Shown here one piece after another: positions 1-64,000 of a stretch of 64,000 nucleotides of DNA; positions within the stretch are counted from its first letter, which is position 1, and every line of letters starts with the position of its first letter. The stretch lies in NCBI RefSeq assembly GCF_013393385.1, contig NZ_AP023239.1:2914001-2978000 (forward strand). Direction: 5' to 3'. The translations under genes were made by a program, and so were the position numbers. Source of the stretch: Paenibacillus sp. URB8-2 (GTDB lineage Bacteria > Bacillota > Bacilli > Paenibacillales > Paenibacillaceae). A model generated the notes under the pieces. It ran no database searches. It worked only from the letters and a program-made list of their open reading frames with translations, and had not been told where the DNA came from.

Positions 1-185
1 ATACCGAAATTCATGATATCTTCCGCGGCAATCGCTCGCTGAACGCCTCGCGCTATGAATCGTCGGTAGGTCCAACCAATCCGGACATTATTCCGGACGA
101 CTCAAGAGTAGGCAACACGATGGGCAACAGAGGGTCGATGAACACCGATACCGACCCGGATCTCTATAACCGGAACAAGTTCTAA
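1..185 (+). CDS. C-terminal end of a hypothetical protein (partial)
   Basis: An open frame runs from the left edge (first complete codon at base 3) to a TAA at 183-185, giving 60 residues of a protein whose start lies outside the window. The visible part is polar and rich in Asn, Asp, Arg and Ser, with no membrane segment and no motif I recognise. It ends in NRNKF. A strong terminator follows, which supports this being the real end of a transcription unit. I do not recognise the family. Confidence 0.6.
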   Translation, partial: TEIHDIFRGNRSLNASRYESSVGPTNPDIIPDDSRVGNTMGNRGSMNTDTDPDLYNRNKF

Positions 186-217
186 CATAAACACATTATA
201 AACATCATTAAAAAACA

Positions 218-259
218 AACCGCATTTCCCTTCAACAAATATGGGGAATGCGGTTTTTT
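218..259 (+). terminator. Rho-independent terminator after the partial first gene
   Basis: A 14-base stem (AACCGCATTTCCC pairing with GGGGAATGCGGTT, one wobble) with a loop of about 12 bases is followed by a run of six T. It lies 32 bases after the stop codon of the first gene. Confidence 0.85.
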
Positions 260-581
260 GCGTCTGTACACCTTACGGCAGCAGTCCAACAAACCAATCG
301 TTCCGAATTGAATGGTATATATTAACATTTCGCAGTTCGGCAACAAACCTATTAATACCATTCCCACTATAGACAATATTACAACATATGAAAAATTCAT
401 AATAGTAAACTCAAAAACCCTCTCCCCCCTCACACCATATCCATAAACTCAATCTAAATCTCTCCCGCATCAATAACTCCAGAAAAAGGAGAGGCGAATC
501 CGCAAAATCATATTGTGAAATTTGAGAAACAGTGATTATATAGAGGTAACGTATCCCGCATTTTGATAAGGGAGGTCTTTC
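260..581. other. Intergenic region upstream of the RTP-like gene
   Basis: AT-rich DNA between the terminator and the RTP-like gene. I see no convincing coding frame on either strand. It should hold the promoter of the downstream gene; an AGGGAGGT ribosome binding site lies just before its ATG. No site resembling the Bacillus subtilis Ter core (CTATGTAC) is visible. Confidence 0.4.
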
Positions 582-941
582 ATGGCTTTTATGATTGCTC
601 AACGGGCGTTTATTAAGCTGTATCTCATTACCATGGTGGAGCAACATCACGGCTATGGCTATCAAATGCTTGAAGATTTGCGCAGGGATTTTAAAAGTCA
701 CGGATACAACCCTCCGCAGAGCGAAATTTACCGCGCTCTCCACGAATTGGTTCAGCAAGGGATTCTATACCGCACGAAGCAATTAAAGGGGAATGATCCC
801 AGGGTGGATTTTCAGGAAATCGTTCTTTACCATTTCACGTCGGACGGAGCCGAGAAGGCAAAGCTCTACAAGAAGCAGGTGAAGACGGATCTTGACCGTT
901 GTTTGGGAATATTAAACAAAGCGGTGGCCGACAACTATTAG
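582..941 (+). CDS. rtp: Replication termination protein (RTP)-like winged-helix DNA-binding protein
   Basis: This 119-residue protein resembles B. subtilis Rtp (122 residues) over nearly its whole length. Shared features are an N-terminal QRAFIKLYLITM helix, a winged helix around EIYRALHELVQQGIL, a beta-wing reading EIVLYHF, and a C-terminal helix AKLYKKQVKTDLDRC. In Rtp that last helix forms the antiparallel coiled-coil dimer. In B. subtilis, Rtp dimers bind asymmetric Ter sites and stop replication forks in one direction; the fold is related to PadR regulators. The start is set by the AGGGAGGT site a few bases upstream. The comparison is from memory of the Rtp sequence. Whether this homologue arrests forks or acts as an ordinary transcription factor cannot be told from sequence, and no Ter-like site is visible next to it. 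Confidence 0.75.
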   Translation: MAFMIAQRAFIKLYLITMVEQHHGYGYQMLEDLRRDFKSHGYNPPQSEIYRALHELVQQGILYRTKQLKGNDPRVDFQEIVLYHFTSDGAEKAKLYKKQVKTDLDRCLGILNKAVADNY

Positions 942-992
942 AAGAACCGGGATGTTCTGCACCCGAATGCGAGACGGCCAAGAATGGACGCC

Positions 993-1036
993 AAAAACCC
1001 CCGGCTGCGGATATCATGTGTCCGCAGCCGGGGGAG
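993..1036 (-). terminator. Rho-independent terminator of the YteA-like gene
   Basis: A perfect GC-rich stem (CCCCGGCTGCGGA with its complement, 9-base loop) followed on the minus strand by a T run. It sits just beyond the minus-strand stop of the YteA-like gene and could also terminate the convergent RTP-like gene. Confidence 0.85.
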
Positions 1037-1048
1037 AGGTAAGGCATC

Positions 1049-1615
1049 CTACATATCGTCATAATCCGAAACATTGCGTTTGGCTGCCATCGCCGGGGTA
1101 TTGGAGGTTCCATAATCCTCTACGCTATCCCAGGCCTGCGCATCGTCGAACCGGCCGGTGTGCTTTTGCCTTCCTTCTCCCGCTCCGGAAGGCGGCCGGG
1201 TCATGGCCTGCTCCTCGACCGGACGGTCGCCGGAAATCTCTTTTCGCGGAGTATGTTCCACGCTGTACGCGGTGAAGGGAATCGCCTCCAGCCGTTCGTA
1301 AGGAATTTCTTCGCCGCTGACGACGCATAGGCCGTAGGTGCCGTCCTCCATCCGCTGAAGGGCCTGATCGATTTCCTCTAATTCGTCTTCCAGAGAATCG
1401 TTAATCGCCAGGTCGCGGCTCCGTTCGAAGGTTTCGGTTCCCACGTCGGCAGGATGATTGTCCACTGACGACAGTTCGCCGGTTGATATACGCAGCGAAT
1501 CGCCGAGCAGGCTGTTTTCTTCGTTATTTTGAGCGAAATGCTCTTGCAGCTCCCGTCTGCGATCCAGCAGAAGCTTTTTCAGATGGGCAAGCTGGGTATC
1601 CGATAAATGACTCAT
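1049..1615 (-). CDS. TraR/DksA-type zinc-finger family protein, YteA-like
   Basis: A 188-residue protein with the organisation of the YteA sporulation-associated branch of the TraR/DksA family: a long N-terminal helical hairpin (about residues 1-90, acidic, charged) followed by the finger region YGLCVVSGEEIPYERL and IPFTAYSVEH. The canonical C4 finger is degenerate. Only one Cys is visible (in YGLC) where DksA has four, so zinc binding is doubtful. The C-terminal tail after about residue 130 is low-complexity and polar. AAGGGAG precedes the ATG on the minus strand. In Bacilli the family is associated with sporulation genes, but a biochemical role is not established here. Confidence 0.8.
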   Translation of the reverse strand: MSHLSDTQLAHLKKLLLDRRRELQEHFAQNNEENSLLGDSLRISTGELSSVDNHPADVGTETFERSRDLAINDSLEDELEEIDQALQRMEDGTYGLCVVSGEEIPYERLEAIPFTAYSVEHTPRKEISGDRPVEEQAMTRPPSGAGEGRQKHTGRFDDAQAWDSVEDYGTSNTPAMAAKRNVSDYDDM

Positions 1616-1786
1616 ATAGAAACTCCCTTTCTGAACGTAATAAAACCCTGGGTGTAATTCTTCCTTACCCTAATAAGCGAGGATGCAATCACCCTTCCCC
1701 CCGGGGCGTTGGTATTTTCAGCTTCTCTTCACCCTGATATAATGGGAAAGCCGGAAGAGAGCAGTCCACATTTGGAGGTATGGAAG

Positions 1787-2161
1787 ATGGATGAACATAT
1801 GAAGCGGAGACTGGACAAACAGAGAAAATTGTTCAGTCAGCTTGGGATCACGCTGGACGCGCTTACCATTCATGAGAAAGAATTCGGCATGAAATTACGC
1901 GGATACGATCCGGAGGAAGTAGATACTTTTTTGGATAGCGTCATCAAGGATTACGAGCGGTTCTATGCAACCATCGCCGACTTGATGGACAAATGGCAGG
2001 AGCAGCAGATTGCCCTGCGTGAATTGAAAGCGGAAAGCAAGCAGGCGCCGCCCCCCGTTATCCGCGGAATCGATCCGAAAGAGATCGAGGAGACGATATT
2101 GAGGCTTGAGTCAGGCGTCCGTCAGCTCAAGGAACGAGTTCAGCGAACTGAGATTATTTAG
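1787..2161 (+). CDS. DivIVA/GpsB-like cell-division domain protein
   Basis: A 124-residue protein starting at the ATG at 1787, placed 8 bases after GGAGG; an upstream in-frame ATG at 1709 has no binding site. Residues about 20-60 hold the DivIVA/GpsB lipid-binding signature (KEFGMKLRGYDPEEVDTFLD, then VIKDYERFY), followed by a coiled coil. The C-terminal half ends in a second helical segment (EIEETILRLESGVRQLKERV). GpsB of Bacillus is shorter (98 residues) and coordinates peptidoglycan enzymes at the division site; DivIVA is longer and marks poles. This protein is intermediate, so either role is possible. Confidence 0.8.
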   Translation: MDEHMKRRLDKQRKLFSQLGITLDALTIHEKEFGMKLRGYDPEEVDTFLDSVIKDYERFYATIADLMDKWQEQQIALRELKAESKQAPPPVIRGIDPKEIEETILRLESGVRQLKERVQRTEII

Positions 2162-2231
2162 CCTCCGGGAAATGGGTATGCAAAAATAAACGGCGAATCC
2201 GCCGGATGCCGGGACGGAGGTTGTATTTTTT

Positions 2232-4937
2232 GTGGATAAAAATGTATGGAATTTGAAAGTCCGTGGAAAAATTGCACTGGGCTACAGTATGATCCTATTG
2301 GTGCTCGGCCTCTTTCTGATCATCGTTCAGGGCCGGATATCCGAGCTTGAACAGGAAACGATTATGCTGAGCGGACATGATATGCAGGTGAACGAGCTTA
2401 CTTTTCAAATTGAGAAGAATGTACTGGATATGGAGACCGGTCAACGCGGCTATGCGATCACCGGCGACGAATCGTATCTTGCCCCTTACTACGACGGGCT
2501 GGAGAAATGGAGAATCCACTATACCAAACTGAACGAAATGATCTCGGGTAATCCAAGCCAGCTTGACAATTTGAAAAATATCAGAGTCAATATCGAAACG
2601 TGGATCGTCAAATCGGGACAATATGTCGTTGACCTCAAACAGGCAGGACGCGATGCCGAGGTTAACGCCTATTTCCATGCGGACACCGGTAAATCGATTG
2701 TCGAGCAAATCCGTAAACAGTCGCAGTATTTCCGCGAGATTGAAAAAGGGACTACTGCAAAGCGGGTGACCGATCTTAAAGATCGCAATCGCCAGCTGAT
2801 TGTAACGATGTACGTTTTGTGGAGTATGGTTGCGCTGGTCGCCATTGCCGCTTCCATTCTGATTTCTGGAGGGATCGTCAAGACGCTGAAGAACGTGATT
2901 GACGCGATCAACCATATCGCCGATGGAGATAGCAAGGCAAGACGAATCGAAGTGAACACCAAAGACGAGATCTACGATCTCGCCATTGCGACAAACCGTC
3001 TTCTGGAGAATGTGGAAAGAGAGCAGCGGATCAGCGATCAGGTAACCCGTATGTCTCTCAAACTTCAGGAAAAAACGGCTCCTGCCGATTTAAGCGATAC
3101 TTTCCTGAGCAAGCTGTCCACAATGCTGGAAATACAATATGGTGCGGTGTATATTGCTCAAGGCAATTATGGCGACTCTCTGGTGCGTGTTAGCTCCTAC
3201 GCGGGCGGGGAAGAGGATACGCACCTCGGTAGAGAAAAAGTCATGCTGGGAGAAGGCCTGGTCGGTCAATGCGCACTGGATCAGAATCTCTTGAAGCTTG
3301 AAGAACTTCCCGTCGACTATATTAACATCAGCTCGGGTCTTGGAAGAACCCCGCCGAGGCAGGCGGTGATCGCGCCGGCTATATTTGAGAATAGAACGGT
3401 TGCGGTGGTGGAGGTTGCTTCGCTCATGAGATGGACTCCGGAACATTTCACTCTGCTGAAGCAGATGCTCGATCTGTTCGCCGTCTCGGTGAATTCAGTC
3501 ATGACTCGCATGCAGATCGAACAGCTCTATTCGGAATCCCAGACCATGAACGAGGAGCTGCAGACTCAGTCCGAAGAACTCCAAGTTCAGACCCACGAAC
3601 TGATTAACGTTAACAGCAAGCTGGAAACGCAAAAGGAGTTTGCGGAGAATACGGCATCGGAACTGGAGAAAATGAACGAGGAGCTTGAAAGAAGTTCCCG
3701 CTACAAATCCGAGTTTCTGGCAAATATGTCGCATGAGCTGCGGACTCCGCTTAACAGCATGCTGCTGCTGTCTCAGATTTTGTCCGAAAATCAAGGAGGC
3801 AATTTAACGGAGGAGCAGCAAACATACGCATCGGTCATTCATTCCTCGGGAAGCGATTTGCTGGCGATTATCAACGATATTCTGGACTTATCCAAGGTCG
3901 AGGCAGGTAAAATGCAAATCGAAACGAGCGCGGTCAATCTTACGGAATTCCATTCCCTGTTTGACGGGTACTTCGGCATGACGGCTGGATCCAAAAAACT
4001 TGAGTTCAGCGTCGTCCTGAAGGATAGAGTGCCCGATATCTTCTACACGGATGAGCTTCGGCTGCATCAAATCCTGCGAAATTTGCTGTCTAATGCCTTT
4101 AAATTTACGGAAAAGGGCGGCGTAAAGCTGGAAGTCTCCAAGCTCGACACCTTCTCAGCTCCAGGATACCATCCCGATGGACCCATGCTGGCTTTCTCCG
4201 TAATCGACAGCGGCATCGGAATTTCTCCTGATAAACGAAATCTTATATTCGAAGCTTTCCAACAGGCGGATGGATCGACGGCGCGCAAGTTTGGCGGCAC
4301 GGGACTCGGATTGTCCATTTCGCAGCAGCTTGCGAAGCTCCTCGGAGGATATCTTACGCTCAAGAGCAAGCCGAATGAGGGAAGCATCTTCACGCTGTAT
4401 CTTCCTTGCAGGAATGAACCATGGGAGCCGCAGGGCCAAATATTCGAGTCCGAGGCGGCGGCGACGGTTGAAAGCGGGACTTTTGCAAAAGGCAGTGTCG
4501 AGGAAATGCGCACCGACAATAGCTTTTATTCAGCGGATTATGGATGTTTGACCGGCAAAACCGTGCTTGTCGTCGATGACGACTCCCGTAATATTTTCGC
4601 GCTGACCCAAACGCTGCAGAAGTATGATATGAAGGTGCTAACGGCGCAGAACGGATTTGAGTGCCTCCAGATCGTCAGAGAACATCCCGAAATCGGAATT
4701 GTTCTTCTCGATATTATGATGCCGGTCTTGGACGGCTACGACACGTTATCCATTCTTCGTGAAGAGCTGCTGCTTAGCGAGCTTCCGATAATAGCCGTAT
4801 CCGCGAAGACAATGAAGGAAGACAGAGAGAAGTGCCTTGCCGCTGGTGCGACGGATTTTATCAAAAAGCCTGTGAACATCAAGGAGCTCCTTCAACTGAT
4901 GTGCCATCATCTAAGAAAAAAGAGTGATTGGCGGTAA
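2232..4937 (+). CDS. Membrane hybrid sensor histidine kinase (CHASE3-HAMP-GAF-HisKA-HATPase-REC)
   Basis: A 901-residue protein starting at a GTG with GGAGG 11 bases upstream. Order of parts: transmembrane helix about 14-34, extracellular CHASE3-like helical domain about 40-185 (with the typical ETGQRGYAITGD), second membrane helix about 190-212, HAMP linker about 213-265, GAF domain about 280-420, coiled coil about 425-495, HisKA with SHELRTPLN (phospho-accepting His501), HATPase with N, G1 and G2 boxes (LLSNAFKFT, DSGIGI, GGTGLGLSI), and a C-terminal receiver with Asp827 in LLDIMMPVLDGYD and conserved Lys in FIKKPV. It most likely autophosphorylates and passes phosphate to its own receiver. 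No HPt domain and no separate response regulator gene are adjacent, so the output is unknown. Confidence 0.93.
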   Translation: MDKNVWNLKVRGKIALGYSMILLVLGLFLIIVQGRISELEQETIMLSGHDMQVNELTFQIEKNVLDMETGQRGYAITGDESYLAPYYDGLEKWRIHYTKLNEMISGNPSQLDNLKNIRVNIETWIVKSGQYVVDLKQAGRDAEVNAYFHADTGKSIVEQIRKQSQYFREIEKGTTAKRVTDLKDRNRQLIVTMYVLWSMVALVAIAASILISGGIVKTLKNVIDAINHIADGDSKARRIEVNTKDEIYDLAIATNRLLENVEREQRISDQVTRMSLKLQEKTAPADLSDTFLSKLSTMLEIQYGAVYIAQGNYGDSLVRVSSYAGGEEDTHLGREKVMLGEGLVGQCALDQNLLKLEELPVDYINISSGLGRTPPRQAVIAPAIFENRTVAVVEVASLMRWTPEHFTLLKQMLDLFAVSVNSVMTRMQIEQLYSESQTMNEELQTQSEELQVQTHELINVNSKLETQKEFAENTASELEKMNEELERSSRYKSEFLANMSHELRTPLNSMLLLSQILSENQGGNLTEEQQTYASVIHSSGSDLLAIINDILDLSKVEAGKMQIETSAVNLTEFHSLFDGYFGMTAGSKKLEFSVVLKDRVPDIFYTDELRLHQILRNLLSNAFKFTEKGGVKLEVSKLDTFSAPGYHPDGPMLAFSVIDSGIGISPDKRNLIFEAFQQADGSTARKFGGTGLGLSISQQLAKLLGGYLTLKSKPNEGSIFTLYLPCRNEPWEPQGQIFESEAAATVESGTFAKGSVEEMRTDNSFYSADYGCLTGKTVLVVDDDSRNIFALTQTLQKYDMKVLTAQNGFECLQIVREHPEIGIVLLDIMMPVLDGYDTLSILREELLLSELPIIAVSAKTMKEDREKCLAAGATDFIKKPVNIKELLQLMCHHLRKKSDWR

Positions 4938-4985
4938 CATAACCAGTCAGTAACACAGCCGGATATTCGGCAACCGGAACCCCCG

Positions 4986-5037
4986 GCCCGCGAACAGTCG
5001 CGCTCCTAATGGAAGCAGCGATTGCCGCGGGCTTTTT
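4986..5037 (+). terminator. Terminator after the hybrid kinase
   Basis: The arms GCCCGCG and CGCGGGC enclose an imperfect inner stem and are followed by a run of five T. Located about 50 bases after the kinase stop codon. Confidence 0.7.
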
Positions 5038-5261
5038 CATATGGAACGATTCCAGGACCGGCTAATGGATACTCGTATATGAGCGGTTGAGGTCAAGTAT
5101 TAATTCCGGCAGCCAATCGGCAAGTGAAAGAAATGTGAATCCCTCCGACTGAGCTTTATCCGTATCCATATGCCAAGACTGCCCGATGCCAAATGGAGAC
5201 ATATGCTGTCACTATTTCTGGTATACTTTGGGTTATGATCACGCTGAGGGAGGAATTTGAG

Positions 5262-5789
5262 ATGGTTGAACCGCATACTGCTTTAATTCTGATTGACGTA
5301 CAGGAGGCGATGTTTTCGTATCCGGGGATGAAGCTGCATGACGAAGAAGGCGTGATGGAACGAATCGTATCGCTGCTTGGCAGGGCACGCCAGAGCAATA
5401 CGCCGGTAATTTTTATTCAGCATTCCGAGGACGAAGAATACACCAAGGGATTGCCCACATGGCAGATCAGCTCCCGAGTCGCGCCGCTGCCCGGAGAAAA
5501 GATCATTGAGAAGCCGACGTGGGATGCCTTTCATCTTACCGGACTAAGAGAAGAGTTGGAGCGCGCAGGAATCACCAATCTAGTCTTCGCAGGCATGCAA
5601 AGCGAGTTCTGCGTCGATTCGACATGCCGCCGGGCGTTCAGCCTCGGCTACTCATCCGTTCTGGTCGAAGATGCCCACAGCACATTTGACAACGGACGAC
5701 TTACCGGCGAAGAAATTGTTCGCCATCATAACGGAGTGCTTGGTGGACGGTTCGTCACGCTGAAGCCGGCAAGCGAGATAATCTTCTAA
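5262..5789 (+). CDS. Isochorismatase-family cysteine hydrolase
   Basis: A 175-residue protein starting at the ATG at 5262, eight bases after GGGAGGA. An upstream in-frame ATG (5193) is rejected because an extended -10 (TGGTATACT near 5219-5227) lies between it and the gene. The catalytic triad of the family is visible: Asp12 in LILIDVQ, Lys84 in IIEKPTWDAF and Cys117 in SEFCVDST, with the usual cis-peptide region before the Cys. Members hydrolyse isochorismate, nicotinamide, N-carbamoyl amides and similar substrates. The short single-domain form gives no substrate. The VanW-type gene follows with no gap, so the two are probably cotranscribed. Confidence 0.88.
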   Translation: MVEPHTALILIDVQEAMFSYPGMKLHDEEGVMERIVSLLGRARQSNTPVIFIQHSEDEEYTKGLPTWQISSRVAPLPGEKIIEKPTWDAFHLTGLREELERAGITNLVFAGMQSEFCVDSTCRRAFSLGYSSVLVEDAHSTFDNGRLTGEEIVRHHNGVLGGRFVTLKPASEIIF

Positions 5790-6617
5790 ATGGGCGGGAA
5801 ATACAGGGCTATGCAGCCCAAGAAACGTTCCCGTCTGCGGCTATTTGCGGGTAAACACTATTTTATATGGAAAAGATATTTGAAGTGGGCGACAGGCAAG
5901 GAGTCAATGGCGACTGCTTTCAGCCGGGAATCCTTGCCATGCAAGGTGTTCGAGCACGCAACTCCCTTGCTGCGGAAGCTGCGAAAGGTGGACATGCAGC
6001 TGCAATACAATAAAATTACAAATCTCAAACTTGCTGTCCAAAGGCTTGACGGTTTGATTATTCATCCGGGTGAAACGTTCTCCTATTGGCGGAGAATCGG
6101 AAAGCCTACCAGGCAAAAGGGGTACATGGAGGGAATGGTGCTTTACTACGGGGGATTTAAGTCCGGCGTGGGCGGAGGGCTGTGTCAGCTCTCGAACCTA
6201 ATCTATTGGATGTCGCTTCATTCGCCGCTTACGGTGACGGAACGGCATAGACACAGCTACGATGTTTTTCCGGATGAACAGCGAACCCAGCCCTTTGGCA
6301 GCGGGGCCACCTGTTCCTATAATTATTTGGATCTCCAACTTAGAAATAAGACCAACGCGGACTATCAGCTAAGGCTATGGCTTACCGATACGCATCTTCA
6401 CGGAGAATGGCGCAGCACAGAATCGCCGCTCTATACGTACGAGGTATATGAAAGTGATCATTCGATTTCTTTAGAGCCATGGGGCGGATACCTTCGCCGC
6501 AATAGCATTCGGCGGAGGGTGTTAGCACGGGACGGCAGTGTCGCGTTTGACGAGTCCATTACCGATAACATGGCATTGATGATGTATGCCCCCTTGTTAA
6601 AGGAGAACTCCTTATAG
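5790..6617 (+). CDS. VanW family protein
   Basis: A 275-residue protein whose ATG directly abuts the TAA of the isochorismatase gene, suggesting translational coupling; no strong ribosome binding site is present. The VanW core is clear: GETFSYWRRIG, GGGLCQLSNLIYW, then ERHRHSYDV and the beta-rich C-terminal half. VanW occurs beside vancomycin-resistance genes in some enterococci, but its function is unknown and most homologues in spore-formers are not linked to resistance. No vanA/vanX-type genes are nearby. No signal peptide is seen. Confidence 0.88.
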   Translation: MGGKYRAMQPKKRSRLRLFAGKHYFIWKRYLKWATGKESMATAFSRESLPCKVFEHATPLLRKLRKVDMQLQYNKITNLKLAVQRLDGLIIHPGETFSYWRRIGKPTRQKGYMEGMVLYYGGFKSGVGGGLCQLSNLIYWMSLHSPLTVTERHRHSYDVFPDEQRTQPFGSGATCSYNYLDLQLRNKTNADYQLRLWLTDTHLHGEWRSTESPLYTYEVYESDHSISLEPWGGYLRRNSIRRRVLARDGSVAFDESITDNMALMMYAPLLKENSL

Positions 6618-6757
6618 TTTTTTTCATCCTTTGGATAGATCAGGCTTTCATAGGTCATATTTTTTATAAAAAGGCTGATTTTTTCCGCCGTCTGCGTTAC
6701 ATTAACAAAAGCAGCTTTTTTCTTACATCGACGCATACGGAAAGGAAGACCGAATAA

Positions 6758-7705
6758 ATGAATACCAAAAAACCGCCGGTTCCCGTGGCATTGCTCATGC
6801 TTATCGGGATAATCGCCATCTCGTTCTCCGCCATTTTTATTAAGTGGTCCTCGGCTCCGGCTTCCGTCCAGGCCATGTACCGCCTGCTGTTCACCTCGCT
6901 TCTGATGGCGCCCTTCGTTCGCCCATACAGCGGAGCGCTGTCGGCCCTGCGCCTAAAAGATTGGATGCTGCTGACAGCCTCCGGATTCATGCTGGCGCTG
7001 CATTTTTTGTTGTGGATGGGTTCGCTCGAATTCACATCCGTTGCCAGCTCTACGATGATCATGGCGCTTGAACCCGTTTTTATTATGATTGGGTCTTTTA
7101 TTCTGTTTAGGGAGCGCAGCACAGTTTCTGCGATAGCCGGTCTTGGAGTTGCGATTGTGGGAGTCGTCTTCATCGGTTGGGGAGATATCGGATTGTCATC
7201 GGACAATCTTAAGGGGGATCTGCTGTCCATTTTCGGAACCGCAGCGGTAGCCGTCCACCTCATGATCGGCAAAAAGCTGGTAGCCCGGATGCCTTCCTAC
7301 TTGTACAGCCTGGTTCTCTTCATCATCGCCGGAGTCGTGTTTGCATTGTATAATTTCGGTATGGGCATTGCTTTCTTTGACTATCCGCCAAAAGAATGGG
7401 GCATCTTCGCACTGCTGGCTATCGTGCCGACCGTATTCGGGCACATACTGTTTAATTGGCTTCTCCAATATACGTCTGCGACTACCGTTTCCATGAATAT
7501 TCTCGGAGAACCGGTCGGAGCGAGCATCCTTGCCTATGCGCTGCTTGGCGAGCAGCTGACCGGACTGCAATGGGGAGGCGGTCTGCTGGTGCTCGGCGGT
7601 CTCGGTTGTTATTTGTACATGGGCAGCCGAAACGCAGCGAGAGAAGAAGAGCGGAAGTTCAGCCATCCGCAGGAACCTCAGACACTGCCGGAAAGCGCTT
7701 CTTGA
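6758..7705 (+). CDS. EamA-family (DMT superfamily) transporter
   Basis: A 315-residue membrane protein with about ten hydrophobic helices arranged as two EamA repeats (about residues 8-140 and 155-290). Typical features are IKWSSAPASVQAMYRLLFTS in the first repeat, EPVFIMIGSFILFRE at its end, and GEPVGASILAYALLGEQLT in the second. The C-terminal tail is polar and cytoplasmic. Members export or import metabolites such as amino acids and nucleotides; the substrate is not predictable. A methyltransferase gene follows 59 bases later on the same strand. Confidence 0.9.
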   Translation: MNTKKPPVPVALLMLIGIIAISFSAIFIKWSSAPASVQAMYRLLFTSLLMAPFVRPYSGALSALRLKDWMLLTASGFMLALHFLLWMGSLEFTSVASSTMIMALEPVFIMIGSFILFRERSTVSAIAGLGVAIVGVVFIGWGDIGLSSDNLKGDLLSIFGTAAVAVHLMIGKKLVARMPSYLYSLVLFIIAGVVFALYNFGMGIAFFDYPPKEWGIFALLAIVPTVFGHILFNWLLQYTSATTVSMNILGEPVGASILAYALLGEQLTGLQWGGGLLVLGGLGCYLYMGSRNAAREEERKFSHPQEPQTLPESAS

Positions 7706-7764
7706 GCCGGGAAAGTCCAATCCGATTTGAACATACAACGAACGATGCAAAGGAGCTTTAAATC

Positions 7765-8610
7765 ATGCACGACAGTCCTATGGATGAAAATAAACCCGAT
7801 TCGGCGGTAACCTCCTCCGTCAGCGAAGAGCTGTGGAATGAGGATACGTACAGCGCTTGGATAAGCCGTTTTGGAACGCCCGAAGAAGCCGCGGTCAAGC
7901 TGCGGAATAATCCCGCCGTCAAGCTTCAGCCGCTTCTTGCCCATTTTGGAGAAGTAAGCGGCAAGAAAATCATGAACCTGATGGGATCGAACGGGGTAAA
8001 GGGCGTAGCACTTGCCCTGCTTGGCGCGGAGGTGTCGGTCGCCGACTTCTCGGAAGGCAATGCGCGTTATGCGAGCGAACTGGCGGAAGAGGCGGGAGTC
8101 CGGCTGGATTATGTCGTCTCCGACGTCTTGAATCTGCCACAGGACATTCGTCGTGGAGCATACGATATTGTTTTTGCGGAGCAAGGGATCGTTCATTATT
8201 TTACCGACCTGAAGCCTTTCATGGATATGGCATATTCGCTGTTGACTCCCGGTGGACAGTTTATTTTGCGGGATTTTCATCCGGTGTCGACCAAGCTGAT
8301 CTCATCCAAAGGCTCCACAGCCAAAATCCGCAAGCATAAGGTAAGCGGAGATTACTTCGATACTTCACTTGAGGAGAAGCAGGTGTCCTATGCCAAGTAT
8401 ACGCCGGAAGATGGCGGAAGCGGGGACCATATGGGCGTTGTTTACTGGCGCAAATGGACCCTCGGCGAGATCGTGACCGCAGCTGCTGACAGCGGATTGC
8501 ATATACGGAAGCTAATCGAAGAGCCGAATCTGTCCTCGGAAGTGTTCGACAAGGGCATCCCGAAGACGTTTGTGCTGATCGCGGAGAAGCCCGATGTAGA
8601 AGGTTACTAA
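7765..8610 (+). CDS. Class I SAM-dependent methyltransferase
   Basis: A 281-residue protein with AAAGGAGC before its ATG. The Rossmann-type methyltransferase fold is visible: motif I is modified (KIMNLMGSNGVKGVALALLG in place of the usual E/DxGxGxG), motif II ends in VADFS, motif IV is YDIVFAEQGIVHYF, and motif VI is LLTPGGQFILRDFHP. The C-terminal segment is typical of small-molecule methyltransferases. Substrate unknown. It is probably cotranscribed with the upstream EamA transporter and ends at a terminator. Confidence 0.85.
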   Translation: MHDSPMDENKPDSAVTSSVSEELWNEDTYSAWISRFGTPEEAAVKLRNNPAVKLQPLLAHFGEVSGKKIMNLMGSNGVKGVALALLGAEVSVADFSEGNARYASELAEEAGVRLDYVVSDVLNLPQDIRRGAYDIVFAEQGIVHYFTDLKPFMDMAYSLLTPGGQFILRDFHPVSTKLISSKGSTAKIRKHKVSGDYFDTSLEEKQVSYAKYTPEDGGSGDHMGVVYWRKWTLGEIVTAAADSGLHIRKLIEEPNLSSEVFDKGIPKTFVLIAEKPDVEGY

Positions 8611-8617
8611 GCAAATA

Positions 8618-8652
8618 AGGTGTCAGGCTGCACTTGGCCCGGCACCTTTTTA
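8618..8652 (+). terminator. Terminator after the methyltransferase
   Basis: Stem AGGTGTCAGGC with GCCCGGCACCT (two wobble pairs), loop of about 8 bases, then TTTTTATTT. Confidence 0.75.
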
Positions 8653-8667
8653 TTTACGCTCTTGATA

Positions 8668-9021
8668 TTACTTTTTACTCATAAATAATGACGGCTTCAA
8701 TTCTTCGCTTTCAATGAGGATGGCGGTTAACCCTAAAGTGGACTTAGTTTCATGCCATTCATCTTTCTCCCAAAAAACGGCGTCTCCAGTTTGCACCTTA
8801 ACATATTCTTCATCTTTACCTCTCACATAACCTTCACCATTTATAATGATAAGAAGCTGAGGTACAACGGCTTGGTGATAACCGACGACACCATTTTCCT
8901 CTAAGTGCATACACCCGATATGTGCCGATTTATTGGTTTGAAGAATACGTGACATCGTAAAGTCGGAATTGAATTCTGTAATCTTTTTACCGCTATCTTT
9001 ACTAAATTGATAAAGCTCCAT
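8668..9021 (-). CDS. Small cupin-domain protein
   Basis: A 117-residue single-domain cupin. The conserved barrel is recognisable: GYHQAVVPQLLIIINGEGYVRG (cupin motif 1 region), then GDAVFWEKDEWHET (motif 2 with its His). AGGTTAAT precedes the ATG on the minus strand. The metal ligands of motif 1 are incomplete, so it may be a binding rather than catalytic cupin. It lies 17 bases downstream of the LysR gene on the same strand and may be cotranscribed with it. Confidence 0.82.
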   Translation of the reverse strand: MELYQFSKDSGKKITEFNSDFTMSRILQTNKSAHIGCMHLEENGVVGYHQAVVPQLLIIINGEGYVRGKDEEYVKVQTGDAVFWEKDEWHETKSTLGLTAILIESEELKPSLFMSKK

Positions 9022-9038
9022 AATTAACCTCCCATATG

Positions 9039-9938
9039 CTAAAAAGTATGATGAAATCCTGCCTCCAAGCTGTCCGCGAAAGCCTTCTGAATCGCAGACA
9101 TAGCGTGGTCCTTACGCCAGGCCAGATAGAACCCCCCGCGTTCCGGGATAATCCCTGGAAGATTGCGATATCCCAAGCTCCCCGATTCCAGCTCTGCCGC
9201 AATACCGATTTTGGAAAAAACGGCGACCGCATTGCCTTGAACGACCAGTCTCTTGACCGCCTCGGCACTATGCAGCTCCACCTTATTCCATAAATGCAAG
9301 CTGTTCAATTCAGCCCAGCTGTCGGCGAATTCCCGCAGACGGCTTCCTGGGGCATGCTGAATCCACGGCTCCCGGGCTATTTGGTCAGGCGCGATTTCAT
9401 TCATGTATACAAAAGGGTGCTCCGGAGGAAATATAAGTACAGCTTCATCGTCGATTATCTTTTTCAAATGTAAAGATTCGTCCGCCTGCCCGCCGCCGTG
9501 CAGAACGGCAAGTCCAATCTCGCGGCTTCGCAGCTGTTCACGCAAACCGTGTTCATCAGCTTCCGAAACGGTGATTTCAATTTCCGGGTAGTGTTGTACC
9601 ATACCGGCCAAAACAGCTGGCAGCAGGTAAGCCACCGGGATCGCCGATGCACCGATGTCCAGTTTGGCCTTGGAGCGGGAAATGGTTTTCTTTACGCTTC
9701 TTTCGGCTTCGGACGCTAGCGCGACAATACGAACAGCATATTGATGCAGCGCAAGACCGGCTTCAGTCAGCAGCACGCGGCCGCTCCGGTTCTGAAACAA
9801 AGGGGTGCCGAGTTCACTCTCCAGTGATTTCATATGAAACGAAACGGTCGGCTGCTTCAGGCCGAGTTCGGAAGCTACGTCGGTGACTTTTTTATATTTT
9901 TCAATGAGAACGACGATTTGCAATTTTAAAATATTCAT
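9039..9938 (-). CDS. LysR-family transcriptional regulator
   Basis: A 299-residue regulator. The start chosen is the ATG at 9938, six bases after GGAGGA; an upstream in-frame ATG (9968) lacks a binding site. Residues 1-60 form the winged helix (VTDVASELGLKQPTVSFHMKSLESELGTPLFQ), and the rest is a periplasmic-binding-protein-like effector domain. It is divergent from pstS across about 200 bases and upstream of the small cupin gene. Its target is unknown; autoregulation and control of the cupin gene are plausible. Confidence 0.9.
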   Translation of the reverse strand: MNILKLQIVVLIEKYKKVTDVASELGLKQPTVSFHMKSLESELGTPLFQNRSGRVLLTEAGLALHQYAVRIVALASEAERSVKKTISRSKAKLDIGASAIPVAYLLPAVLAGMVQHYPEIEITVSEADEHGLREQLRSREIGLAVLHGGGQADESLHLKKIIDDEAVLIFPPEHPFVYMNEIAPDQIAREPWIQHAPGSRLREFADSWAELNSLHLWNKVELHSAEAVKRLVVQGNAVAVFSKIGIAAELESGSLGYRNLPGIIPERGGFYLAWRKDHAMSAIQKAFADSLEAGFHHTF

Positions 9939-10146
9939 GGGATTTCCTCCGCTTAAACTGTGATTCACAGATATTCTCTTCGTATATTATAGAATATTTC
10001 TATATCGTTATACATATTCTATTTCTTTTTTTATCTTTCATTTTACACAAGTCGGGGGTTTAACTAACGTAGGGATTTTACAATTAATGATGTCAGGGCA
10101 AACGAGCCTAATTAACGACACCAAATGTAGGAGGAGACAAACAACA

Positions 10147-11097
10147 ATGCGCTCTAGAAAATCCTGGGTTATGGCACTTGCATTAACAGGTGTATTGGCA
10201 CTTTCGGCATGCGGAAATAATGGGGGAAATAATACGGCTAACGGCGGTAACGCAGGGGCCAGCAACGCGCCTACACAAACAAACAGCGGCGCAGAACTCA
10301 GCGGTTCGATTCTTGCTTCCGGCTCCACGGCCCTTCAGCCCCTGGTTGAACAGGTTGCCGAGAAATTTATGGAGCAGCACGCAGGCTTGGATATTCAGGT
10401 TCAAGGCGGCGGCAGCGGCACTGGACTCACACAGGTTGCAGAAAAACAAGTGGATATCGGTAACTCCGACGTATTCGCAGAAGAGAAACTGAAAGACGCG
10501 GATGCCGAGAAAGCGAAGGCGCTCGTCGATCATCAGGTTGCAGTAGTCGCGATTACGGCTGTTAGCAACCCGGCTGTAGGCGTTGACTCTTTGACGAAAC
10601 AGCAGCTGGTTGATATTTTCACCGGCAAAATCACGAACTGGAAAGAAGTAGGCGGCGCGGATCAAAAGATCCAGATCATCAACCGTCCGGCAAGCTCCGG
10701 CACACGCGCAACATTCGAAAAGTTCGCGCTGGGAACCAAGACGGAAGATCTTCCAGGCTCCATTCAGGAAGATTCCTCGGGTACCGTTAAGAAGATCATC
10801 GGCGAAACTCCGGGAGCAATCGGATACCTGGCTCTGTCTTACCTTGATGAATCGGTTCAAACTTTGAAATATGATAGTGTTGACCCATCCGTGGACAACG
10901 TAATCAGCGGTAAATATCCGGTTTGGGCATATGAGCATATGTACACGAACGGCGAACCGAACGAAACGGTAAAAGCGTTCCTGGACTACTTCCTGACTGA
11001 CGAGGTTCAAAACGGCGATGTAACCGAGCTTGGGTACATTCCGGCCTCGAAGATGCAAGTTTCCCGCGATGTTGCCGGAACTGTAACGAACAAATAA
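10147..11097 (+). CDS. pstS: Phosphate ABC transporter substrate-binding lipoprotein PstS
   Basis: A 316-residue lipoprotein starting at the ATG at 10147, nine bases after AGGAGG. A signal peptide ends in the lipobox LSAC (Cys22), followed by a low-complexity Asn/Gly linker. The PstS phosphate-binding loops are visible: GSILASGSTALQP, QGGGSGTGL, DIGNSDVFAEE and NRPASSGTRATFEKF. It captures phosphate outside the membrane and delivers it to PstC/PstA. First gene of pstS-pstC-pstA-pstB; a hairpin after it probably lowers expression of the downstream genes relative to PstS. The PhoR/PhoP system is not in this window. Confidence 0.96.
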   Translation: MRSRKSWVMALALTGVLALSACGNNGGNNTANGGNAGASNAPTQTNSGAELSGSILASGSTALQPLVEQVAEKFMEQHAGLDIQVQGGGSGTGLTQVAEKQVDIGNSDVFAEEKLKDADAEKAKALVDHQVAVVAITAVSNPAVGVDSLTKQQLVDIFTGKITNWKEVGGADQKIQIINRPASSGTRATFEKFALGTKTEDLPGSIQEDSSGTVKKIIGETPGAIGYLALSYLDESVQTLKYDSVDPSVDNVISGKYPVWAYEHMYTNGEPNETVKAFLDYFLTDEVQNGDVTELGYIPASKMQVSRDVAGTVTNK

Positions 11098-11131
11098 ACC
11101 GGTATCTAAAAGTAAAAGCTTTATAGATTTC

Positions 11132-11160
11132 AGAGGCGGAGTTCTTCTGCCTCTCTTTTC
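11132..11160 (+). terminator. Partial terminator/attenuator between pstS and pstC
   Basis: AGAGGC...GCCTCT stem with an 11-base loop and a short CTTTTC tail, placed in the 85-base gap between pstS and pstC. The weak T run suits partial termination, which would give PstS in excess over the permease. Confidence 0.55.
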
Positions 11161-11182
11161 ACTTTAAAGAGAAGGGACCTAC

Positions 11183-12103
11183 ATGATAGTGCAAAACAAC
11201 AAAATCGCGCAGAATCACAAGTCGCGTATTGAAAAACATCATATCGAAGACTTTATCGGACGCTCTTATATGTCCTTTTGTGTTCTTCTGCTTATTGTCG
11301 CCATTATTTCGATGGTGTATTTTGTGATGTCTAAGGGCATTTCGACGTTTGTCGTCGACAAGGTAAGCGTTTCGGACTTCTTTTTCGGAACGAAGTGGTC
11401 TCCGGAAGGAAGCCCACCTTCTTTTGGAGCGCTGCCATTCATTGCTGGCTCCTTTGTCACGACGCTGCTGGCCGCGCTGATTGCCAGTCCGTTAAGCATT
11501 TGCGCCGCGCTGTTCATGACCGAAATCGTTCCGGGATGGGGGAAAAAGCTGCTTCAGCCCGTCATCGAGCTTTTGTCGGGTATACCTTCCGTCGTCTACG
11601 GCTTTGTCGGACTCAGCGTGATTGTGCCGTTCTTACGGAACGTGTTCCCCGGACAAGGAATCGGCGTTGCCGCCGGCTCGCTCGTGCTGTCGGTTATGAT
11701 TTTGCCGACGATTACCAGCGTAACTGTCGATGCGCTGTCCGCGCTTCCGCAGAATTTGAAGGAATCCTCCTTTGCTCTTGGCGCCACCCGCTGGCAGACC
11801 ATCGCCCGGGTTATTATTCCGACTACGCTGCCTGCCATTCTGACCGGTGTCGTATTGGGCATGGCCCGCGCTTTCGGCGAAGCGCTCGCGGTCCAAATGG
11901 TTATCGGGAACGCGCCGTTCATTCCGACATCGCTATTTGAATCGGCATCGACGCTCACCAGCGTCATCACACTCGGAATGGGTAATACAACGATGGGATC
12001 GCCGCAAAACAATTCGCTTTGGAGTATGGCGCTTGTTCTCATGCTGATGACCTTCTTATTCGTATTCATTGTCCGCCTGCTGGAAAAAAGGAGGGCAATC
12101 TAA
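11183..12103 (+). CDS. pstC: Phosphate ABC transporter permease PstC
   Basis: A 306-residue inner-membrane protein with a cytoplasmic N-terminal tail, a long first helix and five further helices. The permease EAA-type loop is present (ALPQNLKESSFALGATRWQTI), as is the PstC-typical LLSGIPSVVYGFVGL. It forms the channel with PstA. Its TAA overlaps the pstA ATG by one base, so translation is coupled. Confidence 0.95.
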   Translation: MIVQNNKIAQNHKSRIEKHHIEDFIGRSYMSFCVLLLIVAIISMVYFVMSKGISTFVVDKVSVSDFFFGTKWSPEGSPPSFGALPFIAGSFVTTLLAALIASPLSICAALFMTEIVPGWGKKLLQPVIELLSGIPSVVYGFVGLSVIVPFLRNVFPGQGIGVAAGSLVLSVMILPTITSVTVDALSALPQNLKESSFALGATRWQTIARVIIPTTLPAILTGVVLGMARAFGEALAVQMVIGNAPFIPTSLFESASTLTSVITLGMGNTTMGSPQNNSLWSMALVLMLMTFLFVFIVRLLEKRRAI

Positions 12104-12999
12104 TGAAAGCAAGAACTGTTGACAAGATCGCCACCGGGATCATTGTAACATTAGCTCTGCTCATCGTTGCCGTTCTGGCCGGTCTGCTCGGATATATTTT
12201 ATTCCGGGGCCTAAGTCACATCAGCTGGGATTTTCTGACCTCTGCTCCACAAAAAATTCGTGCGGGCGGCGGTGTCGGTCCGCAGCTGTTCAACTCGTTG
12301 TTCCTGCTTGTCCTGACGCTGCTGATTACCGTCCCGCTTGGGCTTGGAGCCGGCATCTACATGGCGGAGTATGCGCGTCCGGGAAGAATCACCGGTTTTA
12401 TCCGTCTTATTGTTGAGGTCCTGTCATCCTTCCCGTCGATCGTCGTCGGCTTGTTCGGCCTGCTGCTCATCGTCAACATTTTCGGCCTCGGATTCTCCCT
12501 GGTTTCAGGAGCGCTGGCACTGACGGTATTCAATCTTCCGCTGATGGTGCGGATCACCGAGCAGGCGTTCCGCAGCGTTCCCGCGCAGCAGAAGGAAGCC
12601 GGTTTCGCGCTTGGGCTCTCTAAGTGGAAAATCGTCACCACCGTTCTGTTCCCGGTGGCGCTGCCCGCGATCATTACGGGAACAATTCTGTCTGCCGGCC
12701 GGGTATTCGGCGAAGCCGCCGCCCTGATGTTCACGGCGGGGATGAGCAGCCCGCGGCTGAACTTTAGCAACTGGAATCCGCTTAGTCCGTCTTCGCCGCT
12801 GAACCCGTTCCGCCCGGCAGAGACGCTGGCTGTGCATATTTGGAAGATCAATAGCGAAGGACTCGCCCCTGATGCGGTACAGATCGCCGCTGGAGCGTCG
12901 GCTGTCCTGGTCATTACGGTTCTGATCTTTAATCTGGCCGCCCGCTACGTAGGCAGATTGATCTACCGGAAGCTTACCGCTTCGCGGAGAATGAATTAG
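12103..12999 (+). CDS. pstA: Phosphate ABC transporter permease PstA
   Basis: A 298-residue permease starting at the ATG at 12103, with GGAGGG upstream and a one-base overlap with pstC. Six membrane helices are seen, with the PstA signatures VEVLSSFPSIVVGLFGLLL and the EAA loop SVPAQQKEAGFALGLSKWKI, and a C-terminal region containing NPFRPAETLAVHIWK. Longer in-frame starts upstream would overlap pstC further and are rejected. Partner of PstC and PstB. Confidence 0.95.
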   Translation: MKARTVDKIATGIIVTLALLIVAVLAGLLGYILFRGLSHISWDFLTSAPQKIRAGGGVGPQLFNSLFLLVLTLLITVPLGLGAGIYMAEYARPGRITGFIRLIVEVLSSFPSIVVGLFGLLLIVNIFGLGFSLVSGALALTVFNLPLMVRITEQAFRSVPAQQKEAGFALGLSKWKIVTTVLFPVALPAIITGTILSAGRVFGEAAALMFTAGMSSPRLNFSNWNPLSPSSPLNPFRPAETLAVHIWKINSEGLAPDAVQIAAGASAVLVITVLIFNLAARYVGRLIYRKLTASRRMN

Positions 13000-13015
13000 A
13001 GTGGAGGAATAGAAC

Positions 13016-13816
13016 ATGGAAGCGACACTTACGGCACCGCAAGTTTTACAGGAATCAAAGGTGGAGAAAAATTTCCGTACCGAAAGTTTGAGTATCTTTT
13101 ACGGTACTTACGAAGCCGTGAAAGGCATTAGCCTGCCTTTCCCCGAGAAGTCGGTTACGGCGCTGATCGGGCCTTCCGGCTGCGGCAAGTCGACCTTTCT
13201 GCGGTCACTGAACCGTATGAACGATGAAATATCCGGGTCGACGACCAAAGGAAGCATTTGGATCGACGGTGTGGACATCAACGCCTCGGGCACGGATGTT
13301 ATCAAGCTGCGCCAGAAAATCGGCATGGTCTGGCAGAAGCCCAATCCCTTTTATAAATCGATTTATGACAATATCGCTTTCGGGCCGAGATACCACGGGG
13401 TGAAGGGAAAGAAAGCGCTGGATGAGATTGTCGAGAGCAGTCTGCGCCGAGCCGCCTTGTGGGACGAGGTTAAGGACCGTTTGAAGGATTCCGCCCTGGC
13501 GCTCTCCGGCGGCCAGCAGCAGCGTCTCTGTATCGCCCGGGCTCTGTCGGTCAATCCGCAGATCCTTCTGTTAGACGAACCAGCTTCGGCGCTTGACCCG
13601 GTTTCCACCGGCAAGATTGAAGAACTCATCAAGGAACTGAAAGAGGAGCTGCGCATCGTTATCGTTACCCACAATATGCAGCAGGCGGCGCGGATCTCCG
13701 ATTATACGGCTTACTTTTATCTCGGCCAACTGATTGAATACGGGCTGACAGAGAAGGTATTTACAAATCCGGAGAATTCGATGACCCAAGAATACATCAT
13801 GGGCCGTTTCGGCTGA
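13016..13816 (+). CDS. pstB: Phosphate ABC transporter ATP-binding protein PstB
   Basis: A 266-residue ATPase with GGAGG before its ATG, 16 bases after pstA. Walker A is GPSGCGKST (residues 52-60), the ABC signature LSGGQQQRL, Walker [14 protein letters not shown], and the switch His in VTHNMQQA. It powers phosphate import through PstCA. Last gene of the operon; no phoU follows, and a terminator lies about 55 bases downstream. Confidence 0.96.
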
Positions 13817-13870
13817 GTTTACAAAGTTGCAAATTCATTCTCCTGAATGTTCAGGTCACCCACCGGGATC

Positions 13871-13909
13871 AAACCGCTTCTTGATTAGAAGAGGGGATTC
13901 CGGTTTTTT
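13871..13909 (+). terminator. Terminator of the pst operon
   Basis: AAACCG pairs with CGGTTT around an inner CTTC-ttgatta-GAAG stem, followed by TTTTTTG. Confidence 0.65.
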
Positions 13910-13950
13910 GCATGCAACAAGGATTTTAATAATAAGGTTAAAAATAAGGA

Positions 13951-13998
13951 TTGCAAAACTAATATCATTAGTTTATATTATAACTAATAAGATTAGTT
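13951..13998 (+). promoter_or_regulatory. Promoter with two palindromic operators upstream of the MBL-fold gene
   Basis: A -35 TTGCAA (13951-13956) and a -10 TATATT (13974-13979) are 17 bases apart. The spacer is filled by the palindrome AAACTAATATCATTAGTTT (13956-13974). A second copy, AACTAATAAGATTAGTT (13982-13998), overlaps the expected transcription start. Both share the half-site AACTAAT with a 3-base centre, and their centres are 25 bases apart. This layout is typical of repression by a dimeric TetR- or MarR-type protein. No such regulator gene is adjacent. Confidence 0.7.
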
Positions 13999-14011
13999 TG
14001 GAGGGAAGACC

Positions 14012-14737
14012 ATGAGAATAACACGTGACAACTGGCTGCTTCAGCTCACTTGGATGCCGCGTCTGTTTCCGGTAAACTGTTATATTGTGGAAGAAGAGAA
14101 AGACCTGACCCTGATTGATGCAGGGATGTCTTTCAGTCTGAACGGCATTCTCCGCACTGCCGAATCGCTCGGCAAGCCGCTGGCCCGGATCGTGCTGACC
14201 CATGCGCATGATGATCATGTCGGAGCGCTCGATGCATTGAAGAAAGAGCTGCCGCAAGCAGAGCTGTATATATCGGAGAGGGACTCGGCGCTGCTGCGCG
14301 GCGACAGTTCGCTGCGTTCCGGGGAGCCGGCAACGCCTGTCCGTGGTGGAGTTCCCAAGAGCATAACCAGCGTTCCCGATCATTTGCTCCACGATGGCGA
14401 CGAGATCGGTTCACTAACTGCCATCTTCACACCGGGACATACGCCAGGATCAATGTCCTTTCTCGACCGGAGGAGCGGTGCGGTTATCGCGGGCGATGCG
14501 TTTCAGACCTTCCGCGGTACAGCGGTATCGGGTACAGTCGTGCCACTGTTCCCCTTTCCTGCAATGGCCACCTGGAACAAGGAAGCCGCTTTGGAGAGTG
14601 CTGTTAAAATTCAACAGCTGAACCCATCGCTTCTTGCGGTAGGGCACGGGAATTTGCTGAAACAGCCCGGCGAACGGCTGCGCAGCGCCATTGCGAAAGC
14701 TGAAGCCGGTTTGAAACCGCAAGGTCTTACTTCATAA
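14012..14737 (+). CDS. MBL-fold metallo-hydrolase
   Basis: A 241-residue protein with GGAGGG before its ATG. The metallo-beta-lactamase metal-binding motif THAHDDHVG (His64, His66, Asp68, His69) is complete, with a further His in FTPGHTPGS, Asp in IAGDAF and a final His in GHGN. Such stand-alone MBL proteins include glyoxalase II-like thioesterases, quorum-quenching lactonases and others; the substrate is not clear. It stands alone, behind a promoter with two operators of the same sequence, so its expression is probably induced by a ligand. Confidence 0.88.
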   Translation: MRITRDNWLLQLTWMPRLFPVNCYIVEEEKDLTLIDAGMSFSLNGILRTAESLGKPLARIVLTHAHDDHVGALDALKKELPQAELYISERDSALLRGDSSLRSGEPATPVRGGVPKSITSVPDHLLHDGDEIGSLTAIFTPGHTPGSMSFLDRRSGAVIAGDAFQTFRGTAVSGTVVPLFPFPAMATWNKEAALESAVKIQQLNPSLLAVGHGNLLKQPGERLRSAIAKAEAGLKPQGLTS

Positions 14738-15164
14738 AAGTAACGGAAGATACGTCAAGTCGCCTAGAGCAGGACTAGGCCGGGGCAAAATTGTAACGGC
14801 AGACGCGCAAATTGCTGACGAGTATGGAATGGAAAGAGTGCCGCTGGCGGCGCATGCCGCCAGGTGTGCATACGTCCCCCTTCGTTGTATAATCACATTA
14901 ACGGACAGGGACAGGCCGGACTGCGGGTACTGCTTGCGCATAATCGCTGTCCTGAGTCCTTACAATCTGGGCACAAAAGGCGAATTTCATGCCCTCAGGG
15001 AACAGCGCAGCATTTTGCACGTGTTCGCGTCGCTTGGAGCAGAGTGAGGCTTCGGCATGCCGCTTGACGTGAGCGACAGCCTGTCAGCTACACTTAGCGC
15101 TTTTCCGGCGGGCGTTGACCAGGTCAGAGAATAAGGTAAGCCGAATTAGGAGGAGAGAGTTAGC
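14738..15164. other. Intergenic region without a recognisable gene
   Basis: About 430 bases. Short frames exist but none has a good ribosome binding site or a family I recognise. An 8-bp perfect hairpin (CTGGCGGC-GCAT-GCCGCCAG, 14844-14863) and a TATAAT (14888-14893) are visible. It may be a decayed gene or a long leader of the next gene. Confidence 0.35.
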
Positions 15165-15851
15165 ATGGTACAGGAAGCAACACCGGCGGCGTCTTTTACT
15201 TTTGAAGATGCCGCTGAACTTGTCGCACATATCGGGATATTGCCGCTCGCACCGCTTATTCCGGAGCACCCTTCGCTTAAGTCACTCACGAGAGAAGAGG
15301 ATTGGCATACGGATACAGAGCTTGATCCATGGCAGTGGCGGGTAAGGTTTCCTGGAGAAGGCCAAGCGACTTACGGCAAATTTCTGAAGAAAAAGGCCGT
15401 GCTGGTCGCAAGGGAATGGTTCCCTTATTTTGCTGCCGTATCGGGAAATGCCCGTACGTTTAAGGACCGCTACAACAACGGCTTAGCCAGCAGGGAAGCG
15501 TTCAGTATCCTGGAGATCGTAGAGAGAAATGAGGGAATTGAGACGCGTCAGCTTCGGGCGGAAGCTGAAATGAAAGCTAAAGAGAAGAAGACCGCTTTTG
15601 ACAACGCCTTGAACGAGCTGCAGGGAAGTGTCGATATCGTCATTTCCGGAGTTCGTCCACGGCTTAACGCAGATGGAGCAAAAAACGGCTGGAACAGCAC
15701 ATCCTTTGAAACGGCCGCCCACTGGATGCGCGAGAATGGAATCGAACCGTTCGCAGGAACAAGGGAGGAAGCCGCTCTATGGCTGAAGGCCCGGATGGAA
15801 CCGGTGTGGTCGCAGGCCGCAATAGCATGGATCCACAAATTATGGGCATAG
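15165..15851 (+). CDS. AlkZ-related protein (conserved in Bacillota)
   Basis: A 228-residue protein with AGGAGGAGAG before its ATG. It matches a family often labelled AlkZ-related in Firmicutes: LVAHIGILPLAPLIPEHPSL, then HTDTELDPWQWRVRFP, YGKFLKKKAVLVAREWFPYF, a middle region with RAEAEMKAKEKKTAFDNAL, and NGWNSTSFETAAHWM near the end. The name reflects distant similarity to YcaQ/AlkZ crosslink-repair glycosylases. A DNA repair role is not shown. Assignment is from memory of the family. Confidence 0.65.
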   Translation: MVQEATPAASFTFEDAAELVAHIGILPLAPLIPEHPSLKSLTREEDWHTDTELDPWQWRVRFPGEGQATYGKFLKKKAVLVAREWFPYFAAVSGNARTFKDRYNNGLASREAFSILEIVERNEGIETRQLRAEAEMKAKEKKTAFDNALNELQGSVDIVISGVRPRLNADGAKNGWNSTSFETAAHWMRENGIEPFAGTREEAALWLKARMEPVWSQAAIAWIHKLWA

Positions 15852-15865
15852 CGTCTATGCCCTCC

Positions 15866-15917
15866 AAACAAAAACGGCTGTTTCCTCGCCTCGAAATGAA
15901 GGAACGGATTAGCCGTA
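15866..15917 (-). terminator. Terminator of the small membrane protein gene
   Basis: On the minus strand ACGGCT...TTCCT pairs with AGGAAACAGCCGT, followed by TTTTTGTTT. It lies 35 bases after the minus-strand stop and between convergent genes. Confidence 0.65.
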
Positions 15918-15951
15918 AGCGCTTTCTATTGGATTGGTAAAATAGAATCCG

Positions 15952-16131
15952 TCAGTCGAACATCGGGAGAATAAAAGCAACCAGAAAGTACAGGAAACCC
16001 ATGAAGAGCATGACGTAAGCGGTGTATTTGACGGCGTTGGCAGCATCGACGCGATTGTCGTACAACGGCTCCCCATCATGGTCTTCCTCTTCATTCCGTT
16101 CGGCCTCATTCGAATACGGATCTTTCATCAT
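15952..16131 (-). CDS. Small single-pass membrane protein
   Basis: A 59-residue protein starting at the first of two consecutive ATGs at 16131, 8 bases after GGAGG on the minus strand; a longer upstream start is not supported by a binding site. The first half is acidic and hydrophilic (EAERNEEEDHDGEP), the second half is one hydrophobic helix (YVMLFMGFLYFLVAFILP). I do not recognise the family. It lies convergent to the AlkZ-related gene and has its own terminator. Confidence 0.65.
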   Translation of the reverse strand: MMKDPYSNEAERNEEEDHDGEPLYDNRVDAANAVKYTAYVMLFMGFLYFLVAFILPMFD

Positions 16132-16271
16132 CTTAATCGCCTCCTTGGATGTTAACTTCCACATCTCTATTGTGACATTTTTGTGAATTAAAATCAACAG
16201 AATTGTGTCTATAAATTGAACAAAATTTGAAATGTTCATGAACCCTCATTTTTCTGATCGTGCAGGCGCGC

Positions 16272-16315
16272 AAAAAGCCCGGTTCCTCCATAGAGGGAGA
16301 AACCGGGCTTTTTCC
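16272..16315 (-). terminator. Bidirectional terminator downstream of the aminopeptidase pair
   Basis: AAAAAGCCCGGTT...AACCGGGCTTTTT forms a long stem with A and T tracts on both sides. It lies 28 bases after the minus-strand stop of the second aminopeptidase gene. Confidence 0.85.
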
Positions 16316-16342
16316 GAATATTTAGTTGGTTGAATCCTGTTC

Positions 16343-17569
16343 TTATACCCATCCGCCATTGCGGAAAATAGGTTCAGCCGTGCCGTCATCTGTAATGCCG
16401 TCAATGTCCATCTCCGGGGAGCCCATCATGAAATCGACGTGAATAAGACTCTGGTTCATTCCGCGCCCGGTCAGCTCTTCCTCCGTAAGCGATGTGCCGC
16501 CTTCGAGGGTGAAAGCATATGAAGCTCCCAGTGCCAAATGACAGGAAGCATTCTCGTCAAACAATGTGGTGTAGTAGAGAATGCCGCTTTCCGAAATTGG
16601 GGAACGGTGGGGGACAAGCGCTACTTCGCCGAGTGAAGCAGCTCCTTCATCCATTGAGAACAGAACTGCCAGCTTGTCCTGCCCTACTTCAGCGGTATAG
16701 TCCGTTACCTTGCCGTCCGTAAAGGTTAGGGTAAAGCGGTCAATGACGCTTCCCGCGTAGCTGAGCGGCTTGCTGCTGCTGACTTTGCCGGTCGTCCCGT
16801 CGCGGTGGGGAACCGTAAACACTTCCTCGGTAGGAATGTTGGCCAGAAAAGGAACGCCCTTGCCGTTCACCGCTCCGGCCTGGCACCAGATGTGGCCCTC
16901 CGGCAGTTCGACGGTCAGGTCGGTGCCCGGCGCTATGTAATGCAGCTTGCGGTACTTGCGCTCATTCAGCTTATCGCAGCGGCGCTTCAGTCCGTCAAGA
17001 TGCAGCCGCCAGGCTTCAAGCGGGTCTTCCACATCCGCGCGTACAGCGCGGAAAATCGCGTCCCACAGCAGATTGATCCGCTCCTCCTCCGGAGCATCCG
17101 GGAATACTTTGGCCGCCCAGGAGGCCGAAGGGTAAGCGACGCCGCTCCAGCTCGCGTGGTTGCCCATCAGCAGTTGGCGGTAACCTGTCATCGCTTCGGC
17201 CGAGACTCGCTGATTCATGGTGATCCGCTTCGGATCGACGCCCTTCAGCAGATCCGGATCGGTCGAGATAATTGTCAGGAAGCAGGCGTTGCCCCGCGCA
17301 AGCTCCTCCATCTCATCCGCGAATCGTTTCGGCGGCTCCGAGAACGATTCCTCCGGGGCCAGGTCGTAGCGCGTCCGCGTTACGACTTCATCCGAATAAT
17401 TTACCTTGACCAGCTTGGCTCCCGCCTCGTAAGCTTTGCGGACGACCAGGCGAACCAGTTCGGCCGATGCGATATCCGCATTGACTACCAGCGTCTGCCC
17501 AGGCTGTATATTGACGCCGACCTTTACGGCAAGCAGCGCATAATTCTCCAGTTTTTGATTGAAATCCAA
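16343..17569 (-). CDS. M29-family aminopeptidase (AmpS/thermophilic metalloprotease type), downstream copy
   Basis: A 408-residue cytoplasmic aminopeptidase. The M29 fold is clear: an N-terminal domain (VGVNIQPGQTLVVN, then KVNYSDE) and a C-terminal metal site with Glu in NIPTEEVF, Glu and His in GEVALVPH, His in ASCHLALG and Asp in HVDFMMGS. Members remove N-terminal residues from peptides using Co, Zn or Mn. AAGGAGGG precedes its ATG, which lies 18 bases after the stop of a close paralogue, so the two form a tandem-duplicated operon. Confidence 0.92.
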   Translation of the reverse strand: MDFNQKLENYALLAVKVGVNIQPGQTLVVNADIASAELVRLVVRKAYEAGAKLVKVNYSDEVVTRTRYDLAPEESFSEPPKRFADEMEELARGNACFLTIISTDPDLLKGVDPKRITMNQRVSAEAMTGYRQLLMGNHASWSGVAYPSASWAAKVFPDAPEEERINLLWDAIFRAVRADVEDPLEAWRLHLDGLKRRCDKLNERKYRKLHYIAPGTDLTVELPEGHIWCQAGAVNGKGVPFLANIPTEEVFTVPHRDGTTGKVSSSKPLSYAGSVIDRFTLTFTDGKVTDYTAEVGQDKLAVLFSMDEGAASLGEVALVPHRSPISESGILYYTTLFDENASCHLALGASYAFTLEGGTSLTEEELTGRGMNQSLIHVDFMMGSPEMDIDGITDDGTAEPIFRNGGWV

Positions 17570-17587
17570 ATCCCGACCCTCCTTGAA

Positions 17588-18820
17588 TTAAAAAGCCCAG
17601 TTTCCGTTCAAAAACACCGGTTCTTCCGTTCCATCGTTTGTAACGCCGTATATATTCATCTCTGCCGAGCCGATCATGAAATCGACATGCGTAACGCTTG
17701 TGTTGAGACCGCGATCTTCAAGCTCTTCCTTCGTCATGCTTTTGCCGCCTTCCAGACAGAATGCGTACGCGGTTCCGATCGCGAGATGGTTCGAGGCATT
17801 TTCATCAAACAGCGTGTTGTAGTACAAAATATTGGAATCCGAAATCGGGGAATAATGGGGGACAAGAGCTACTTCGCCCAAATACTTGGCGCCTTCATCC
17901 AGGCTGATCAAATGCTCCAGCGTTTCCTGTCCCTGCTCGGCCGAAACCCCGACAATTCTTCCATTCTCAAAGGTAATTGAGAAGCCGTCGATGATGTTGC
18001 CGCCATGACTGAGCGGTTTCGTGCTGCGGACGGTACCGTTAACGCCCGTTTTCAGCGGAGCCGTGAACACCTCTTCGGTCGGCATGTTGGCTACAAAAGT
18101 ATGCCCTTGTGCGTTGATGCTGTCGCCCTGCGCCCACAAGTGGCCTTCCGGAAGCTCGATGGTAAGATCCGTTCCTGGAGCGGCATAACGCAGCTTCTTA
18201 TATTTCTTGGCGTTAAGCACGGCCGCTTTCGATTCCAGTGTATCCAGATGCTCTTGCCAGGCGGCTACCGGATCTTCACGGTCAAGACGTACGGTATGGA
18301 AAATCGCTTCCCACAGCCTTTCTATCCGCTCCTTGGCAGGAACATCAGGGAATACTTTGTCGGCCCAAGCCTGTGAAGGAATGGCGACGATGCTCCAGCT
18401 GATTTTGTCAGCCATGACATATTCTCGGTATTTGGTCAAGGCGGCTCCGCGGGTCTTATGATAGTCCGCGATCCGAGCCTGGTCGATTCCTTTCAGCGCA
18501 TCCGGGTCTTCGGCAATGACCGACAGCACAGCTGCGCCGTTCTCGGCAAACTCGGTAATCTCGCCGGCATACCAGGCTGGGGCCTTGGTGAAGACCTCCG
18601 GGGCGGCATGCTCGAACAACAGGCGCGTGATGCGTTCGTCGCTCCAGTTGACTTTGACCTGGCTGGCGCCGGCTTCATACGCCTTGGCAGCGATCAAACG
18701 GACGAATTCCGCCGCGACGATGGGCGTATTCACGACCAGCGCTTGACCCGGCTGCACATTAACGCCTATTTTTACGGCCAGGTCGGCGTATTTGGAAAGT
18801 TTTGCTTCAAAATCGGTCAT
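17588..18820 (-). CDS. M29-family aminopeptidase, upstream copy
   Basis: A 410-residue paralogue of the next gene with the same signatures (VGVNVQPGQALVVN, NMPTEEVF, GEVALVPHYSPIS, ASNHLAIG, HVDFMIGSAEM). The start is the ATG at 18820 after GGAGG; a longer frame to 18835 has no binding site of its own. All metal ligands appear intact, so both copies are probably active. The two differ throughout, indicating an old duplication rather than a recent one. Confidence 0.92.
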   Translation of the reverse strand: MTDFEAKLSKYADLAVKIGVNVQPGQALVVNTPIVAAEFVRLIAAKAYEAGASQVKVNWSDERITRLLFEHAAPEVFTKAPAWYAGEITEFAENGAAVLSVIAEDPDALKGIDQARIADYHKTRGAALTKYREYVMADKISWSIVAIPSQAWADKVFPDVPAKERIERLWEAIFHTVRLDREDPVAAWQEHLDTLESKAAVLNAKKYKKLRYAAPGTDLTIELPEGHLWAQGDSINAQGHTFVANMPTEEVFTAPLKTGVNGTVRSTKPLSHGGNIIDGFSITFENGRIVGVSAEQGQETLEHLISLDEGAKYLGEVALVPHYSPISDSNILYYNTLFDENASNHLAIGTAYAFCLEGGKSMTKEELEDRGLNTSVTHVDFMIGSAEMNIYGVTNDGTEEPVFLNGNWAF

Positions 18821-19109
18821 AGAAATTTCCTCCATTGTTCAAATATAAGAAATCCGATAAGCTTCGCACTTAATCTTGGCTGTGAAGTTTCCACTAGAAA
18901 CGGTGCGTCTTGGAAGCCGGGCGAAGTCGTTTCTTAGGTTGCCAAATTAAGCTATTGAGTATTGTACTAAATTATTAACCGCCGGATGAAAAAAGTCAAT
19001 TAGGTCGGAGGAGCGGGATTTGAGCGGGCAATAATGATATACTGAAATGGATTTCCACTTCGCTCCAAGAGCGATTGGACATCTGACGATATGAAAGGAT
19101 GGAAGCTTC

Positions 19110-19391
19110 ATGAGCGTAAGCGTTACGGAAGCGGCCATGCGCCGCAATGAGGAAGGAAATTATGTGGGAAGAACCGTATTTACCCTGGAGGGCCATGCGG
19201 CCCAATACGAAATTACGTTCTTCAGCAAAAAGGGCAAGGAATGGGATTACAGCCTGAGCTTTGCGGGCGAGCCCGGTAGTGAAGAGCAATTCCTGGAACT
19301 GGACGCCAAGCTGGAGGAAGATGACGAACTGTTCGACCGGCTGCTGGACGCGGCTCTGGATGCAGAAGATTCAGTAGACACCAAAGAATAA
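19110..19391 (+). CDS. Hypothetical acidic small protein
   Basis: A 93-residue protein with AAAGGATG upstream of its ATG. It contains a predicted beta-hairpin region (YVGRTVFTLEGHAAQYEITF) followed by a strongly acidic C-terminal helix (LEEDDELFDRLLDAALDAED). No signal peptide or membrane segment. I do not recognise a named family. It is transcribed away from the aminopeptidase pair and converges on the potassium channel gene. Confidence 0.6.
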   Translation: MSVSVTEAAMRRNEEGNYVGRTVFTLEGHAAQYEITFFSKKGKEWDYSLSFAGEPGSEEQFLELDAKLEEDDELFDRLLDAALDAEDSVDTKE

Positions 19392-19445
19392 TACAATGAT
19401 GCGTAACAGTTAGCCGGTCCGCGCATATACTCGTGGAGGCGGATA

Positions 19446-19475
19446 AAAAGAAAGAACGGCGGATTCTCCGCCGTC
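19446..19475 (-). terminator. Terminator of the TrkH/KtrB-type gene
   Basis: ACGGCGGA-TTC-TCCGCCGT is a perfect stem; on the minus strand it is followed by TTCTTTCTTTTT. It lies just after the minus-strand stop codon. Confidence 0.85.
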
Positions 19476-19482
19476 CGTATGT

Positions 19483-20829
19483 CTAACCGATCATCATGTG
19501 GCCTTCGGGATGGCGGTACAGCTCCTTGCCTTTGGTCGGTCTAAGGGCGTAAGCCAGTGTCAGGGGTCCGGTCCGTCCTATGAACATGAGTAGGATGACG
19601 AGAATTTTCCCGGCAGCGCTCAGCTCTGTGGTCAGTCCCATCGTAAGCCCCGAGGTGCCGAAAGCGGACACAGACTCAAACATCACTGTAAGAAAGTCGG
19701 CTTGCTCGGTAATCGACAACAGCATCGTGGCGGTTATCACAAGCAGCAGGGAGAGCAGTGTCATAGTTATAGCCCGGTAGACGCTCTCTTTGGACAAACG
19801 ATGGCGAAACAGCACCACATCTTCTCTGCCGCGAATGCGCGAGTATACGGCGGCGATGAGCAGGGCGAATGTCGTCACCTTGATCCCCCCGCCGGTGGAG
19901 CCCGGGGCAGCGCCGATGAACATCAGCAGAATAATTAGAAACTGAGTCGATTCCCGGAGCTTGTAGATATCAAGTGTCGTAATGCCGCCAGATCTCGGAG
20001 TCAGGGCCTGTAAAAAAGAAGCCAACGCCTTTCCGCCGGGATGAAGCGGCTTCAGCGTATGATACAGCTCCAGCCAGAAAAATAGTGCAGCTCCGGCAGC
20101 GATCAGTATAAGGGAAGTGGACAGAACCACCTTGGAATGCAGGGTAAGCCGTCTTCGCTTGCGGAAATCGACCACGTCGGACAATACGATAAAGCCGATC
20201 CCGCCCAGAAAAATAAGCAGCATGGCCGTGATGTTCACCACAGGATCTTCAACATACCGTGTCAGACCGCTGAACGGCCCGTGCACATCGCCAAACAGAT
20301 CGAAGCCGGCATTGTTAAAAATGGAAATGCTGTGGAATATGCCGTAGTATACCGCTTTCCCTGCCGGCATGTCCTTCAGGAACCGGAGTGCCAGCGCCGC
20401 CGCCCCGGAAAGCTGGATCACCAGCGAATAAATCAGAACCCGGCGAATAAGGCGAACAATTCCCTGCATGGAATTCTGATTCATCGACTCCTGAAGCAGC
20501 AGTCTCTCTTTGAGAGATATCCGCCTGCTCAGTACGAGCGTAATCAGCGTTGCCATCGTTACAAAGCCGAGGCCGCCGAACTGGAACAGTACGAGCAGCA
20601 CAATCTGGCCGAAGGTCGTAAGTCCGGTCCCGACATCGATAACGGCCAGCCCGGTCACGCAAGTGGCGGAGGTGGCCATAAACAGCGCATCGATCCAGGA
20701 GATATCGCCCCCCGCGGATGAAACGGGAAGAGAAAGAAGCACGGTGCCTGCGGCAATAAGAAGAATAAAGCCGAGGGATAAAATTTTGGGCGGAGTCAGA
20801 CGCAGCCCGCCATAGGGTAAATTGGCCAT
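19483..20829 (-). CDS. TrkH/KtrB-family potassium uptake protein
   Basis: A 448-residue membrane protein with the fourfold M1-P-M2 repeat of the SKT superfamily. Filter-region segments are visible: SATCVTGLAVIDVG, FNNAGFDLFGDV, GAAPGSTGGGIKV and SVSAFGTSGLTMG, each with the conserved Gly. Length matches KtrB/KtrD of Bacillus (about 445-450). It needs a cytoplasmic RCK partner (KtrA/KtrC), which is not adjacent, as is common for KtrCD-type pairs. AGGAGA precedes the ATG on the minus strand. Confidence 0.92.
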   Translation of the reverse strand: MANLPYGGLRLTPPKILSLGFILLIAAGTVLLSLPVSSAGGDISWIDALFMATSATCVTGLAVIDVGTGLTTFGQIVLLVLFQFGGLGFVTMATLITLVLSRRISLKERLLLQESMNQNSMQGIVRLIRRVLIYSLVIQLSGAAALALRFLKDMPAGKAVYYGIFHSISIFNNAGFDLFGDVHGPFSGLTRYVEDPVVNITAMLLIFLGGIGFIVLSDVVDFRKRRRLTLHSKVVLSTSLILIAAGAALFFWLELYHTLKPLHPGGKALASFLQALTPRSGGITTLDIYKLRESTQFLIILLMFIGAAPGSTGGGIKVTTFALLIAAVYSRIRGREDVVLFRHRLSKESVYRAITMTLLSLLLVITATMLLSITEQADFLTVMFESVSAFGTSGLTMGLTTELSAAGKILVILLMFIGRTGPLTLAYALRPTKGKELYRHPEGHMMIG

Positions 20830-20991
20830 GGGTCCATTCTCCTGACATCAGTGTGTTCGTTCCGGCATTGTGACAAATTATATCACAATTTTATGCTTTT
20901 CCCTAAGCAAACGGCAGGAAATGCACTTGTAATATCGAATGGTTCTATTGGAATATCCAATTTCGCATCTTCCAAAGGAGGGTTTTTGACG

Positions 20992-21345
20992 GTGAACAGT
21001 CCCATCCTGACTCAGATTGGTGGCGTTTTTATTCCGGTTAGCGATATTGAAAGATCGAAAGATTGGTATTGCGATCTGCTTGGCTTGCCGTCTGACGGTG
21101 AAATTCTGTTCGGACATCTGTTCGTGATTCCGATGACAGGGCCGGCCATAGTGCTGGACAGCAGAATTTACACCAGCGAATGCGTTCTGAATACACCGTT
21201 GTTTCACCTGAATAGCCATGATATCGACGCCGCTTATGATTTTGTGAGGCAGAGCGGAGCCGAAATATTGACCGATATCGAGCATGACCATTGGTTTAAC
21301 TTCAGAGACCCGGACGGAAATGTGTTGATGGTCTGCCGCTCTTAG
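20992..21345 (+). CDS. VOC-family (glyoxalase/bleomycin-resistance fold) protein
   Basis: A 117-residue protein starting at GTG 20992, nine bases after AAAGGAGGG; longer upstream frames start before the binding site. The paired beta-alpha-beta-beta-beta modules are visible, with GGVFIPVSDIERSKDWYCDL at the start and FRDPDGNVLMVC at the end. These proteins bind a metal and catalyse isomerisation, dioxygenation or drug binding; the substrate is not predictable. A broken GNAT gene follows 11 bases downstream. Confidence 0.85.
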   Translation: MNSPILTQIGGVFIPVSDIERSKDWYCDLLGLPSDGEILFGHLFVIPMTGPAIVLDSRIYTSECVLNTPLFHLNSHDIDAAYDFVRQSGAEILTDIEHDHWFNFRDPDGNVLMVCRS

Positions 21346-21356
21346 GAGGCCTATGT

Positions 21357-21688
21357 GTGAAAGAAGACCGTTTTATGATCAGAGAAGCCGTACCGGAGGA
21401 TGCCCGCCCGATAGAGGAGCTGTACCGGCTGCTGCTGCCGGATCATCCGGATATTGAGGTTCGGCCCGACCGGATACGTCAGATATCGTCAAATCCGGAC
21501 AGCTTTCTGTACGTATGCGAAGAAGATAACGTAATAGCGGGCACGGTGCATTTGCACTTATGTATGGATGCGCTGAGCGGAACCCGCCCTTTTGCCGTTG
21601 TGGAAAGGGTAGGGATGAAGCGCATCTTTTTTATGCCGCGCTCGGCTATGACGGAAAAGGAAGTAAATTATTTAAAAAATACCTTTAA
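21357..21688 (+). pseudogene. GNAT N-acetyltransferase pseudogene with deleted acetyl-CoA site
   Basis: The N-terminal half reads as a normal GNAT (IREAVPEDARPIEELYRLLL, GTVHLHLCMDAL, RPFAVVERV). Then the whole motif A/B core, including the acetyl-CoA-binding loop, is missing. The C-terminal end resumes in another frame as EAHLFYAALGYDGKGSKLF to a TAA at 21686-21688. This indicates an internal deletion of roughly 40 codons that also shifted the frame. A continuous frame reads through to 21728 but its last 40 residues are nonsense for the family. The protein cannot be an active acetyltransferase. Confidence 0.75.
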
Positions 21689-21724
21689 AATGAAAATACA
21701 AAATGAAAAACAGACGATTGGGAA

Positions 21725-22261
21725 GTGAACATAGTGGGTGTAACTTTAAGGGAACTGGTTCCCGGCGATGCCGAGGAACTCCTCCGCCTGCAGCACGCAC
21801 TGGACGAAGAAACAGCTTTTATGATGCTGGAGCCGGGCGAGCGGCATTCCAGTGCGCAGCAGGTTCGGGAGATGATACAAAGTTATTCTGCGGCGGAGAC
21901 ATCCATTCTGATCGGTGCGGAAGCGGGCGGACAGCTCACGGGCTATGTTTCAGCAAGAGGAGGCGGGGCAAACCGCAACCGTCACAGCGCCTATATCGTA
22001 ATTGGGGTTCTTAAAAGCTATCAGGGTATGGGAGTGGGCGGCGCGCTGCTGAGCGAACTGGAACCCTGGGCCAAAGAGAACGGAATCGTCCGTCTCGAGC
22101 TTACGGTGATGAAGCATAACGCTCGGGCAATTGCCTTGTACACCAAAAGCGGCTTCTCCGTTGAAGGAACCAAAGTCAAATCGCTCAGAGTCGACGGCAA
22201 ATGGGTGGACGAATATTATATGAGCAAAATTATCGAGGCTTCGGCGGAAGAGAATACATAA
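21725..22261 (+). CDS. GNAT-family N-acetyltransferase
   Basis: A 178-residue intact GNAT starting at GTG 21725, or at GTG 21734, which has a better spaced GGGAAG site. The acetyl-CoA-binding loop is present (LKSYQGMGVGGALLSELEPW), followed by LELTVMKHNARAIALYTKSGF, typical of the RimI/PhnO-like branch. Acceptor substrate unknown. It follows the broken GNAT gene, and may originally have been cotranscribed with it and the VOC gene. Confidence 0.88.
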   Translation: MNIVGVTLRELVPGDAEELLRLQHALDEETAFMMLEPGERHSSAQQVREMIQSYSAAETSILIGAEAGGQLTGYVSARGGGANRNRHSAYIVIGVLKSYQGMGVGGALLSELEPWAKENGIVRLELTVMKHNARAIALYTKSGFSVEGTKVKSLRVDGKWVDEYYMSKIIEASAEENT

Positions 22262-22378
22262 GATGGACAATCCGGAGACTGCATGAGAGCAGATGGTTTG
22301 AAGATAGATGCTCCGCCTATTTTGTGAAATTCGCTTCTCAGGTATGCCTGATGAAATTGCAGTGATCTTCTCATACAT

Positions 22379-22416
22379 AAAGCAGCCCGTTCTCGCCGAG
22401 ACCGGGCTGCTTTAAT
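22379..22416. terminator. Bidirectional terminator between convergent genes
   Basis: AAGCAGCCCG...CCGGGCTGCTT stem with a 12-base loop, flanked by A and T tracts. It separates the GNAT gene and the CNNM/CBS gene, which converge here. Confidence 0.8.
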
Positions 22417-22446
22417 CATTGACTGACAGGACTTAAAACCGGCTTT

Positions 22447-23772
22447 CTACGTGAATGATTCCGCTGCGGCATCCCCGTCCGACCTCGTTCCAAGCTCGAT
22501 TTCAACTTTGCGGACGCGGTGGCGGTTCATTTCGCGGACAGTTAGCGTATCCTGCCCATGCGCGATTTCTTTGCCGACAGCAGGCTCTTCCAGATGGCTG
22601 TATACCCAGCCGCCGATTGTGGTCACTTCGTCATCTTCAAGGTCCAAGCCGGTTAGCGTGCGAAGCTCAGGCAGCGACACCTTGCCGTCCACCATATAAT
22701 GGTCTTCTCCGAGCTTCTCTACGCTTTTGAGTTCATCTGCGTCGAATTCATCGCGTATTTCGCCGACGATTTCTTCCAGAATATCTTCGATCGTAATAAG
22801 CCCGGAAGTTCCGCCGTATTCGTCAAGCAGGAGAGCGATATGCACCCGTTCCTTCTGCATGCGGGTCAGCAGCGTCTTTACAGGCGTAACTTCGGAAACC
22901 GTCAGGAGCGGATGGATGAGATCTTTAAAATTGAAACTGGGATTGCTGTCATATTCGAGATACATCTGCTTTGTATTGACCATACCGATAATGTTGTCCT
23001 TGTTGCCTTCCGCCACCGGAAAGCGGGTATACTGTTCTTTGCGGATAATATTCAGGTTCTCTTGAAGAGAATAATTGGTAAACAGGCAGACCATATCCGT
23101 ACGCGGAACCATGATCTCACGGGCCAGCATTTCGTCAAAAGCGAAAATCCGGTTAACATAGCCGTATTCGGCTTTGTTGATCTTGCCGCTTTCATAACTC
23201 TCAGACAAAATAAGACGAATCTCTTCCTCCGAGTGCGCCTCTTCGTGCTCGCTGGCCGGCTTCATCCCGAACAGGCGAACCAGAAGATTGGCAGAGCCGT
23301 TAAGCAGCCATATTAAAGGAAACAGGATACGATAGAACAAAATAATCGGTTTGGCGGTCAGTAGACTGATTTCTTCGGCTTTGTTGATGGCTGCGGTCTT
23401 CGGTGCGAGTTCGCCGATAACGACATGCAGAAACGTCGCAATAAAGAAAGCCAGTACGAATGACAGGACATGGCTAAATTCGCTGCTGATGCCGGCCCAG
23501 TGGAAGAACGGATAGAGTAGCTGCTCAAAAGCGGGCTCCGCAAGAGCACCAATGCCCAGAGCAGTAATGGTGATGCCAAGCTGGCAGGCGGACAGATATC
23601 CGTCCAGATTGGCGGAAACCTTTTGAACGGCTACTGCATTTTTTCGTCCTTCAAGCACCATTTGGCTGATCCGGCTTCCCCGTAGTCGCACAACTGCAAA
23701 TTCCGTAGCTACAAAAAAAGCGGTAAAAACAATCAAAACGGCCACCAACGTCAAACTAAGTCCTATACCCAT
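22447..23772 (-). CDS. CNNM/CBS/CorC-HlyC transporter-associated protein (hemolysin family)
   Basis: A 441-residue membrane protein. Residues about 1-190 form the DUF21/CNNM transmembrane domain (FVATEFAVVRLRGSRI, ACQLGITITALGIGALAEP), about 205-330 a pair of CBS domains (MVPRTDMVCLF, LLLDEYGGTSGLITIEDILE), and about 345-425 the CorC_HlyC domain. Members take part in magnesium or cobalt homeostasis; Bacillus homologues include MpfA-type magnesium exporters. The 'hemolysin' name is historical. It faces the DUF1836 gene divergently. Confidence 0.92.
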   Translation of the reverse strand: MGIGLSLTLVAVLIVFTAFFVATEFAVVRLRGSRISQMVLEGRKNAVAVQKVSANLDGYLSACQLGITITALGIGALAEPAFEQLLYPFFHWAGISSEFSHVLSFVLAFFIATFLHVVIGELAPKTAAINKAEEISLLTAKPIILFYRILFPLIWLLNGSANLLVRLFGMKPASEHEEAHSEEEIRLILSESYESGKINKAEYGYVNRIFAFDEMLAREIMVPRTDMVCLFTNYSLQENLNIIRKEQYTRFPVAEGNKDNIIGMVNTKQMYLEYDSNPSFNFKDLIHPLLTVSEVTPVKTLLTRMQKERVHIALLLDEYGGTSGLITIEDILEEIVGEIRDEFDADELKSVEKLGEDHYMVDGKVSLPELRTLTGLDLEDDEVTTIGGWVYSHLEEPAVGKEIAHGQDTLTVREMNRHRVRKVEIELGTRSDGDAAAESFT

Positions 23773-23917
23773 ATAATCGGTACCATCCCTTTCCTTAATA
23801 AAATAGGTTATACTCCTATTATAAGTTCATTTGAACTCATTTTACGAACTTTTTAATTGTATTTCAAATTTTGCGGATTTTTCAACAGGTCAAAGACAAA
23901 GGAGGAGCTGAACGGCT

Positions 23918-24676
23918 ATGGAATCATTTACATTAACCCGCATGGAGATGTCCTCACTTCTGCTCTCACTGACCGGCGAGTCCGATCATACTCCGCTGCA
24001 TATTTTACAGGAGGCGTGGACCAAGCTTCACCGCCAAGAAATGAAGGAGGGTACATCGCTAAACGCATTTTTGTCCACGGATATTCCAGCTATTCTGCAA
24101 AAAATCATCCATGGGGGGAAGGCCAAAGGATTGTCCCTCCAGGAAATTGCCGCACTTGGAGCGCTAATAGAGTATTCCACAATTTCCATTACCGCTATGC
24201 AGAACTGGGTGAAACGAGATTTCAAAGAATATCTTGGCGCGCCGAGAGAAGGGAAAAAGTATTCGATCAACCAAGCGGCTATACTGTTTATGATCGAGGA
24301 TCTGAAATCTTCACTCGACTTTCGGAGCATTCGCCAATTGTTTCGCATGCTGTTTCTGAAACCGGAACAGGATGATGACGATCTGCTAGAGCCTGTACAA
24401 CTGTATGGCGCGTATGCCTTATTATTCGAAGAGAACCGGGAAGCTGACAGTCCGGAAGAAGAATGGAACCCGGAAAATCCGCGGGACAAGCTTTGGAGCA
24501 GCGGAAGATGGGCCCTGGCCGCCGAACAGGCGGTACAGCGGCTATCCCACCTCAATCGGCCTCAGAGGGAAACCGTGCGGAACTCGCTGTTAATTGCAGC
24601 GATTTCGGTTCAGGCCTGTTATTTTCAGGCGCTGGCCAGACAGTATTTCAACGCCTCTCTGTTCCTGGACTTCTGA
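23918..24676 (+). CDS. DUF1836 domain-containing protein
   Basis: A 252-residue soluble protein with AAAGGAGGAG about ten bases before its ATG. The DUF1836 region runs about residues 70-190 and includes ISITAMQNWVKRDFKEYLG, GKKYSINQAAILFMIEDLKS and SLDFRSIRQLF. This pattern resembles a MerR-like helix-turn-helix, so DNA binding is plausible, but function is unknown. No membrane segments. An MFS gene follows 85 bases later on the same strand. Confidence 0.8.
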   Translation: MESFTLTRMEMSSLLLSLTGESDHTPLHILQEAWTKLHRQEMKEGTSLNAFLSTDIPAILQKIIHGGKAKGLSLQEIAALGALIEYSTISITAMQNWVKRDFKEYLGAPREGKKYSINQAAILFMIEDLKSSLDFRSIRQLFRMLFLKPEQDDDDLLEPVQLYGAYALLFEENREADSPEEEWNPENPRDKLWSSGRWALAAEQAVQRLSHLNRPQRETVRNSLLIAAISVQACYFQALARQYFNASLFLDF

Positions 24677-24761
24677 GGCGATCCGGAAGATGAAAGGTTT
24701 CAATTCAATCAGGGAAAGATTATATTACAATTACTAAGTCGGAAATTAGGGGGATTCAAGC

Positions 24762-25979
24762 GTGGAAGCAAAAGCAGACGGATTGCTAAAGAGCCCGAAG
24801 CAGCGCAAGCTGCTCTTCAGCGCAGGGTTAAGCTGGATGTTCGACGCCATGGACGTCGGCATGATTTCCTTTGTCGTTGCGGCGCTGGCCAAGGAATGGA
24901 GTCTTAGACCGGGACAGATCGGTCTGTTGACGAGCATTAATTCGCTGGGCATGGCTGCGGGAGCCGCTGCCGCGGGCATCCTGGCCGACAAATACGGCCG
25001 GAAAAATATTTTGTTATGGACGCTGGTCATCTTCTCGGCAGCCACCGGCTTGTCGGCGCTCGCGGCGGGATTTGCCATTTTGTGCGTGCTGCGTTTCATA
25101 GCGGGCTTCGGGCTTGGCGGCGAACTTCCCGTCGCATCCACACTCGTGTCCGAGAGCGTTGAGCCTAGAGATAGAGGCCGGGCGGTCGTTCTGCTCGAAA
25201 GCTTCTGGGCGGTGGGGTGGATCGCCTCCGCACTGATCGCATATTTTGTCATTCCGGATTACGGCTGGCGTGTTGCCCTCATGATCGGGGCAGTACCGGT
25301 GCTGTATGCCCTTTACCTTCGACGGGCCATCGACGATTCTCCACGGTTTGCAGGAATCCGCAAGGCGCCTGTTCCATTTGTGGAACGCTTCGCCTCGGTA
25401 TGGTCGGCTGATAACCGCAAGTCTACCGTTATGCTCTGGATTTTGTGGTTTACGGTCGTCTTCTCCTATTACGGAATCTTCCTATGGCTGCCGTCGGTGA
25501 TGGTGCTGAAAGGCTTCAGCCTTGTGCGGAGCTTTGAATACACGCTGATAATGACGCTGGCCCAGCTTCCCGGTTATTTTACCGCCGCCTATTTCATCGA
25601 GAAGTTCGGCCGCAAATTCGTGCTTGTCGTATACCTCTTCTTTACCGCTGTCAGTGCGGCCTGGTTCGGCTTCGCCTCTTCCGAGGGAATGCTGATCGCC
25701 GCAGGCATCTGCCTGTCATTCTTCAATCTAGGCGCCTGGGGCGGAATGTACGCCTACACTCCGGAGCTGTATCCTACGGCTGTCCGCTCGACGGGAGTCG
25801 GACTGGCCGCTTCGTTCGGCCGGATTGGCGGCATAATCGCTCCGCTGCTCGTTGGCGTGCTTGTTGAGCGGTCCGTCGGCATTCAATCCATTTTTCTGCT
25901 GTTCTTCGTTACGGTGATCATAGGCGCAGCAGCCGTACTGTTTCTCGGCAAAGAAACGAAAGGGACGGACCTGCTATAA
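24762..25979 (+). CDS. MFS transporter (sugar/acid:proton symporter type)
   Basis: A 405-residue protein with 12 predicted membrane helices, starting at GTG with TTAGGGGGA upstream. The MFS loop motif ADKYGRKNILL lies between helices 2 and 3, and its counterpart EKFGRKFVLVVY between 8 and 9. AGFGLGGELPVASTLVSE in helices 4-5 is typical of the sugar porter or aromatic-acid:H+ symporter branch. The C-terminal YTPELYPTAVRSTGVG supports this. The substrate is unknown. Transcribed alone or with DUF1836. Confidence 0.9.
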   Translation: MEAKADGLLKSPKQRKLLFSAGLSWMFDAMDVGMISFVVAALAKEWSLRPGQIGLLTSINSLGMAAGAAAAGILADKYGRKNILLWTLVIFSAATGLSALAAGFAILCVLRFIAGFGLGGELPVASTLVSESVEPRDRGRAVVLLESFWAVGWIASALIAYFVIPDYGWRVALMIGAVPVLYALYLRRAIDDSPRFAGIRKAPVPFVERFASVWSADNRKSTVMLWILWFTVVFSYYGIFLWLPSVMVLKGFSLVRSFEYTLIMTLAQLPGYFTAAYFIEKFGRKFVLVVYLFFTAVSAAWFGFASSEGMLIAAGICLSFFNLGAWGGMYAYTPELYPTAVRSTGVGLAASFGRIGGIIAPLLVGVLVERSVGIQSIFLLFFVTVIIGAAAVLFLGKETKGTDLL

Positions 25980-26009
25980 ACAATTCGCGGTCCATCCCCA
26001 CAGCCAACA

Positions 26010-26852
26010 TTATATTTTTTTTAAAAACTCATCAAAATACCTATAAAATTCTTCTTTGTTTGCTAGATGAACATTGTGATCGGGATTCGACACTTCTTGG
26101 GCAATACAATTGGAGAGGAGCGACTGCATTTCAACAAAATCTTCGTCTGAAACGGCATCGTTGCCTTTTGCTCTGATTAACAATACCGGACACTGTATGC
26201 TCGGAAGCAGATGAAACCAATCCACATCATGCGCAATGCCGGCAGCCATAGCCTGGGAACTGAACAACATCTGATACCCCTCAACCGTTTCTACCAGACT
26301 ATTCATGAAATATTGATAGCTCAGCTTCGAATCCGTAGCATGTTGAACAAAATCCATTGCTTCACTTAAGCTGGAAAATGGTAATGACCAATCTTTGGTC
26401 AAAGGGTCAACGGTTGGGATTGGATCTGCCTTCAGCATGTTGGGATTGGCGGGTCCTGACGCGGATCGGTCAAGGATTGCCAATGCTTTTACATATGTGG
26501 GATATAACGCTGTTAAATATCCGGCGACCCGTCCGCCCATCGAATGGCCTACGACAAGGACTGAGTTTATTTTTAAAAAATCCAATAGTTCAATCATGTC
26601 TCCTGCCATTTCCTCAGCCGTATATTTCGATGCGGGTTTCCCGCTCAATCCGTGTCCTCTTTGATCCGGTGCGATAATTCTGTATTGTTGTCCATAACGT
26701 TCTATAAAATCAACCCAGGTTTCGGCCCGGCCCCATCTTCCGTGGAGACAAAGAATAACCGGCCCTTCGGTTTGTGTATCAAAATAAAACAGATCGATGC
26801 TGTTCAACTTCGCAATATTTCTGTGGATTTTTGTTTTTCCCACCTTATTCAC
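26010..26852 (-). CDS. Alpha/beta-fold hydrolase
   Basis: A 280-residue enzyme. The nucleophile elbow is GHSMGG, the oxyanion region LCLHGRWG, PDQRGHGLSGKP is the conserved strand-4 segment, and the catalytic His lies in NPDHNVHL. An acidic residue lies in IRAKGNDAVSDE. Substrates in this family include esters, lactones, epoxides and haloalkanes; none is indicated. It converges on the MFS gene with 30 bases between stops. The gene is AT-richer than the operon that follows. Confidence 0.9.
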   Translation of the reverse strand: MNKVGKTKIHRNIAKLNSIDLFYFDTQTEGPVILCLHGRWGRAETWVDFIERYGQQYRIIAPDQRGHGLSGKPASKYTAEEMAGDMIELLDFLKINSVLVVGHSMGGRVAGYLTALYPTYVKALAILDRSASGPANPNMLKADPIPTVDPLTKDWSLPFSSLSEAMDFVQHATDSKLSYQYFMNSLVETVEGYQMLFSSQAMAAGIAHDVDWFHLLPSIQCPVLLIRAKGNDAVSDEDFVEMQSLLSNCIAQEVSNPDHNVHLANKEEFYRYFDEFLKKI

Positions 26853-26957
26853 TCCCCTATATTAGGAAAAATCAAGATATTCAGTTGTTCCGTCTCCGCC
26901 ACTTTTATTATAATGCGAATAAACGTTCCCGTGGTATGAAGCAAATCATAGGATTCA

Positions 26958-26966
26958 TGATATAAT
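26958..26966 (+). promoter_or_regulatory. Extended -10 promoter of the TerB-ATPase-helicase operon
   Basis: TGATATAAT is an extended -10 (TGN-TATAAT). It overlaps the most upstream in-frame ATG of the TerB gene, implying that transcription starts near 26973 and that translation starts further down, at 27004 or 27022. No good -35 is visible, which is usual for extended -10 promoters. Confidence 0.55.
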
Positions 26967-27021
26967 GGTAGGAACTAAATGGGCGGTTCTTGGGCTGCCG
27001 GCAATGGAGCGGGATGGATCG

Positions 27022-28875
27022 ATGAGCTATGACGACAAGCCGCATTTCTCAGAGTTGATCTGGGAGGGCGATGAAAAAAATATGGCCGTGCCTCCGCGCG
27101 AAGCGGCTCGGGAGGAGGAAAAACGAGCCACCGAGGCGGACAAGAGTCAGAGGTTGAAGGAAAGCCGGAGTATATCCGAAAGACCCGAACAGCTGAAGCT
27201 GTGGGATTTGGAGCTCCCTGGTCGCAGGGAAGATAAGCGCGGCGGACTCCAAAGCGCGGCGGTTCCCCGAAGAGACGAGATTGTAAAGGATAAAGAAACT
27301 GCTTCCTCCCCCCGGCCGGCCACGACGGAAAGCCAGTTCGTAGAGCATGCAAGGGAGTTGGCCGATTATACCGAGACGTCGGCGGAATTCGTCAAATTCA
27401 AGAGCTATTGGCCGACCTACGGGCACATGACCGGTCCGCAGACGAAATGGTATTTCTATTGGCGAAATGAAGTCCGGAACGGTCGTTATCCCGAAACCGA
27501 TTTGTCTTATATTTTTCTGCATATATATGAGCTGATCAATGGTGTCGGCTGGGATACGCCGCAGAACGGCTATGAACAGCTATCCGGCTTATGGGAAGCT
27601 TACCGCGACACCTTCAAACGCCTCGATCACTATCTCGGCGGGTGGATTGCGGATTTCTCCTTTATCCATAAGCTGAATATTCCGCTGCGGGAAATTGTCG
27701 TCCGGGCTAAAGGTCTGGGCGGAGATTTGGCGGAGCTGGAGCTGAAACGCTGCCTTACGACCGCGCCGGAGCAGCTGACATTGACCGCGCTGTCGCTGAT
27801 GTCGGACTACGATATTACCAAGTCAAAGTTTTATGCGGGTCCCGGAAATGAGGTGCTGGAACGTTTCGTTCCGCAGGTAGTTGGTCTGGTGAACGCTTAT
27901 GTGACGCGCAAGCACGGTGCTTCGCTGCTTGAAATGTTTCCCCCCGGACCGCCGGCGATGAGGGAACGCTACTTGTTCCGCAGCGCCGTCTATGATATTT
28001 CAAAGTACGGCTATTCCGTCCTTGTCCCTGTCGTCCGTATCAGCAAATCTCCTCCGCTGAGGAGCCTGATCACCCGGCTGTTCCGGCTTACGGAAAATAA
28101 GCTGCGAGCGATGATGGACTACCGGGGGCGCCTGAAAGGTATTAGTATAGATAAAGACATTGAGGAGCTTGTCAGCAAATTCCTTGAACGAGAATTCCGC
28201 AAGGCGGAAAGGGAAGAGAAAGGACCGGATATTGTTATAGACAAGGACAAGCTGGAGCGGCTGCGCGGCGACTCGGAAGTTGTCCGCCATCTGCTGACGG
28301 TGGATGAACCGGAAGTGGAGAAGCCCGTCAGTGATTGGCCTGCGGCGGATTTGCCGACTGCGGACGAATCTAGCGCGTCTGTGCTTGCGCAGGGCAGCGA
28401 AGGAATTGGGCAGGAGCGGAACATTGCCGTAATATCTGACGGAACTGCGGGATCTGCAGTTTCTGCAGGATATGAAGGCGTAGTACCGGATACGCAGAAG
28501 CCGGTAGAGGAACTTCCGACTGCAGCAGACGGAGCGGCCAATGGAACAGCGGGCGCGATAATCAGGGGCAGCGAGGCCATATACGAAGCGCAGACAGCAC
28601 CGAATGAACCGCAGGTGCCATCAATAGTGCCCGAGAACGAGTGGGAAGCAATGGCCGGCGCGCTCAGTCCCTTGCAGCGTCAGGCTGTATTGGCCCTTTC
28701 GGGGCCGGATGGTCCTGCCGAGCTGCGCAGACTTGCTGCTGCCCAAGCGGCGCTGCCCGATCTGCTGATTGACGAAATCAACGAAATCGCAATGGATGTG
28801 CTCGGCGACCTGCTGATCGACGGCGAGGAATTCTCGCCTGAGCATGCGTCCTTGCTGCAATACTTGAAGAGGTGA
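27022..28875 (+). CDS. TerB_N/TerB_C domain protein, first gene of a putative defence operon
   Basis: A 617-residue protein taken from the ATG at 27022, just after GGGATGG; two upstream in-frame ATGs (26965, 27004) are unlikely because of the extended -10 at 26958-26966. A charged, low-complexity N-terminal stretch (1-100) precedes a TerB_N-like domain (about 110-300) containing FKSYWPTYGHMTGPQTKWYF, WRNEVRNGRYPETDLSYIFL and YELINGVGW. A long disordered Ala/Glu/Pro linker (about 430-540) leads to a TerB_C-like C-terminus (LSPLQRQAVLALSG, LIDEINEIAMDVLGDLLID). Family knowledge: TerB_N/TerB_C proteins occur with ATPases and helicases in predicted DNA-processing or phage-defence islands. The next genes are exactly such an ATPase and helicase. 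Confidence 0.8.
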   Translation: MSYDDKPHFSELIWEGDEKNMAVPPREAAREEEKRATEADKSQRLKESRSISERPEQLKLWDLELPGRREDKRGGLQSAAVPRRDEIVKDKETASSPRPATTESQFVEHARELADYTETSAEFVKFKSYWPTYGHMTGPQTKWYFYWRNEVRNGRYPETDLSYIFLHIYELINGVGWDTPQNGYEQLSGLWEAYRDTFKRLDHYLGGWIADFSFIHKLNIPLREIVVRAKGLGGDLAELELKRCLTTAPEQLTLTALSLMSDYDITKSKFYAGPGNEVLERFVPQVVGLVNAYVTRKHGASLLEMFPPGPPAMRERYLFRSAVYDISKYGYSVLVPVVRISKSPPLRSLITRLFRLTENKLRAMMDYRGRLKGISIDKDIEELVSKFLEREFRKAEREEKGPDIVIDKDKLERLRGDSEVVRHLLTVDEPEVEKPVSDWPAADLPTADESSASVLAQGSEGIGQERNIAVISDGTAGSAVSAGYEGVVPDTQKPVEELPTAADGAANGTAGAIIRGSEAIYEAQTAPNEPQVPSIVPENEWEAMAGALSPLQRQAVLALSGPDGPAELRRLAAAQAALPDLLIDEINEIAMDVLGDLLIDGEEFSPEHASLLQYLKR

Positions 28876-28883
28876 CATAAGGC

Positions 28884-30206
28884 ATGAATGAACTGAAAAT
28901 ACCGAAACGAATGACGACGGCGCTCGTCAACTCGCTGACGGCGGGCGTTGTCCCGCGCATTGGACTGGAGCATATCGCCGTCGGACGCCGCGCGGAGATC
29001 GAATCAATCTTGCGCGATCTTGACAACATTGCCGAAGGTGGCGCGGCCTTTAAGCTGATTACGGGCAAATACGGCAGCGGCAAAAGCTTTTTGCTCCAGA
29101 TGATCCGCAATTACGCAATGGACCGCGGGTTCGCGGTCGCCGACGCCGATCTGTCGCCCGAGCGAAGACTGGTCGGCACCAAAGGACAGGGCTTGGCCAC
29201 CTACAAGGAGCTGATGAGCCACTTGTCCACCCGCACCCGTCCGGACGGAGGAGCGCTGGAAGTCATCCTTCAGAAATGGATATCCTCGCTGCAGCAGAAG
29301 ATTATGCAGGAACGGGGTATGGATCCCGGACATCCTGCTTTTGCCGGAGAGGTCGAGAAGGAGATTTTTGCCGTCGCCTCCGATATGCGGAGTCTCGTGC
29401 ATGGCTTTGACTTCGCTAAAGTGCTTGCGGCTTATTGGAACGGCCACAAGCTTGGGGACGAGGATTTGAAGCAGGAGGCGCTGCGCTGGCTGCGCGGCGA
29501 ATTCGCGACACGCACGGAATCCCGGAAGGCGCTGGGTGTCGGGGTCATTATCGATGACGACAACTGGTACGATTATATGAAGCTGTGGGCGGAATTTTCC
29601 GCGGCCATCGGCTACAAGGGGCTGCTGCTGTTCATCGATGAAGGCGTCAATTTGTATAAAATTACAAACAGCGTCTCCAGACAGAGCAACTATGAAAAGC
29701 TGCTGACCATGTTCAACGACACGATGCAGGGCAAGGCGGAGCATCTCGGGATTTTTCTTGGCGGAACACCGCAGTTTGTCGAGGATCACCGGCGGGGACT
29801 GTTCAGCTATGAGGCGCTGCGGTCCAGGCTAGTGGCCGGACGGTACGGCTTCGCCGCTCCGAATAATTTCTCGGGGCCGATTATTCCGCTCGACATGCTG
29901 TCTTCCGAGGAGATTCTCGTACTGCTGCAAAGACTTCGGGATATTCATTCGCTGCATTACGGCTATCCGTCCGCGTTGACCGACGACCAGCTTGTTCATT
30001 TTATGGAGGAAGCCTCTTCCAGGCTGGGCGCAGACGAACTTCTGACGCCCCGCGAGCTGGTGCGCGATTTCATGGACCTGCTGCATACGCTGCACGGCAG
30101 TCCGGAGACTTCATTCGAAAGCCTGGTCGGAGAACGGACAGCAGCCGGCAAATCCGAAAGCGGCAAGGATACGATGGACGATCTATTGGCGGAGTTTGAG
30201 CTATGA
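28884..30206 (+). CDS. BrxD-like P-loop ATPase (DUF2791 type)
   Basis: A 440-residue ATPase, 8 bases after the TerB gene. Walker A is GKYGSGKS (residues 61-68), Walker B LLLFIDEG (about 246-253), and a sensor-like segment is FLGGTPQFVEDHRRGLFSYE. The start RMTTALVNSLTAGVVPRIGL and the RLVAGRYG and PLDMLSSEEILVLLQRLRDI segments match the BREX BrxC/BrxD-type ATP-binding family. In type 2 BREX, BrxD occurs with the BrxHI helicase. Here the same pair occurs without any BrxA/B/C, PglX or PglZ gene in the window. The gene overlaps the helicase gene by four bases (ATGA), so they are translationally coupled. Confidence 0.85.
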   Translation: MNELKIPKRMTTALVNSLTAGVVPRIGLEHIAVGRRAEIESILRDLDNIAEGGAAFKLITGKYGSGKSFLLQMIRNYAMDRGFAVADADLSPERRLVGTKGQGLATYKELMSHLSTRTRPDGGALEVILQKWISSLQQKIMQERGMDPGHPAFAGEVEKEIFAVASDMRSLVHGFDFAKVLAAYWNGHKLGDEDLKQEALRWLRGEFATRTESRKALGVGVIIDDDNWYDYMKLWAEFSAAIGYKGLLLFIDEGVNLYKITNSVSRQSNYEKLLTMFNDTMQGKAEHLGIFLGGTPQFVEDHRRGLFSYEALRSRLVAGRYGFAAPNNFSGPIIPLDMLSSEEILVLLQRLRDIHSLHYGYPSALTDDQLVHFMEEASSRLGADELLTPRELVRDFMDLLHTLHGSPETSFESLVGERTAAGKSESGKDTMDDLLAEFEL

Positions 30207-32398
30207 GCGATAACCCGTTTTACCGGCTTGCGCCGTTTATCAAGGAGTTTATTTACAGAAACCGCTGGGAAACACTGCGCGAAGCGCAGGTGGACGCCTG
30301 CCGGGTGCTGCTGGAGTCGCCGGATCATCTGCTGATCGCGTCGGGAACCGCGTCGGGCAAGACGGAGGCGGCTTTTTTTCCCGCGCTGACCGAGCTGTAT
30401 GAGAATCCCTCTTCCTCTGTCGGAATTCTGTATATTGCTCCGCTCAAAGCGCTGATCAACGACCAGTTCGCCAGGTTGAACGACCTGCTGGTCGAAGGCG
30501 GCATTCCCGTCTGGCATTGGCACGGCGATGTGCCGCAGGCCGAGAAGACGAAGCTGATGAAGAATCCGTCCGGAGTGCTCCAGATTACCCCCGAGTCGCT
30601 TGAAGGCCTGCTGATGAACCGTCCGAACGCCATTCCGGCGCTGTTCGGCGATCTGCGCTTTGTCATCATTGACGAAGTGCATGCCTTTATGGGCGCCGAC
30701 CGGGGCATCCAGGTGCTCAGCCTGCTCACAAGGATATCCCGAATGGCGGGCTGTTCTCCGCGCCGGATCGGGCTGTCCGCCACACTCAGCGACTATGATA
30801 CCGCAACCCGCTGGCTTGCCGCGGGGACGCGGGAGCAGGTACGGATATCCGCGCCCCAGGGCGGGCGGAAGCTTCGCTTGAGCGTCGAGCATTTTTCTTT
30901 TCCCGATGCCCGGGACGAGAAGCAGTCCGAACAGCTGGAGCTTGCCCGCAAAGCCTATTACGACTACATTTACGACCATACCCGGCTTAAAAAAGCGCTG
31001 GTCTTCACCAACAGCCGCACCGACGCGGAAACGGCGATCCTTGAAATGAGGCGCATTGCGGCGAGGCGCCAGGAGCCGGACGTGTTCCACGTCCATCACG
31101 GCAGCATTTCCGCGATGCTGCGGGAGGAGGCGGAGGCCGCGCTCCGCGAAGGCCCCGGTGCGGCGGTTGCCGCAGCGACGCTCACGCTGGAGCTGGGCAT
31201 CGATCTGGGCGAGCTGGAGCGGGTCATGCAGCTCGGGGCGCCTTACAGCTGCTCCAGCTTCGTGCAGCGGCTGGGCCGCTCGGGACGCCGGGGCGACGCC
31301 GCGGCGGAGATGATGTTCGTCACGCCGGAGGAAGAGGACGAGGAAGCGCAGCTGCCGGCGCGCATGCCCTGGACCCTGCTCCGGGCGATCGCCGTTATTG
31401 AGCTTTATGTGCGGGAGAAATGGGTCGAGCCGCTTACCGTTCGTAAGCTGCCGATGGGCCTGCTTTATCACCAGACGATGAGCATACTCAAGAGCATGGG
31501 TGAGGCTGAGCCCGAAGAGCTGCGGGAAGCCGTTCTCTCGCTCCCTTCTTTTCGGGATTTCAGCGAAGAGGATTATGACGCATTCATGGCTTACCAGCTG
31601 GGAATGGGCCAGATAGAGCAAATGGATGAAGGCAGCCTCCTGATCGGTCTTGCCGGAGAGAAGATCGTCAATAACTTTCGCTTTCTGGCCGTCTTCAAGG
31701 ACGACGAGGAGCATGTCGTATATAACGGCACGGAGGAAATCGGGTCGATTACGACCGTGCCGCCCCCGGGCTACTGCTTCACGCTAGCAGGCAAGCTGTG
31801 GAAGGTGGAAGAGGTGGACAACCGCCACAAGGCGGTGTATGTGAAATCGTCGCGCGGCAAAGTCGATACATTGTGGCTTGGCGCAGGCGGCGATGTGCAT
31901 ACCCGGATCATGACCAAAATCCGGGACATACTCGGAGATACGACTCTTTACCCGTATCTCGCGCCTAGAGCGGCAGCCCGGCTTGAGCGGGCTCGGCGGC
32001 TGGCGCGGGAGAGCGGATTGCTTCTGCGCTCCGTACTTCCGGCCGGCGGCGATTCGCTGTTCATTCTGCCCTGGGCGGGCAGCCGGACATTCCGCACACT
32101 GGAGCGGCTGTTGAAGCACAAGCTGACGCGTCCGCTGGCCTTGCGCTCGGTTGTGCCGATGGAGCCTTATTACATGGTCGTCGCCGGAAAGGCGGACGCC
32201 GATTGGCTGGAGGCTTCCATCCTGGAAGCAGGCTCCGCAGGAGTAGACCCGCTGGAATTGCTGGCTCCGGGCGAAGCTCCCTACTTAGGGAAATACGACG
32301 AGTGGATTCCCCAAGACCTGCTGCGTAAAGCATTTGCGGTGGACGGTTTGGACGTCCCGGGCTTCCATGAGATGGTGGAGCGTTGGCGGAGGGACTAG
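30203..32398 (+). CDS. BrxHI/Lhr-like DEAD/DEAH superfamily 2 helicase
   Basis: A 731-residue SF2 helicase. Motif I is GTASGKT (residues 48-54), Ia IAPLKALINDQ, II DEVH (157-160), III SAT (192-194), IV ALVFTNSRTDAE, V LELGIDLGELERV, and VI QRLGRSGRRGD (about 357-367). The C-terminal region resembles BrxHI/Lhr-type helicases and contains a beta-rich segment before the end. It would unwind or translocate on DNA using ATP. Last gene of the TerB-ATPase-helicase operon; by eye this gene is GC-richer than its flanks. About 400 bases of repeat-bearing intergenic DNA follow. Confidence 0.9.
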   Translation: MSDNPFYRLAPFIKEFIYRNRWETLREAQVDACRVLLESPDHLLIASGTASGKTEAAFFPALTELYENPSSSVGILYIAPLKALINDQFARLNDLLVEGGIPVWHWHGDVPQAEKTKLMKNPSGVLQITPESLEGLLMNRPNAIPALFGDLRFVIIDEVHAFMGADRGIQVLSLLTRISRMAGCSPRRIGLSATLSDYDTATRWLAAGTREQVRISAPQGGRKLRLSVEHFSFPDARDEKQSEQLELARKAYYDYIYDHTRLKKALVFTNSRTDAETAILEMRRIAARRQEPDVFHVHHGSISAMLREEAEAALREGPGAAVAAATLTLELGIDLGELERVMQLGAPYSCSSFVQRLGRSGRRGDAAAEMMFVTPEEEDEEAQLPARMPWTLLRAIAVIELYVREKWVEPLTVRKLPMGLLYHQTMSILKSMGEAEPEELREAVLSLPSFRDFSEEDYDAFMAYQLGMGQIEQMDEGSLLIGLAGEKIVNNFRFLAVFKDDEEHVVYNGTEEIGSITTVPPPGYCFTLAGKLWKVEEVDNRHKAVYVKSSRGKVDTLWLGAGGDVHTRIMTKIRDILGDTTLYPYLAPRAAARLERARRLARESGLLLRSVLPAGGDSLFILPWAGSRTFRTLERLLKHKLTRPLALRSVVPMEPYYMVVAGKADADWLEASILEAGSAGVDPLELLAPGEAPYLGKYDEWIPQDLLRKAFAVDGLDVPGFHEMVERWRRD

Positions 32399-32453
32399 CA
32401 CTCGGTCAGAGCTTGAACGAAGGTTATATTTGAACTCAGAAGTCATGTGCATG

Positions 32454-32585
32454 AACGGGAAAACCTCCCTTTAATTCACTGTAATGAGGATATCTCAGCC
32501 AATAAACAGGAAAAACTCCAGCTAATTGGCCGTTTCCTCGTCATTTCGGGCTGAAACGCCAGTTTTATAGGGAGTTTTTCCCGCT
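32454..32585. repeat. Palindromic intergenic repeat element (about 130 bp)
   Basis: Terminal arms AACGGGAAAACCTCCCT (32454-32470) and AGGGAGTTTTTCCCGCT (32569-32585) are inverted repeats matching at 15 of 17 positions. Inside is a second copy of the arm motif (ACAGGAAAAACTCCA, near 32506-32520) and a nested pair GGCCGTTTC/GAAACGCC. The structure could fold as a long cruciform or hairpin and resembles the small intergenic repeats of Paenibacillus genomes. It has no coding capacity. Confidence 0.55.
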
Positions 32586-32725
32586 TGAGCCTGACAGAAG
32601 CCTCATTTTGCAAAAATTAGGGGGAGGAATTCCGCTTCGTCCGGTCCGATGAGCCGATTCGTAATTTTTTGTATAACTTCGTAGTCTTTACATCAAAGAG
32701 TCTCTGAAAAGGGTATCTGGAAAAG

Positions 32726-32770
32726 CTAAAAACTCCCGATCCGCTGATAACAGCAGAAAGGGAGTTTTTG
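32726..32770 (-). terminator. Terminator of the permease gene, built from the same motif as the repeat
   Basis: AAAAACTCCC...GGGAGTTTTT encloses a 23-base loop containing a small inner stem. It works in either direction. On the minus strand it follows the permease gene (stop at 32805). The stem motif matches the arms of the repeat 150 bases to the left. Confidence 0.7.
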
Positions 32771-32804
32771 CTTAAGATTGCACTCAATAGGACAGCCAGA
32801 TCGC

Positions 32805-33881
32805 TTACAGCACAAGCGCGCCCACGATTCCTCCGAGAATACCGATAGCTATTACCGAGAAGAAGACGAACCATACGACCCGTCGTGGAAAAGAACGGTA
32901 TACCATTAGCAGGGACGGCAGGCTGATGGTCGGCAGCGTCACGAGCAGCGCTCCGGCAACGCCTGTTCCGAACCCGAACGAAAGAAAGGTTCCGATAATC
33001 GGAATTTCAGCCGCGGTTGGAATGACAAACAAAGTTCCTGCGATGGCGAAAATAATGACGGCGAGGATACCGCTGGCGACACCGGCTCCAAGAGACGGGA
33101 ACATCCAGGCCCGCGCCGCGCCTAGCAGCAGAACGGTAATGACATAGGCCGGAACGACGGCAAGAAGCATTTTTCCCACTGCGGCCGTCCAGCGAAGCAG
33201 CAGCGGACCATCATTCGGGGAAGCTGCCTTCACCGGCTCGGCAATCGCCTCGGGAACCGTCGTATTCCCGGCGAATTTATTGGCGAAGTAGCTGATGCCG
33301 AACGTCAGAGCAAGTCCGAATACGATCCGCATCAATGTAAACTTCCACGACAATACAAAGGTCATGAATATCAGGGTTGCCGGATTAAGGACGGGATTGC
33401 CGATCCAGAACGCCAGCGCGGCGCCCACGGATACGTTCTTCTTACGCAGTCCGACCGTAATCGGCGCGGCGCAGCATGAGCACATCATGCCGGGGATAGA
33501 AGCAATTCCGGCAAGAGCCGTACTCTTGAAATTGGCCTTGCCGAGAAGGCGCAAAAGCCACTTGGACGGGATAAGCACCTGGACGAGTGAGCCCAGCAGA
33601 ATGCCAAGCACCGCGGCTTTCCATACCGATTTGAAATAAGCGGCCGCATAATCCAGCGCGGCTTGCAGCGAAGGCGCGGGAGCCGCCGCTTCCTTACCGG
33701 TCAAAATGGAAGAACCGATGGAATGCTCGGCGGCAGCCTTAAACGCTTTGTGGTAGTAAGGCCACCACTTGACATAGGTGAGTCCGGCAATGGCGATAAC
33801 CAGAAAAATAACCGCAAGTGCTATGGCCTTGAAATCTCCGGATTTTTGAGGCAGTGATGAACGGTTTGCAGCAGGTGACAT
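32805..33881 (-). CDS. Permease of the DUF318/ArsP_1 family
   Basis: A 358-residue membrane protein with eight or so helices in two halves. A diagnostic cysteine cluster lies in GMMCSCCAAPITVGLRKK, followed by GAALAFWIGNPVLNPATLIF; the second half contains GTLFVIPTAAEIPIIGT. Related proteins export organoarsenicals (ArsP) or are of unknown substrate. No ars operon is nearby, so arsenic export is not implied. The gene faces selD divergently. Confidence 0.85.
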   Translation of the reverse strand: MSPAANRSSLPQKSGDFKAIALAVIFLVIAIAGLTYVKWWPYYHKAFKAAAEHSIGSSILTGKEAAAPAPSLQAALDYAAAYFKSVWKAAVLGILLGSLVQVLIPSKWLLRLLGKANFKSTALAGIASIPGMMCSCCAAPITVGLRKKNVSVGAALAFWIGNPVLNPATLIFMTFVLSWKFTLMRIVFGLALTFGISYFANKFAGNTTVPEAIAEPVKAASPNDGPLLLRWTAAVGKMLLAVVPAYVITVLLLGAARAWMFPSLGAGVASGILAVIIFAIAGTLFVIPTAAEIPIIGTFLSFGFGTGVAGALLVTLPTISLPSLLMVYRSFPRRVVWFVFFSVIAIGILGGIVGALVL

Positions 33882-34036
33882 AACAATGAATGACCTCCAT
33901 CTGTTTTAATTCGAAATGTTACAATTATAACATAGCAGGGCAGCTAACAAAGCTTATTTTGCGAAAATATACTAGAATGATGTAATATATTAGGTACTGC
34001 GATTTTTGAATTCACGATTAAGGAGTTGAGTGTTTG

Positions 34037-35086
34037 ATGTCTCAAACTGAAACGATAAAACTAACCTCTTTATCCTCTAAAGGAGGATGCGGCTGTAAAA
34101 TCGGCCCCGCCGATCTCATGCAGGTTATCCGGAATTTGCCGAAATCGGTACCGAACCCCGATCTGCTGGTCGGACTCGATACGAGCGACGATGCCGGTGT
34201 GTACAAGCTGACCGATGAGCTGGCGCTGGTTCAAACGGTTGACTTCTTTACACCGATTGTCGACGATCCGTATTCCTTCGGCCAAATCGCCGCCGCCAAT
34301 GCGCTGAGCGATATTTATGCCATGGGCGGAAAGCCGTTGACCGTCCTTAACATTGTCGCTTTTCCCATCTCCACGCTGGATAAAAGCATTCTGGCCGACA
34401 TTCTGCGCGGCGCCGCGGACAAGGTGAGCGAAGCGGGCGCAACGTTAGTCGGCGGTCATTCCATCGATGATAAAGAGCCCAAATTCGGCCTTGCCGTAAC
34501 CGGCCTCGTCCATCCGGATAAAGTGCGGACCAACGCCGGCTCACGGCCGGGAGACAAGCTGATCCTCACCAAGCCGATCGGGGTCGGGATTCTGACCACC
34601 TCGATCAAGAAAAGCCGGCTGTCCCCCGAAGAAACAGCACGGCTCACGGCGGTTATGTCCACACTCAATAAGACTGCCGCGGAAGTGATGAGCTCGTACG
34701 AAGTTCACGCCTGCACGGATGTTACGGGCTTCGGGCTGCTTGGACACGCCTCGGAAATGGCGAAGGGCAGCGGCAACGGGCTTACCATTCGGAGAGACGA
34801 TGTACCGGTGCTGCCTAGAGCCCGCGAGCTGGCGGAGGAAGGCTTCGTTCCCGGGGGAACGCGCAACAACTTCGCTCATCTGGAAGGCTCAGTCATCTAT
34901 CCCGAATCACTGGATCAGATCGGCCGTTATCTGTTATGCGATGCCGTAACCTCGGGGGGACTCCTGATTTCCGTGGCCGCTCATGAGAGCGAAGCACTCC
35001 TGGGAGATCTTGTAGCCGCTGGCGTAGAGGCCGCTGTCATAGGAGAAGTTACCGCCGAGCAACCGGGCCTAATTACGGTTGTTTAA
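34037..35086 (+). CDS. selD: Selenide, water dikinase SelD
   Basis: A 349-residue enzyme starting at ATG 34037 (a TTG lies just before it) after AAGGAG. It makes selenophosphate from selenide and ATP. The active-site segment is GGCGCK (Cys18 with Lys21), Cys rather than selenocysteine, so no Sec insertion is needed for its own synthesis. Typical segments follow: GLDTSDDAGVYKL, NALSDIYAMGGKPLTVLN, DVTGFGLLGHASEMA and PGGTRNNF. It is directly followed by mnmH, so its product most likely feeds tRNA selenation. Confidence 0.96.
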   Translation: MSQTETIKLTSLSSKGGCGCKIGPADLMQVIRNLPKSVPNPDLLVGLDTSDDAGVYKLTDELALVQTVDFFTPIVDDPYSFGQIAAANALSDIYAMGGKPLTVLNIVAFPISTLDKSILADILRGAADKVSEAGATLVGGHSIDDKEPKFGLAVTGLVHPDKVRTNAGSRPGDKLILTKPIGVGILTTSIKKSRLSPEETARLTAVMSTLNKTAAEVMSSYEVHACTDVTGFGLLGHASEMAKGSGNGLTIRRDDVPVLPRARELAEEGFVPGGTRNNFAHLEGSVIYPESLDQIGRYLLCDAVTSGGLLISVAAHESEALLGDLVAAGVEAAVIGEVTAEQPGLITVV

Positions 35087-35108
35087 GGCATAAGAAGGAG
35101 AGAGAGTA

Positions 35109-36182
35109 TTGTTTCAGGATATTTCGCTCGAAGAGCTTCGGGCGCTTAAAGAACGTAAAGAGATGACTATCATTGACGTCCGCTCCCCATCCGAATACAG
35201 AGATGCCACGCTTCCCGGCAGCCTGAATATTCCTCTCTTCGACGATGCGGAGAGGGCAGAAGTCGGCACGCTGTACAAGCAGACGAGCATCCAGGCGGCC
35301 AAAGACCGCGGGCTGGAGCTGGTCTCCGCCAAGCTCCCGGCGTTTATCCGACAGTTCGGGGAGATTCCAGGGAACAAAGCCGTATTCTGCTGGAGAGGGG
35401 GCATGCGAAGCCGGACGACGGCGACGCTGCTCTCCCTTATGGACATTCACGTGTACCGTTTAACCGGGGGATACAAGGCTTACCGTAAATGGGTGGTCGA
35501 GACGCTGGAATCCTATGATTTCAAGCCGCATTCCTATATCATCCACGGCAACACCGGGACGGGCAAAACGGCGCTGCTGCACCGTCTTCAGCATAACGGC
35601 TATCCCGTTATCGATCTGGAAGGCATGGCGGGACACCGGGGTTCGATTTTCGGACAGGTCGGACTCCACGCGAACAACCAGAAGACCTTTGACAGCCTGC
35701 TGCTGGAAAAGCTGGTCACGCTAGAACAATCGCCGTATGTCCTGTTTGAGGCGGAAAGTATGCGGATAGGAAAGGTCGTAATGCCGCCGTTTATGGGCCG
35801 GCAGAAAGAGACCGGTACCCAAATTCGGATTGAATTGCCGCTTGAAGCCAGGGTTGCGCAGATTATGCTGGATTATCGGCCCCATGAGCATCAGGAAGAA
35901 ATTCTGGCGGCATTCCGCAGAATCAAATCCCGCATTCATGTGCCCATTGCTGCGGAGATCGACCGGAGCCTGACTACAGGAAATTTCGAGAATGCGGTCC
36001 TGCTCCTGCTGGAGCATTATTACGATCCGAAATACGATTATACTTTCGAACAGTACGGAGAATCCGAAAAAATCTCGTTGAATGTAAATAATGTGGAGGA
36101 AGCGGAAACGGCGGTAGCCGCCTTGCTGCGGGAACGCCATCACGGGTCCCCGAGTTCGGGCGAACGACGATTGCATGTGTAA
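35109..36182 (+). CDS. mnmH: tRNA 2-selenouridine synthase MnmH (SelU/YbbB)
   Basis: A 357-residue protein starting at TTG 35109 after AAGGAGAGAG. The N-terminal rhodanese domain (IDVRSPSEYRDATLPGSLNI) has the catalytic Cys94 in AVFCWRGGMRSRT. The C-terminal P-loop domain has HGNTGTGKTALLH (about 146-158) and the MnmH signature FEAESMRIGKVVMPP. It converts 2-thiouridine at the wobble position of tRNAs for Lys, Glu and Gln to 2-selenouridine, via geranylation, using selenophosphate. Co-occurrence with selD and absence of selA/selB in the window suggests selenium is used at least for tRNA here. Confidence 0.95.
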   Translation: MFQDISLEELRALKERKEMTIIDVRSPSEYRDATLPGSLNIPLFDDAERAEVGTLYKQTSIQAAKDRGLELVSAKLPAFIRQFGEIPGNKAVFCWRGGMRSRTTATLLSLMDIHVYRLTGGYKAYRKWVVETLESYDFKPHSYIIHGNTGTGKTALLHRLQHNGYPVIDLEGMAGHRGSIFGQVGLHANNQKTFDSLLLEKLVTLEQSPYVLFEAESMRIGKVVMPPFMGRQKETGTQIRIELPLEARVAQIMLDYRPHEHQEEILAAFRRIKSRIHVPIAAEIDRSLTTGNFENAVLLLLEHYYDPKYDYTFEQYGESEKISLNVNNVEEAETAVAALLRERHHGSPSSGERRLHV

Positions 36183-36253
36183 GGATCGGCGCTCCTGTCT
36201 TCCGTGATCGGATTCAATGATTTTGATCTTGGCTTTGCTCCACCTGAATCTCC

Positions 36254-36280
36254 AATCCCCGGACGTCCGGGGATTTTTTG
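36254..36280 (+). terminator. Terminator of selD-mnmH
   Basis: Perfect self-complementary stem AATCCCCGGAC/GTCCGGGGATT followed by TTTTTG. Confidence 0.85.
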
Positions 36281-36363
36281 TCTTTCCTTCGTCGGCCAGG
36301 TCACCTTTACTGCTCAATTCACATCCGGTGGAATCTATAATTTGACAGCGGCTGATATAAGCC

Positions 36364-37224
36364 CTAAAGGGGCTTAAGCCCGCTGCGGTATTCGCTCGGA
36401 GATTGCCCGAACCAGCTGCGGAATTGCTTGGAGAAGTAGAGAGCGTCGTTAAAGCCGACGGAAGATGAGACTTCGTCAATCGTCAACGCTCTGCTTGCCA
36501 GTAGTTCCTTTGCTTTGTCCATCCTGATCTTCATCAGGTACTGCTTGGGGGATAGGCCGGTCCGTTCCTTGAAGGCTTTGGAGAAATGTGCCCGGTGGTA
36601 GCCCAGGGCGGAAGCGATCTGGCCGATGCCGAGCTGCTGATGGTACTGCAGGGTTATCCAGCGTATAGCCTGCTCAACCTGCCGGTCGATCATCTCCGTT
36701 TGCCGGGCGGTGGCATCCTCCAAATTTCTGCTTGCAAGCGCTAATCTGTGAAACAGCAATCTCAGCCAGCCCGACGCTTCCAGGCTTTCCAGTCCGGGAT
36801 AAGGCGATTGCTGGAAGGACAGCCGAATCCGCTGGTATAAGGAATGAAGTGCCGCGGGATCCGCGCCCTGAAGCACCGGCTTCTCCGGACTGAGTCCGGC
36901 TTCCCTCAGCAGCCGCAAAGCATACTCACCCTGAAGCGCCACCCAAACGTAATGCCATGGCGTCCGCCGGTCGGATTCATAGCTGAACAATTTACCCGGC
37001 GAAATCATAAAGGTGTCCCCCGCCTGACATAAATAAGCATGACCCTCGCTTACGAACACGCCTTGACCCGACAAAACGGTATGAATCAAATAATAATCAT
37101 GAACGGAAGGACCGACTTTATGGCCCGGCTTGGGACTGCCCTCGCCGCTGAACAGAACCGTGAGTTCTCCCGCCTCCGGCTGCAGGTTAATGCCGATTTC
37201 AAATTGATAATGATCGAAATTCAT
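36364..37224 (-). CDS. AraC-family transcriptional regulator
   Basis: A 286-residue regulator starting at ATG 37224, five bases after GGAGG on the minus strand. The N-terminal half is a cupin-like sensing domain (GDTFMISPGKLFSYESD); the C-terminal half has two helix-turn-helix motifs (GIGQIASALGYHRAHFSKAFKERTG and TIDEVSSSVGFNDALYFSKQFR described in part). It is divergent from melA, so it most likely senses a galactoside and activates the alpha-galactosidase gene. The intergenic region of about 245 bases should contain both promoters. Confidence 0.9.
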   Translation of the reverse strand: MNFDHYQFEIGINLQPEAGELTVLFSGEGSPKPGHKVGPSVHDYYLIHTVLSGQGVFVSEGHAYLCQAGDTFMISPGKLFSYESDRRTPWHYVWVALQGEYALRLLREAGLSPEKPVLQGADPAALHSLYQRIRLSFQQSPYPGLESLEASGWLRLLFHRLALASRNLEDATARQTEMIDRQVEQAIRWITLQYHQQLGIGQIASALGYHRAHFSKAFKERTGLSPKQYLMKIRMDKAKELLASRALTIDEVSSSVGFNDALYFSKQFRSWFGQSPSEYRSGLKPL

Positions 37225-37469
37225 GGGACCCTCCAACTTTAGAAAACCCTGTATTTTTCACAACACCTTAAATTAAATATACGACAAACCTCCATATGTT
37301 CCTTTTATTCCTCCATATAAATTCCGGATGCTCTGCTCTATAGTAGGAAGGGAAGAAAGGGACGTAATCGCCGTTACATTCGCATTTCCCCTTGGTTTAT
37401 CAAGGCTTATCTAAAGAAAATGCGCTGTGACCCGGCATTCGACTCCCTATACAAGGAGGAATATGATCA

Positions 37470-38768
37470 ATGTCTAAAATTACATTCATCGGAGCAGGAA
37501 GCACGGTTTTCGCCAAAAATGTATTGGGAGACTGCATGGCGACGCCCGCGCTTCAAGGGTTCGAGCTGGCGCTGTACGATATTGATTCCCGGCGTCTGTC
37601 GGATTCCGAGAATATGCTGCTCAACTTAAAGCAAAGCGGCGGCAGCACCTGTGAAATCAAAGCCTACTCCGACCGCAAAGAGGCGCTGCGCGGAGCCAAA
37701 TACGTGATCAACGCCATTCAGGTGGGCGGTTACGACCCCTGCACTATCACCGATTTTGAAATTCCGAAGAAATACGGCCTGCGGCAGACGATTGCCGACA
37801 CCGTCGGCATCGGCGGTATTTTCCGCAACCTGCGCACGATTCCCGTTATGCTCGATTTTGCCGCGGATATCCGTGAAGTTTGTCCGGACGCGCTCTTTTT
37901 AAACTATACGAACCCGATGGCCGTGCTGACGAATGTGATGAATACGTACGGCGGTGTGCGGACGGTCGGCCTGTGCCACAGCGTGCAGGTATGCGTTCCG
38001 CATCTGTTCGAGCATCTGGGAATCGAGCAGGAAGGCGTTCAGGCAAAAATCGCCGGGATTAACCACATGGCATGGCTTCTGGAGGTTACTAAGGACGGCA
38101 AGGACCTGTATCCGGAAATTAAGAGACGGGCCGCCGAGAAGCAAAAAGAACCGCATAACGACATGGTCCGCTATGAGATTATGCAGAAGTTCGGGTATTA
38201 CAATACCGAATCTTCGGAACATACGGCGGAGTATCATCCTTACTTTATCAAGCGGAACTACCCGGAGCTGATCGACCGCTTTCAAATTCCGCTGGACGAA
38301 TATCCGCGCCGGTGCGTAGAACAGATCGAGCGCTGGGAGCATATGCGCGAAGAGCTGGTGAACAACCGCAATCTGGAGCATGCGCGTTCGCATGAGTACG
38401 CATCATATATCATGGAAGCCATCGAGACGAATATACCGTACAAAATCGGCGGCAACGTCATGAACACCGGCCTTATCACGAACCTGCCGAGGGAAGCGTG
38501 CGTTGAAGTGCCTTGTCTCGTCGACCGCAGCGGAGTCCAGCCGACCTTTATCGGAGACTTGCCGCCTCAGCTTGCGGCGCTGAACCGAACGAACATTAAT
38601 ACCCAGCTTCTGACCATCGAAGCGGCGATAACGCGCAAGAAAGAGCACATCTATCATGCGGCGATGCTCGATCCTCATACGGCCGCGGAGCTGTCCATGG
38701 ACGACATTGTCAGCATGTGCAATGATCTGATTGCCGCACATGGGGATTGGCTTCCACACTATGAGTGA
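37470..38768 (+). CDS. melA: GH4 alpha-galactosidase (MelA type)
   Basis: A 432-residue glycoside hydrolase family 4 enzyme with AAGGAGGAAT before its ATG. The NAD-binding Rossmann start is FIGAGSTVFAKNVLGD; the Mn-binding Cys169 lies in GLCHSVQ and His199 in GINHMAW, as in family members. GH4 enzymes use NAD and Mn2+ to cleave alpha-galactosides by a redox mechanism. Typical conserved parts are LNYTNPMAVLT and NVMNTGLITNLP. No sugar transporter lies beside it, so uptake must be encoded elsewhere. Alpha-glucosidase or alpha-glucuronidase activity cannot be excluded within the family. Confidence 0.9.
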   Translation: MSKITFIGAGSTVFAKNVLGDCMATPALQGFELALYDIDSRRLSDSENMLLNLKQSGGSTCEIKAYSDRKEALRGAKYVINAIQVGGYDPCTITDFEIPKKYGLRQTIADTVGIGGIFRNLRTIPVMLDFAADIREVCPDALFLNYTNPMAVLTNVMNTYGGVRTVGLCHSVQVCVPHLFEHLGIEQEGVQAKIAGINHMAWLLEVTKDGKDLYPEIKRRAAEKQKEPHNDMVRYEIMQKFGYYNTESSEHTAEYHPYFIKRNYPELIDRFQIPLDEYPRRCVEQIERWEHMREELVNNRNLEHARSHEYASYIMEAIETNIPYKIGGNVMNTGLITNLPREACVEVPCLVDRSGVQPTFIGDLPPQLAALNRTNINTQLLTIEAAITRKKEHIYHAAMLDPHTAAELSMDDIVSMCNDLIAAHGDWLPHYE

Positions 38769-38795
38769 TACGGAATTATAGCTGGCAAATTCGCA

Positions 38796-38836
38796 GAGAA
38801 ACCCGGTCTTTATTAAGACTTCGGGTTTCTTTTTTG
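38796..38836 (+). terminator. Terminator after melA
   Basis: AGAAACCCG...CGGGTTTCT with an inner GTCTT/AAGAC pair, then TTTTTTG. About 28 bases after the stop. Confidence 0.85.
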
Positions 38837-38916
38837 TTCGTCCTTGGATGTCATAATGGACAAAATAATCCCATATGCCTAGAGCAGGTGACTTTTTCTG
38901 CAAAGGAGGGATAGGA

Positions 38917-39732
38917 TTGGATGAATTCGTTGCCAGGTCATTGGATGAAATAAGATTTTGGTCCCGAATCATGAAGGAGCATTCACTGTTTCTCGGGTTG
39001 GGCTTTAGATGCGAGGATACTCAGCTAAAAGAGGAAGCAAACCGGTTTTACGCTATTTTTGAGGATATTGAGCGAAGGTCCCACGAATTTCAGATCAATG
39101 CAGATCCTCATACTATCCAGAAATTTAATACAGAAGTAGGTATAGCAGCGACTCATATTTGGGCGTTCAAGAGAAAGGTGCTGGGCCTTATATTGCAATG
39201 CAAACTTCCCGGACAAACAAACTTCCCTTTGCTGGTGGATCATGTAAGCCGGGAGGCCAATTATTTCAGAAATCGCTTAGAAGAACTCAATACAGGGAAA
39301 CTTGAACCGTTACCGGATGCGATTATCGATGAAAATGTTTTTTTCTTAAAAATCATGGCCGATCATGCCAAATTTATCGGACACTTACTTGATCCGTCTG
39401 AACGGAAATTGGTTGAACAAGCGCGGGAGTTTAGCCATGATTTTGATATGCTGGTGTTCCAAGCGATTGATTTAAGCAGCATGCGCCCTCAATCTCAAAC
39501 CGTACCGCTGCTCAGTCAATTCGTCGATGAAAACAAGGTGTCGGTAAAATCGTTGCGCGATTTCAAGAAAACCGCACGAGATTTGATTGAAGAATGCCGG
39601 ATAAAAAGTATTATTCATCCTTTATTGGCCGATCATGTATTTCGTGAAGCCGAACGCTTCCTCTTTATTCTCGATATGTTCGAGCGATCCTTATCGGGTG
39701 CCAGGGTGAACAAGAAAGAAATCCTGCACTAA
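38917..39732 (+). CDS. DUF2935 domain-containing protein
   Basis: A 271-residue helical protein starting at TTG 38917, six bases after GGAGGG; an upstream ATG in frame precedes the binding site. Two repeats of a helical bundle are visible, each starting with an H-rich segment: DEIRFWSRIMKEHSLFLGLG, then FPLLVDHVSREANYF, then ENVFFLKIMADHAKFIGHLL and HPLLADHVFREAERFL. The repeated His/Glu residues suggest metal binding, as in hemerythrin- or DinB-like bundles. Function unknown; common in spore-formers. Confidence 0.82.
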   Translation: MDEFVARSLDEIRFWSRIMKEHSLFLGLGFRCEDTQLKEEANRFYAIFEDIERRSHEFQINADPHTIQKFNTEVGIAATHIWAFKRKVLGLILQCKLPGQTNFPLLVDHVSREANYFRNRLEELNTGKLEPLPDAIIDENVFFLKIMADHAKFIGHLLDPSERKLVEQAREFSHDFDMLVFQAIDLSSMRPQSQTVPLLSQFVDENKVSVKSLRDFKKTARDLIEECRIKSIIHPLLADHVFREAERFLFILDMFERSLSGARVNKKEILH

Positions 39733-39748
39733 TTCTTTGGTTCATCGG

Positions 39749-39784
39749 AAAAAAGACGTGCTGAAATCGGCGCGTCTTTTTTTG
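39749..39784 (+). terminator. Terminator after DUF2935
   Basis: AAAAAAGACGTGC...GCGCGTCTTTTTTT hairpin with a loop of about 9 bases. Confidence 0.8.
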
Positions 39785-39956
39785 TGGGCGAGAAATTGTT
39801 AATTTTGAGTAATGCAAATATTTTTCCCATAGGCAAATTTGTTTGTCTGCCGTTATTTATTAACCTTGACGAAAAAACGTTTCTCTAGACCCACTTATAT
39901 CCAAACTGATAGTATAAGCAAGTATGAAAGCGGATTGGAAGGGGCTTTATCTTAAA

Positions 39957-40841
39957 ATGGATCAACAAAGGTACGATAACTTGAAATTAGGCGAGCGTGG
40001 AGCAATAGTAAGTATTATAGCTTACATCTGTTTATCTGCTTCCAAATTAATTATTGGTTATGCAGCCAACTCTGAAGCTTTGAAGGCGGATGGTTTGAAT
40101 AATGCGACGGATATTGTTGCATCCATTGCCGTGTTAATTGGTTTAAGATTGGCGCGGAAACCAGCAGACGAAGATCATCCGTATGGACACTGGAAATCGG
40201 AAACCGTAGCTTCTTTAATGGCTTCTTTTATCATGATGGCTGTGGGGTTGCAAGTGCTTTACGAAGCTGTTGTTTCTATGTTTCATGGAAAGGAACAATC
40301 TCCTGATCTCATTTCTGCATGGGCAGGGATTTTCTGCGCCATTGTAATGTACTGTGTATATCGATACAACAAAAAACTGGCACTCAAAATAAACAGTCAA
40401 GCCGTTATGGCCGCAGCAAAAGATAATATTTCTGATGCATATGTGAGTATTGGAGCGGTAGTTGGGATCATCGGTTCCCAATTTAATTTGCCTTGGCTAG
40501 ATCCGCTTACAGCTGTTGCAGTTGGATTCATTATTTGTAGAACGGCTTGGGAAATTTTCCGTGAAGCATCCCACTATTTGACTGATGGTTTTGATGAGAA
40601 TATTATACAATCATTCAAAGAAACCGTATTGAACGTAAGAGGAGTAGAGGGAGTTAAAGAAATAAGAGCAAGAAATTACGGAAGCAATGCGGTCGTAGAC
40701 GTTGTATTGCTTGTTGGGGCAAAACTAGAGTTTCAAGAAGCACATGAAATCGCAACACGGGTTGAAGATGAATTAAAGAGTAATTCTGATGTTTATGATG
40801 TTCATGTTCATTATGAGCCTGCAAAAGTAGCCAAGGCATAA
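39957..40841 (+). CDS. Cation diffusion facilitator (CDF) metal exporter
   Basis: A 294-residue protein taken from ATG 39957; an ATG 11 codons earlier has no binding site. About six membrane helices and a C-terminal cytoplasmic ferredoxin-like domain fit the CDF family. Metal-site residues are seen in NSEALKADGLNNATDIVASI (helix 2), DHPYGHWKSE (loop) and AAKDNISDAYVSIGA (helix 5: D...D). The first site reads N..D rather than the usual HxxxD. The gene is more AT-rich than its neighbours, a sign of possible transfer. Likely exports Zn, Fe, Mn or a similar divalent ion. Confidence 0.88.
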   Translation: MDQQRYDNLKLGERGAIVSIIAYICLSASKLIIGYAANSEALKADGLNNATDIVASIAVLIGLRLARKPADEDHPYGHWKSETVASLMASFIMMAVGLQVLYEAVVSMFHGKEQSPDLISAWAGIFCAIVMYCVYRYNKKLALKINSQAVMAAAKDNISDAYVSIGAVVGIIGSQFNLPWLDPLTAVAVGFIICRTAWEIFREASHYLTDGFDENIIQSFKETVLNVRGVEGVKEIRARNYGSNAVVDVVLLVGAKLEFQEAHEIATRVEDELKSNSDVYDVHVHYEPAKVAKA

Positions 40842-40903
40842 TGAGAGTGTCTACATATAGCACATGCGAATAAAAGAAAATAAAGAAAGCAAGGGGATTG
40901 GTC

Positions 40904-41722
40904 TTGAAAATATTGACTTTGAACACCCATGCATGGATGGAAACCGAGCAGCTTCAGAAGATAGAACACTTGGCCGATTTTATCAGGGAACAGCAGTTTG
41001 ATGTCATCGCTCTGCAGGAGGTCAACCAGTCCAAGGAGGAGGAGGCTCTGTCCGCCTGCGATTTGGAACGTTTCTTCCGGACCGAACCGGACACGGTAGT
41101 CAGACAGGATAATTACACCTTCGTTCTTCTGCAAAAGCTGGGGATTCCCTATTATTGGACATGGATACCGGTACATACTGGATTTGAGAAGTACGACGAA
41201 GGTTTGGCGATCTTGACGCGCACCCCCGTTACCGACGCATTTAGCGAGTACGTGTCGGTCATCCGGGATTACGAAAACTACCGCACGCGGAAGATTGTCG
41301 GCGTCAAAGCAGAGGTCCGCGGGGAGGAAACCTGGTTTGTGAGCGGTCATTTCGGCTGGTGGAATGATGAAGTGGAGCCTTTCCGGGGACAATGGGATGC
41401 CGCGCAGGAGAAGCTGGACACGCTGAAGGAATCACCGGTGTTTATCTTGGGCGACTTCAACAATGTAGCGCAAATCCGGAACGAGGGCTATGATTACGTC
41501 GCCCAAAAAGGCTGGAACGACCTCTATGCATCTGCATCATTTAAAGACGACGGAGCCACGGTCACCAAAGCCATCAAGGGCTGGGATGAGAATAAGGGCA
41601 AGCTGCGCATTGATTATATTTTCTCCAATCGGCCGCTTCAGGCTAAATCCTGCCATGTCGTCATGAACGGCATTAGGGGCGCGGTTGTCTCGGATCATTT
41701 CGGAGTCGCTGCCGAGCTATAG
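40904..41722 (+). CDS. Endonuclease/exonuclease/phosphatase-fold protein
   Basis: A 272-residue protein starting at TTG 40904, seven bases after AAGGGG. The EEP fold motifs are clear: LTLNTHAW, DVIALQEVNQ (metal-binding Glu), ILGDFNNVAQIRN (Asp/Asn pair), RIDYIFSN and the catalytic VSDHFGVAAEL at the end. Members include sphingomyelinases, DNA repair nucleases and inositol phosphatases; no specific substrate is implied. No signal peptide is visible, so it is probably cytoplasmic. Confidence 0.88.
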   Translation: MKILTLNTHAWMETEQLQKIEHLADFIREQQFDVIALQEVNQSKEEEALSACDLERFFRTEPDTVVRQDNYTFVLLQKLGIPYYWTWIPVHTGFEKYDEGLAILTRTPVTDAFSEYVSVIRDYENYRTRKIVGVKAEVRGEETWFVSGHFGWWNDEVEPFRGQWDAAQEKLDTLKESPVFILGDFNNVAQIRNEGYDYVAQKGWNDLYASASFKDDGATVTKAIKGWDENKGKLRIDYIFSNRPLQAKSCHVVMNGIRGAVVSDHFGVAAEL

Positions 41723-41761
41723 TTTCTTCTCAAGTGTCTCTACAGGAGCGCTCCATACGCA

Positions 41762-41800
41762 AAAGCGGCCGGTTAGGGATTATTCCTTAACCGGCCGCTT
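41762..41800. terminator. Palindromic terminator-like hairpin
   Basis: AAGCGGCCGGTTA...TAACCGGCCGCTT is a long perfect stem about 40 bases after the EEP stop. No T run follows on the plus strand; the minus strand has TTTTG. Probably still ends the EEP transcript. Confidence 0.55.
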
Positions 41801-41890
41801 CGGCTTCCTACAGCAAATATTTAAAGCGCTTCACAGTATTTTTGGCTGAAATTATACGATTTTTGTCACAAAAAAGCTGACATGATTTAT

Positions 41891-41936
41891 TTACAATAAC
41901 CCCCCCGGGGGGATATTATTGTGAGAATAATTCTCA
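41891..41936 (+). promoter_or_regulatory. Promoter of the P1B-4 ATPase with a CsoR-like and a Fur-like operator
   Basis: A -35 TTACAA (41891-41896) and -10 TATTAT (41914-41919), 17 bases apart. The spacer holds a C7G6 run (41900-41912) bordered by ATAA and ATAT, which resembles operators of the CsoR/RcnR/FrmR family. Overlapping the expected transcription start is TGAGAATAATTCTCA (41922-41936), a perfect 7-1-7 palindrome of the Fur/PerR/Zur type; it differs from the Bacillus Fur consensus TGATAATNATTATCA at two symmetric positions. The promoter would thus be under two metalloregulators. Confidence 0.65.
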
Positions 41937-41971
41937 ACATTTGGTTTTAAACTTTGGGAGGGAACAGAGAA

Positions 41972-43882
41972 ATGGGAGAAGTCATGCTGGGAAGTGAACG
42001 ACAGGAGAAAAGGCCGTTTAAAGCGATCTGGGAGCAGCATGGAGGCTTGTTCATCGCGGCGGCCTGTCTGCTGTTTATCGGGATTGCCTGGATGATGGGC
42101 AGAAACGGACAGGGTGCAGGCGAATTAATCTTTTTCATTCTGGCCTATGTTGTCGGCGGCTACAGAAAAGCGTGGGAAGGGCTGGAAACCCTGATCAAAG
42201 AAAAGGACCTTGACGTAGACCTCCTGATGGTAGTCGCGGCTTTAGGCGCTGCAGGCATCGGATACTGGCTGGACGGCGCGGTGCTGATCTTTATTTTTTG
42301 CCTGAGCGGCGCGCTGGAGGATTATACGATGGAGAAGACGAACCAGGATATCGCCTCCATTCTGAAGTACCGGCCGGAAGAGGCGGTCCTCCTCAAGAAC
42401 GGCGGTGAAGTCAAGATCCGGGCGGCCCAGCTGCAAAAAGGCGACGTCGTGCTCGTCAGACCGGGTGAACGAATTCCCTGCGACGGCCACATTCTGGAAG
42501 GACAATCGGCGGTAGACCAATCCTCCATTACGGGTGAATCCATTCCCGTCGATCTCGCTGCTGGCGATACCGTCTTCGCGGGTACGATCAATGGCCAGGG
42601 CGCGCTGCGGATTCATACCGATGCGGGCGCGGAGGACACGCTGCTGGCAAGAATCATCCATCTTGTGCAGGAGGCCAAGAACGAGCTGCCGCCAAGCCAG
42701 TTGTTCGTGGAGCGTTTTGAGGGCATCTATGCCAAAAGCGTGGTTGCAGCGGCCCTGCTGCTGATGGTCGCGCCTCCGTTTCTCTTTGGCTGGTCTTGGG
42801 AAAGCACGGTTTACCGGGCGATGATCTTTCTTGTAGTCGCTTCGCCATGCGCTCTTGTATCCTCGATCATGCCTGCGATTTTGTCCGGTATTTCCAATGC
42901 CGCCCGCAAAGGCGTATTGTTTAAGGGCGGGGTCCATCTGGAGCAAATAGGGGAAGTGAAAGTAGTCGCTTTTGACAAAACGGGAACGCTGACCGAGGGC
43001 AAACCGAAGCTTACGGACTGCATTCCTTCCGAAGCCTGCAACGAACAAGAGCTGCTTACTTTAGCCGCTTCGCTGGAGTATTTGTCGGAGCATCCGATCG
43101 CCAAGGCCATTGTCGGTTATGCCAAGGCCGCCGGGATCCCATTCGAATCGGCGTCGGAAATGCAGGCCGTGCCGGGTATGGGAGTCAGCGGAACCGTTAA
43201 CGGCAGGAACTGCCGTATTGGCAAAAAGGAGCTGCTCGCGAGCCTGAATCTGGATGATGCTATGCTGCAAACGGCGGGCAAGCTTGAGGCGGACGGAAAG
43301 ACGGTGATCTTCGTTGAGTCGGATGGCACGCTTGCAGGTATGCTCGCGGTACAGGATACTCTGCGCCCCGGCGTACGGGAAGCCGTCATGAAGCTGAAGA
43401 GCATGAACCAAAAGGTCGTTATGCTCACCGGGGACGCAAAGCTCACGGCGGAGGCCATCGGACGGGCCGCAGGCGTGGACGAGGTCCACGCGGAACTGAT
43501 GCCTGATCACAAACTTGCGCTGATCCGGCAGTTGACCGAGCAGTACGGCAAGGTCGCTATGGTCGGCGACGGCGTTAACGATGCGCCCGCGCTGGCGGCT
43601 TCCGCCGTAGGAATCGCTATGGGCTCTGTCGGAACCGATGTTGCGCTGGAGACGGCGAATGTTGTTCTGATGACCGACGACATTTCCAAAATTCCTTTCG
43701 CCATATCGCTTGGACGGCGCGCACGCAGGGTCATCCGGCAAAATATAACTTTTGCGCTCGCCGTGATTGCCCTATTGGTCGTATCCAACTTCTGGGGCGG
43801 AATCAATCTGCCCTCCGGCGTGGTCGGCCACGAAGGAAGCACGCTGGCCGTGATCTTGAGCGGGCTAAGACTGCTTCGCTGA
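41972..43882 (+). CDS. P1B-4-type heavy-metal-exporting ATPase (PfeT/ZosA/CoaT-like)
   Basis: A 636-residue P-type ATPase starting at ATG 41972, nine bases after GGGAGGG. It has no N-terminal metal-binding domain. Phosphorylation site DKTGTLTEG (Asp335), actuator TGESIPV, hinge GDGVNDAPALAAS, and the intramembrane site SPC (residues 291-293) with HEGST (His620) in the last helix define the P1B-4 group, whose members export Fe(II), Co or Zn. Family knowledge: B. subtilis PfeT (formerly ZosA) is a PerR-controlled Fe(II) exporter. The Fur-like box in the promoter fits iron; the linked CsoR-type regulator points to another metal. Confidence 0.92.
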   Translation: MGEVMLGSERQEKRPFKAIWEQHGGLFIAAACLLFIGIAWMMGRNGQGAGELIFFILAYVVGGYRKAWEGLETLIKEKDLDVDLLMVVAALGAAGIGYWLDGAVLIFIFCLSGALEDYTMEKTNQDIASILKYRPEEAVLLKNGGEVKIRAAQLQKGDVVLVRPGERIPCDGHILEGQSAVDQSSITGESIPVDLAAGDTVFAGTINGQGALRIHTDAGAEDTLLARIIHLVQEAKNELPPSQLFVERFEGIYAKSVVAAALLLMVAPPFLFGWSWESTVYRAMIFLVVASPCALVSSIMPAILSGISNAARKGVLFKGGVHLEQIGEVKVVAFDKTGTLTEGKPKLTDCIPSEACNEQELLTLAASLEYLSEHPIAKAIVGYAKAAGIPFESASEMQAVPGMGVSGTVNGRNCRIGKKELLASLNLDDAMLQTAGKLEADGKTVIFVESDGTLAGMLAVQDTLRPGVREAVMKLKSMNQKVVMLTGDAKLTAEAIGRAAGVDEVHAELMPDHKLALIRQLTEQYGKVAMVGDGVNDAPALAASAVGIAMGSVGTDVALETANVVLMTDDISKIPFAISLGRRARRVIRQNITFALAVIALLVVSNFWGGINLPSGVVGHEGSTLAVILSGLRLLR

Positions 43883-43908
43883 TCTCTCTTGACCCGAGAA
43901 GAAGGAAA

Positions 43909-43938
43909 TTGCCCCTCTGAATCAACTCTTGATATAAT
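43909..43938 (+). promoter_or_regulatory. Promoter of the CsoR-family repressor gene
   Basis: TTGCCC (43909-43914), 18-base spacer, then an extended -10 TGATATAAT (TATAAT at 43933-43938). This gives the repressor its own promoter downstream of the ATPase gene; no C/G-run operator is seen here. Confidence 0.5.
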
Positions 43939-43997
43939 AACGGCATGGCCATCATAGAAAAATAGCCGAAGCAGAGAATAATCGGAGGGGTGCGCAC

Positions 43998-44297
43998 ATG
44001 GTTCGGGAATCCGGTGAACACGAACACAATTATGATCATAAGTACCGCAAGCAGATCGTCAACAGATTAGCCCGGATTGAAGGCCATATACGCGCAGTCA
44101 AGGAAATGACCGCCGAGGACCGGGACTGCTCCGAAGTGCTGCTGCAAATCGCAGCCGTGCAAAAGGCGCTGGACAAGGCCGCCAAGATGCTGCTAAAGGA
44201 TCATCTGGAGAACTGTGTCGTCAAAGCCGTTCATCACGGCAATGAGGGCAAGGTTCTTGAAGATCTCACCAAAGCGCTGGACAGCTACATCCGGTGA
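43998..44297 (+). CDS. CsoR-family metal-sensitive transcriptional repressor (DUF156)
   Basis: A 99-residue all-helical DUF156 protein with GGAGGGG before its ATG. The family core is NRLARIEGHIRAVKEM, DRDCSEVLLQIAAVQKAL and LLKDHLENCV. The ligand positions Cys44, His69 and Cys73 match the Cu(I)-binding Cys-His-Cys triad of CsoR in spacing (C-x24-H-x3-C). A His-rich N-terminus (HEHNYDHKY) could add a further site. It should repress the upstream ATPase through the C7G6 operator. Cu(I) sensing is the simplest reading, but the linked ATPase belongs to a non-copper group, so specificity is open. Confidence 0.9.
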   Translation: MVRESGEHEHNYDHKYRKQIVNRLARIEGHIRAVKEMTAEDRDCSEVLLQIAAVQKALDKAAKMLLKDHLENCVVKAVHHGNEGKVLEDLTKALDSYIR

Positions 44298-44312
44298 CAC
44301 CTAAATATCGAA

Positions 44313-44350
44313 ACAAGCCCTGATGATATCATTCGGGGCTTTGTTTTTTA
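44313..44350 (+). terminator. Terminator of the CsoR-family gene
   Basis: ACAAGCCC...GGGGCTTTGT stem enclosing a TGATATCA loop region, followed by TTTTTTA. Confidence 0.75.
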
Positions 44351-44411
44351 GCATAATTTTCGTGAATGGGTAATTAATAATATTAATGCTTTTATAAAAA
44401 GGAGCCCTCCC

Positions 44412-45599
44412 ATGAACCCAGACCCCGTTGTGCTTATCGTATCTTCCGCGTTTGGAGACGGCCATGCCAAGGTGGCTCAGGCCATTGAACAGTCGTTCAA
44501 ATCGAGAGGCGTTGACCGGGTGCACGTTGTGGACCTCTTTGCCGAAGTCCATCCCTGGCTGAACGGGGTTTCCCGGGCCTTTTATTTAAAAAGCGCCGTC
44601 TATGCCCCGAATATTTACGGGTTGATGTACAACACAACCAGCGGGATGAAGCCGGACTATCCTTTTGGCAGGCTCCTGCATTCGATGGGAAAGCGAAAAG
44701 CGAAAGAGGTATTGGAAGAAATCCGGCCCGACGTCATTATTCACACTTTTCCGTATCTGGCCGCTTCCCAGCTTGGTAAAGAGTCGGCGATCCAGGTTCC
44801 GGTCTTTACCGTATTGACGGATTATGTTCTGCACGGCAGATGGATTCATCCCCATACGATGAAGTATTTTATCCCCACGGAAAGTATAAAAGAGGCGCTG
44901 CTCTCGGCAGGTATTGATGAACAGGCGATTACGGTCAGCGGGATTCCGATTCGCGAGGCATTCACGCGGTCTCCGAATCGGGCCGAGGTTCTGCAGAAGC
45001 ATGGGTTAAGGGATAACCGGCGCTATATTCTCCTTGCGGGGGGAGCGTACGGGGTCATGGCAAGAATCAGGAACATTTTAAAAAGTGTGCTTGACCATAC
45101 CGACTTCGATTTTATCGTGCTCTGCGGGAATAACGACCGGCTTCGCGAGTCTCTGGAGGACACTTACAGGGATAACAGCCGCGTTCACATCCTGGGATAT
45201 ACAGACGATGTACATGAACTGATGAGTATTTCCTTTTGCCTGCTGACCAAAGCGGGAGGGGTGACGCTTACCGAGGCGTTCGCGATGTTATTGCCTGTTA
45301 TTGTGTACCGTCCGCTCCCTGGTCAGGAAGCCGGTAATGCAGAATCGCTCTCCATGCAAAAAGCCATTTACACCGCCTGCAACGAAAGGGAATTACTGGA
45401 CCGGCTCCGGAGACTGGGAATCCAATCTTTCCGGGAGGAGATAGAGCGGCAAATGAAGGCCATTTCCCGGACAGAATCTTCCAGCCGCATTGTCGATGAG
45501 GTAATGAATGCGATTAAGGAACGTCCGTCATATGCCGGGCGGATCTTGAAGAAAACAGAAGGTAAAGGGAAGGCAAAGACCGCCCGCGGATATCGGTAG
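44412..45599 (+). CDS. Glycosyltransferase of the MGDG-synthase/UgtP family
   Basis: A 395-residue GT-B enzyme of family GT28. The N-terminal MGDG_synth domain starts VVLIVSSAFGDGHAKVAQAI; the C-terminal domain has LLAGGAYGVM, VLCGNNDRLR and the donor-binding KAGGVTLTEAFAMLLP. UgtP transfers glucose from UDP-glucose to diacylglycerol to make the lipoteichoic acid anchor in Bacillus. The exact sugar and acceptor are not certain here. The extreme C-terminus is Lys-rich, which may contact the membrane. AAGGAGCCC precedes the ATG. Confidence 0.87.
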   Translation: MNPDPVVLIVSSAFGDGHAKVAQAIEQSFKSRGVDRVHVVDLFAEVHPWLNGVSRAFYLKSAVYAPNIYGLMYNTTSGMKPDYPFGRLLHSMGKRKAKEVLEEIRPDVIIHTFPYLAASQLGKESAIQVPVFTVLTDYVLHGRWIHPHTMKYFIPTESIKEALLSAGIDEQAITVSGIPIREAFTRSPNRAEVLQKHGLRDNRRYILLAGGAYGVMARIRNILKSVLDHTDFDFIVLCGNNDRLRESLEDTYRDNSRVHILGYTDDVHELMSISFCLLTKAGGVTLTEAFAMLLPVIVYRPLPGQEAGNAESLSMQKAIYTACNERELLDRLRRLGIQSFREEIERQMKAISRTESSSRIVDEVMNAIKERPSYAGRILKKTEGKGKAKTARGYR

Positions 45600-45710
45600 G
45601 AAAGCAGCTTGCCTCTGCCGGCCATTGTCCGCTTGGCGTTTTTTTGTTTGCATCGGAACCGACTTTGCTCCAAAATATAGATATATTTGGAGAGAAGGAG
45701 AAGATTACCT

Positions 45711-46532
45711 GTGGTTCGGACCCAAAGAAAAATCGGAATCTTGCTGCTTGTTTTCTTAACGGTTGTCGCAATGGCGCCGTCAGCTTTGTTTGCCGCTCCG
45801 AAGCCCGTCGTTACGGAGATGCCGATTTCGATCGGCAATTACTATGTGCTCTTTCCGGGGAAACTTGCGCCTTATGTGAAATCCGGAAAATGGATGGTGC
45901 CAATTCGGGCATTTTGCGAAGTCATTGGAGCTGATATGATTTACAATCCAATAGACCATACGGTATCCGTCATTTTGCTCGGTGAGAAGGTACAGGGCAT
46001 TAAAGCGGGTCAACTGGCCGCAGTGTTTGAAGGCGACTTGGCATGGTCGTTAGGGGCTGCGCCGGAACTGCGGAACGGCGTACTGTTTGTGCCTGCGGCT
46101 CCAATTTTGAACGCCCTGAAGGTGTATCGCTGGGAGATAATCTCAGGAAATACTGGTAAATCCACACTGGCGATTAAGGCGAAGGAGGATGTGCTGCTCC
46201 GACGGATTGTCCCTGCTCCTTCCGCAGATTTATTTCCCTCGGAAACCACGTTTCATCCTTATCCTTTCTATCCGGAGACGCTGACACAGGAAAAGAAAGG
46301 TAAAGAATACCTTGTTACCCTGAATGTGCAGAACACATCCGGTTTTGTCATTTCCAAGGACAGTTCGGAGCTGAAACTGACGTTCGTTGATGGAAAAAGG
46401 AACGCTATCGTACGCAAAATTGATGGACCAAGCGCTCTGGTTCCGAAAGCCGGACAAGTATCATTCAAATTTACCGTTCCGCAAAAGGCCGACTATGTCC
46501 TGTTCCGGTCGCGGATCGTAAAATCGCAGTAA
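45711..46532 (+). CDS. Secreted stalk-domain protein (copper amine oxidase N-terminal-like)
   Basis: A 273-residue protein starting at GTG 45711, ten bases after AAGGAG. A signal peptide (positive start, then IGILLLVFLTVVAMAPSALF) ends near ALFAA. The following region (about 30-150) has the 'copper amine oxidase N-terminal domain' pattern common in Paenibacillus surface proteins: VPIRAFCEVIGADMIYNP followed by VSVILLGEKVQGIKAG and LFVPAAPILNAL. The C-terminal part is beta-rich (FN3/DUF-like). It is probably exported. Function unknown. Confidence 0.82.
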   Translation: MVRTQRKIGILLLVFLTVVAMAPSALFAAPKPVVTEMPISIGNYYVLFPGKLAPYVKSGKWMVPIRAFCEVIGADMIYNPIDHTVSVILLGEKVQGIKAGQLAAVFEGDLAWSLGAAPELRNGVLFVPAAPILNALKVYRWEIISGNTGKSTLAIKAKEDVLLRRIVPAPSADLFPSETTFHPYPFYPETLTQEKKGKEYLVTLNVQNTSGFVISKDSSELKLTFVDGKRNAIVRKIDGPSALVPKAGQVSFKFTVPQKADYVLFRSRIVKSQ

Positions 46533-46558
46533 TATTCATTTTCACTAGGGGGAGCCGT

Positions 46559-47359
46559 ATGATTCGTAAGCTGGCGGAAGAGGACCGCGAGGGATTACTG
46601 GCTTTTTTGGGAAAAGAGCCGGCGCTTAATTTATTCCTGATTGCGGATGTGGAGAACTTCGGTTTTGAACAGGATTTTCAGGAAGTATGGGGGGAATTTG
46701 ATCCCGGGGAGGGCAGGCTGAAGGCGGTGCTGCTACGCTATGAGCATAACTATCTGCCGTATGCGGAGGGGCCGTTTGATGTGCAGGGGTTTGCCGAAAT
46801 CATGCTGCAGGACGGGAAGATGGAGATGTTGAACGGCTCGTCCTCTCTTGTGAACCGGTTCAGCGGCGTGATTAACTTCCGTAAAGAGAAAAGTCTTTAT
46901 TTTGCAGAACTGAATGAACTGAACACACCAGAGGAAAGCGCTCAGTTTGACGCGGAGACCTATGTGAAGCGGGCAACGATTCAAGATGTGGAATCCATAT
47001 GTTCGCTCATCGACGGAATAGAGGAATTCGACGTTAATCCGGAAAGCTCGCGCCGGAGCCTAAGACGGACACTGGAAACCGGAACGGGACGCACCTATTT
47101 CGTTGAACGGAATGGTCATGTAGCTGCGTCGGCTTCGACTACGGCGGAGAATTCGATGTCCGCTATGGTAGTAAGCGTGGCCACTCATCCGGAATGCCGG
47201 GGACAGGGACTGGCTACGTCTGTCATCAGAAAACTATGCGCCGATGTCGTCCGGGAAGGCCGCTCGCTGTGCCTCTTTTACGATAATCCGGACGCAGCCT
47301 CCATATACAAACGGATTGGCTTCAGCGACATCGGCTCCTGGTCGATGATGTACAAATAA
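46559..47359 (+). CDS. GNAT-family N-acetyltransferase (two-domain)
   Basis: A 266-residue protein with AGGGGGAGCC before its ATG. The C-terminal half carries the GNAT core: MVVSVATHPECRGQGLATSV (acetyl-CoA loop) and LCLFYDNPDAASIYKRIGF. The N-terminal half is a degenerate GNAT-like or FR47-like domain, as in the ZmaR/YjaB-type two-domain enzymes. Substrate unknown. Follows the stalk-domain gene by 26 bases on the same strand. Confidence 0.85.
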   Translation: MIRKLAEEDREGLLAFLGKEPALNLFLIADVENFGFEQDFQEVWGEFDPGEGRLKAVLLRYEHNYLPYAEGPFDVQGFAEIMLQDGKMEMLNGSSSLVNRFSGVINFRKEKSLYFAELNELNTPEESAQFDAETYVKRATIQDVESICSLIDGIEEFDVNPESSRRSLRRTLETGTGRTYFVERNGHVAASASTTAENSMSAMVVSVATHPECRGQGLATSVIRKLCADVVREGRSLCLFYDNPDAASIYKRIGFSDIGSWSMMYK

Positions 47360-47651
47360 CGATATTTCAAGATCCGCAAGGCCATCGGGTTGAACAATAT
47401 TTCCGCAGCATGGACGCAAAACGTAAGACAAAACTAAGAAAGCAACGGCTGAAAGAGAGCTTGAATTAAGCGGATTTGTTCAATGAGGGAACGCTCACGC
47501 CATTATTCCAACCTTGTGATGGAGGAATACTCAAGTGTTCAAGGAAATTCAAATCAATATTTTATTAAAGTGAGTAGAATCACTCTTCTCAAAAAGCAAT
47601 ATGGTAAGATGTGGTCATTATTGATAGTCGACAAAGAGGAGCGGAATATGC
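47360..47651. other. Intergenic region with an orphan coding-like frame
   Basis: From about 47361 to a TAA at 47466-47468, one frame reads like the C-terminus of a basic protein (DPQGHRVEQYFRSMDAKRKT, then KLRKQRLKES) but has no start codon near a binding site. It may be a gene remnant. The rest should hold the promoter of the V4R gene. Confidence 0.3.
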
Positions 47652-48107
47652 ATGAAGGAAACATTTACATATGAGGATATGAAATTGATCGGACGGAAGA
47701 AACTGGGCACTCATGTTCCGTTAGAACTGTTTCGGACGATTCGGCTCATCGGCATGTATCAGGCGCTGCCACTCGGAGGAAAAGCAACTACGGTAACAAT
47801 AGGTCGTAAAATCGGAGAATCGCTGCCCGTCACTTCAATAGAAGATATCCTGCAGATGTTTCAGGAACTACAGATCGGCATCCCGAGTATAGTATATCAG
47901 GACGAGCATAAGCTTCGAATAGCCGTTGATGAGTGCTTCTGCAAAGGCCTTCCAGTCATGGAAGGAAAGATAGTTTGCGATCTGGAGGGAGCAATATTGG
48001 AGGGCGCTATCAACAAAGTGTCTGAGCGAAAAGTGACTGTGCGGGAGGTCCTGTGCAATGTATGCGGGGACGATCACTGTGAGTATGAGATCCGTTATAC
48101 GTTGTAA
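47652..48107 (+). CDS. V4R (4-vinyl reductase-like) domain protein
   Basis: A 151-residue protein with GAGGAGCG before its ATG. The C-terminal V4R domain has VREVLCNVCGDDHCEYEI with Cys135, Cys138 and Cys143, a possible metal site. The N-terminal part (FRTIRLIGMYQALPLGGKAT) is typical of small stand-alone V4R proteins. V4R domains bind small hydrophobic ligands and zinc or iron in sensors and in bacteriochlorophyll enzymes. Here it is probably a sensor or binding protein; the partner is not in the neighbourhood. Confidence 0.75.
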   Translation: MKETFTYEDMKLIGRKKLGTHVPLELFRTIRLIGMYQALPLGGKATTVTIGRKIGESLPVTSIEDILQMFQELQIGIPSIVYQDEHKLRIAVDECFCKGLPVMEGKIVCDLEGAILEGAINKVSERKVTVREVLCNVCGDDHCEYEIRYTL

Positions 48108-48117
48108 TACCAACCTA

Positions 48118-48163
48118 AACGGCGGCCTTTCCCCGAAACTATAAAGGGGAAAGACCGCCGTTT
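48118..48163. terminator. Bidirectional terminator between V4R gene and hmp
   Basis: AACGGCGGCCTTTCCCC with GGGGAAAGACCGCCGTT forms a 16-bp stem with one mismatch and an 11-base loop. It serves the two convergent genes. Confidence 0.8.
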
Positions 48164-48213
48164 AATGTCTATATGGCGATGTCGGATAATTGACGAATAT
48201 CTTGTTATAAGGG

Positions 48214-49347
48214 TTATCCGTTTTCTATTTGCATAGCCGGACCAAAGAACTCGTGATGAATCTGGCCTTCCTTCATTCCCATCGCCCGCAATTCTCGAAT
48301 GATGGATTCCATGAACGGAACCGGTCCGCACACATACACTTCTCCGGTGGTATCGACGAACTCTTCCAGAACTTTACGCGAGATGTAGCCGTCCGGTTTA
48401 TCCGAAAAGAACGTTTTATACTTCACATTTCTCATACTCGCTGCATGTTTTTCCACATCGACTTGAAATGCGGCAAGCGCTTCATTACGCGCAGCGTGCA
48501 GAAAGACAGTCGGACGGTCAGGCGTTGTGGTCGATACCGTTTCGAGCATGCCCATCATCGGCGTAATGCCGACACCGCCTGAAATAAAGGCCACAGGCGA
48601 TGTTTTCGTCGCATCAAGCACAAATTCACCGGCAGGGGCGCTCACTTCAACGGTATTTCCTTCTTGGACCTGCCCGTGAAGAAAGCCCGAGACGACACCA
48701 TTCGGATCATTATCCGCCTCGCGTTTCACAGAGATTCGGAACTCGTCCGGTTTTGGAGCTTGTGAGAGGCTGTATTGACGAATCATCATGTATTTCTCAC
48801 CCGGTATCGACACGCGAATGGAGATGAACTGACCCGGTTTATACTCCGGAACGTTAGAGCCGTCTGCCGGTTTTAGGTAGAATGATGTGATAGTGTTGCT
48901 TTCTTTTACTTTCCGCGAAACTGTGAACGATTTAAAGAAGTTCCAGCCGTTTTCTTGTTCCCGCGATTCTTTGTACATGTTTGCTTCTACGCTTATAAAG
49001 GCATCAGCAATGACACTGTATGCTTCCGCCCATGCGCCCAGAATGTCATCCGTTGCCGCATCGCCTAATACTTCCTTGATCGCTTCCAGCAAATGCTGGC
49101 CGACGATCGGATAATGCTCCGCCTTGATACCGAGGCTGACGTGCTTATGTGCGATTTGGACAACGGCAGGCAGAATGTTCTCCAGGTTATCAATATGGAC
49201 TGCCGCCGCATATACCGTATTCGCGAGTGCTGCCTGTTGGCGGCCCTGAGCCTGGTTTGCATGGTTGAAAATGTTTAGAAGTTCAGGATGAGCGGCAAAC
49301 ATATTCCGGTAAAACACCGATGTGATTTTTGTGCCGTGCTCCGCCAA
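48214..49347 (-). CDS. hmp: Flavohemoglobin Hmp (nitric oxide dioxygenase), start uncertain
   Basis: The globin domain (about residues 1-130), FAD-binding domain with IRQYSLSQAP, and NAD-binding domain with GGVGITPMMGML are all present. It converts NO and O2 to nitrate using NADPH. From TTG 49347 the protein has 377 residues and lacks the first part of globin helix A. The missing part is encoded upstream in frame (SQGTRDIVKSTAPV), back to an ATA at 49393-49395 that sits nine bases after AAAGGAG, exactly where the family start codon should be. So the ATG appears to be mutated to ATA, or ATA is used as a rare start. Divergent from nsrR, with an NsrR box between. Confidence 0.88.
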   Translation of the reverse strand: MAEHGTKITSVFYRNMFAAHPELLNIFNHANQAQGRQQAALANTVYAAAVHIDNLENILPAVVQIAHKHVSLGIKAEHYPIVGQHLLEAIKEVLGDAATDDILGAWAEAYSVIADAFISVEANMYKESREQENGWNFFKSFTVSRKVKESNTITSFYLKPADGSNVPEYKPGQFISIRVSIPGEKYMMIRQYSLSQAPKPDEFRISVKREADNDPNGVVSGFLHGQVQEGNTVEVSAPAGEFVLDATKTSPVAFISGGVGITPMMGMLETVSTTTPDRPTVFLHAARNEALAAFQVDVEKHAASMRNVKYKTFFSDKPDGYISRKVLEEFVDTTGEVYVCGPVPFMESIIRELRAMGMKEGQIHHEFFGPAMQIENG

Positions 49348-49450
49348 GACAGGTGCTGTCGATTTGACGATATCTCTTGTTCCTTGGGATAATATGATAA
49401 GTCACTCCTTTTTTCATTTCTATAGATCTACTATAAGCTTATCCTAAATT

Positions 49451-49477
49451 TAAAGATATATTCAAAATACATCTTTA
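49451..49477. promoter_or_regulatory. NsrR operator between hmp and nsrR
   Basis: Arms TAAAGATATATT (49451-49462) and AATACATCTTTA (49466-49477) are an inverted repeat with one mismatch and a 3-base centre. This matches the NsrR motif (AAGATG.A inverted arms). It sits between divergent hmp and nsrR, so NsrR would repress hmp and probably itself until NO destroys its iron-sulfur cluster. Confidence 0.8.
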
Positions 49478-49551
49478 ACAAAATGGACAAAATATCAAGG
49501 CGGAAATGTAACAATGATCATATACTATAATGCCCGATGGGAGGGTAAAAA

Positions 49552-50001
49552 ATGAGGCTTACCATGTACACCGATTTTTCTTTACGAATTCTTCTTTATC
49601 TGGGGACGAAGGAGCGAGTTGAACGGTCAACCATTCAGGAAATATCGGATGCATATAATATATCCAAAAATCATTTGGTGAAAGTTGCACATGAACTCGG
49701 CAAGGCGGGGTTTATTGATACGGTGAGAGGAAGGGGAGGCGGCATCCGGCTGGCACATGCACCCGAAGATATCAACATCGGTGAAGTCATTCGGAGGATG
49801 GAAGACGACTTCCACCTCGTCGAATGTTTCAATCCCGCTGGAAACCATTGTCCGATCACCCCGGTATGCGGTCTGAAAGGCGTTCTTGGGAGAGCATTGA
49901 ATGCGTATTTGCAAGTGCTTGACGAATACACACTCCAGGATTTGCTAATTAATAAAAACGGACTGAAAATGATTTTGCAACAGCAGAATATCGATACTTA
50001 A
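49552..50001 (+). CDS. nsrR: NO-sensing Rrf2-family repressor NsrR
   Basis: A 149-residue Rrf2 regulator with GGGAGGG before its ATG. The N-terminal winged helix is typical (MYTDFSLRILLYLG, ISDAYNISKNHLVKVAHELG, RGRGGGIRLA). The cluster ligands Cys92, Cys100 and Cys106 lie in VECFNPAGNHCPITPVCGL and have the same spacing as in Bacillus NsrR, which holds a [4Fe-4S] cluster. NO binding releases DNA. It lies divergent to hmp and shares an operator with it. Confidence 0.95.
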   Translation: MRLTMYTDFSLRILLYLGTKERVERSTIQEISDAYNISKNHLVKVAHELGKAGFIDTVRGRGGGIRLAHAPEDINIGEVIRRMEDDFHLVECFNPAGNHCPITPVCGLKGVLGRALNAYLQVLDEYTLQDLLINKNGLKMILQQQNIDT

Positions 50002-50151
50002 AGATTTTGACCGAGACGGACGCACACTTTAAGAAATCGAAAAAAACAACCCCATTGTGAATGCGATTTCAAATCAATTTTACATATTTTGTATAAAAAA
50101 CAAGGGGGAGGGGACGATACTTTTGTACAAGTTACGAAAGGGAGGTACATC

Positions 50152-52875
50152 ATGAGAACGGACATTCCGTTAAGTGTGGAACAAATGCTGTTGTCTGAGT
50201 TGCTTGTAAAGCTGGATATTGTTATTCCTCCTAACTTTCCGATTCCCCCGCAATACGATTTGACTCTTTCGGATATTACCCTTCCAACCGTTGACCCCCC
50301 TTACTGCGTAAAAGGCAGGCTACAGGATCATCCAGACATCAAAGTTGGCATAATGAAGTTTGATCCGGATAAAAAGGATCAGTTTGCCGTCGCCATTCAT
50401 TATGAACGAATCATGAATTTATCTCAGATGAAGCTTTTCGGAAAATCGGTTGATGAATTGAAAGGCATCGGGGCTCATCTGCAAGGGATGGCTTACCTTC
50501 ATCTTGGAATGAATACCGCCAGTGAAGATATGGTGAAAGGATGGAACCAATGTTTTGGAGAGCCATTATTCCCTGAGCGTGAACTGCTGCCGGGTCTTCG
50601 AATATACGGGACTACGGCGTTGTTTGGACAAATAGAAGACTGGGATCTCATTCTGTATAAGCCTGACCCCAATGCGTTTTATTTAGATGGAATCAGCAGT
50701 GAAATCCACTTTAAAACCGAAGTCTGGTATCCCGTTGAGCGTACGTTTGGCCCGATAACCCTTAAGAAAATCGGGATCGAAGGCATGGATTTTCAATTTG
50801 CATTCAAGACGGACGGGCTGCTGTCGTTATTTGGCGTTGAACTGGATCTCAACGATTTACAAGTAACCGTTCCATTCATCCAGCCACTTCCACCCGATGA
50901 TTCCGACATCAAAACTTTTTTGAAAGGCATGGAGCTGTCTTATGATTTGGACCCTATGACTATTAGCGGCGGGCTGCTGATGGAGTCGAATACGCGGTTT
51001 TCAGGAACAGCGACGGTCGAGACGCTGAAGCGAAGCTTAAGCGCGATAGGACAATACGGGAAAACGGATGGCGCCGATTCCCTGTTTATCTATGCCCGGT
51101 TGAATGAGCCCTTAGGGGGCCCTCCTTATATGTACGTTACCGGGGTCAGTCTCGGCTTTGGGATTAATCGGAGATTCGTTGAACCTCCCGTGGACAAAGT
51201 CCAAGAAGTTCCTTTGCTCGATCACGGCGACAACAACAATATGGATCAAGTCTTATCTGCGCTCTCCGATAAAAAGATGATTATTGAAGAATTGGGATCG
51301 AATTGGCTCGCGGTAGGATTACAGTTTAATTCCTTCGAGTTGATTGAATCGAGCATGATCTTGATTGGCCAGATGAGCAAAGATTTTGAATTGATTTTGC
51401 TTGGAAGGTCTGCGTTGGATCTGCCGAAAAAGAAAGGGGCAGACAAATTTGTTCATGTTGAAGCTCTCATAAAAGGTGTATGGAAACCGGCGTTAGGATT
51501 TGCAGGTATATCTTCAACGTTGTCGGAAGATTCTTATTTGTACAGTAAAAACTGTAAACTCGCCGGTGAATTTGCGGCCTGGTTCTGGTACGGCAAGGAG
51601 AATAATGGAGATTTTGTTATTTCTCTCGGAGGCTATCATCCCCAGTTCTCTGTTCCGAGTCACTACCCTCCTTTAGAGCGGTTGTCTCTAAGCTGGGATA
51701 TCGGGGGATTTGTTCTGAAGGGCAGTTCCTACTTTGCTTTAACCCCTTCCTGTACGATGGGTGGTGGAAGCTTCGAGCTCGCCTATGATAAGAACAACAT
51801 TTATCTCGGCTTTACCGCATACGCGGATTTCCTTTTGGAGTGGAAGCCCTTCTATTTGGACGCTATCGTAGGGGTTACCGTTCGGGGTCAGGTGAAGTCA
51901 AAATCGAAGGGACTAAGAAAATTACTGAAGTTTCTCAAAATTGAATTCGAAACCCGCTTCGAACTATGGGGCCCGCCTACTGGAGGAAGGGTCCTGCTGA
52001 AATGCTCTGCCTGCAACATTCCTATTTCCTTTGGAGAAAATAAAAGAGATAAACAGTTGCTGCTCGATGATATGAACGAGAAAGAATTTATGGATATGCT
52101 TCCTGACCCGGATAATCCCTTGCGTATTCTGGCTTCAAGCGGAATCACCGGACGGACGCCCTCCGAATCGGATGCAAACAAAGAGAAATGGTTGATCCGG
52201 CCCGATAACTTCGCCTTCACTATTGAATCCGAGTTTCCGTACAAACAATTCAGCGTATTGAAAAAGAACAGTGACGGCAGCGAAGCATGGGAATCGATAG
52301 TGGACGATCCGTATGACGGAAACTTGAGCATAAGACCTCTTGGCAAACCCATCACCCACTCCAGCCTTCAATTGTCCTTGAGACATAAAGAACGGGGAGT
52401 CATCGATTTGGACCGGAATAACCTGTCCGTCGTCAGAAAAGGAATTCCCAAAGCCATGTGGTGGAAGGAGAAGGTTTCGTTCCGTCCAGGCATAATTTCA
52501 AAAGAAACCATTGAAGAGAATGTGGGCGTTGAGGCCTTACCTCCTCCGCAGATTGCAGCCTTTCGAGGCGGCATCCGGATCGAAAGTAAATATACGCCTG
52601 AGAAAGTAGCGGAAGTAACGTTGCCCCCATCGGAATTGTCGAAGCTCTTAGGTTCTATAGAGTACCGTGAGGATTCCCGTGATCGGATTAAAAGCACAAT
52701 AACGGACCCTTCCGTAGCAGCCGAGCGGACCCTTATTAGTGAATATCTGCACAATGCGGGTTTATATCCTTCCAGAAAAAATGATGACTTGATCAAACTG
52801 GCGGACCATGCCGATTGGCTGTTCGTGGAACCGCCTCTCTTATGGAATGCGGCATTTGCAATCTGGGAGGTATAG
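50152..52875 (+). CDS. DUF6603-containing large protein, first gene of an unexplained operon
   Basis: A 907-residue protein starting at ATG 50152 after AAAGGGAGGT. The DUF6603 core lies at about residues 490-610: GGYHPQFSVPSHYPPLERLS, WDIGGFVLKGSSYFALTPS and FLLEWKPFYLDAIVGVTVRG, then LWGPPTGGRVLL. This is a long beta-rich region. The N-terminal 480 residues are also beta-rich, and the C-terminal 250 are more polar. No signal peptide or membrane helix is seen, so it should be cytoplasmic or released by lysis or a secretion device. Function of the family is unknown. The next gene starts 3 bases after its stop, so they are cotranscribed. Confidence 0.8.
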   Translation: MRTDIPLSVEQMLLSELLVKLDIVIPPNFPIPPQYDLTLSDITLPTVDPPYCVKGRLQDHPDIKVGIMKFDPDKKDQFAVAIHYERIMNLSQMKLFGKSVDELKGIGAHLQGMAYLHLGMNTASEDMVKGWNQCFGEPLFPERELLPGLRIYGTTALFGQIEDWDLILYKPDPNAFYLDGISSEIHFKTEVWYPVERTFGPITLKKIGIEGMDFQFAFKTDGLLSLFGVELDLNDLQVTVPFIQPLPPDDSDIKTFLKGMELSYDLDPMTISGGLLMESNTRFSGTATVETLKRSLSAIGQYGKTDGADSLFIYARLNEPLGGPPYMYVTGVSLGFGINRRFVEPPVDKVQEVPLLDHGDNNNMDQVLSALSDKKMIIEELGSNWLAVGLQFNSFELIESSMILIGQMSKDFELILLGRSALDLPKKKGADKFVHVEALIKGVWKPALGFAGISSTLSEDSYLYSKNCKLAGEFAAWFWYGKENNGDFVISLGGYHPQFSVPSHYPPLERLSLSWDIGGFVLKGSSYFALTPSCTMGGGSFELAYDKNNIYLGFTAYADFLLEWKPFYLDAIVGVTVRGQVKSKSKGLRKLLKFLKIEFETRFELWGPPTGGRVLLKCSACNIPISFGENKRDKQLLLDDMNEKEFMDMLPDPDNPLRILASSGITGRTPSESDANKEKWLIRPDNFAFTIESEFPYKQFSVLKKNSDGSEAWESIVDDPYDGNLSIRPLGKPITHSSLQLSLRHKERGVIDLDRNNLSVVRKGIPKAMWWKEKVSFRPGIISKETIEENVGVEALPPPQIAAFRGGIRIESKYTPEKVAEVTLPPSELSKLLGSIEYREDSRDRIKSTITDPSVAAERTLISEYLHNAGLYPSRKNDDLIKLADHADWLFVEPPLLWNAAFAIWEV

Positions 52876-52877
52876 GA

Positions 52878-55001
52878 ATGAAACGGAAAAGCGTGATTAA
52901 TACAGACTTTGTCTCCATCTACGATAAGATCTCTCCGTCCTTGAAGGCAGGAGAATATACCATTTCCATCCAGCAGAATGTATCCTGGGACCAAAATGAC
53001 AAGAAAATGGATCAGGTACAGAATTTCTTCATTGACGCCCCCCGATTTACACTGCCGGCGGACAATCTAGGGATTCAACATCCGATTATGGAAGGACAGT
53101 ACGAGCAAACGATTCCCCATCTAATTCTTTCCAATCCAGCCTTGCCCTGGGCGAGATGGCCGGACGACGGGGTGAACGATCTTCCATGGTTAGCTCTTCT
53201 TCTTGTTAGAGAGGATGAATGGGTTGGGGACGGGAAGCCGGTAACTATGTCCGTAAAAGACACTTTTGATCCCGGACTGTATCCGGACATTGAGCCGCCT
53301 GCGATCAATAGAGGAGAAACGGAACAAAACCAGTCCCCTTGCCAATCCGTCGTGATCAAAACAGGAGTGCTAAGCCAAATTTTCCTCCTTGAACACGAAG
53401 TTTCCTGGTTGGCGAATGTTCGAGTGTCAGTCCCCTCATCGGATCAGAGCGCCGCTGTGATAATCTCCAACAGGGTGCCAAAAGTTGCGGGGTCACTCCC
53501 ACAGCAAAAGTTTTACGCCTACCTGGTTTCGCTAGAGGGACACACACAATGTCTAAGAGGGACGTTTCCTGTTAAACCATTTGTCCGGTTTATTGTTCTC
53601 GATCATTGGAAATTTACATCGTATAAATCGGCAAATAAAAGCTTTTCCGCTCTAGCCGGGAATCTTTTAGAAGGGATGAAGGCGGATCCGTGGCTGCGCC
53701 ATGCGGGTCATGCGGACCCGAACGCCCCGGAGGTAATACGCCAACGTCTATTCGACGGCTACTCTCCCGTATTGTCCCATACCAAAACCGGGGAAGAGAC
53801 AATGGCTTGGATGGTCGGACCAGGTCTAGCGGTAACTGATCCTAAATCAAGACCCCATGTAAGCTACTGGAACTCCTCTCAGCTGCTGCAATACGACGAC
53901 AAGAAGGGTTTATTTGATGTCTCCTGGGCGGTTGCGTACCAGTTCGGTAAAGCGGCGGCTCTTGCCAATCACAAGTTTGCCGAGCATCTTTGTGTGCTTC
54001 GCAGGCAATACGCGGCACAATTTATGAGCAGTCAAATTTCATCCTATCCTTTGAAGCACAAAGAGCAGAAAGACCTGTGGACGAAACTGGAAGAGGGGCT
54101 TGAATCGGACTGGGCATTCCGTGTGAACGATGCGATGGCGGGATATCGGGAGGAGGAGCCGCAGCTCAGGTACCACAGGAAATGGCGCAAAGAAAGACGC
54201 ACGAACAAGAAAGATCCTTACCAAGCAATCCGGGAAGTCATTAATGAGACTGGAAATGATGCGAAGAAAATCACTGAGTATTTTCACAAGCTGCAGACCC
54301 AGGAAGAATGGGACGTTGTCAGTTATTTAAACCAATTGCAAGACCTGAAGCACATCGCATTTCCATATCTTGTTCCACACCATCAATTGCTTCCCCCGGA
54401 AAGTGCCCGGTTGTTTCGATTGGACCTCAGCTGGATGGACAGCATGCTCGATGGCGCGCTAAGCATCGGTGTTCACTCGGATTGGGATCAGGCGATTAAC
54501 GGTTACATTCGAAGCCAACTTGATTATAAGGTAGATAACCGTTTGGGGCTAATCATACATTCGGCTCTGATCTCGGATTACCCGGATGTGAAAATCAGAG
54601 GATACATTAATAGTGAAGAAGTAATGGCTGTGCATGTGGAGCTTCAAGAGCAAATCAAACTGATTTTGTTTGAGAAAGAACCTTTGACCATTACCCTAAC
54701 CGAACCTTGCGAGAAGCAGCGATTCGGGTTTGATGTCGACGATAACGGGGCGTTCACCATAGACCTTAGAAGTACAAACAACACGCAGGTTGATCAATTA
54801 GGCAGCCGTCTATCGGTTCCCTACTTTATCACAGATACAGATTGGAGGGACAAGGATCTGGGCGTTTTGGATATTGGGAAACTGCAAGAACATTTGGAGA
54901 ATGAACTTGCTCGAATTGAAGGTGCTGGGAATTGGGGATCTTCAACATTTGCGCTTCAATTGTTAGATGCACCAGATTATGCGCTGTTGACCTTACATTG
55001 A
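52878..55001 (+). CDS. Large hypothetical protein, second gene of the DUF6603 operon
   Basis: A 707-residue protein starting at ATG 52878 after GGAGGTATAGGA; a longer frame would overlap the previous gene. The N-terminal half has a repeated-looking segment of Pro/Trp-rich strands (IPHLILSNPALPWARWPDDG, LPWLALLLVREDEWVG). The middle has helical, Arg/Lys-rich segments; the C-terminus is beta-rich (LGSRLSVPYFITDTDWRD). I do not recognise a named domain. Similar proteins accompany DUF6603 proteins in some bacterial and fungal genomes as far as I recall. No signal peptide. Confidence 0.7.
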   Translation: MKRKSVINTDFVSIYDKISPSLKAGEYTISIQQNVSWDQNDKKMDQVQNFFIDAPRFTLPADNLGIQHPIMEGQYEQTIPHLILSNPALPWARWPDDGVNDLPWLALLLVREDEWVGDGKPVTMSVKDTFDPGLYPDIEPPAINRGETEQNQSPCQSVVIKTGVLSQIFLLEHEVSWLANVRVSVPSSDQSAAVIISNRVPKVAGSLPQQKFYAYLVSLEGHTQCLRGTFPVKPFVRFIVLDHWKFTSYKSANKSFSALAGNLLEGMKADPWLRHAGHADPNAPEVIRQRLFDGYSPVLSHTKTGEETMAWMVGPGLAVTDPKSRPHVSYWNSSQLLQYDDKKGLFDVSWAVAYQFGKAAALANHKFAEHLCVLRRQYAAQFMSSQISSYPLKHKEQKDLWTKLEEGLESDWAFRVNDAMAGYREEEPQLRYHRKWRKERRTNKKDPYQAIREVINETGNDAKKITEYFHKLQTQEEWDVVSYLNQLQDLKHIAFPYLVPHHQLLPPESARLFRLDLSWMDSMLDGALSIGVHSDWDQAINGYIRSQLDYKVDNRLGLIIHSALISDYPDVKIRGYINSEEVMAVHVELQEQIKLILFEKEPLTITLTEPCEKQRFGFDVDDNGAFTIDLRSTNNTQVDQLGSRLSVPYFITDTDWRDKDLGVLDIGKLQEHLENELARIEGAGNWGSSTFALQLLDAPDYALLTLH

Positions 55002-55038
55002 ATCACCTCATTTGTTCTGAAAGGGGAATGTTACAATT

Positions 55039-58000
55039 ATGGAAAAAGAGACGATCTGCTTAGTCCCAATGGTCGTTGAAGCCTTACCGGTAGATTCCAA
55101 CACATTGAATAGTCAGCCTTTCCGCCGGTTTACAATGAATCATAAAGAGTGGTTGTCTCCAGAGCCCGGACCGTTCCAGCCGACAGTCATGGACAGATCC
55201 GATATGGGGGTCTACCTGCATTGGACACTTCCCCAAGCATTTCGAAATGCCGTGGAATTGGTTGACGGGGACCACGAATACCGAACGGTGCCTAACCGAT
55301 GGCTCGTTGTGCGGAAGCAAGCTGGGAATTCCCCAAGCGCATATCGTTACTGGGTTGTGGAAAGCGACGCCCTGCATAATGAACCCAGTGCGGGAAGTCC
55401 CTGGTCTTCCGATTTTGGAGCGGAACGAATCGGAATCACGATCCCCTTACCGGAACGGACGCCGAATCCGGCAATAGACTACCTTGAGGAATTAACCGTG
55501 ATGGGGCCGGGAGATCCTTCCTTCGCTGCGTACCAGCCCAACTGCATAGACGTATTTTCCATGATTGACCCTTTAAACGGGATTGATGAAGGAACTCTGG
55601 AGTATGTTGTGATTGGCTGGTTTAATAACCCGCACCGAGATCCCTTGCATGAAATCCGGTCCGTTTCAGAATTCATTGAGAAGCTCGGCGAATTAGATTG
55701 GCGCATCGATGGGGATGTTACTATGTTCGCAAATCGAACCTTTATATATGGTCAAGTTAAAGGATTGTCGTGGAAGAGGGAAGCTGCATCATCTCGCATT
55801 CCTCGTCAATCAGCCGGGCATCTTGTATCGGTCGGCATGACATCTGTCGATGCTTTTTCCGAGATGTTGGGGGCTTTTACTTTAGAATCGGAAGAAGAAG
55901 AGGGCTTATCCCCATCAAACTTACTGGAAACTCACATGTATAATCAATTGAGGACCTTTGAAGAACCGGATGGAACAGACACGCTGGATATAAAGATTCA
56001 CCAAACCGGCTTTGAGCAGCTTCCGGGAGGAAGCATTTGGAATTGGACCTACAGAGAAGAACAACAACCATTTGCGGTTCAGCAAGATCCGTATCGTGAC
56101 AGGGCAGACCGGAAATTATCCGAATTGAACAGAGAAAAGATAAAATCGGAACGGATGTATAGACAAGTCAAAAAGATGAAGCAAGAACTATACGAGGTTT
56201 GGTGGAAATGGCGCTATAAATATAAAGGACGTGAATCAGAGAGCGGTGAACTGCAAAGTTACGCTTACCGCTTAGGGCAAATGATTCTCGAATTCGAAAC
56301 TCAAGCAGAGAAGGTTGATTTCCTTTATCGGAACTTCGCAGATACCTTTAAGGACAAAATGTTGATACCAAATAGTCTTCCCCGTTTTTGGCGTCCTCAA
56401 GATCCTGCCGTATTGATCACCGGGATCAAAGAAACATTGACCGATCGGGAGGGCCGACTGCCTTTTTGTAAAATAAAACAATATGCTTTCAGCGAAGATC
56501 AGTTTCCGGGGAATTATGATGGGCTTCCGCATGGATTATATGAAGCGATGCTGGATTTGCTTCAAATGGATGAAGCCCAACCGTGGAGTTTGCCATGGGA
56601 ACCGATCTTTCTTGAATGGAAACTGAAGTGGTTTCCTATGCCATTCAACGAAGTGAATTGGGAATTCCAAGGCGAAGAATATGTATGTAAGACTGAGCCA
56701 ATGACGAGTCAAGCACAGATCCTGACAGGGAGAACATGGTTGGGGCCTCAAGCGATAGGTTACCTTGAAGACAGAATCCGTCAATTACGAAAGGATTTAG
56801 CTGAAAGCAACTCAAATGCCGCGCGGTTTGAGCGCCGGTTGGAATCTTGGAAAGTGCTGTCCCAAGCATTGGAAGGTCTGCTGGACCAGCTCATTCTTCG
56901 TGATGTAAAGGCACATCCGGTTGCCCATGATATCGACGAGATTCTTCAGGGAGAAGATTCAAGGGTGATACCGGATAAACAGGCTTTTGCGCCTTCATCT
57001 TCGTTTCAATCCATCATTTCAGGACATTTTCGATTGGAACAATTAGATATCATTGACCGTTTTGGACAACTCGAGCAGGTGTCTCTAGCCGGAAATGATC
57101 CGTTGGTCGCGCAGTCATTGGCTTGCGAGCCTGCCATTAACGGAGTGGTGGAGCTTAAGCCCAGGTTGGCTCAACCGATGCTCTTGAATGTGAATTGGGT
57201 GTCTGCCAAAGACGATCGCAAAGAATATAATTTGGATTATAATGTCAATCCAGTCTGCGGCTGGATACTTCCCAATCATTTGGACCGGGGACTGCTGGTA
57301 TACTCGCCGCAGGGACAGGTGCTGGGCGAAGTCCGGATTGCCGGGAGCGGGAGAACTAGCAAAGTTCATTGGGAACCGGCGCCGGATGTTCCTTTTACAA
57401 CGCTTCAATCCTTGAAGGATTCTTATAATATATTGGGACAGGTTCTAATCGGGCTTGAATCTGCGGGAGGTTCAGCTTTGCTTGCTCTTGAACAGTCCAT
57501 CGATGAAACCCTGTGGATGATTGAACCGAAGGGAAGATCATTTGCCCGGAATATGGCCGTCTTTTTGGGCAGGCCGCTAGTTTTGACAAGAGTTAAGGTG
57601 GGTTTGGAATTGGACTGTCCAATGCTACCGGTTCACGATTCTGGCAAGAATTACAATTCGGACAGGGACCAGCATCCGTATTATCGATTGGAATTGCCGA
57701 TCGGAGTCGGAAATTCCGAAAAGCTCAATTCCGGTATACTGGGTTATTATGAAGGAGACGATTACTCAAAATTCTATGCCGTTCATGCTTACACCGGACC
57801 AGACAGAGAGAACAGCACATATATCCAAGTCATTGGCGAACCGGATTTGCAGGACCCCATAAATAGAAAAGCCTATCTTCGGCTGAAAATATCCAAATCA
57901 TTGAAGTGCAAAACCATTACTATCCTTATGGACCCGACTGCTCCAATACATCTGAACGCCGGGCTAATTCCAGAGAAACAATTGGAATTGCCGGAGAAGT

Positions 58001-58278
58001 TTCGTGTGGATAATACTGGCATCCTGGAAACCCTGTTCCAGGGAGGCCCGATTCTGACAGCCTTCACAACGGATGATCAGACCCCAAAAATTCTTTATCC
58101 CAAACCAAATGATACTCTTGGAAATTGGACGTGGATCGAACGGACCAAATCTTCCGGTGAAGAGTGGCCCACACAACAATATCCCATCAAACCTACCGAT
58201 CATAAAGATTTCGCAACCGCCCAGGATATTAGTGTGCGGGAAGGATGGCTAAAATTAACTGTTAAAGAGTCGGATTAG
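55039..58278 (+). CDS. Very large hypothetical protein, third gene of the DUF6603 operon
   Basis: A 1079-residue protein 37 bases after the second gene, with AAAGGGGAATG before its ATG. The N-terminal part (1-330) contains MGVYLHWTLPQAFRNAVELV, VPNRWLVVRKQ and YVVIGWFNNPHRDPLHEI. Two coiled-coil stretches follow (about 350-430, KIKSERMYRQVKKMKQELYE; about 575-620, YLEDRIRQLRKDLAESNSNA). The C-terminal half is beta-rich and ends in a lone domain with VREGWLKLTV. No named domain and no secretion signal. The size, beta content and coiled coils would suit a structural or particle-forming role, but this is inference. The operon ends at a strong terminator 35 bases downstream. Confidence 0.7.
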   Translation: MEKETICLVPMVVEALPVDSNTLNSQPFRRFTMNHKEWLSPEPGPFQPTVMDRSDMGVYLHWTLPQAFRNAVELVDGDHEYRTVPNRWLVVRKQAGNSPSAYRYWVVESDALHNEPSAGSPWSSDFGAERIGITIPLPERTPNPAIDYLEELTVMGPGDPSFAAYQPNCIDVFSMIDPLNGIDEGTLEYVVIGWFNNPHRDPLHEIRSVSEFIEKLGELDWRIDGDVTMFANRTFIYGQVKGLSWKREAASSRIPRQSAGHLVSVGMTSVDAFSEMLGAFTLESEEEEGLSPSNLLETHMYNQLRTFEEPDGTDTLDIKIHQTGFEQLPGGSIWNWTYREEQQPFAVQQDPYRDRADRKLSELNREKIKSERMYRQVKKMKQELYEVWWKWRYKYKGRESESGELQSYAYRLGQMILEFETQAEKVDFLYRNFADTFKDKMLIPNSLPRFWRPQDPAVLITGIKETLTDREGRLPFCKIKQYAFSEDQFPGNYDGLPHGLYEAMLDLLQMDEAQPWSLPWEPIFLEWKLKWFPMPFNEVNWEFQGEEYVCKTEPMTSQAQILTGRTWLGPQAIGYLEDRIRQLRKDLAESNSNAARFERRLESWKVLSQALEGLLDQLILRDVKAHPVAHDIDEILQGEDSRVIPDKQAFAPSSSFQSIISGHFRLEQLDIIDRFGQLEQVSLAGNDPLVAQSLACEPAINGVVELKPRLAQPMLLNVNWVSAKDDRKEYNLDYNVNPVCGWILPNHLDRGLLVYSPQGQVLGEVRIAGSGRTSKVHWEPAPDVPFTTLQSLKDSYNILGQVLIGLESAGGSALLALEQSIDETLWMIEPKGRSFARNMAVFLGRPLVLTRVKVGLELDCPMLPVHDSGKNYNSDRDQHPYYRLELPIGVGNSEKLNSGILGYYEGDDYSKFYAVHAYTGPDRENSTYIQVIGEPDLQDPINRKAYLRLKISKSLKCKTITILMDPTAPIHLNAGLIPEKQLELPEKFRVDNTGILETLFQGGPILTAFTTDDQTPKILYPKPNDTLGNWTWIERTKSSGEEWPTQQYPIKPTDHKDFATAQDISVREGWLKLTVKESD

Positions 58279-58312
58279 TAACAAAAGCCCGATGTTTTTT
58301 GGCCACGAAATA

Positions 58313-58351
58313 AACGCAAAAAGCCGCGCTTAACGCGGCCTTTTGCGTTTT
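58313..58351 (+). terminator. Terminator of the DUF6603 operon
   Basis: AACGCAAAAAGCCGCG-CTTAA-CGCGGCCTTTTGCGTT is a near-perfect hairpin followed by TTCTTT. It runs directly into the truncated AraC frame. Confidence 0.85.
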
Positions 58352-58442
58352 CTTTAACCAACTCGAAGACAACCTGGCGGGGGAGATCAACTTCAACACT
58401 GCAGCAGGAATTTCTTGTTGCTCCGTCTACCACTTTCAAAGG

Positions 58443-59201
58443 ATGTTTTCGTTCATGACGGAGATCCCTTTATCAGAATATATTCGGCGAAGACGCTTGA
58501 CACTCGCAGCCTTCGAGCTGCAGCAAAGCGAAATCAAGGTCATTGACCTGGCGTTGAAGTATGGTTATGAGTCTCCTGAAGCATTCACCCGTGCTTTTCA
58601 GAAAATACATGGAGTCACCCCCACTTTAGCACGCCAGAAAGGAATCTATCTGAAGTCTTATCCCCGGCTCTCTTTTCATATTACGATCAGAGGAGAAGAA
58701 GAGATGAACTACAAAATTATCGAAAAGGAGGGTTTCACCGTCTTCGGAGTAGAGGAAATCTTCTCCATAGAGAATGGGGAGAATCTTAGATGTATACCAC
58801 AGATGTGGGAAAGACTTTTGAGCGACGGCACCGTAGAACGGATAGGACAAGCGTCAGGCAGGGTATGGAACAAATTCAGCAGTGGAATCATGCCGGTGAA
58901 TGCTGTCATGTGCCACCGGGAAGAAAAAGCCAACCGTTTTCCCTATATGATTTGTGGATTCATGCCTGAGTCCGGCCATTTGAATACAGAAGATTATACA
59001 GTTGTGGATATTCCTACGTTAACATGGGCTGTATTCACAACAGAGGTTGCTCATATTCAAATCTTATGGAAACGTATCTACACCGAATGGTTCCCAATTT
59101 CCTCTTATGAACCGTTATCCGGCCCCCAACTCGAAATGTATGGAGTTGCGGAGGGCGGGAAGAGATATTGTGAAGTCTGGATCCCTGTTGCGCATAAGTG
59201 A
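58443..59201 (+). CDS. 5'-truncated AraC regulator with GyrI-like effector domain
   Basis: The frame is continuous from 58331 to 59201 but has no usable start codon until ATG 58443. The codons before this ATG still read as an AraC N-terminus (NQLEDNLAGEINFNTAAGIS, CCSVYHFQR), showing that the first 15 or so residues have been lost and replaced by the operon terminator at 58313-58351. The remaining parts are the second helix-turn-helix (EIKVIDLALKYGYESPEAFT) and a GyrI-like effector-binding domain (NYKIIEKEGFTVFGVEE to the end). A product from 58443 (252 residues) would lack the first DNA-binding helix-turn-helix. Probably nonfunctional or reduced. Confidence 0.7.
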   Translation: MFSFMTEIPLSEYIRRRRLTLAAFELQQSEIKVIDLALKYGYESPEAFTRAFQKIHGVTPTLARQKGIYLKSYPRLSFHITIRGEEEMNYKIIEKEGFTVFGVEEIFSIENGENLRCIPQMWERLLSDGTVERIGQASGRVWNKFSSGIMPVNAVMCHREEKANRFPYMICGFMPESGHLNTEDYTVVDIPTLTWAVFTTEVAHIQILWKRIYTEWFPISSYEPLSGPQLEMYGVAEGGKRYCEVWIPVAHK

Positions 59202-59284
59202 CACGGTTTCACGGCTACTTTGAAAGCACCCTTTTTGTGGGGTTAGCGATAGTTTTTAACTTTGTATACGAGGGAGGAAGAAAA

Positions 59285-59761
59285 GTGGTTGAAATAATTG
59301 AAAAACGACAATTCTCAGTTATTGGTAAAATGGGGCAGGGGCCGGCAATTGAAGGCCCAAAGTGGATACCACCATTATGGCAAGAGGCCAACAGTAACTT
59401 TGCAGAGATAAGTAATCTTGCTAAGTTGGATGCTGGAGGTAACATTGCTGGAATATGGGGTGCTATGAGTGATGTTGATGAGAAATTTGAAAGATGGAAA
59501 GAGGAAGGAAAATATTTAGCTGGATGTGAAGTTACTGACGAAGCTACAGCACCGATTGGCTGGACCAAATGGACCATTCCAGCATTCAAGTATTTTGTAA
59601 TTAAATGTACACAAGATTCTTATCAAGAAACTTTTAAATATACGATTAACGCTTATTTACCACAAAATAATTTCTCGATCGTTGGAGCGATTCAAGAATT
59701 TTATAATCCCAAAGATAATAATGGCGAATTGACGTTATACTTCCCAGTTGAAAAAATATAA
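59285..59761 (+). CDS. GyrI-like (AraC effector-binding) domain protein
   Basis: A 158-residue protein starting at GTG 59285 after GAGGGAGG; a longer frame overlapping the AraC gene is rejected. It matches the GyrI-like small-molecule-binding fold: KRQFSVIGKMGQGPAIEGPK, PPLWQEANSNFAEISNLAK, then VTDEATAPIGWTKWTIPAF and QEFYNPKDNNGELTLYFPV. Such proteins bind drugs or signals without DNA-binding domains. It is more AT-rich than the genes to the left. It lies between the truncated AraC gene and a DinB-like gene. Confidence 0.78.
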   Translation: MVEIIEKRQFSVIGKMGQGPAIEGPKWIPPLWQEANSNFAEISNLAKLDAGGNIAGIWGAMSDVDEKFERWKEEGKYLAGCEVTDEATAPIGWTKWTIPAFKYFVIKCTQDSYQETFKYTINAYLPQNNFSIVGAIQEFYNPKDNNGELTLYFPVEKI

Positions 59762-59799
59762 CGATACAGACCAAAGCCAAAAGGGGCGGGTTGATTTCA

Positions 59800-60510
59800 A
59801 TGGACTTGGACGAACAACGAGCTTGGAGTGAAAACCATAGGGAATTAAATGAAATCATTTCAAAACCTCAAGAATATTCTCAAGCGATTCATTTATTTCT
59901 TTCACTACATGCTTGGTTACACTCTTCAGAGGTTGGAAATGAGGGTAAGCAAACACTAAAAGATGTAGTTGTTGAAAATTTAACTGAAAAAAGCTTGAGA
60001 AAGTATCCAGTAACTATCCCTAATACGAAAAATTCCATTGCATGGCACCTATGGCACATTGCACGAATTGAGGACATGACCATGAGTATTTTGGTCGCTG
60101 ATGATCAACAAGTTCTTTGTGCTGGGAATTGGTTTGAAAAAATGAATACTAGATTTTTACATTCTGGTAATGAGATGAGCGAAGAGGACATTGTTGATCT
60201 AAGTTCAAGTATAAATTTTGAATCATTATTGGCATATAGAACAGCCGTCGGAAAGCACACACGACAAATAATATCGATGTTGACTCCCGGACAATTAAAA
60301 GAAAAGGTTGACCCAAAGAGAATCAAACGATTGTTTGATGAAAATGCCGTTACGCAAAATGCGAGTTGGTTAGCCGGTTATTGGAGCAAAAAAAGCATAG
60401 CTGGGCTAATGCTGATGCCTGCAACAAGACATATTTTTTTACACTTGAAAAAATGTATTCATATAAAGGATAAACTTCATAAACCAATGAAGAATCCACT
60501 CCAGAGATAA
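59800..60510 (+). CDS. DinB-superfamily metal-binding protein
   Basis: A 236-residue helical protein starting at ATG 59800 after AAGGGGCGGG. The DinB-like four-helix bundle is recognised by NSIAWHLWHIARIEDMTMSI with its first His, and by PATRHIFLHLKKC near the end for the other His. Family members bind a metal and some act as thiol transferases. AT-rich, like the GyrI-like gene before it. A possible hairpin AAGAATCCA/TGGATTCTT (60490-60523) overlaps its stop codon. Confidence 0.75.
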   Translation: MDLDEQRAWSENHRELNEIISKPQEYSQAIHLFLSLHAWLHSSEVGNEGKQTLKDVVVENLTEKSLRKYPVTIPNTKNSIAWHLWHIARIEDMTMSILVADDQQVLCAGNWFEKMNTRFLHSGNEMSEEDIVDLSSSINFESLLAYRTAVGKHTRQIISMLTPGQLKEKVDPKRIKRLFDENAVTQNASWLAGYWSKKSIAGLMLMPATRHIFLHLKKCIHIKDKLHKPMKNPLQR

Positions 60511-60523
60511 GGAATGGATTCTT

Positions 60524-60887
60524 CTATAATAGTTTAAGGCGTATGTTATTAAAGTTCGTATTTAATATGTTACTGGACATGGATCGATAAACCAGCGGTG
60601 TTACACGGTTTCTCTTGGATATATTCACAAAACCCATATTTTGTACATATGTATATAAAAACCCATTGGCTGTGAAATGAAAAATTTCCCCAGATTCGTC
60701 TTTTATATTTGTTCCCAAACAGTATCAGAGACCGGTTTATAATCTTCGTCTTTTTTTGGGTTTAACTTAGGTCATCTTCTTGATATATAAGTTTCCTAAT
60801 TGGTAATTCAGGTGCTTCAGTCCACTCATATCGTTGTATAAAATACAAGAAATTTTCTAGACCATCCGTAGGCTCTGACAAGAACAT
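60524..60887 (-). pseudogene. Decayed gene of unknown family
   Basis: On the minus strand, three coding-like pieces follow one another in different frames. From ATG 60887: MFLSEPTDGLENFLYFIQRY, EWTEAPELPIRKLIYQEDDL, ending in a TAA at 60762. Next NPKKDEDYKPVSDTVWEQI, then KDESGEIFHFTANGFLYTYV, QNMGFVNISKRNRVTPLVY. Together they look like one small protein broken by two frameshifts. I do not recognise the family. No binding site is seen before ATG 60887. Confidence 0.45.
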
Positions 60888-60901
60888 TCGTCAAGTAACA
60901 C

Positions 60902-60950
60902 AGACAAGTCCGCATCTGCGCAGCAGCTACGGACTTGTCTAGGTTTCTTT
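60902..60950. terminator. Hairpin downstream of the anti-sigma gene
   Basis: AGACAAGTCCG...CGGACTTGTCT is a perfect 11-bp stem with a 17-base loop; the plus strand continues TTTCTTTCTC. It lies 20 bases beyond the minus-strand stop of the anti-sigma gene and probably ends that transcript. Confidence 0.6.
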
Positions 60951-60972
60951 CTCTTATTATAGCCTAACTGAA

Positions 60973-62118
60973 TCAAGGAATAACTATAGTGGTCTCCAGG
61001 TCTTTATAATAGGTTTTCAGTCGTTCGCCATTGGCATCCTTTAAGAGATTCAGCTTTTGATCAAACGTGCACGTATAAGGCCGGACTGTAATCGTCTTGG
61101 GCACCTGCGGGAACGTGTCGTATAGATTATCCACAGAAGCAGCGATTGGTGACACCCTGCCATTAGGATATCCCATCTGTCTCGGGCTGATGACGTGACC
61201 TTCTTCATCCACAATCTCATAGAAGACTATAGTCGGGGCATATTCACCCGTCTGCTCCGGCGCTATAGGCACCTCTCCCTTGCTGTCTATCATCAAACGG
61301 ATGGTGGCCGGCGTGATGTCCAGATTTTTAACACTATAGCTGAAGGAGCCTCTGCTTGCCCCCTGGTTTGGAGTCAGATTGATTACTCCCTCTGTCACCT
61401 TCTTCACATTTGTCTGGAACTCAAACGGCTCTGCGACTTGTGCAACTGGTACACTGATATGAACCGTGAACTCATCCCCGTATTTCGCTGTGTTTTTCAG
61501 CTCATTCAGTTCCAATAATAGCGTGTTCGGCCGCCCCTCTACGTCGCCTGTTGCAGATGATCCGAACTCAACAACCTCCCCCGACGGCAAGGTTACGCTA
61601 GGAATCCCCAACAAACCTTTGGTTGATTTGTCGAAATCGTGGGTCGCGAAATCTGTGATTTGGGCAAGCACCCGTTCATCCGCAATTCCACTTCGCTCGA
61701 AACCAATGGCCATCCGGGTACCGTCATAAAATACTTCTGTAACGCTTAATGTCACCCCGTCATGCGTCACACTCAAACCGGGGGTAGTCGTCATTCCTTG
61801 TTCGGCAGCCAGCTTGAGTCCCGGATCCTCTGTGTGTTCAAATATACTGCTCAGCATCGGAATCTGCCGCAATGTGTCTGCCCACGCAGGGGAGATGAAT
61901 CCTGCAGCTATTGTGCATATTCCGAGTATTACTGCGGCACCTGCAGCAGCTATTGTCTTCCTTATCAGTCCGCCTTTTGGCGTAATATTTGCCTCCGCAT
62001 GCTCTATACGGTTCATAATTTGCTCACTGTAGCTCTCTACCGGCAACTGCATCTTTCCAATACTCCGGCGAATTTCCTCATCGATTAGAACTTCACTTGG
62101 AGTCTGCCACTTCTCCAT
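60973..62118 (-). CDS. DUF4179 membrane anti-sigma factor
   Basis: A 381-residue protein: cytoplasmic N-terminus (1-50), one membrane helix (KTIAAAGAAVILGICTIAAG, about 54-75), then a large outside region with DUF4179 (SPAWADTLRQIPMLSSIFEH, GITL-type strands) and a DUF5643-like C-terminal half. The gene overlaps the ECF sigma gene by 26 bases on the same strand. This arrangement marks it as the anti-sigma partner that holds the sigma factor at the membrane until a surface signal. Confidence 0.88.
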   Translation of the reverse strand: MEKWQTPSEVLIDEEIRRSIGKMQLPVESYSEQIMNRIEHAEANITPKGGLIRKTIAAAGAAVILGICTIAAGFISPAWADTLRQIPMLSSIFEHTEDPGLKLAAEQGMTTTPGLSVTHDGVTLSVTEVFYDGTRMAIGFERSGIADERVLAQITDFATHDFDKSTKGLLGIPSVTLPSGEVVEFGSSATGDVEGRPNTLLLELNELKNTAKYGDEFTVHISVPVAQVAEPFEFQTNVKKVTEGVINLTPNQGASRGSFSYSVKNLDITPATIRLMIDSKGEVPIAPEQTGEYAPTIVFYEIVDEEGHVISPRQMGYPNGRVSPIAASVDNLYDTFPQVPKTITVRPYTCTFDQKLNLLKDANGERLKTYYKDLETTIVIP

Positions 62119-62677
62119 GATGGTAACCTCCTTTATGCTCTTTTTGCTGAATCAGTCTCTTGCGTAGCCGTTCATATTTCTTCCGGAGAGCCGCCGATCT
62201 GCGGCCGGTAATTTGGGCGATTTCTTCAAAGCTGTATTGTTCCACCGCATGAAGAATCAACAGCCCGCTTTCCTCCGATGTGAGATTTACCAACAGGCTT
62301 TCTACCAGCGATTCGTCCTGCGATACATCCCCATTACGATTCAGATGCATTTCATAAAGGGACAGCATTCGTTTGTCGCGCTTATTTCTGCGAAGCTGAT
62401 CCAGACAATGATGATAAGCTATCTTATATAGCCAAGCCGAAAAAGATATTTGCTTCTCATACCGTTCAAGCTGCTGATATACCTTCACAAAAATGTCCTG
62501 CACCGCATCCTCTGCTTCTTCACGGCTTCTCAAAAGGTAATAGCAATAGGTGTAGATCTGTTTTTCATATGCTCTGATGACAGTTGCATAGTCTTGTCGC
62601 TCACCTTGACGCACTTTATGAATCGCTGCTTCGATTAGATTTGGATTCACTTGGCCCCCGGGGTTACGTTGCTCCAA
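62093..62677 (-). CDS. ECF-type RNA polymerase sigma factor
   Basis: A 194-residue sigma factor starting at TTG 62677, eight bases after GGAGG. Region 2 is YTYCYYLLRSREEAEDAVQD, then FVKVYQQLERYEKQISFSAW; region 4 is SFEEIAQITGRRSAALRKKY. A longer frame to 62704 has no binding site. It directs RNA polymerase to a set of stress genes when released from its DUF4179 partner, encoded next. Autoregulation is usual. Confidence 0.92.
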   Translation of the reverse strand: MEQRNPGGQVNPNLIEAAIHKVRQGERQDYATVIRAYEKQIYTYCYYLLRSREEAEDAVQDIFVKVYQQLERYEKQISFSAWLYKIAYHHCLDQLRRNKRDKRMLSLYEMHLNRNGDVSQDESLVESLLVNLTSEESGLLILHAVEQYSFEEIAQITGRRSAALRKKYERLRKRLIQQKEHKGGYHHGEVADSK

Positions 62678-62754
62678 AAGAATCACCTCCGTTTCTTCTT
62701 CCAACTATATAACGAACGTCATTCATCGATTTGTGACATATATTAATACAATTT

Positions 62755-62792
62755 ATATAAAAAAGCAGCCACTCTGGAAATTTGAGCAGCTG
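62755..62792 (-). terminator. Minus-strand terminator upstream of the sigma operon
   Basis: On the minus strand CAGCTGCTC pairs with GAGTGGCTG (two wobbles) and is followed by TTTTTTAT. It would stop transcription coming from the right before the sigma gene. Confidence 0.55.
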
Positions 62793-62887
62793 TTGTGAAT
62801 AACTGTATGATTTTTTTTGTTATGAATTTTCCCGATGACCAATTCCTCCAAACAGTGGACAGATCCTCACATACATGATTCGCGGCA

Positions 62888-62935
62888 ATGGATACATGTT
62901 CTTGTCCCGAGCGAAGGACAAGAACATGTATCCAT
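62888..62935. repeat. Perfect 20-bp inverted repeat
   Basis: ATGGATACATGTTCTTGTCC (62888-62907) and its exact reverse complement (62916-62935) are separated by 8 bases. A third, partial copy of the arm (ATGTTCTTGTCC, about 62974-62988) lies 40 bases further. There is no T run after it, so it is not a simple terminator. Confidence 0.7.
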
Positions 62936-62940
62936 AAATC

Positions 62941-62966
62941 AAAAAAACCGCGCCCAGCGCGGATTT
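62941..62966 (-). terminator. Minus-strand terminator in the gene-poor region
   Basis: CCGCGC-CCA-GCGCGG; on the minus strand it is followed by seven T. No intact gene lies upstream of it on that strand within the window. Confidence 0.65.
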
Positions 62967-62999
62967 CATTAAGTATATGTTCTTGTCCTCTTACACCTT

Positions 63000-63660
63000 T
63001 CATAGCCTAATAATCATGTTTTTTGATATAGGAACTTATATAATTATTTAATTCGAAATCTTTTGGGAAATCGATAGCTATTCGGAAAGCCCACAATTCT
63101 AATACTTTATTTCATTTGACAGCTACAACTGGCTACGAGCTCATCATACGGCGCATTAGCTTACAGATGATCCGGAAATCCGCCGGTTCGCCCGGGCGGT
63201 CCTACGTTGACAACTCCGACGAATCTTCGCCCCGTCCTCCTGCGGCGGTAACGCCACCCGCCTCACAGAACTCTCCTGATTCACCCTCGTCGGCGGCGGG
63301 CAGCTCGCTTCTATGGAAGCTATGCTTCAGTTGGTTGCGACGTTTTTCACGAAAGAAGATGACGCCTCTCTGACAGCCCGCCCGCTGCGACGCCGGCGCC
63401 CGCTTGCCGTTGTGCACACCCCGGCTCAGATGAAAAGCTACAATCTGTGTCTGTCCTACTCTCATTCAAACAATTGCTTATGCTTATTGAAAAATCGATA
63501 AAAAAATTGTACATTGACTAGCCGAGTGATTTCGGGAAATTTGAACATCAACCTCCGCAACTCATTATTATTTAAAAAAAGAACATATGAATTGACTTGT
63601 AATCACCTGATCGCCTTGCTGCGGTCATAGTTTAATTCAAGAGTCAAGTCAACATTAATT
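63000..63660. other. Gene-poor region with a GC-rich block
   Basis: AT-rich DNA interrupted by a GC-rich block (about 63170-63430) with coding-like composition but no protein I recognise in any of the six frames. Frames of 60-90 codons exist on both strands without ribosome binding sites. Probably a decayed gene. Confidence 0.35.
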
Positions 63661-63664
63661 CAAC

Positions 63665-63693
63665 AAAAAAGAGGGGTTCACCGCCCCTCTTTG
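63665..63693 (-). terminator. Terminator of the sugar permease remnant
   Basis: AAAGAGGGGC...GCCCCTCTTT hairpin; on the minus strand the T run is TTTTTTG. Located about 100 bases after the stop of the permease remnant. Confidence 0.75.
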
Positions 63694-63795
63694 CTAATTC
63701 CGCCAATACATCTCCGATTTAATTATCCTTCCGTACTAACAGTAATCATATTAAAGGAATGTCCTTAGCAACCGACTCCGTACACGGGTTCGTCA

Positions 63796-64000
63796 TCACC
63801 CCTTGATAGAACCGACCAGAGCACCTTTGACGAAAAAACGTTGAAGGAACGGATACACGAACAGCACAGGCACGGTGGCGATGATGATCGTCGCATTTTG
63901 ATCGTTTCGCCGATTTTTTGCGCTTCCCCCACGCCGGTCATCAGGCCAAGCTGCTTGATGACCAGATAGAACGGAATCATACCTCCGCTGAAGAACATCG
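63796..64000 (-). pseudogene. Carbohydrate ABC transporter permease remnant (MalG/LplC type), partial
   Basis: From the right edge the minus strand reads MFFSGGMIPFYLVIKQLGLM, a typical inner part of a sugar ABC permease. It then jumps directly to the C-terminal region (EAQKIGETIK), and a one-base shift in an A run is needed to continue NATIIIATVPVLFVYPFLQ, RFFVKGALVGSIKG to a TGA at 63796-63798. So the central permease domain including the EAA loop is deleted and the end is frameshifted. The gene start lies outside the window. Confidence 0.7.

Follow-up and report, generated by a model that had tools for sequence, protein, structure and literature searches.

We find that the three-gene operon of Paenibacillus sp. 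URB8-2 analysed here belongs to a known family, Shango (SngA, SngB and SngC by PADLOC), and that the trio is a fixed, vertically inherited part of the Paenibacillus genus to which this organism belongs, unlike the patchy Shango found elsewhere. LexA-like boxes upstream of sngA and a sliding-clamp-type peptide within SngA are both enriched in this lineage. As an explanation, we give about an even chance to a lineage-fixed (domesticated) Shango whose main work today is on replication forks of the host that have stalled or been damaged.

Results

In the window (the whole 64-kb stretch of DNA analysed), three open reading frames lie on the + strand at 26965-28875, 28884-30206 and 30203-32398, with a gap of 8 bases between sngA and sngB and an overlap of 4 bases (ATGA) between sngB and sngC, in agreement with the compact operon described in a sequence-only reading of this DNA. 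That reading placed the operon behind a single extended -10 element: the element TGATATAAT is present at 26958-26966, but a second TATAAT was found upstream. Because the ATG of the first frame (26965) falls within TGATATAAT, the start of sngA is most likely 27022, the position at which its relatives align. The genes and their motifs are as follows:

27022..28875, +: sngA, TerB_N/TerB_C protein, 617 amino acids from the homology-favoured start codon (PADLOC SngA, 352.6 bits)
28884..30206, +: sngB, AAA+ ATPase, 440 amino acids, Orc1/Cdc6-like predicted fold
29064..29087, +: SngB Walker A, GKYGSGKS (G61, G64, G66, K67 and S68 invariant in 33 rows)
29622..29645, +: SngB Walker B region, LLLFIDEG (D252 and E253 invariant in 33 rows)
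30203..32398, +: sngC, SF2 Lhr/BrxHI-like helicase, 731 amino acids (PADLOC SngC, 795.5 bits; DEAD and Helicase_C)
30344..30364, +: SngC helicase motif I (GTASGKT)
30665..30688, +: SngC helicase motif II (DEVH)
30770..30784, +: SngC helicase motif III (SAT)
31265..31288, +: SngC helicase motif VI (QRLGRSGR)

Each protein matches its PADLOC Shango profile over most of its length (352.6, 665.7 and 795.5 bits for SngA, SngB and SngC), and Pfam cut-offs are passed by TerB_N (120.6 bits) and TerB_C (28.8 bits) in SngA and by BrxC_BrxD, DEAD and Helicase_C. The domain calls of the sequence-only reading are thereby borne out, and the SngABC matches also uphold the tie to anti-phage systems that it proposed. 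In P. aeruginosa PA14 and E. coli, Shango likewise comprises genes for a TerB-like protein, an ATPase and a helicase, a likeness that we judged by PADLOC profiles. Shango is reported to reduce plaquing of several P. aeruginosa phages and to sit in a defence hotspot in those hosts (PMC10250203).

The ATPase motifs of SngB and the helicase motifs of SngC are intact. Comparison of the predicted fold of SngB placed Cdc6/Orc1 first and TnsC lower, while Foldseek's own ranking placed HslU first and an ORC chain sixth; the Orc1/Cdc6 initiators and TnsC are 15-17% identical to SngB, and the fold that they appear to have in common shows no function. SngC resembles the Lhr-type DNA repair helicases, matching TIGR04121 (Lhr-type) over residues 13-670, below its cut-off, and the Lhr winged-helix domain WH_Lhr at 22.7 bits against a cut-off of 27. 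Its best PDB relatives by sequence, 5v9x and 7lhl, are titled ATP-dependent DNA helicase, and we take both to be Lhr proteins; its weaker profile matches include RNA helicases. SngC, BrxHI, DruE and DpdJ have been described as a potentially distinct SF2 clade (PMC12278908).

To judge how the trio has spread, we considered its occurrence, descent and selection. SngB is present in 100/100 genomes of the genus, its own included, and in 57/75 and 32/40 genomes of two related genera; at 136/138 lineage loci sngA is followed by both partners, so the three genes are kept together, as the earlier reading implied. In a tree of 36 sequences, lineage SngB and lineage SngC are each monophyletic (0.86 and 0.999), and their distances track those of LexA (Mantel r 0.58 and 0.72; 27/30 genomes; 0/2000 permutations as high). 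SngB and SngC are under strong purifying selection, with dN/dS over nine pairs of 0.034-0.088 for sngB and 0.045-0.079 for sngC, within the range of neighbouring genes; sngA evolves fastest of the three (0.09-0.31). SngB is nevertheless dispensable, because it is broken into pieces in 5/100 genus genomes and unmatched in 18/75 and 8/40 genomes of the two related genera. Relatives of SngB were found on 692 plasmid records, and one exception to the setting outside mobile elements is P. cellulositrophicus, whose trio lies on a replicon of 897 kb labelled as a plasmid.

The neighbourhood also differs from that of Shango elsewhere, for which defence islands or mobile elements are the usual setting without being a defining trait: 4 PADLOC models were matched by the 136 neighbour ORFs of 13 lineage loci and 95 by the 140 neighbour ORFs of 13 patchy Shango loci, and in the window a single model was matched, in 1/48 other ORFs. 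We found no defence-island link by PADLOC at the scanned lineage loci or among the window ORFs. Thus, of the two things for which the sequence-only reading proposed a neighbourhood survey, conservation of the trio holds (136/138 loci) and association with defence islands does not at the scanned loci. Presence throughout the genus (the ATPase in 100/100 genomes) with no such link is also half of what that reading had named as telling against it, the other half being no effect on phage. Of the 5 plasmid loci that we viewed outside Paenibacillus, 2 have an annotated gene pair after the trio, a PD-(D/E)XK nuclease with a UvrD-type helicase in one case and a metallophosphoesterase with an SMC ATPase in the other; the remaining 3 have neither pair there.

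Upstream of sngA, the window contains the following elements, together with TTGTTC at 26885-26890, a possible P1 -35 by the consensus:

26909..26914, +: P1 -10 TATAAT, putative distal promoter (in 10/11 aligned sequences, window included)
26916..26929, +: LexA-like box CGAATAAACGTTCC, at the expected P1 start site (18-base matrix match at 26914-26931, 8.4 bits)
26958..26966, +: extended -10 TGATATAAT, putative proximal promoter P2 (TATAAT in 11/11 aligned sequences, window included)

LexA-like boxes upstream of sngA are enriched across the lineage. Scored with an 18-base matrix built solely from 30 lexA promoters of the genus, boxes of at least 8 bits occur in 63/138 distinct sngA upstream regions (75/138 have none) and, counted by cluster, in 12/28 versus 91/1549 control regions (p = 4e-8). 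Column-permuted matrices reached the box counts in 0/300 cases at 8 and 10 bits and in 1/300 at 12 bits; by cluster, the enrichment at 12 bits is not significant (2/28, p = 0.071). The window's own box is weak alone, since 10 sites in the 64 kb score at least 8 bits and 7 other sites score at least 10, above its 8.4; within its cluster of alignable upstream regions, a box of at least 8.4 bits is present in 10/10 members. Locus L198 keeps the box and lacks the P1 TATAAT. Boxes of at least 8 bits also occur at 2/13 patchy loci (19 bits at the sngA start in L105, 9.1 bits in L107) and are therefore no exclusive mark of the host form. Judged from these promoter sequences, sngABC may be under LexA control in many species.

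The second lineage feature lies in the N-terminal tail of SngA:

27190..27204, +: QLKLW, SngA residues 57-61, sliding-clamp-type peptide in the N-tail, predicted disordered

It is spanned by residues 43-91, all predicted with pLDDT <50. The clamp motif has been published as QL[S/D]LF or QxxLF (PMC12309361), and in this organism QLDLFD or QLTLFD is found in both DinB-type polymerases; QLKLW fits a QLxLF-type peptide in a disordered segment, but has W for F at position 5. The clamp-type pentapeptide is present in 65/138 SngA proteins versus 1/1683 other ORFs; its carriers lie mainly in one section of the genus, and it usually ends in W, not F. A second form occurs in SngA linkers (20/115 versus a shuffled mean of 0.67). 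Among 14 scanned SngA proteins from outside the lineage, the pentapeptide was found in none, and 20/138 loci are without both box and peptide. These peptides suggest that SngA may bind the sliding clamp in many species.

Discussion

Shango elsewhere occupies a defence hotspot (PMC10250203) and is patchy, while here it is genus-wide, vertically inherited and outside defence islands at the scanned loci, and many species carry LexA-like boxes and clamp-type peptides. A fork-processing role would take the following form. SngB, an Orc1/Cdc6-like AAA+ ATPase, would encircle or coat double-stranded DNA and set the Lhr-like SF2 translocase SngC in place, with SngA as the scaffold of an SngABC complex. 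In many species, the clamp-type peptide in disordered SngA segments would tether this complex to replicating DNA, and LexA control would have the operon expressed upon fork stalling or DNA breakage, after which the complex would restructure the fork or clear it. More tentatively, and at less than an even chance, an ancestor of the large Paenibacillus lineage may have captured a mobile anti-phage system and turned it into an SOS-inducible, clamp-tethered fork-processing machine in which the Orc1/Cdc6-like ATPase loads the Lhr-type helicase, the clamp peptide having arisen at separate places in SngA and in two or more forms. Hachiman (HamAB), another defence built on a helicase, reacts to DNA damage when no phage is present, but it pairs a Ski2-like HamB with a nuclease partner (PMC12278908), whereas the sngABC operon has no nuclease gene.

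A serious competitor, possible though we would not bet on it, is that this remains a fixed anti-phage Shango, still purely innate immunity, in which LexA control would raise defence during phage-caused DNA damage. The family and gene order are those of phage-blocking Shango (PMC10250203), SngA is the fastest-evolving component (dN/dS 0.09-0.31), the gene is in pieces in 5/100 genus genomes, and patchy loci L105 and L107 have LexA-like sites too; yet the ATPase is in 100/100 genus genomes, scanned loci have no defence neighbours, SngB and SngC are constrained like neighbouring genes, and the clamp-type pentapeptide is in 0/14 scanned SngA proteins from outside the lineage. It is unlikely that the trio is a housekeeping complex whose task with nucleic acids is a different one (processing of RNA or of spore DNA, for instance) and which has Shango ancestry only, its boxes being those of another regulator or due to chance: the 75/138 upstream regions without a box, the L198 box without a P1 TATAAT and the RNA helicases among weaker SngC matches fit such a reading, but the matrix was trained on lexA promoters only and the enrichment is lost on column permutation at 8 and 10 bits. 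The minimal stand-alone BREX of the sequence-only reading, with a TerB module in place of the other components, is very improbable and we reject it in favour of the separate, already described Shango family: the trio shares the BrxC_BrxD ATPase with BREX and has BrxHI-type matches, but the SngB and SngC profiles score far above those of BrxD and BrxHI (665.7 versus 159.9 and 795.5 versus 410.5 bits), the NCBIfam BrxD equivalog reaches 164.2 bits against a cut-off of 350, and a search of the organism's own genome confirmed the missing PglZ (PF08665, 0 matches) and, with one PF10923 match, the missing BrxC, so that there is no separate BrxC besides SngB.

These results call for caution with profile-based defence counts, which would score SngB in 100/100 genus genomes although it is constant and not an acquired defence. 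The surveyed portions of the Shango literature give no mechanism for the system, and the genus-wide form, whose sequence points to LexA and to the sliding clamp, provides two direct and inexpensive hypotheses for how Shango may act, the recognition of replicating or of damaged DNA. It also offers an instance in which to study how a defence system turns into host maintenance, or the reverse.

Results

The trio belongs, by its profile matches, to a known family. PADLOC models of Shango, a published anti-phage system (SngABC), scored 352.6, 665.7 and 795.5 bits for SngA, SngB and SngC, so the operon that the sequence-only reading offered as a candidate system is one already known. The BrxD and BrxHI models matched much more weakly (159.9 and 410.5 bits), and the NCBIfam BrxD match of SngB fell far under the cut-off. 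The window's own genome gave no match to PglZ in a profile search and holds one PF10923 protein. Shango from a Pseudomonas aeruginosa defence hotspot is reported to reduce plaquing modestly, by 10- to 100-fold, with many of the phages tried though not with every one (PMC10250203).

Features of the operon, in window coordinates
26909-26914, first TATAAT, 5' of the LexA-like box (sequence reading)
26916-26929, LexA-like box CGAATAAACGTTCC (matrix match, 8.4 bits)
26965-28875, + strand, gene 1 (sngA) (ORF reading)
28884-30206, + strand, gene 2 (sngB) (ORF reading)
30203-32398, + strand, gene 3 (sngC) (ORF reading)

The ORF coordinates confirm three co-directional genes, the first two 8 bases apart and the last two overlapping by ATGA, and Pfam bore out the domains first read from the sequence: TerB_N (120.6 bits) and TerB_C (28.8 bits) in SngA, BrxC_BrxD (535.8 bits) in SngB, and DEAD plus Helicase_C in SngC. 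The extended -10 proposed as the promoter (26958-26966) is present, but the ATG of gene 1 at 26965 falls within it. Because the SngA alignments of relatives begin at ATG 27022, we took this position as the start. Walker A and B are intact in SngB, as are helicase motifs I, II, III and VI in SngC. SngB ends, after a variable linker, in LAEFEL (30186-30203), which is kept among the aligned lineage sequences and looks like a docking peptide.

The trio is core in the genus, unlike Shango elsewhere. Each of the 100 genus genomes, the window's included, matched the SngB profile: 93 carry one full-length frame, 5 have it in pieces (G029, G044, G053, G064 and G079, the G044 assembly being just 72% complete) and 2 at contig ends (G022, G089). 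Split sngB genes in G029, G053, G064, G079 and, beyond the genus, G584 and G614 may reflect sequencing error; since these assemblies are at least 89% complete, sngB can apparently be lost. SngB matched 57 of 75 and 32 of 40 genomes of two other genera, and 92 of 197 in a family sample (22 from the genus itself; G113 and G243 weakly, below 60 bits). A class sample gave 47 of 299, of which 27 belong to the window's family. Full-length scores cluster at ~650-702 bits for the lineage form, that of this and related genera, and at 500-578 bits for the patchy form, the scattered Shango loci elsewhere, with a few below 200; two genomes of another family (one being locus L121) scored 640-647 bits, and one genome (G172) holds both forms. 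Relative to the window, 20 lineage loci of the genus are 71-95% identical in SngB, 72-95% in SngC and 34-66% in SngA, and 15 patchy loci 40-47% in SngB and 31-36% in SngC; blastp found no SngA in two of the 15 (L108, L118). Named carriers among the best 80 of 93 loci include Paenibacillus zanthoxyli, sinensis, lautus and macerans, Fontibacillus phaseoli and several Saccharibacillus; in Paenibacillus cellulositrophicus the trio lies on an 897-kb replicon that is described as a plasmid.

Arrangement and length vary in places. In patchy loci L112-L115 other ORFs separate sngB from the best helicase match, which is 2.1-3.6 kb away. Long SngA proteins, extended by ~300 residues at the N terminus or reaching 1228-1554 residues in all, occur at L035 (10053-12545), L045 (6060-8675) and Saccharibacillus L296 and L298-L304; in L035, L299 and two others Pfam names TerB_N and TerB_C only.

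Several measures point to vertical descent of the trio in the lineage. In midpoint-rooted trees, which left out the PA14 and E. coli Shango proteins, the 36 lineage sequences form one clade (support 0.86 for SngB, 0.999 for SngC), the nearest outsiders in the SngB tree being a Paenibacillus peoriae plasmid copy and L121. SngB and SngC distances track those of LexA (Mantel r 0.58 and 0.72, 27/30 genomes; 0 of 2000 permutations as high). Of the 138 loci with distinct SngA, 136 have both partners after sngA, and the other two (L199, L304) stop at contig ends. Just upstream, 12 of 20 genus loci carry a gene related to the window's MFS gene. Over nine pairs, of which the distant ones are near saturation at silent sites, dN/dS was 0.034-0.088 for sngB, 0.045-0.079 for sngC and 0.09-0.31 for sngA; eight neighbouring genes gave 0.03-0.20 (up to nine pairs each), a range that takes in sngB and sngC.

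The lineage trio stands outside defence islands at the loci scanned. A PADLOC scan (E 1e-15) of 136 neighbouring ORFs at 13 lineage loci hit 4 models: mad3, in three ORFs, a pair of WYL models and PDC-M69B. The 140 neighbouring ORFs at 13 patchy loci hit 95; BrxA, BrxB, GajB, AriA and Old are among the 25 models listed, and five of these ORFs match mad3. Such counts do not give numbers of systems, because one gene can match several models, each counted separately. One of the 48 other window ORFs matched mad3 and none matched another PADLOC model; they include a DUF6603 protein, an AlkZ-related protein and two M29 peptidases.

SngB matched 692 plasmid records, 542 predicted conjugative, mostly from Klebsiella (449) and Salmonella (144); just 2 of the 692, both Paenibacillus, exceed 60% identity. 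Phage records gave no SngB match.

A LexA matrix was trained solely on lexA promoters from the genus, 30 in all, with 5-6 boxes in each. sngA was obtained from 176 of 178 lineage loci tried; single linkage sorts its 138 distinct upstream regions into 28 clusters of alignable sequence, and loci in the lineage counts are not independent events. With a threshold of 8 bits, 63 of the 138 regions carry a box, as do 12 of the 28 clusters when judged by their median; among the controls, the start regions of the remaining ORFs at these loci, 91 of 1549 carry one (p 4e-8 by cluster). A threshold of 10 bits leaves 7 of 28 clusters (p 1e-5) and one of 12 bits 2 of 28, where enrichment was not significant. 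Of 300 column-permuted palindromic matrices, none reached the observed count at 8 or 10 bits, and 1 did at 12 bits. The boxes differ between subclades, and several lie directly 3' of a TATAAT-like hexamer. The window's box would not stand out alone, 10 window sites reaching 8 bits; the strongest, at 60322-60339, scores 16.0 bits. In the upstream cluster of the window's sngA, the box before the gene is present in 10 of 10 members, window included. When this cluster was aligned with L198, added since its box was already visible in the matrix scan, the box and the second TATAAT were kept in 11 of 11, while sequence further upstream did not align; L198 is without the first TATAAT. L121 (9.1 bits) and 2 of 13 patchy loci (L105, 19 bits; L107, 9.1) also reach 8 bits. 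The L105 site lies near the sngA start and 3' of a TTAGAAT hexamer, so SOS control may extend beyond the core lineage.

SngA is predicted to fold at ~100-430 and 538-617, with pLDDT below 50 at residues 1-3, 7-24, 43-91 and 434-536. Its N-tail holds QLKLW (residues 57-61). The pattern Q[LIM]x[LIM][FW][DE] occurs in 65 of 138 distinct lineage SngA versus 1 of the 1683 remaining ORFs at these loci, and a slightly wider one in 60 of 138 N-tails (two, L130 and L141, look unrelated) versus a composition-shuffled mean of 2.5 loci (maximum 7). Across 67 aligned sequences, Q, L, L and W show an identity of 0.88-1.00, partly through pattern selection, as do the following D and E, which were not so selected; the other columns mostly lie at 0.15-0.58, two of them at 0.66-0.72. 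Linkers of other subclades carry QMDIF, QMDMF, QLDIF or QAVMDF/QAEMDF-type peptides, this second form in 20 of 115 versus a mean of 0.67 in shuffled linkers (maximum 4). The pentapeptide is absent from all 14 SngA scanned from beyond the lineage. A box (8 bits) or either peptide is present in 118 of 138 loci, neither in 20. Two DinB-type polymerases of the window's genome carry QLDLFD and QLTLFD, and the published clamp motif is given as QL[S/D]LF, more broadly QxxLF (PMC12309361). QLKLW has W where the motif ends in F, and because of this departure we put forward binding to the sliding clamp as a hypothesis.

Discussion

Of five plasmid loci inspected in organisms other than Paenibacillus, two have, by annotation, extra genes 3' of the trio. 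On a Sulfitobacter faviae plasmid (L317, 1-9826) PD-(D/E)XK nuclease and UvrD-helicase genes follow directly, possibly an AddAB-like pair in an extended five-gene Shango; on a Natrinema zhouii plasmid (L318, 3479-13305) an archaeal trio precedes metallophosphoesterase and SMC ATPase genes, which we read as a Mre11-Rad50-like pair. Such neighbours would fit work at DNA ends. No genes of these kinds adjoin the trio in the Klebsiella, Salmonella and Aeromonas plasmid loci.

The ATPases Orc1/Cdc6 and TnsC form rings around duplex DNA or coat it and bring in a partner, which is why we propose a loading role for SngB. SngB would load on DNA, SngC would translocate, and SngA would tie both to the clamp. 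The window operon has no nuclease gene, and for this reason we favour remodelling over destruction. A fixed phage defence is a less likely but plausible reading; on the sequence evidence, the chances are about even that the trio of this lineage serves the host in fork repair.
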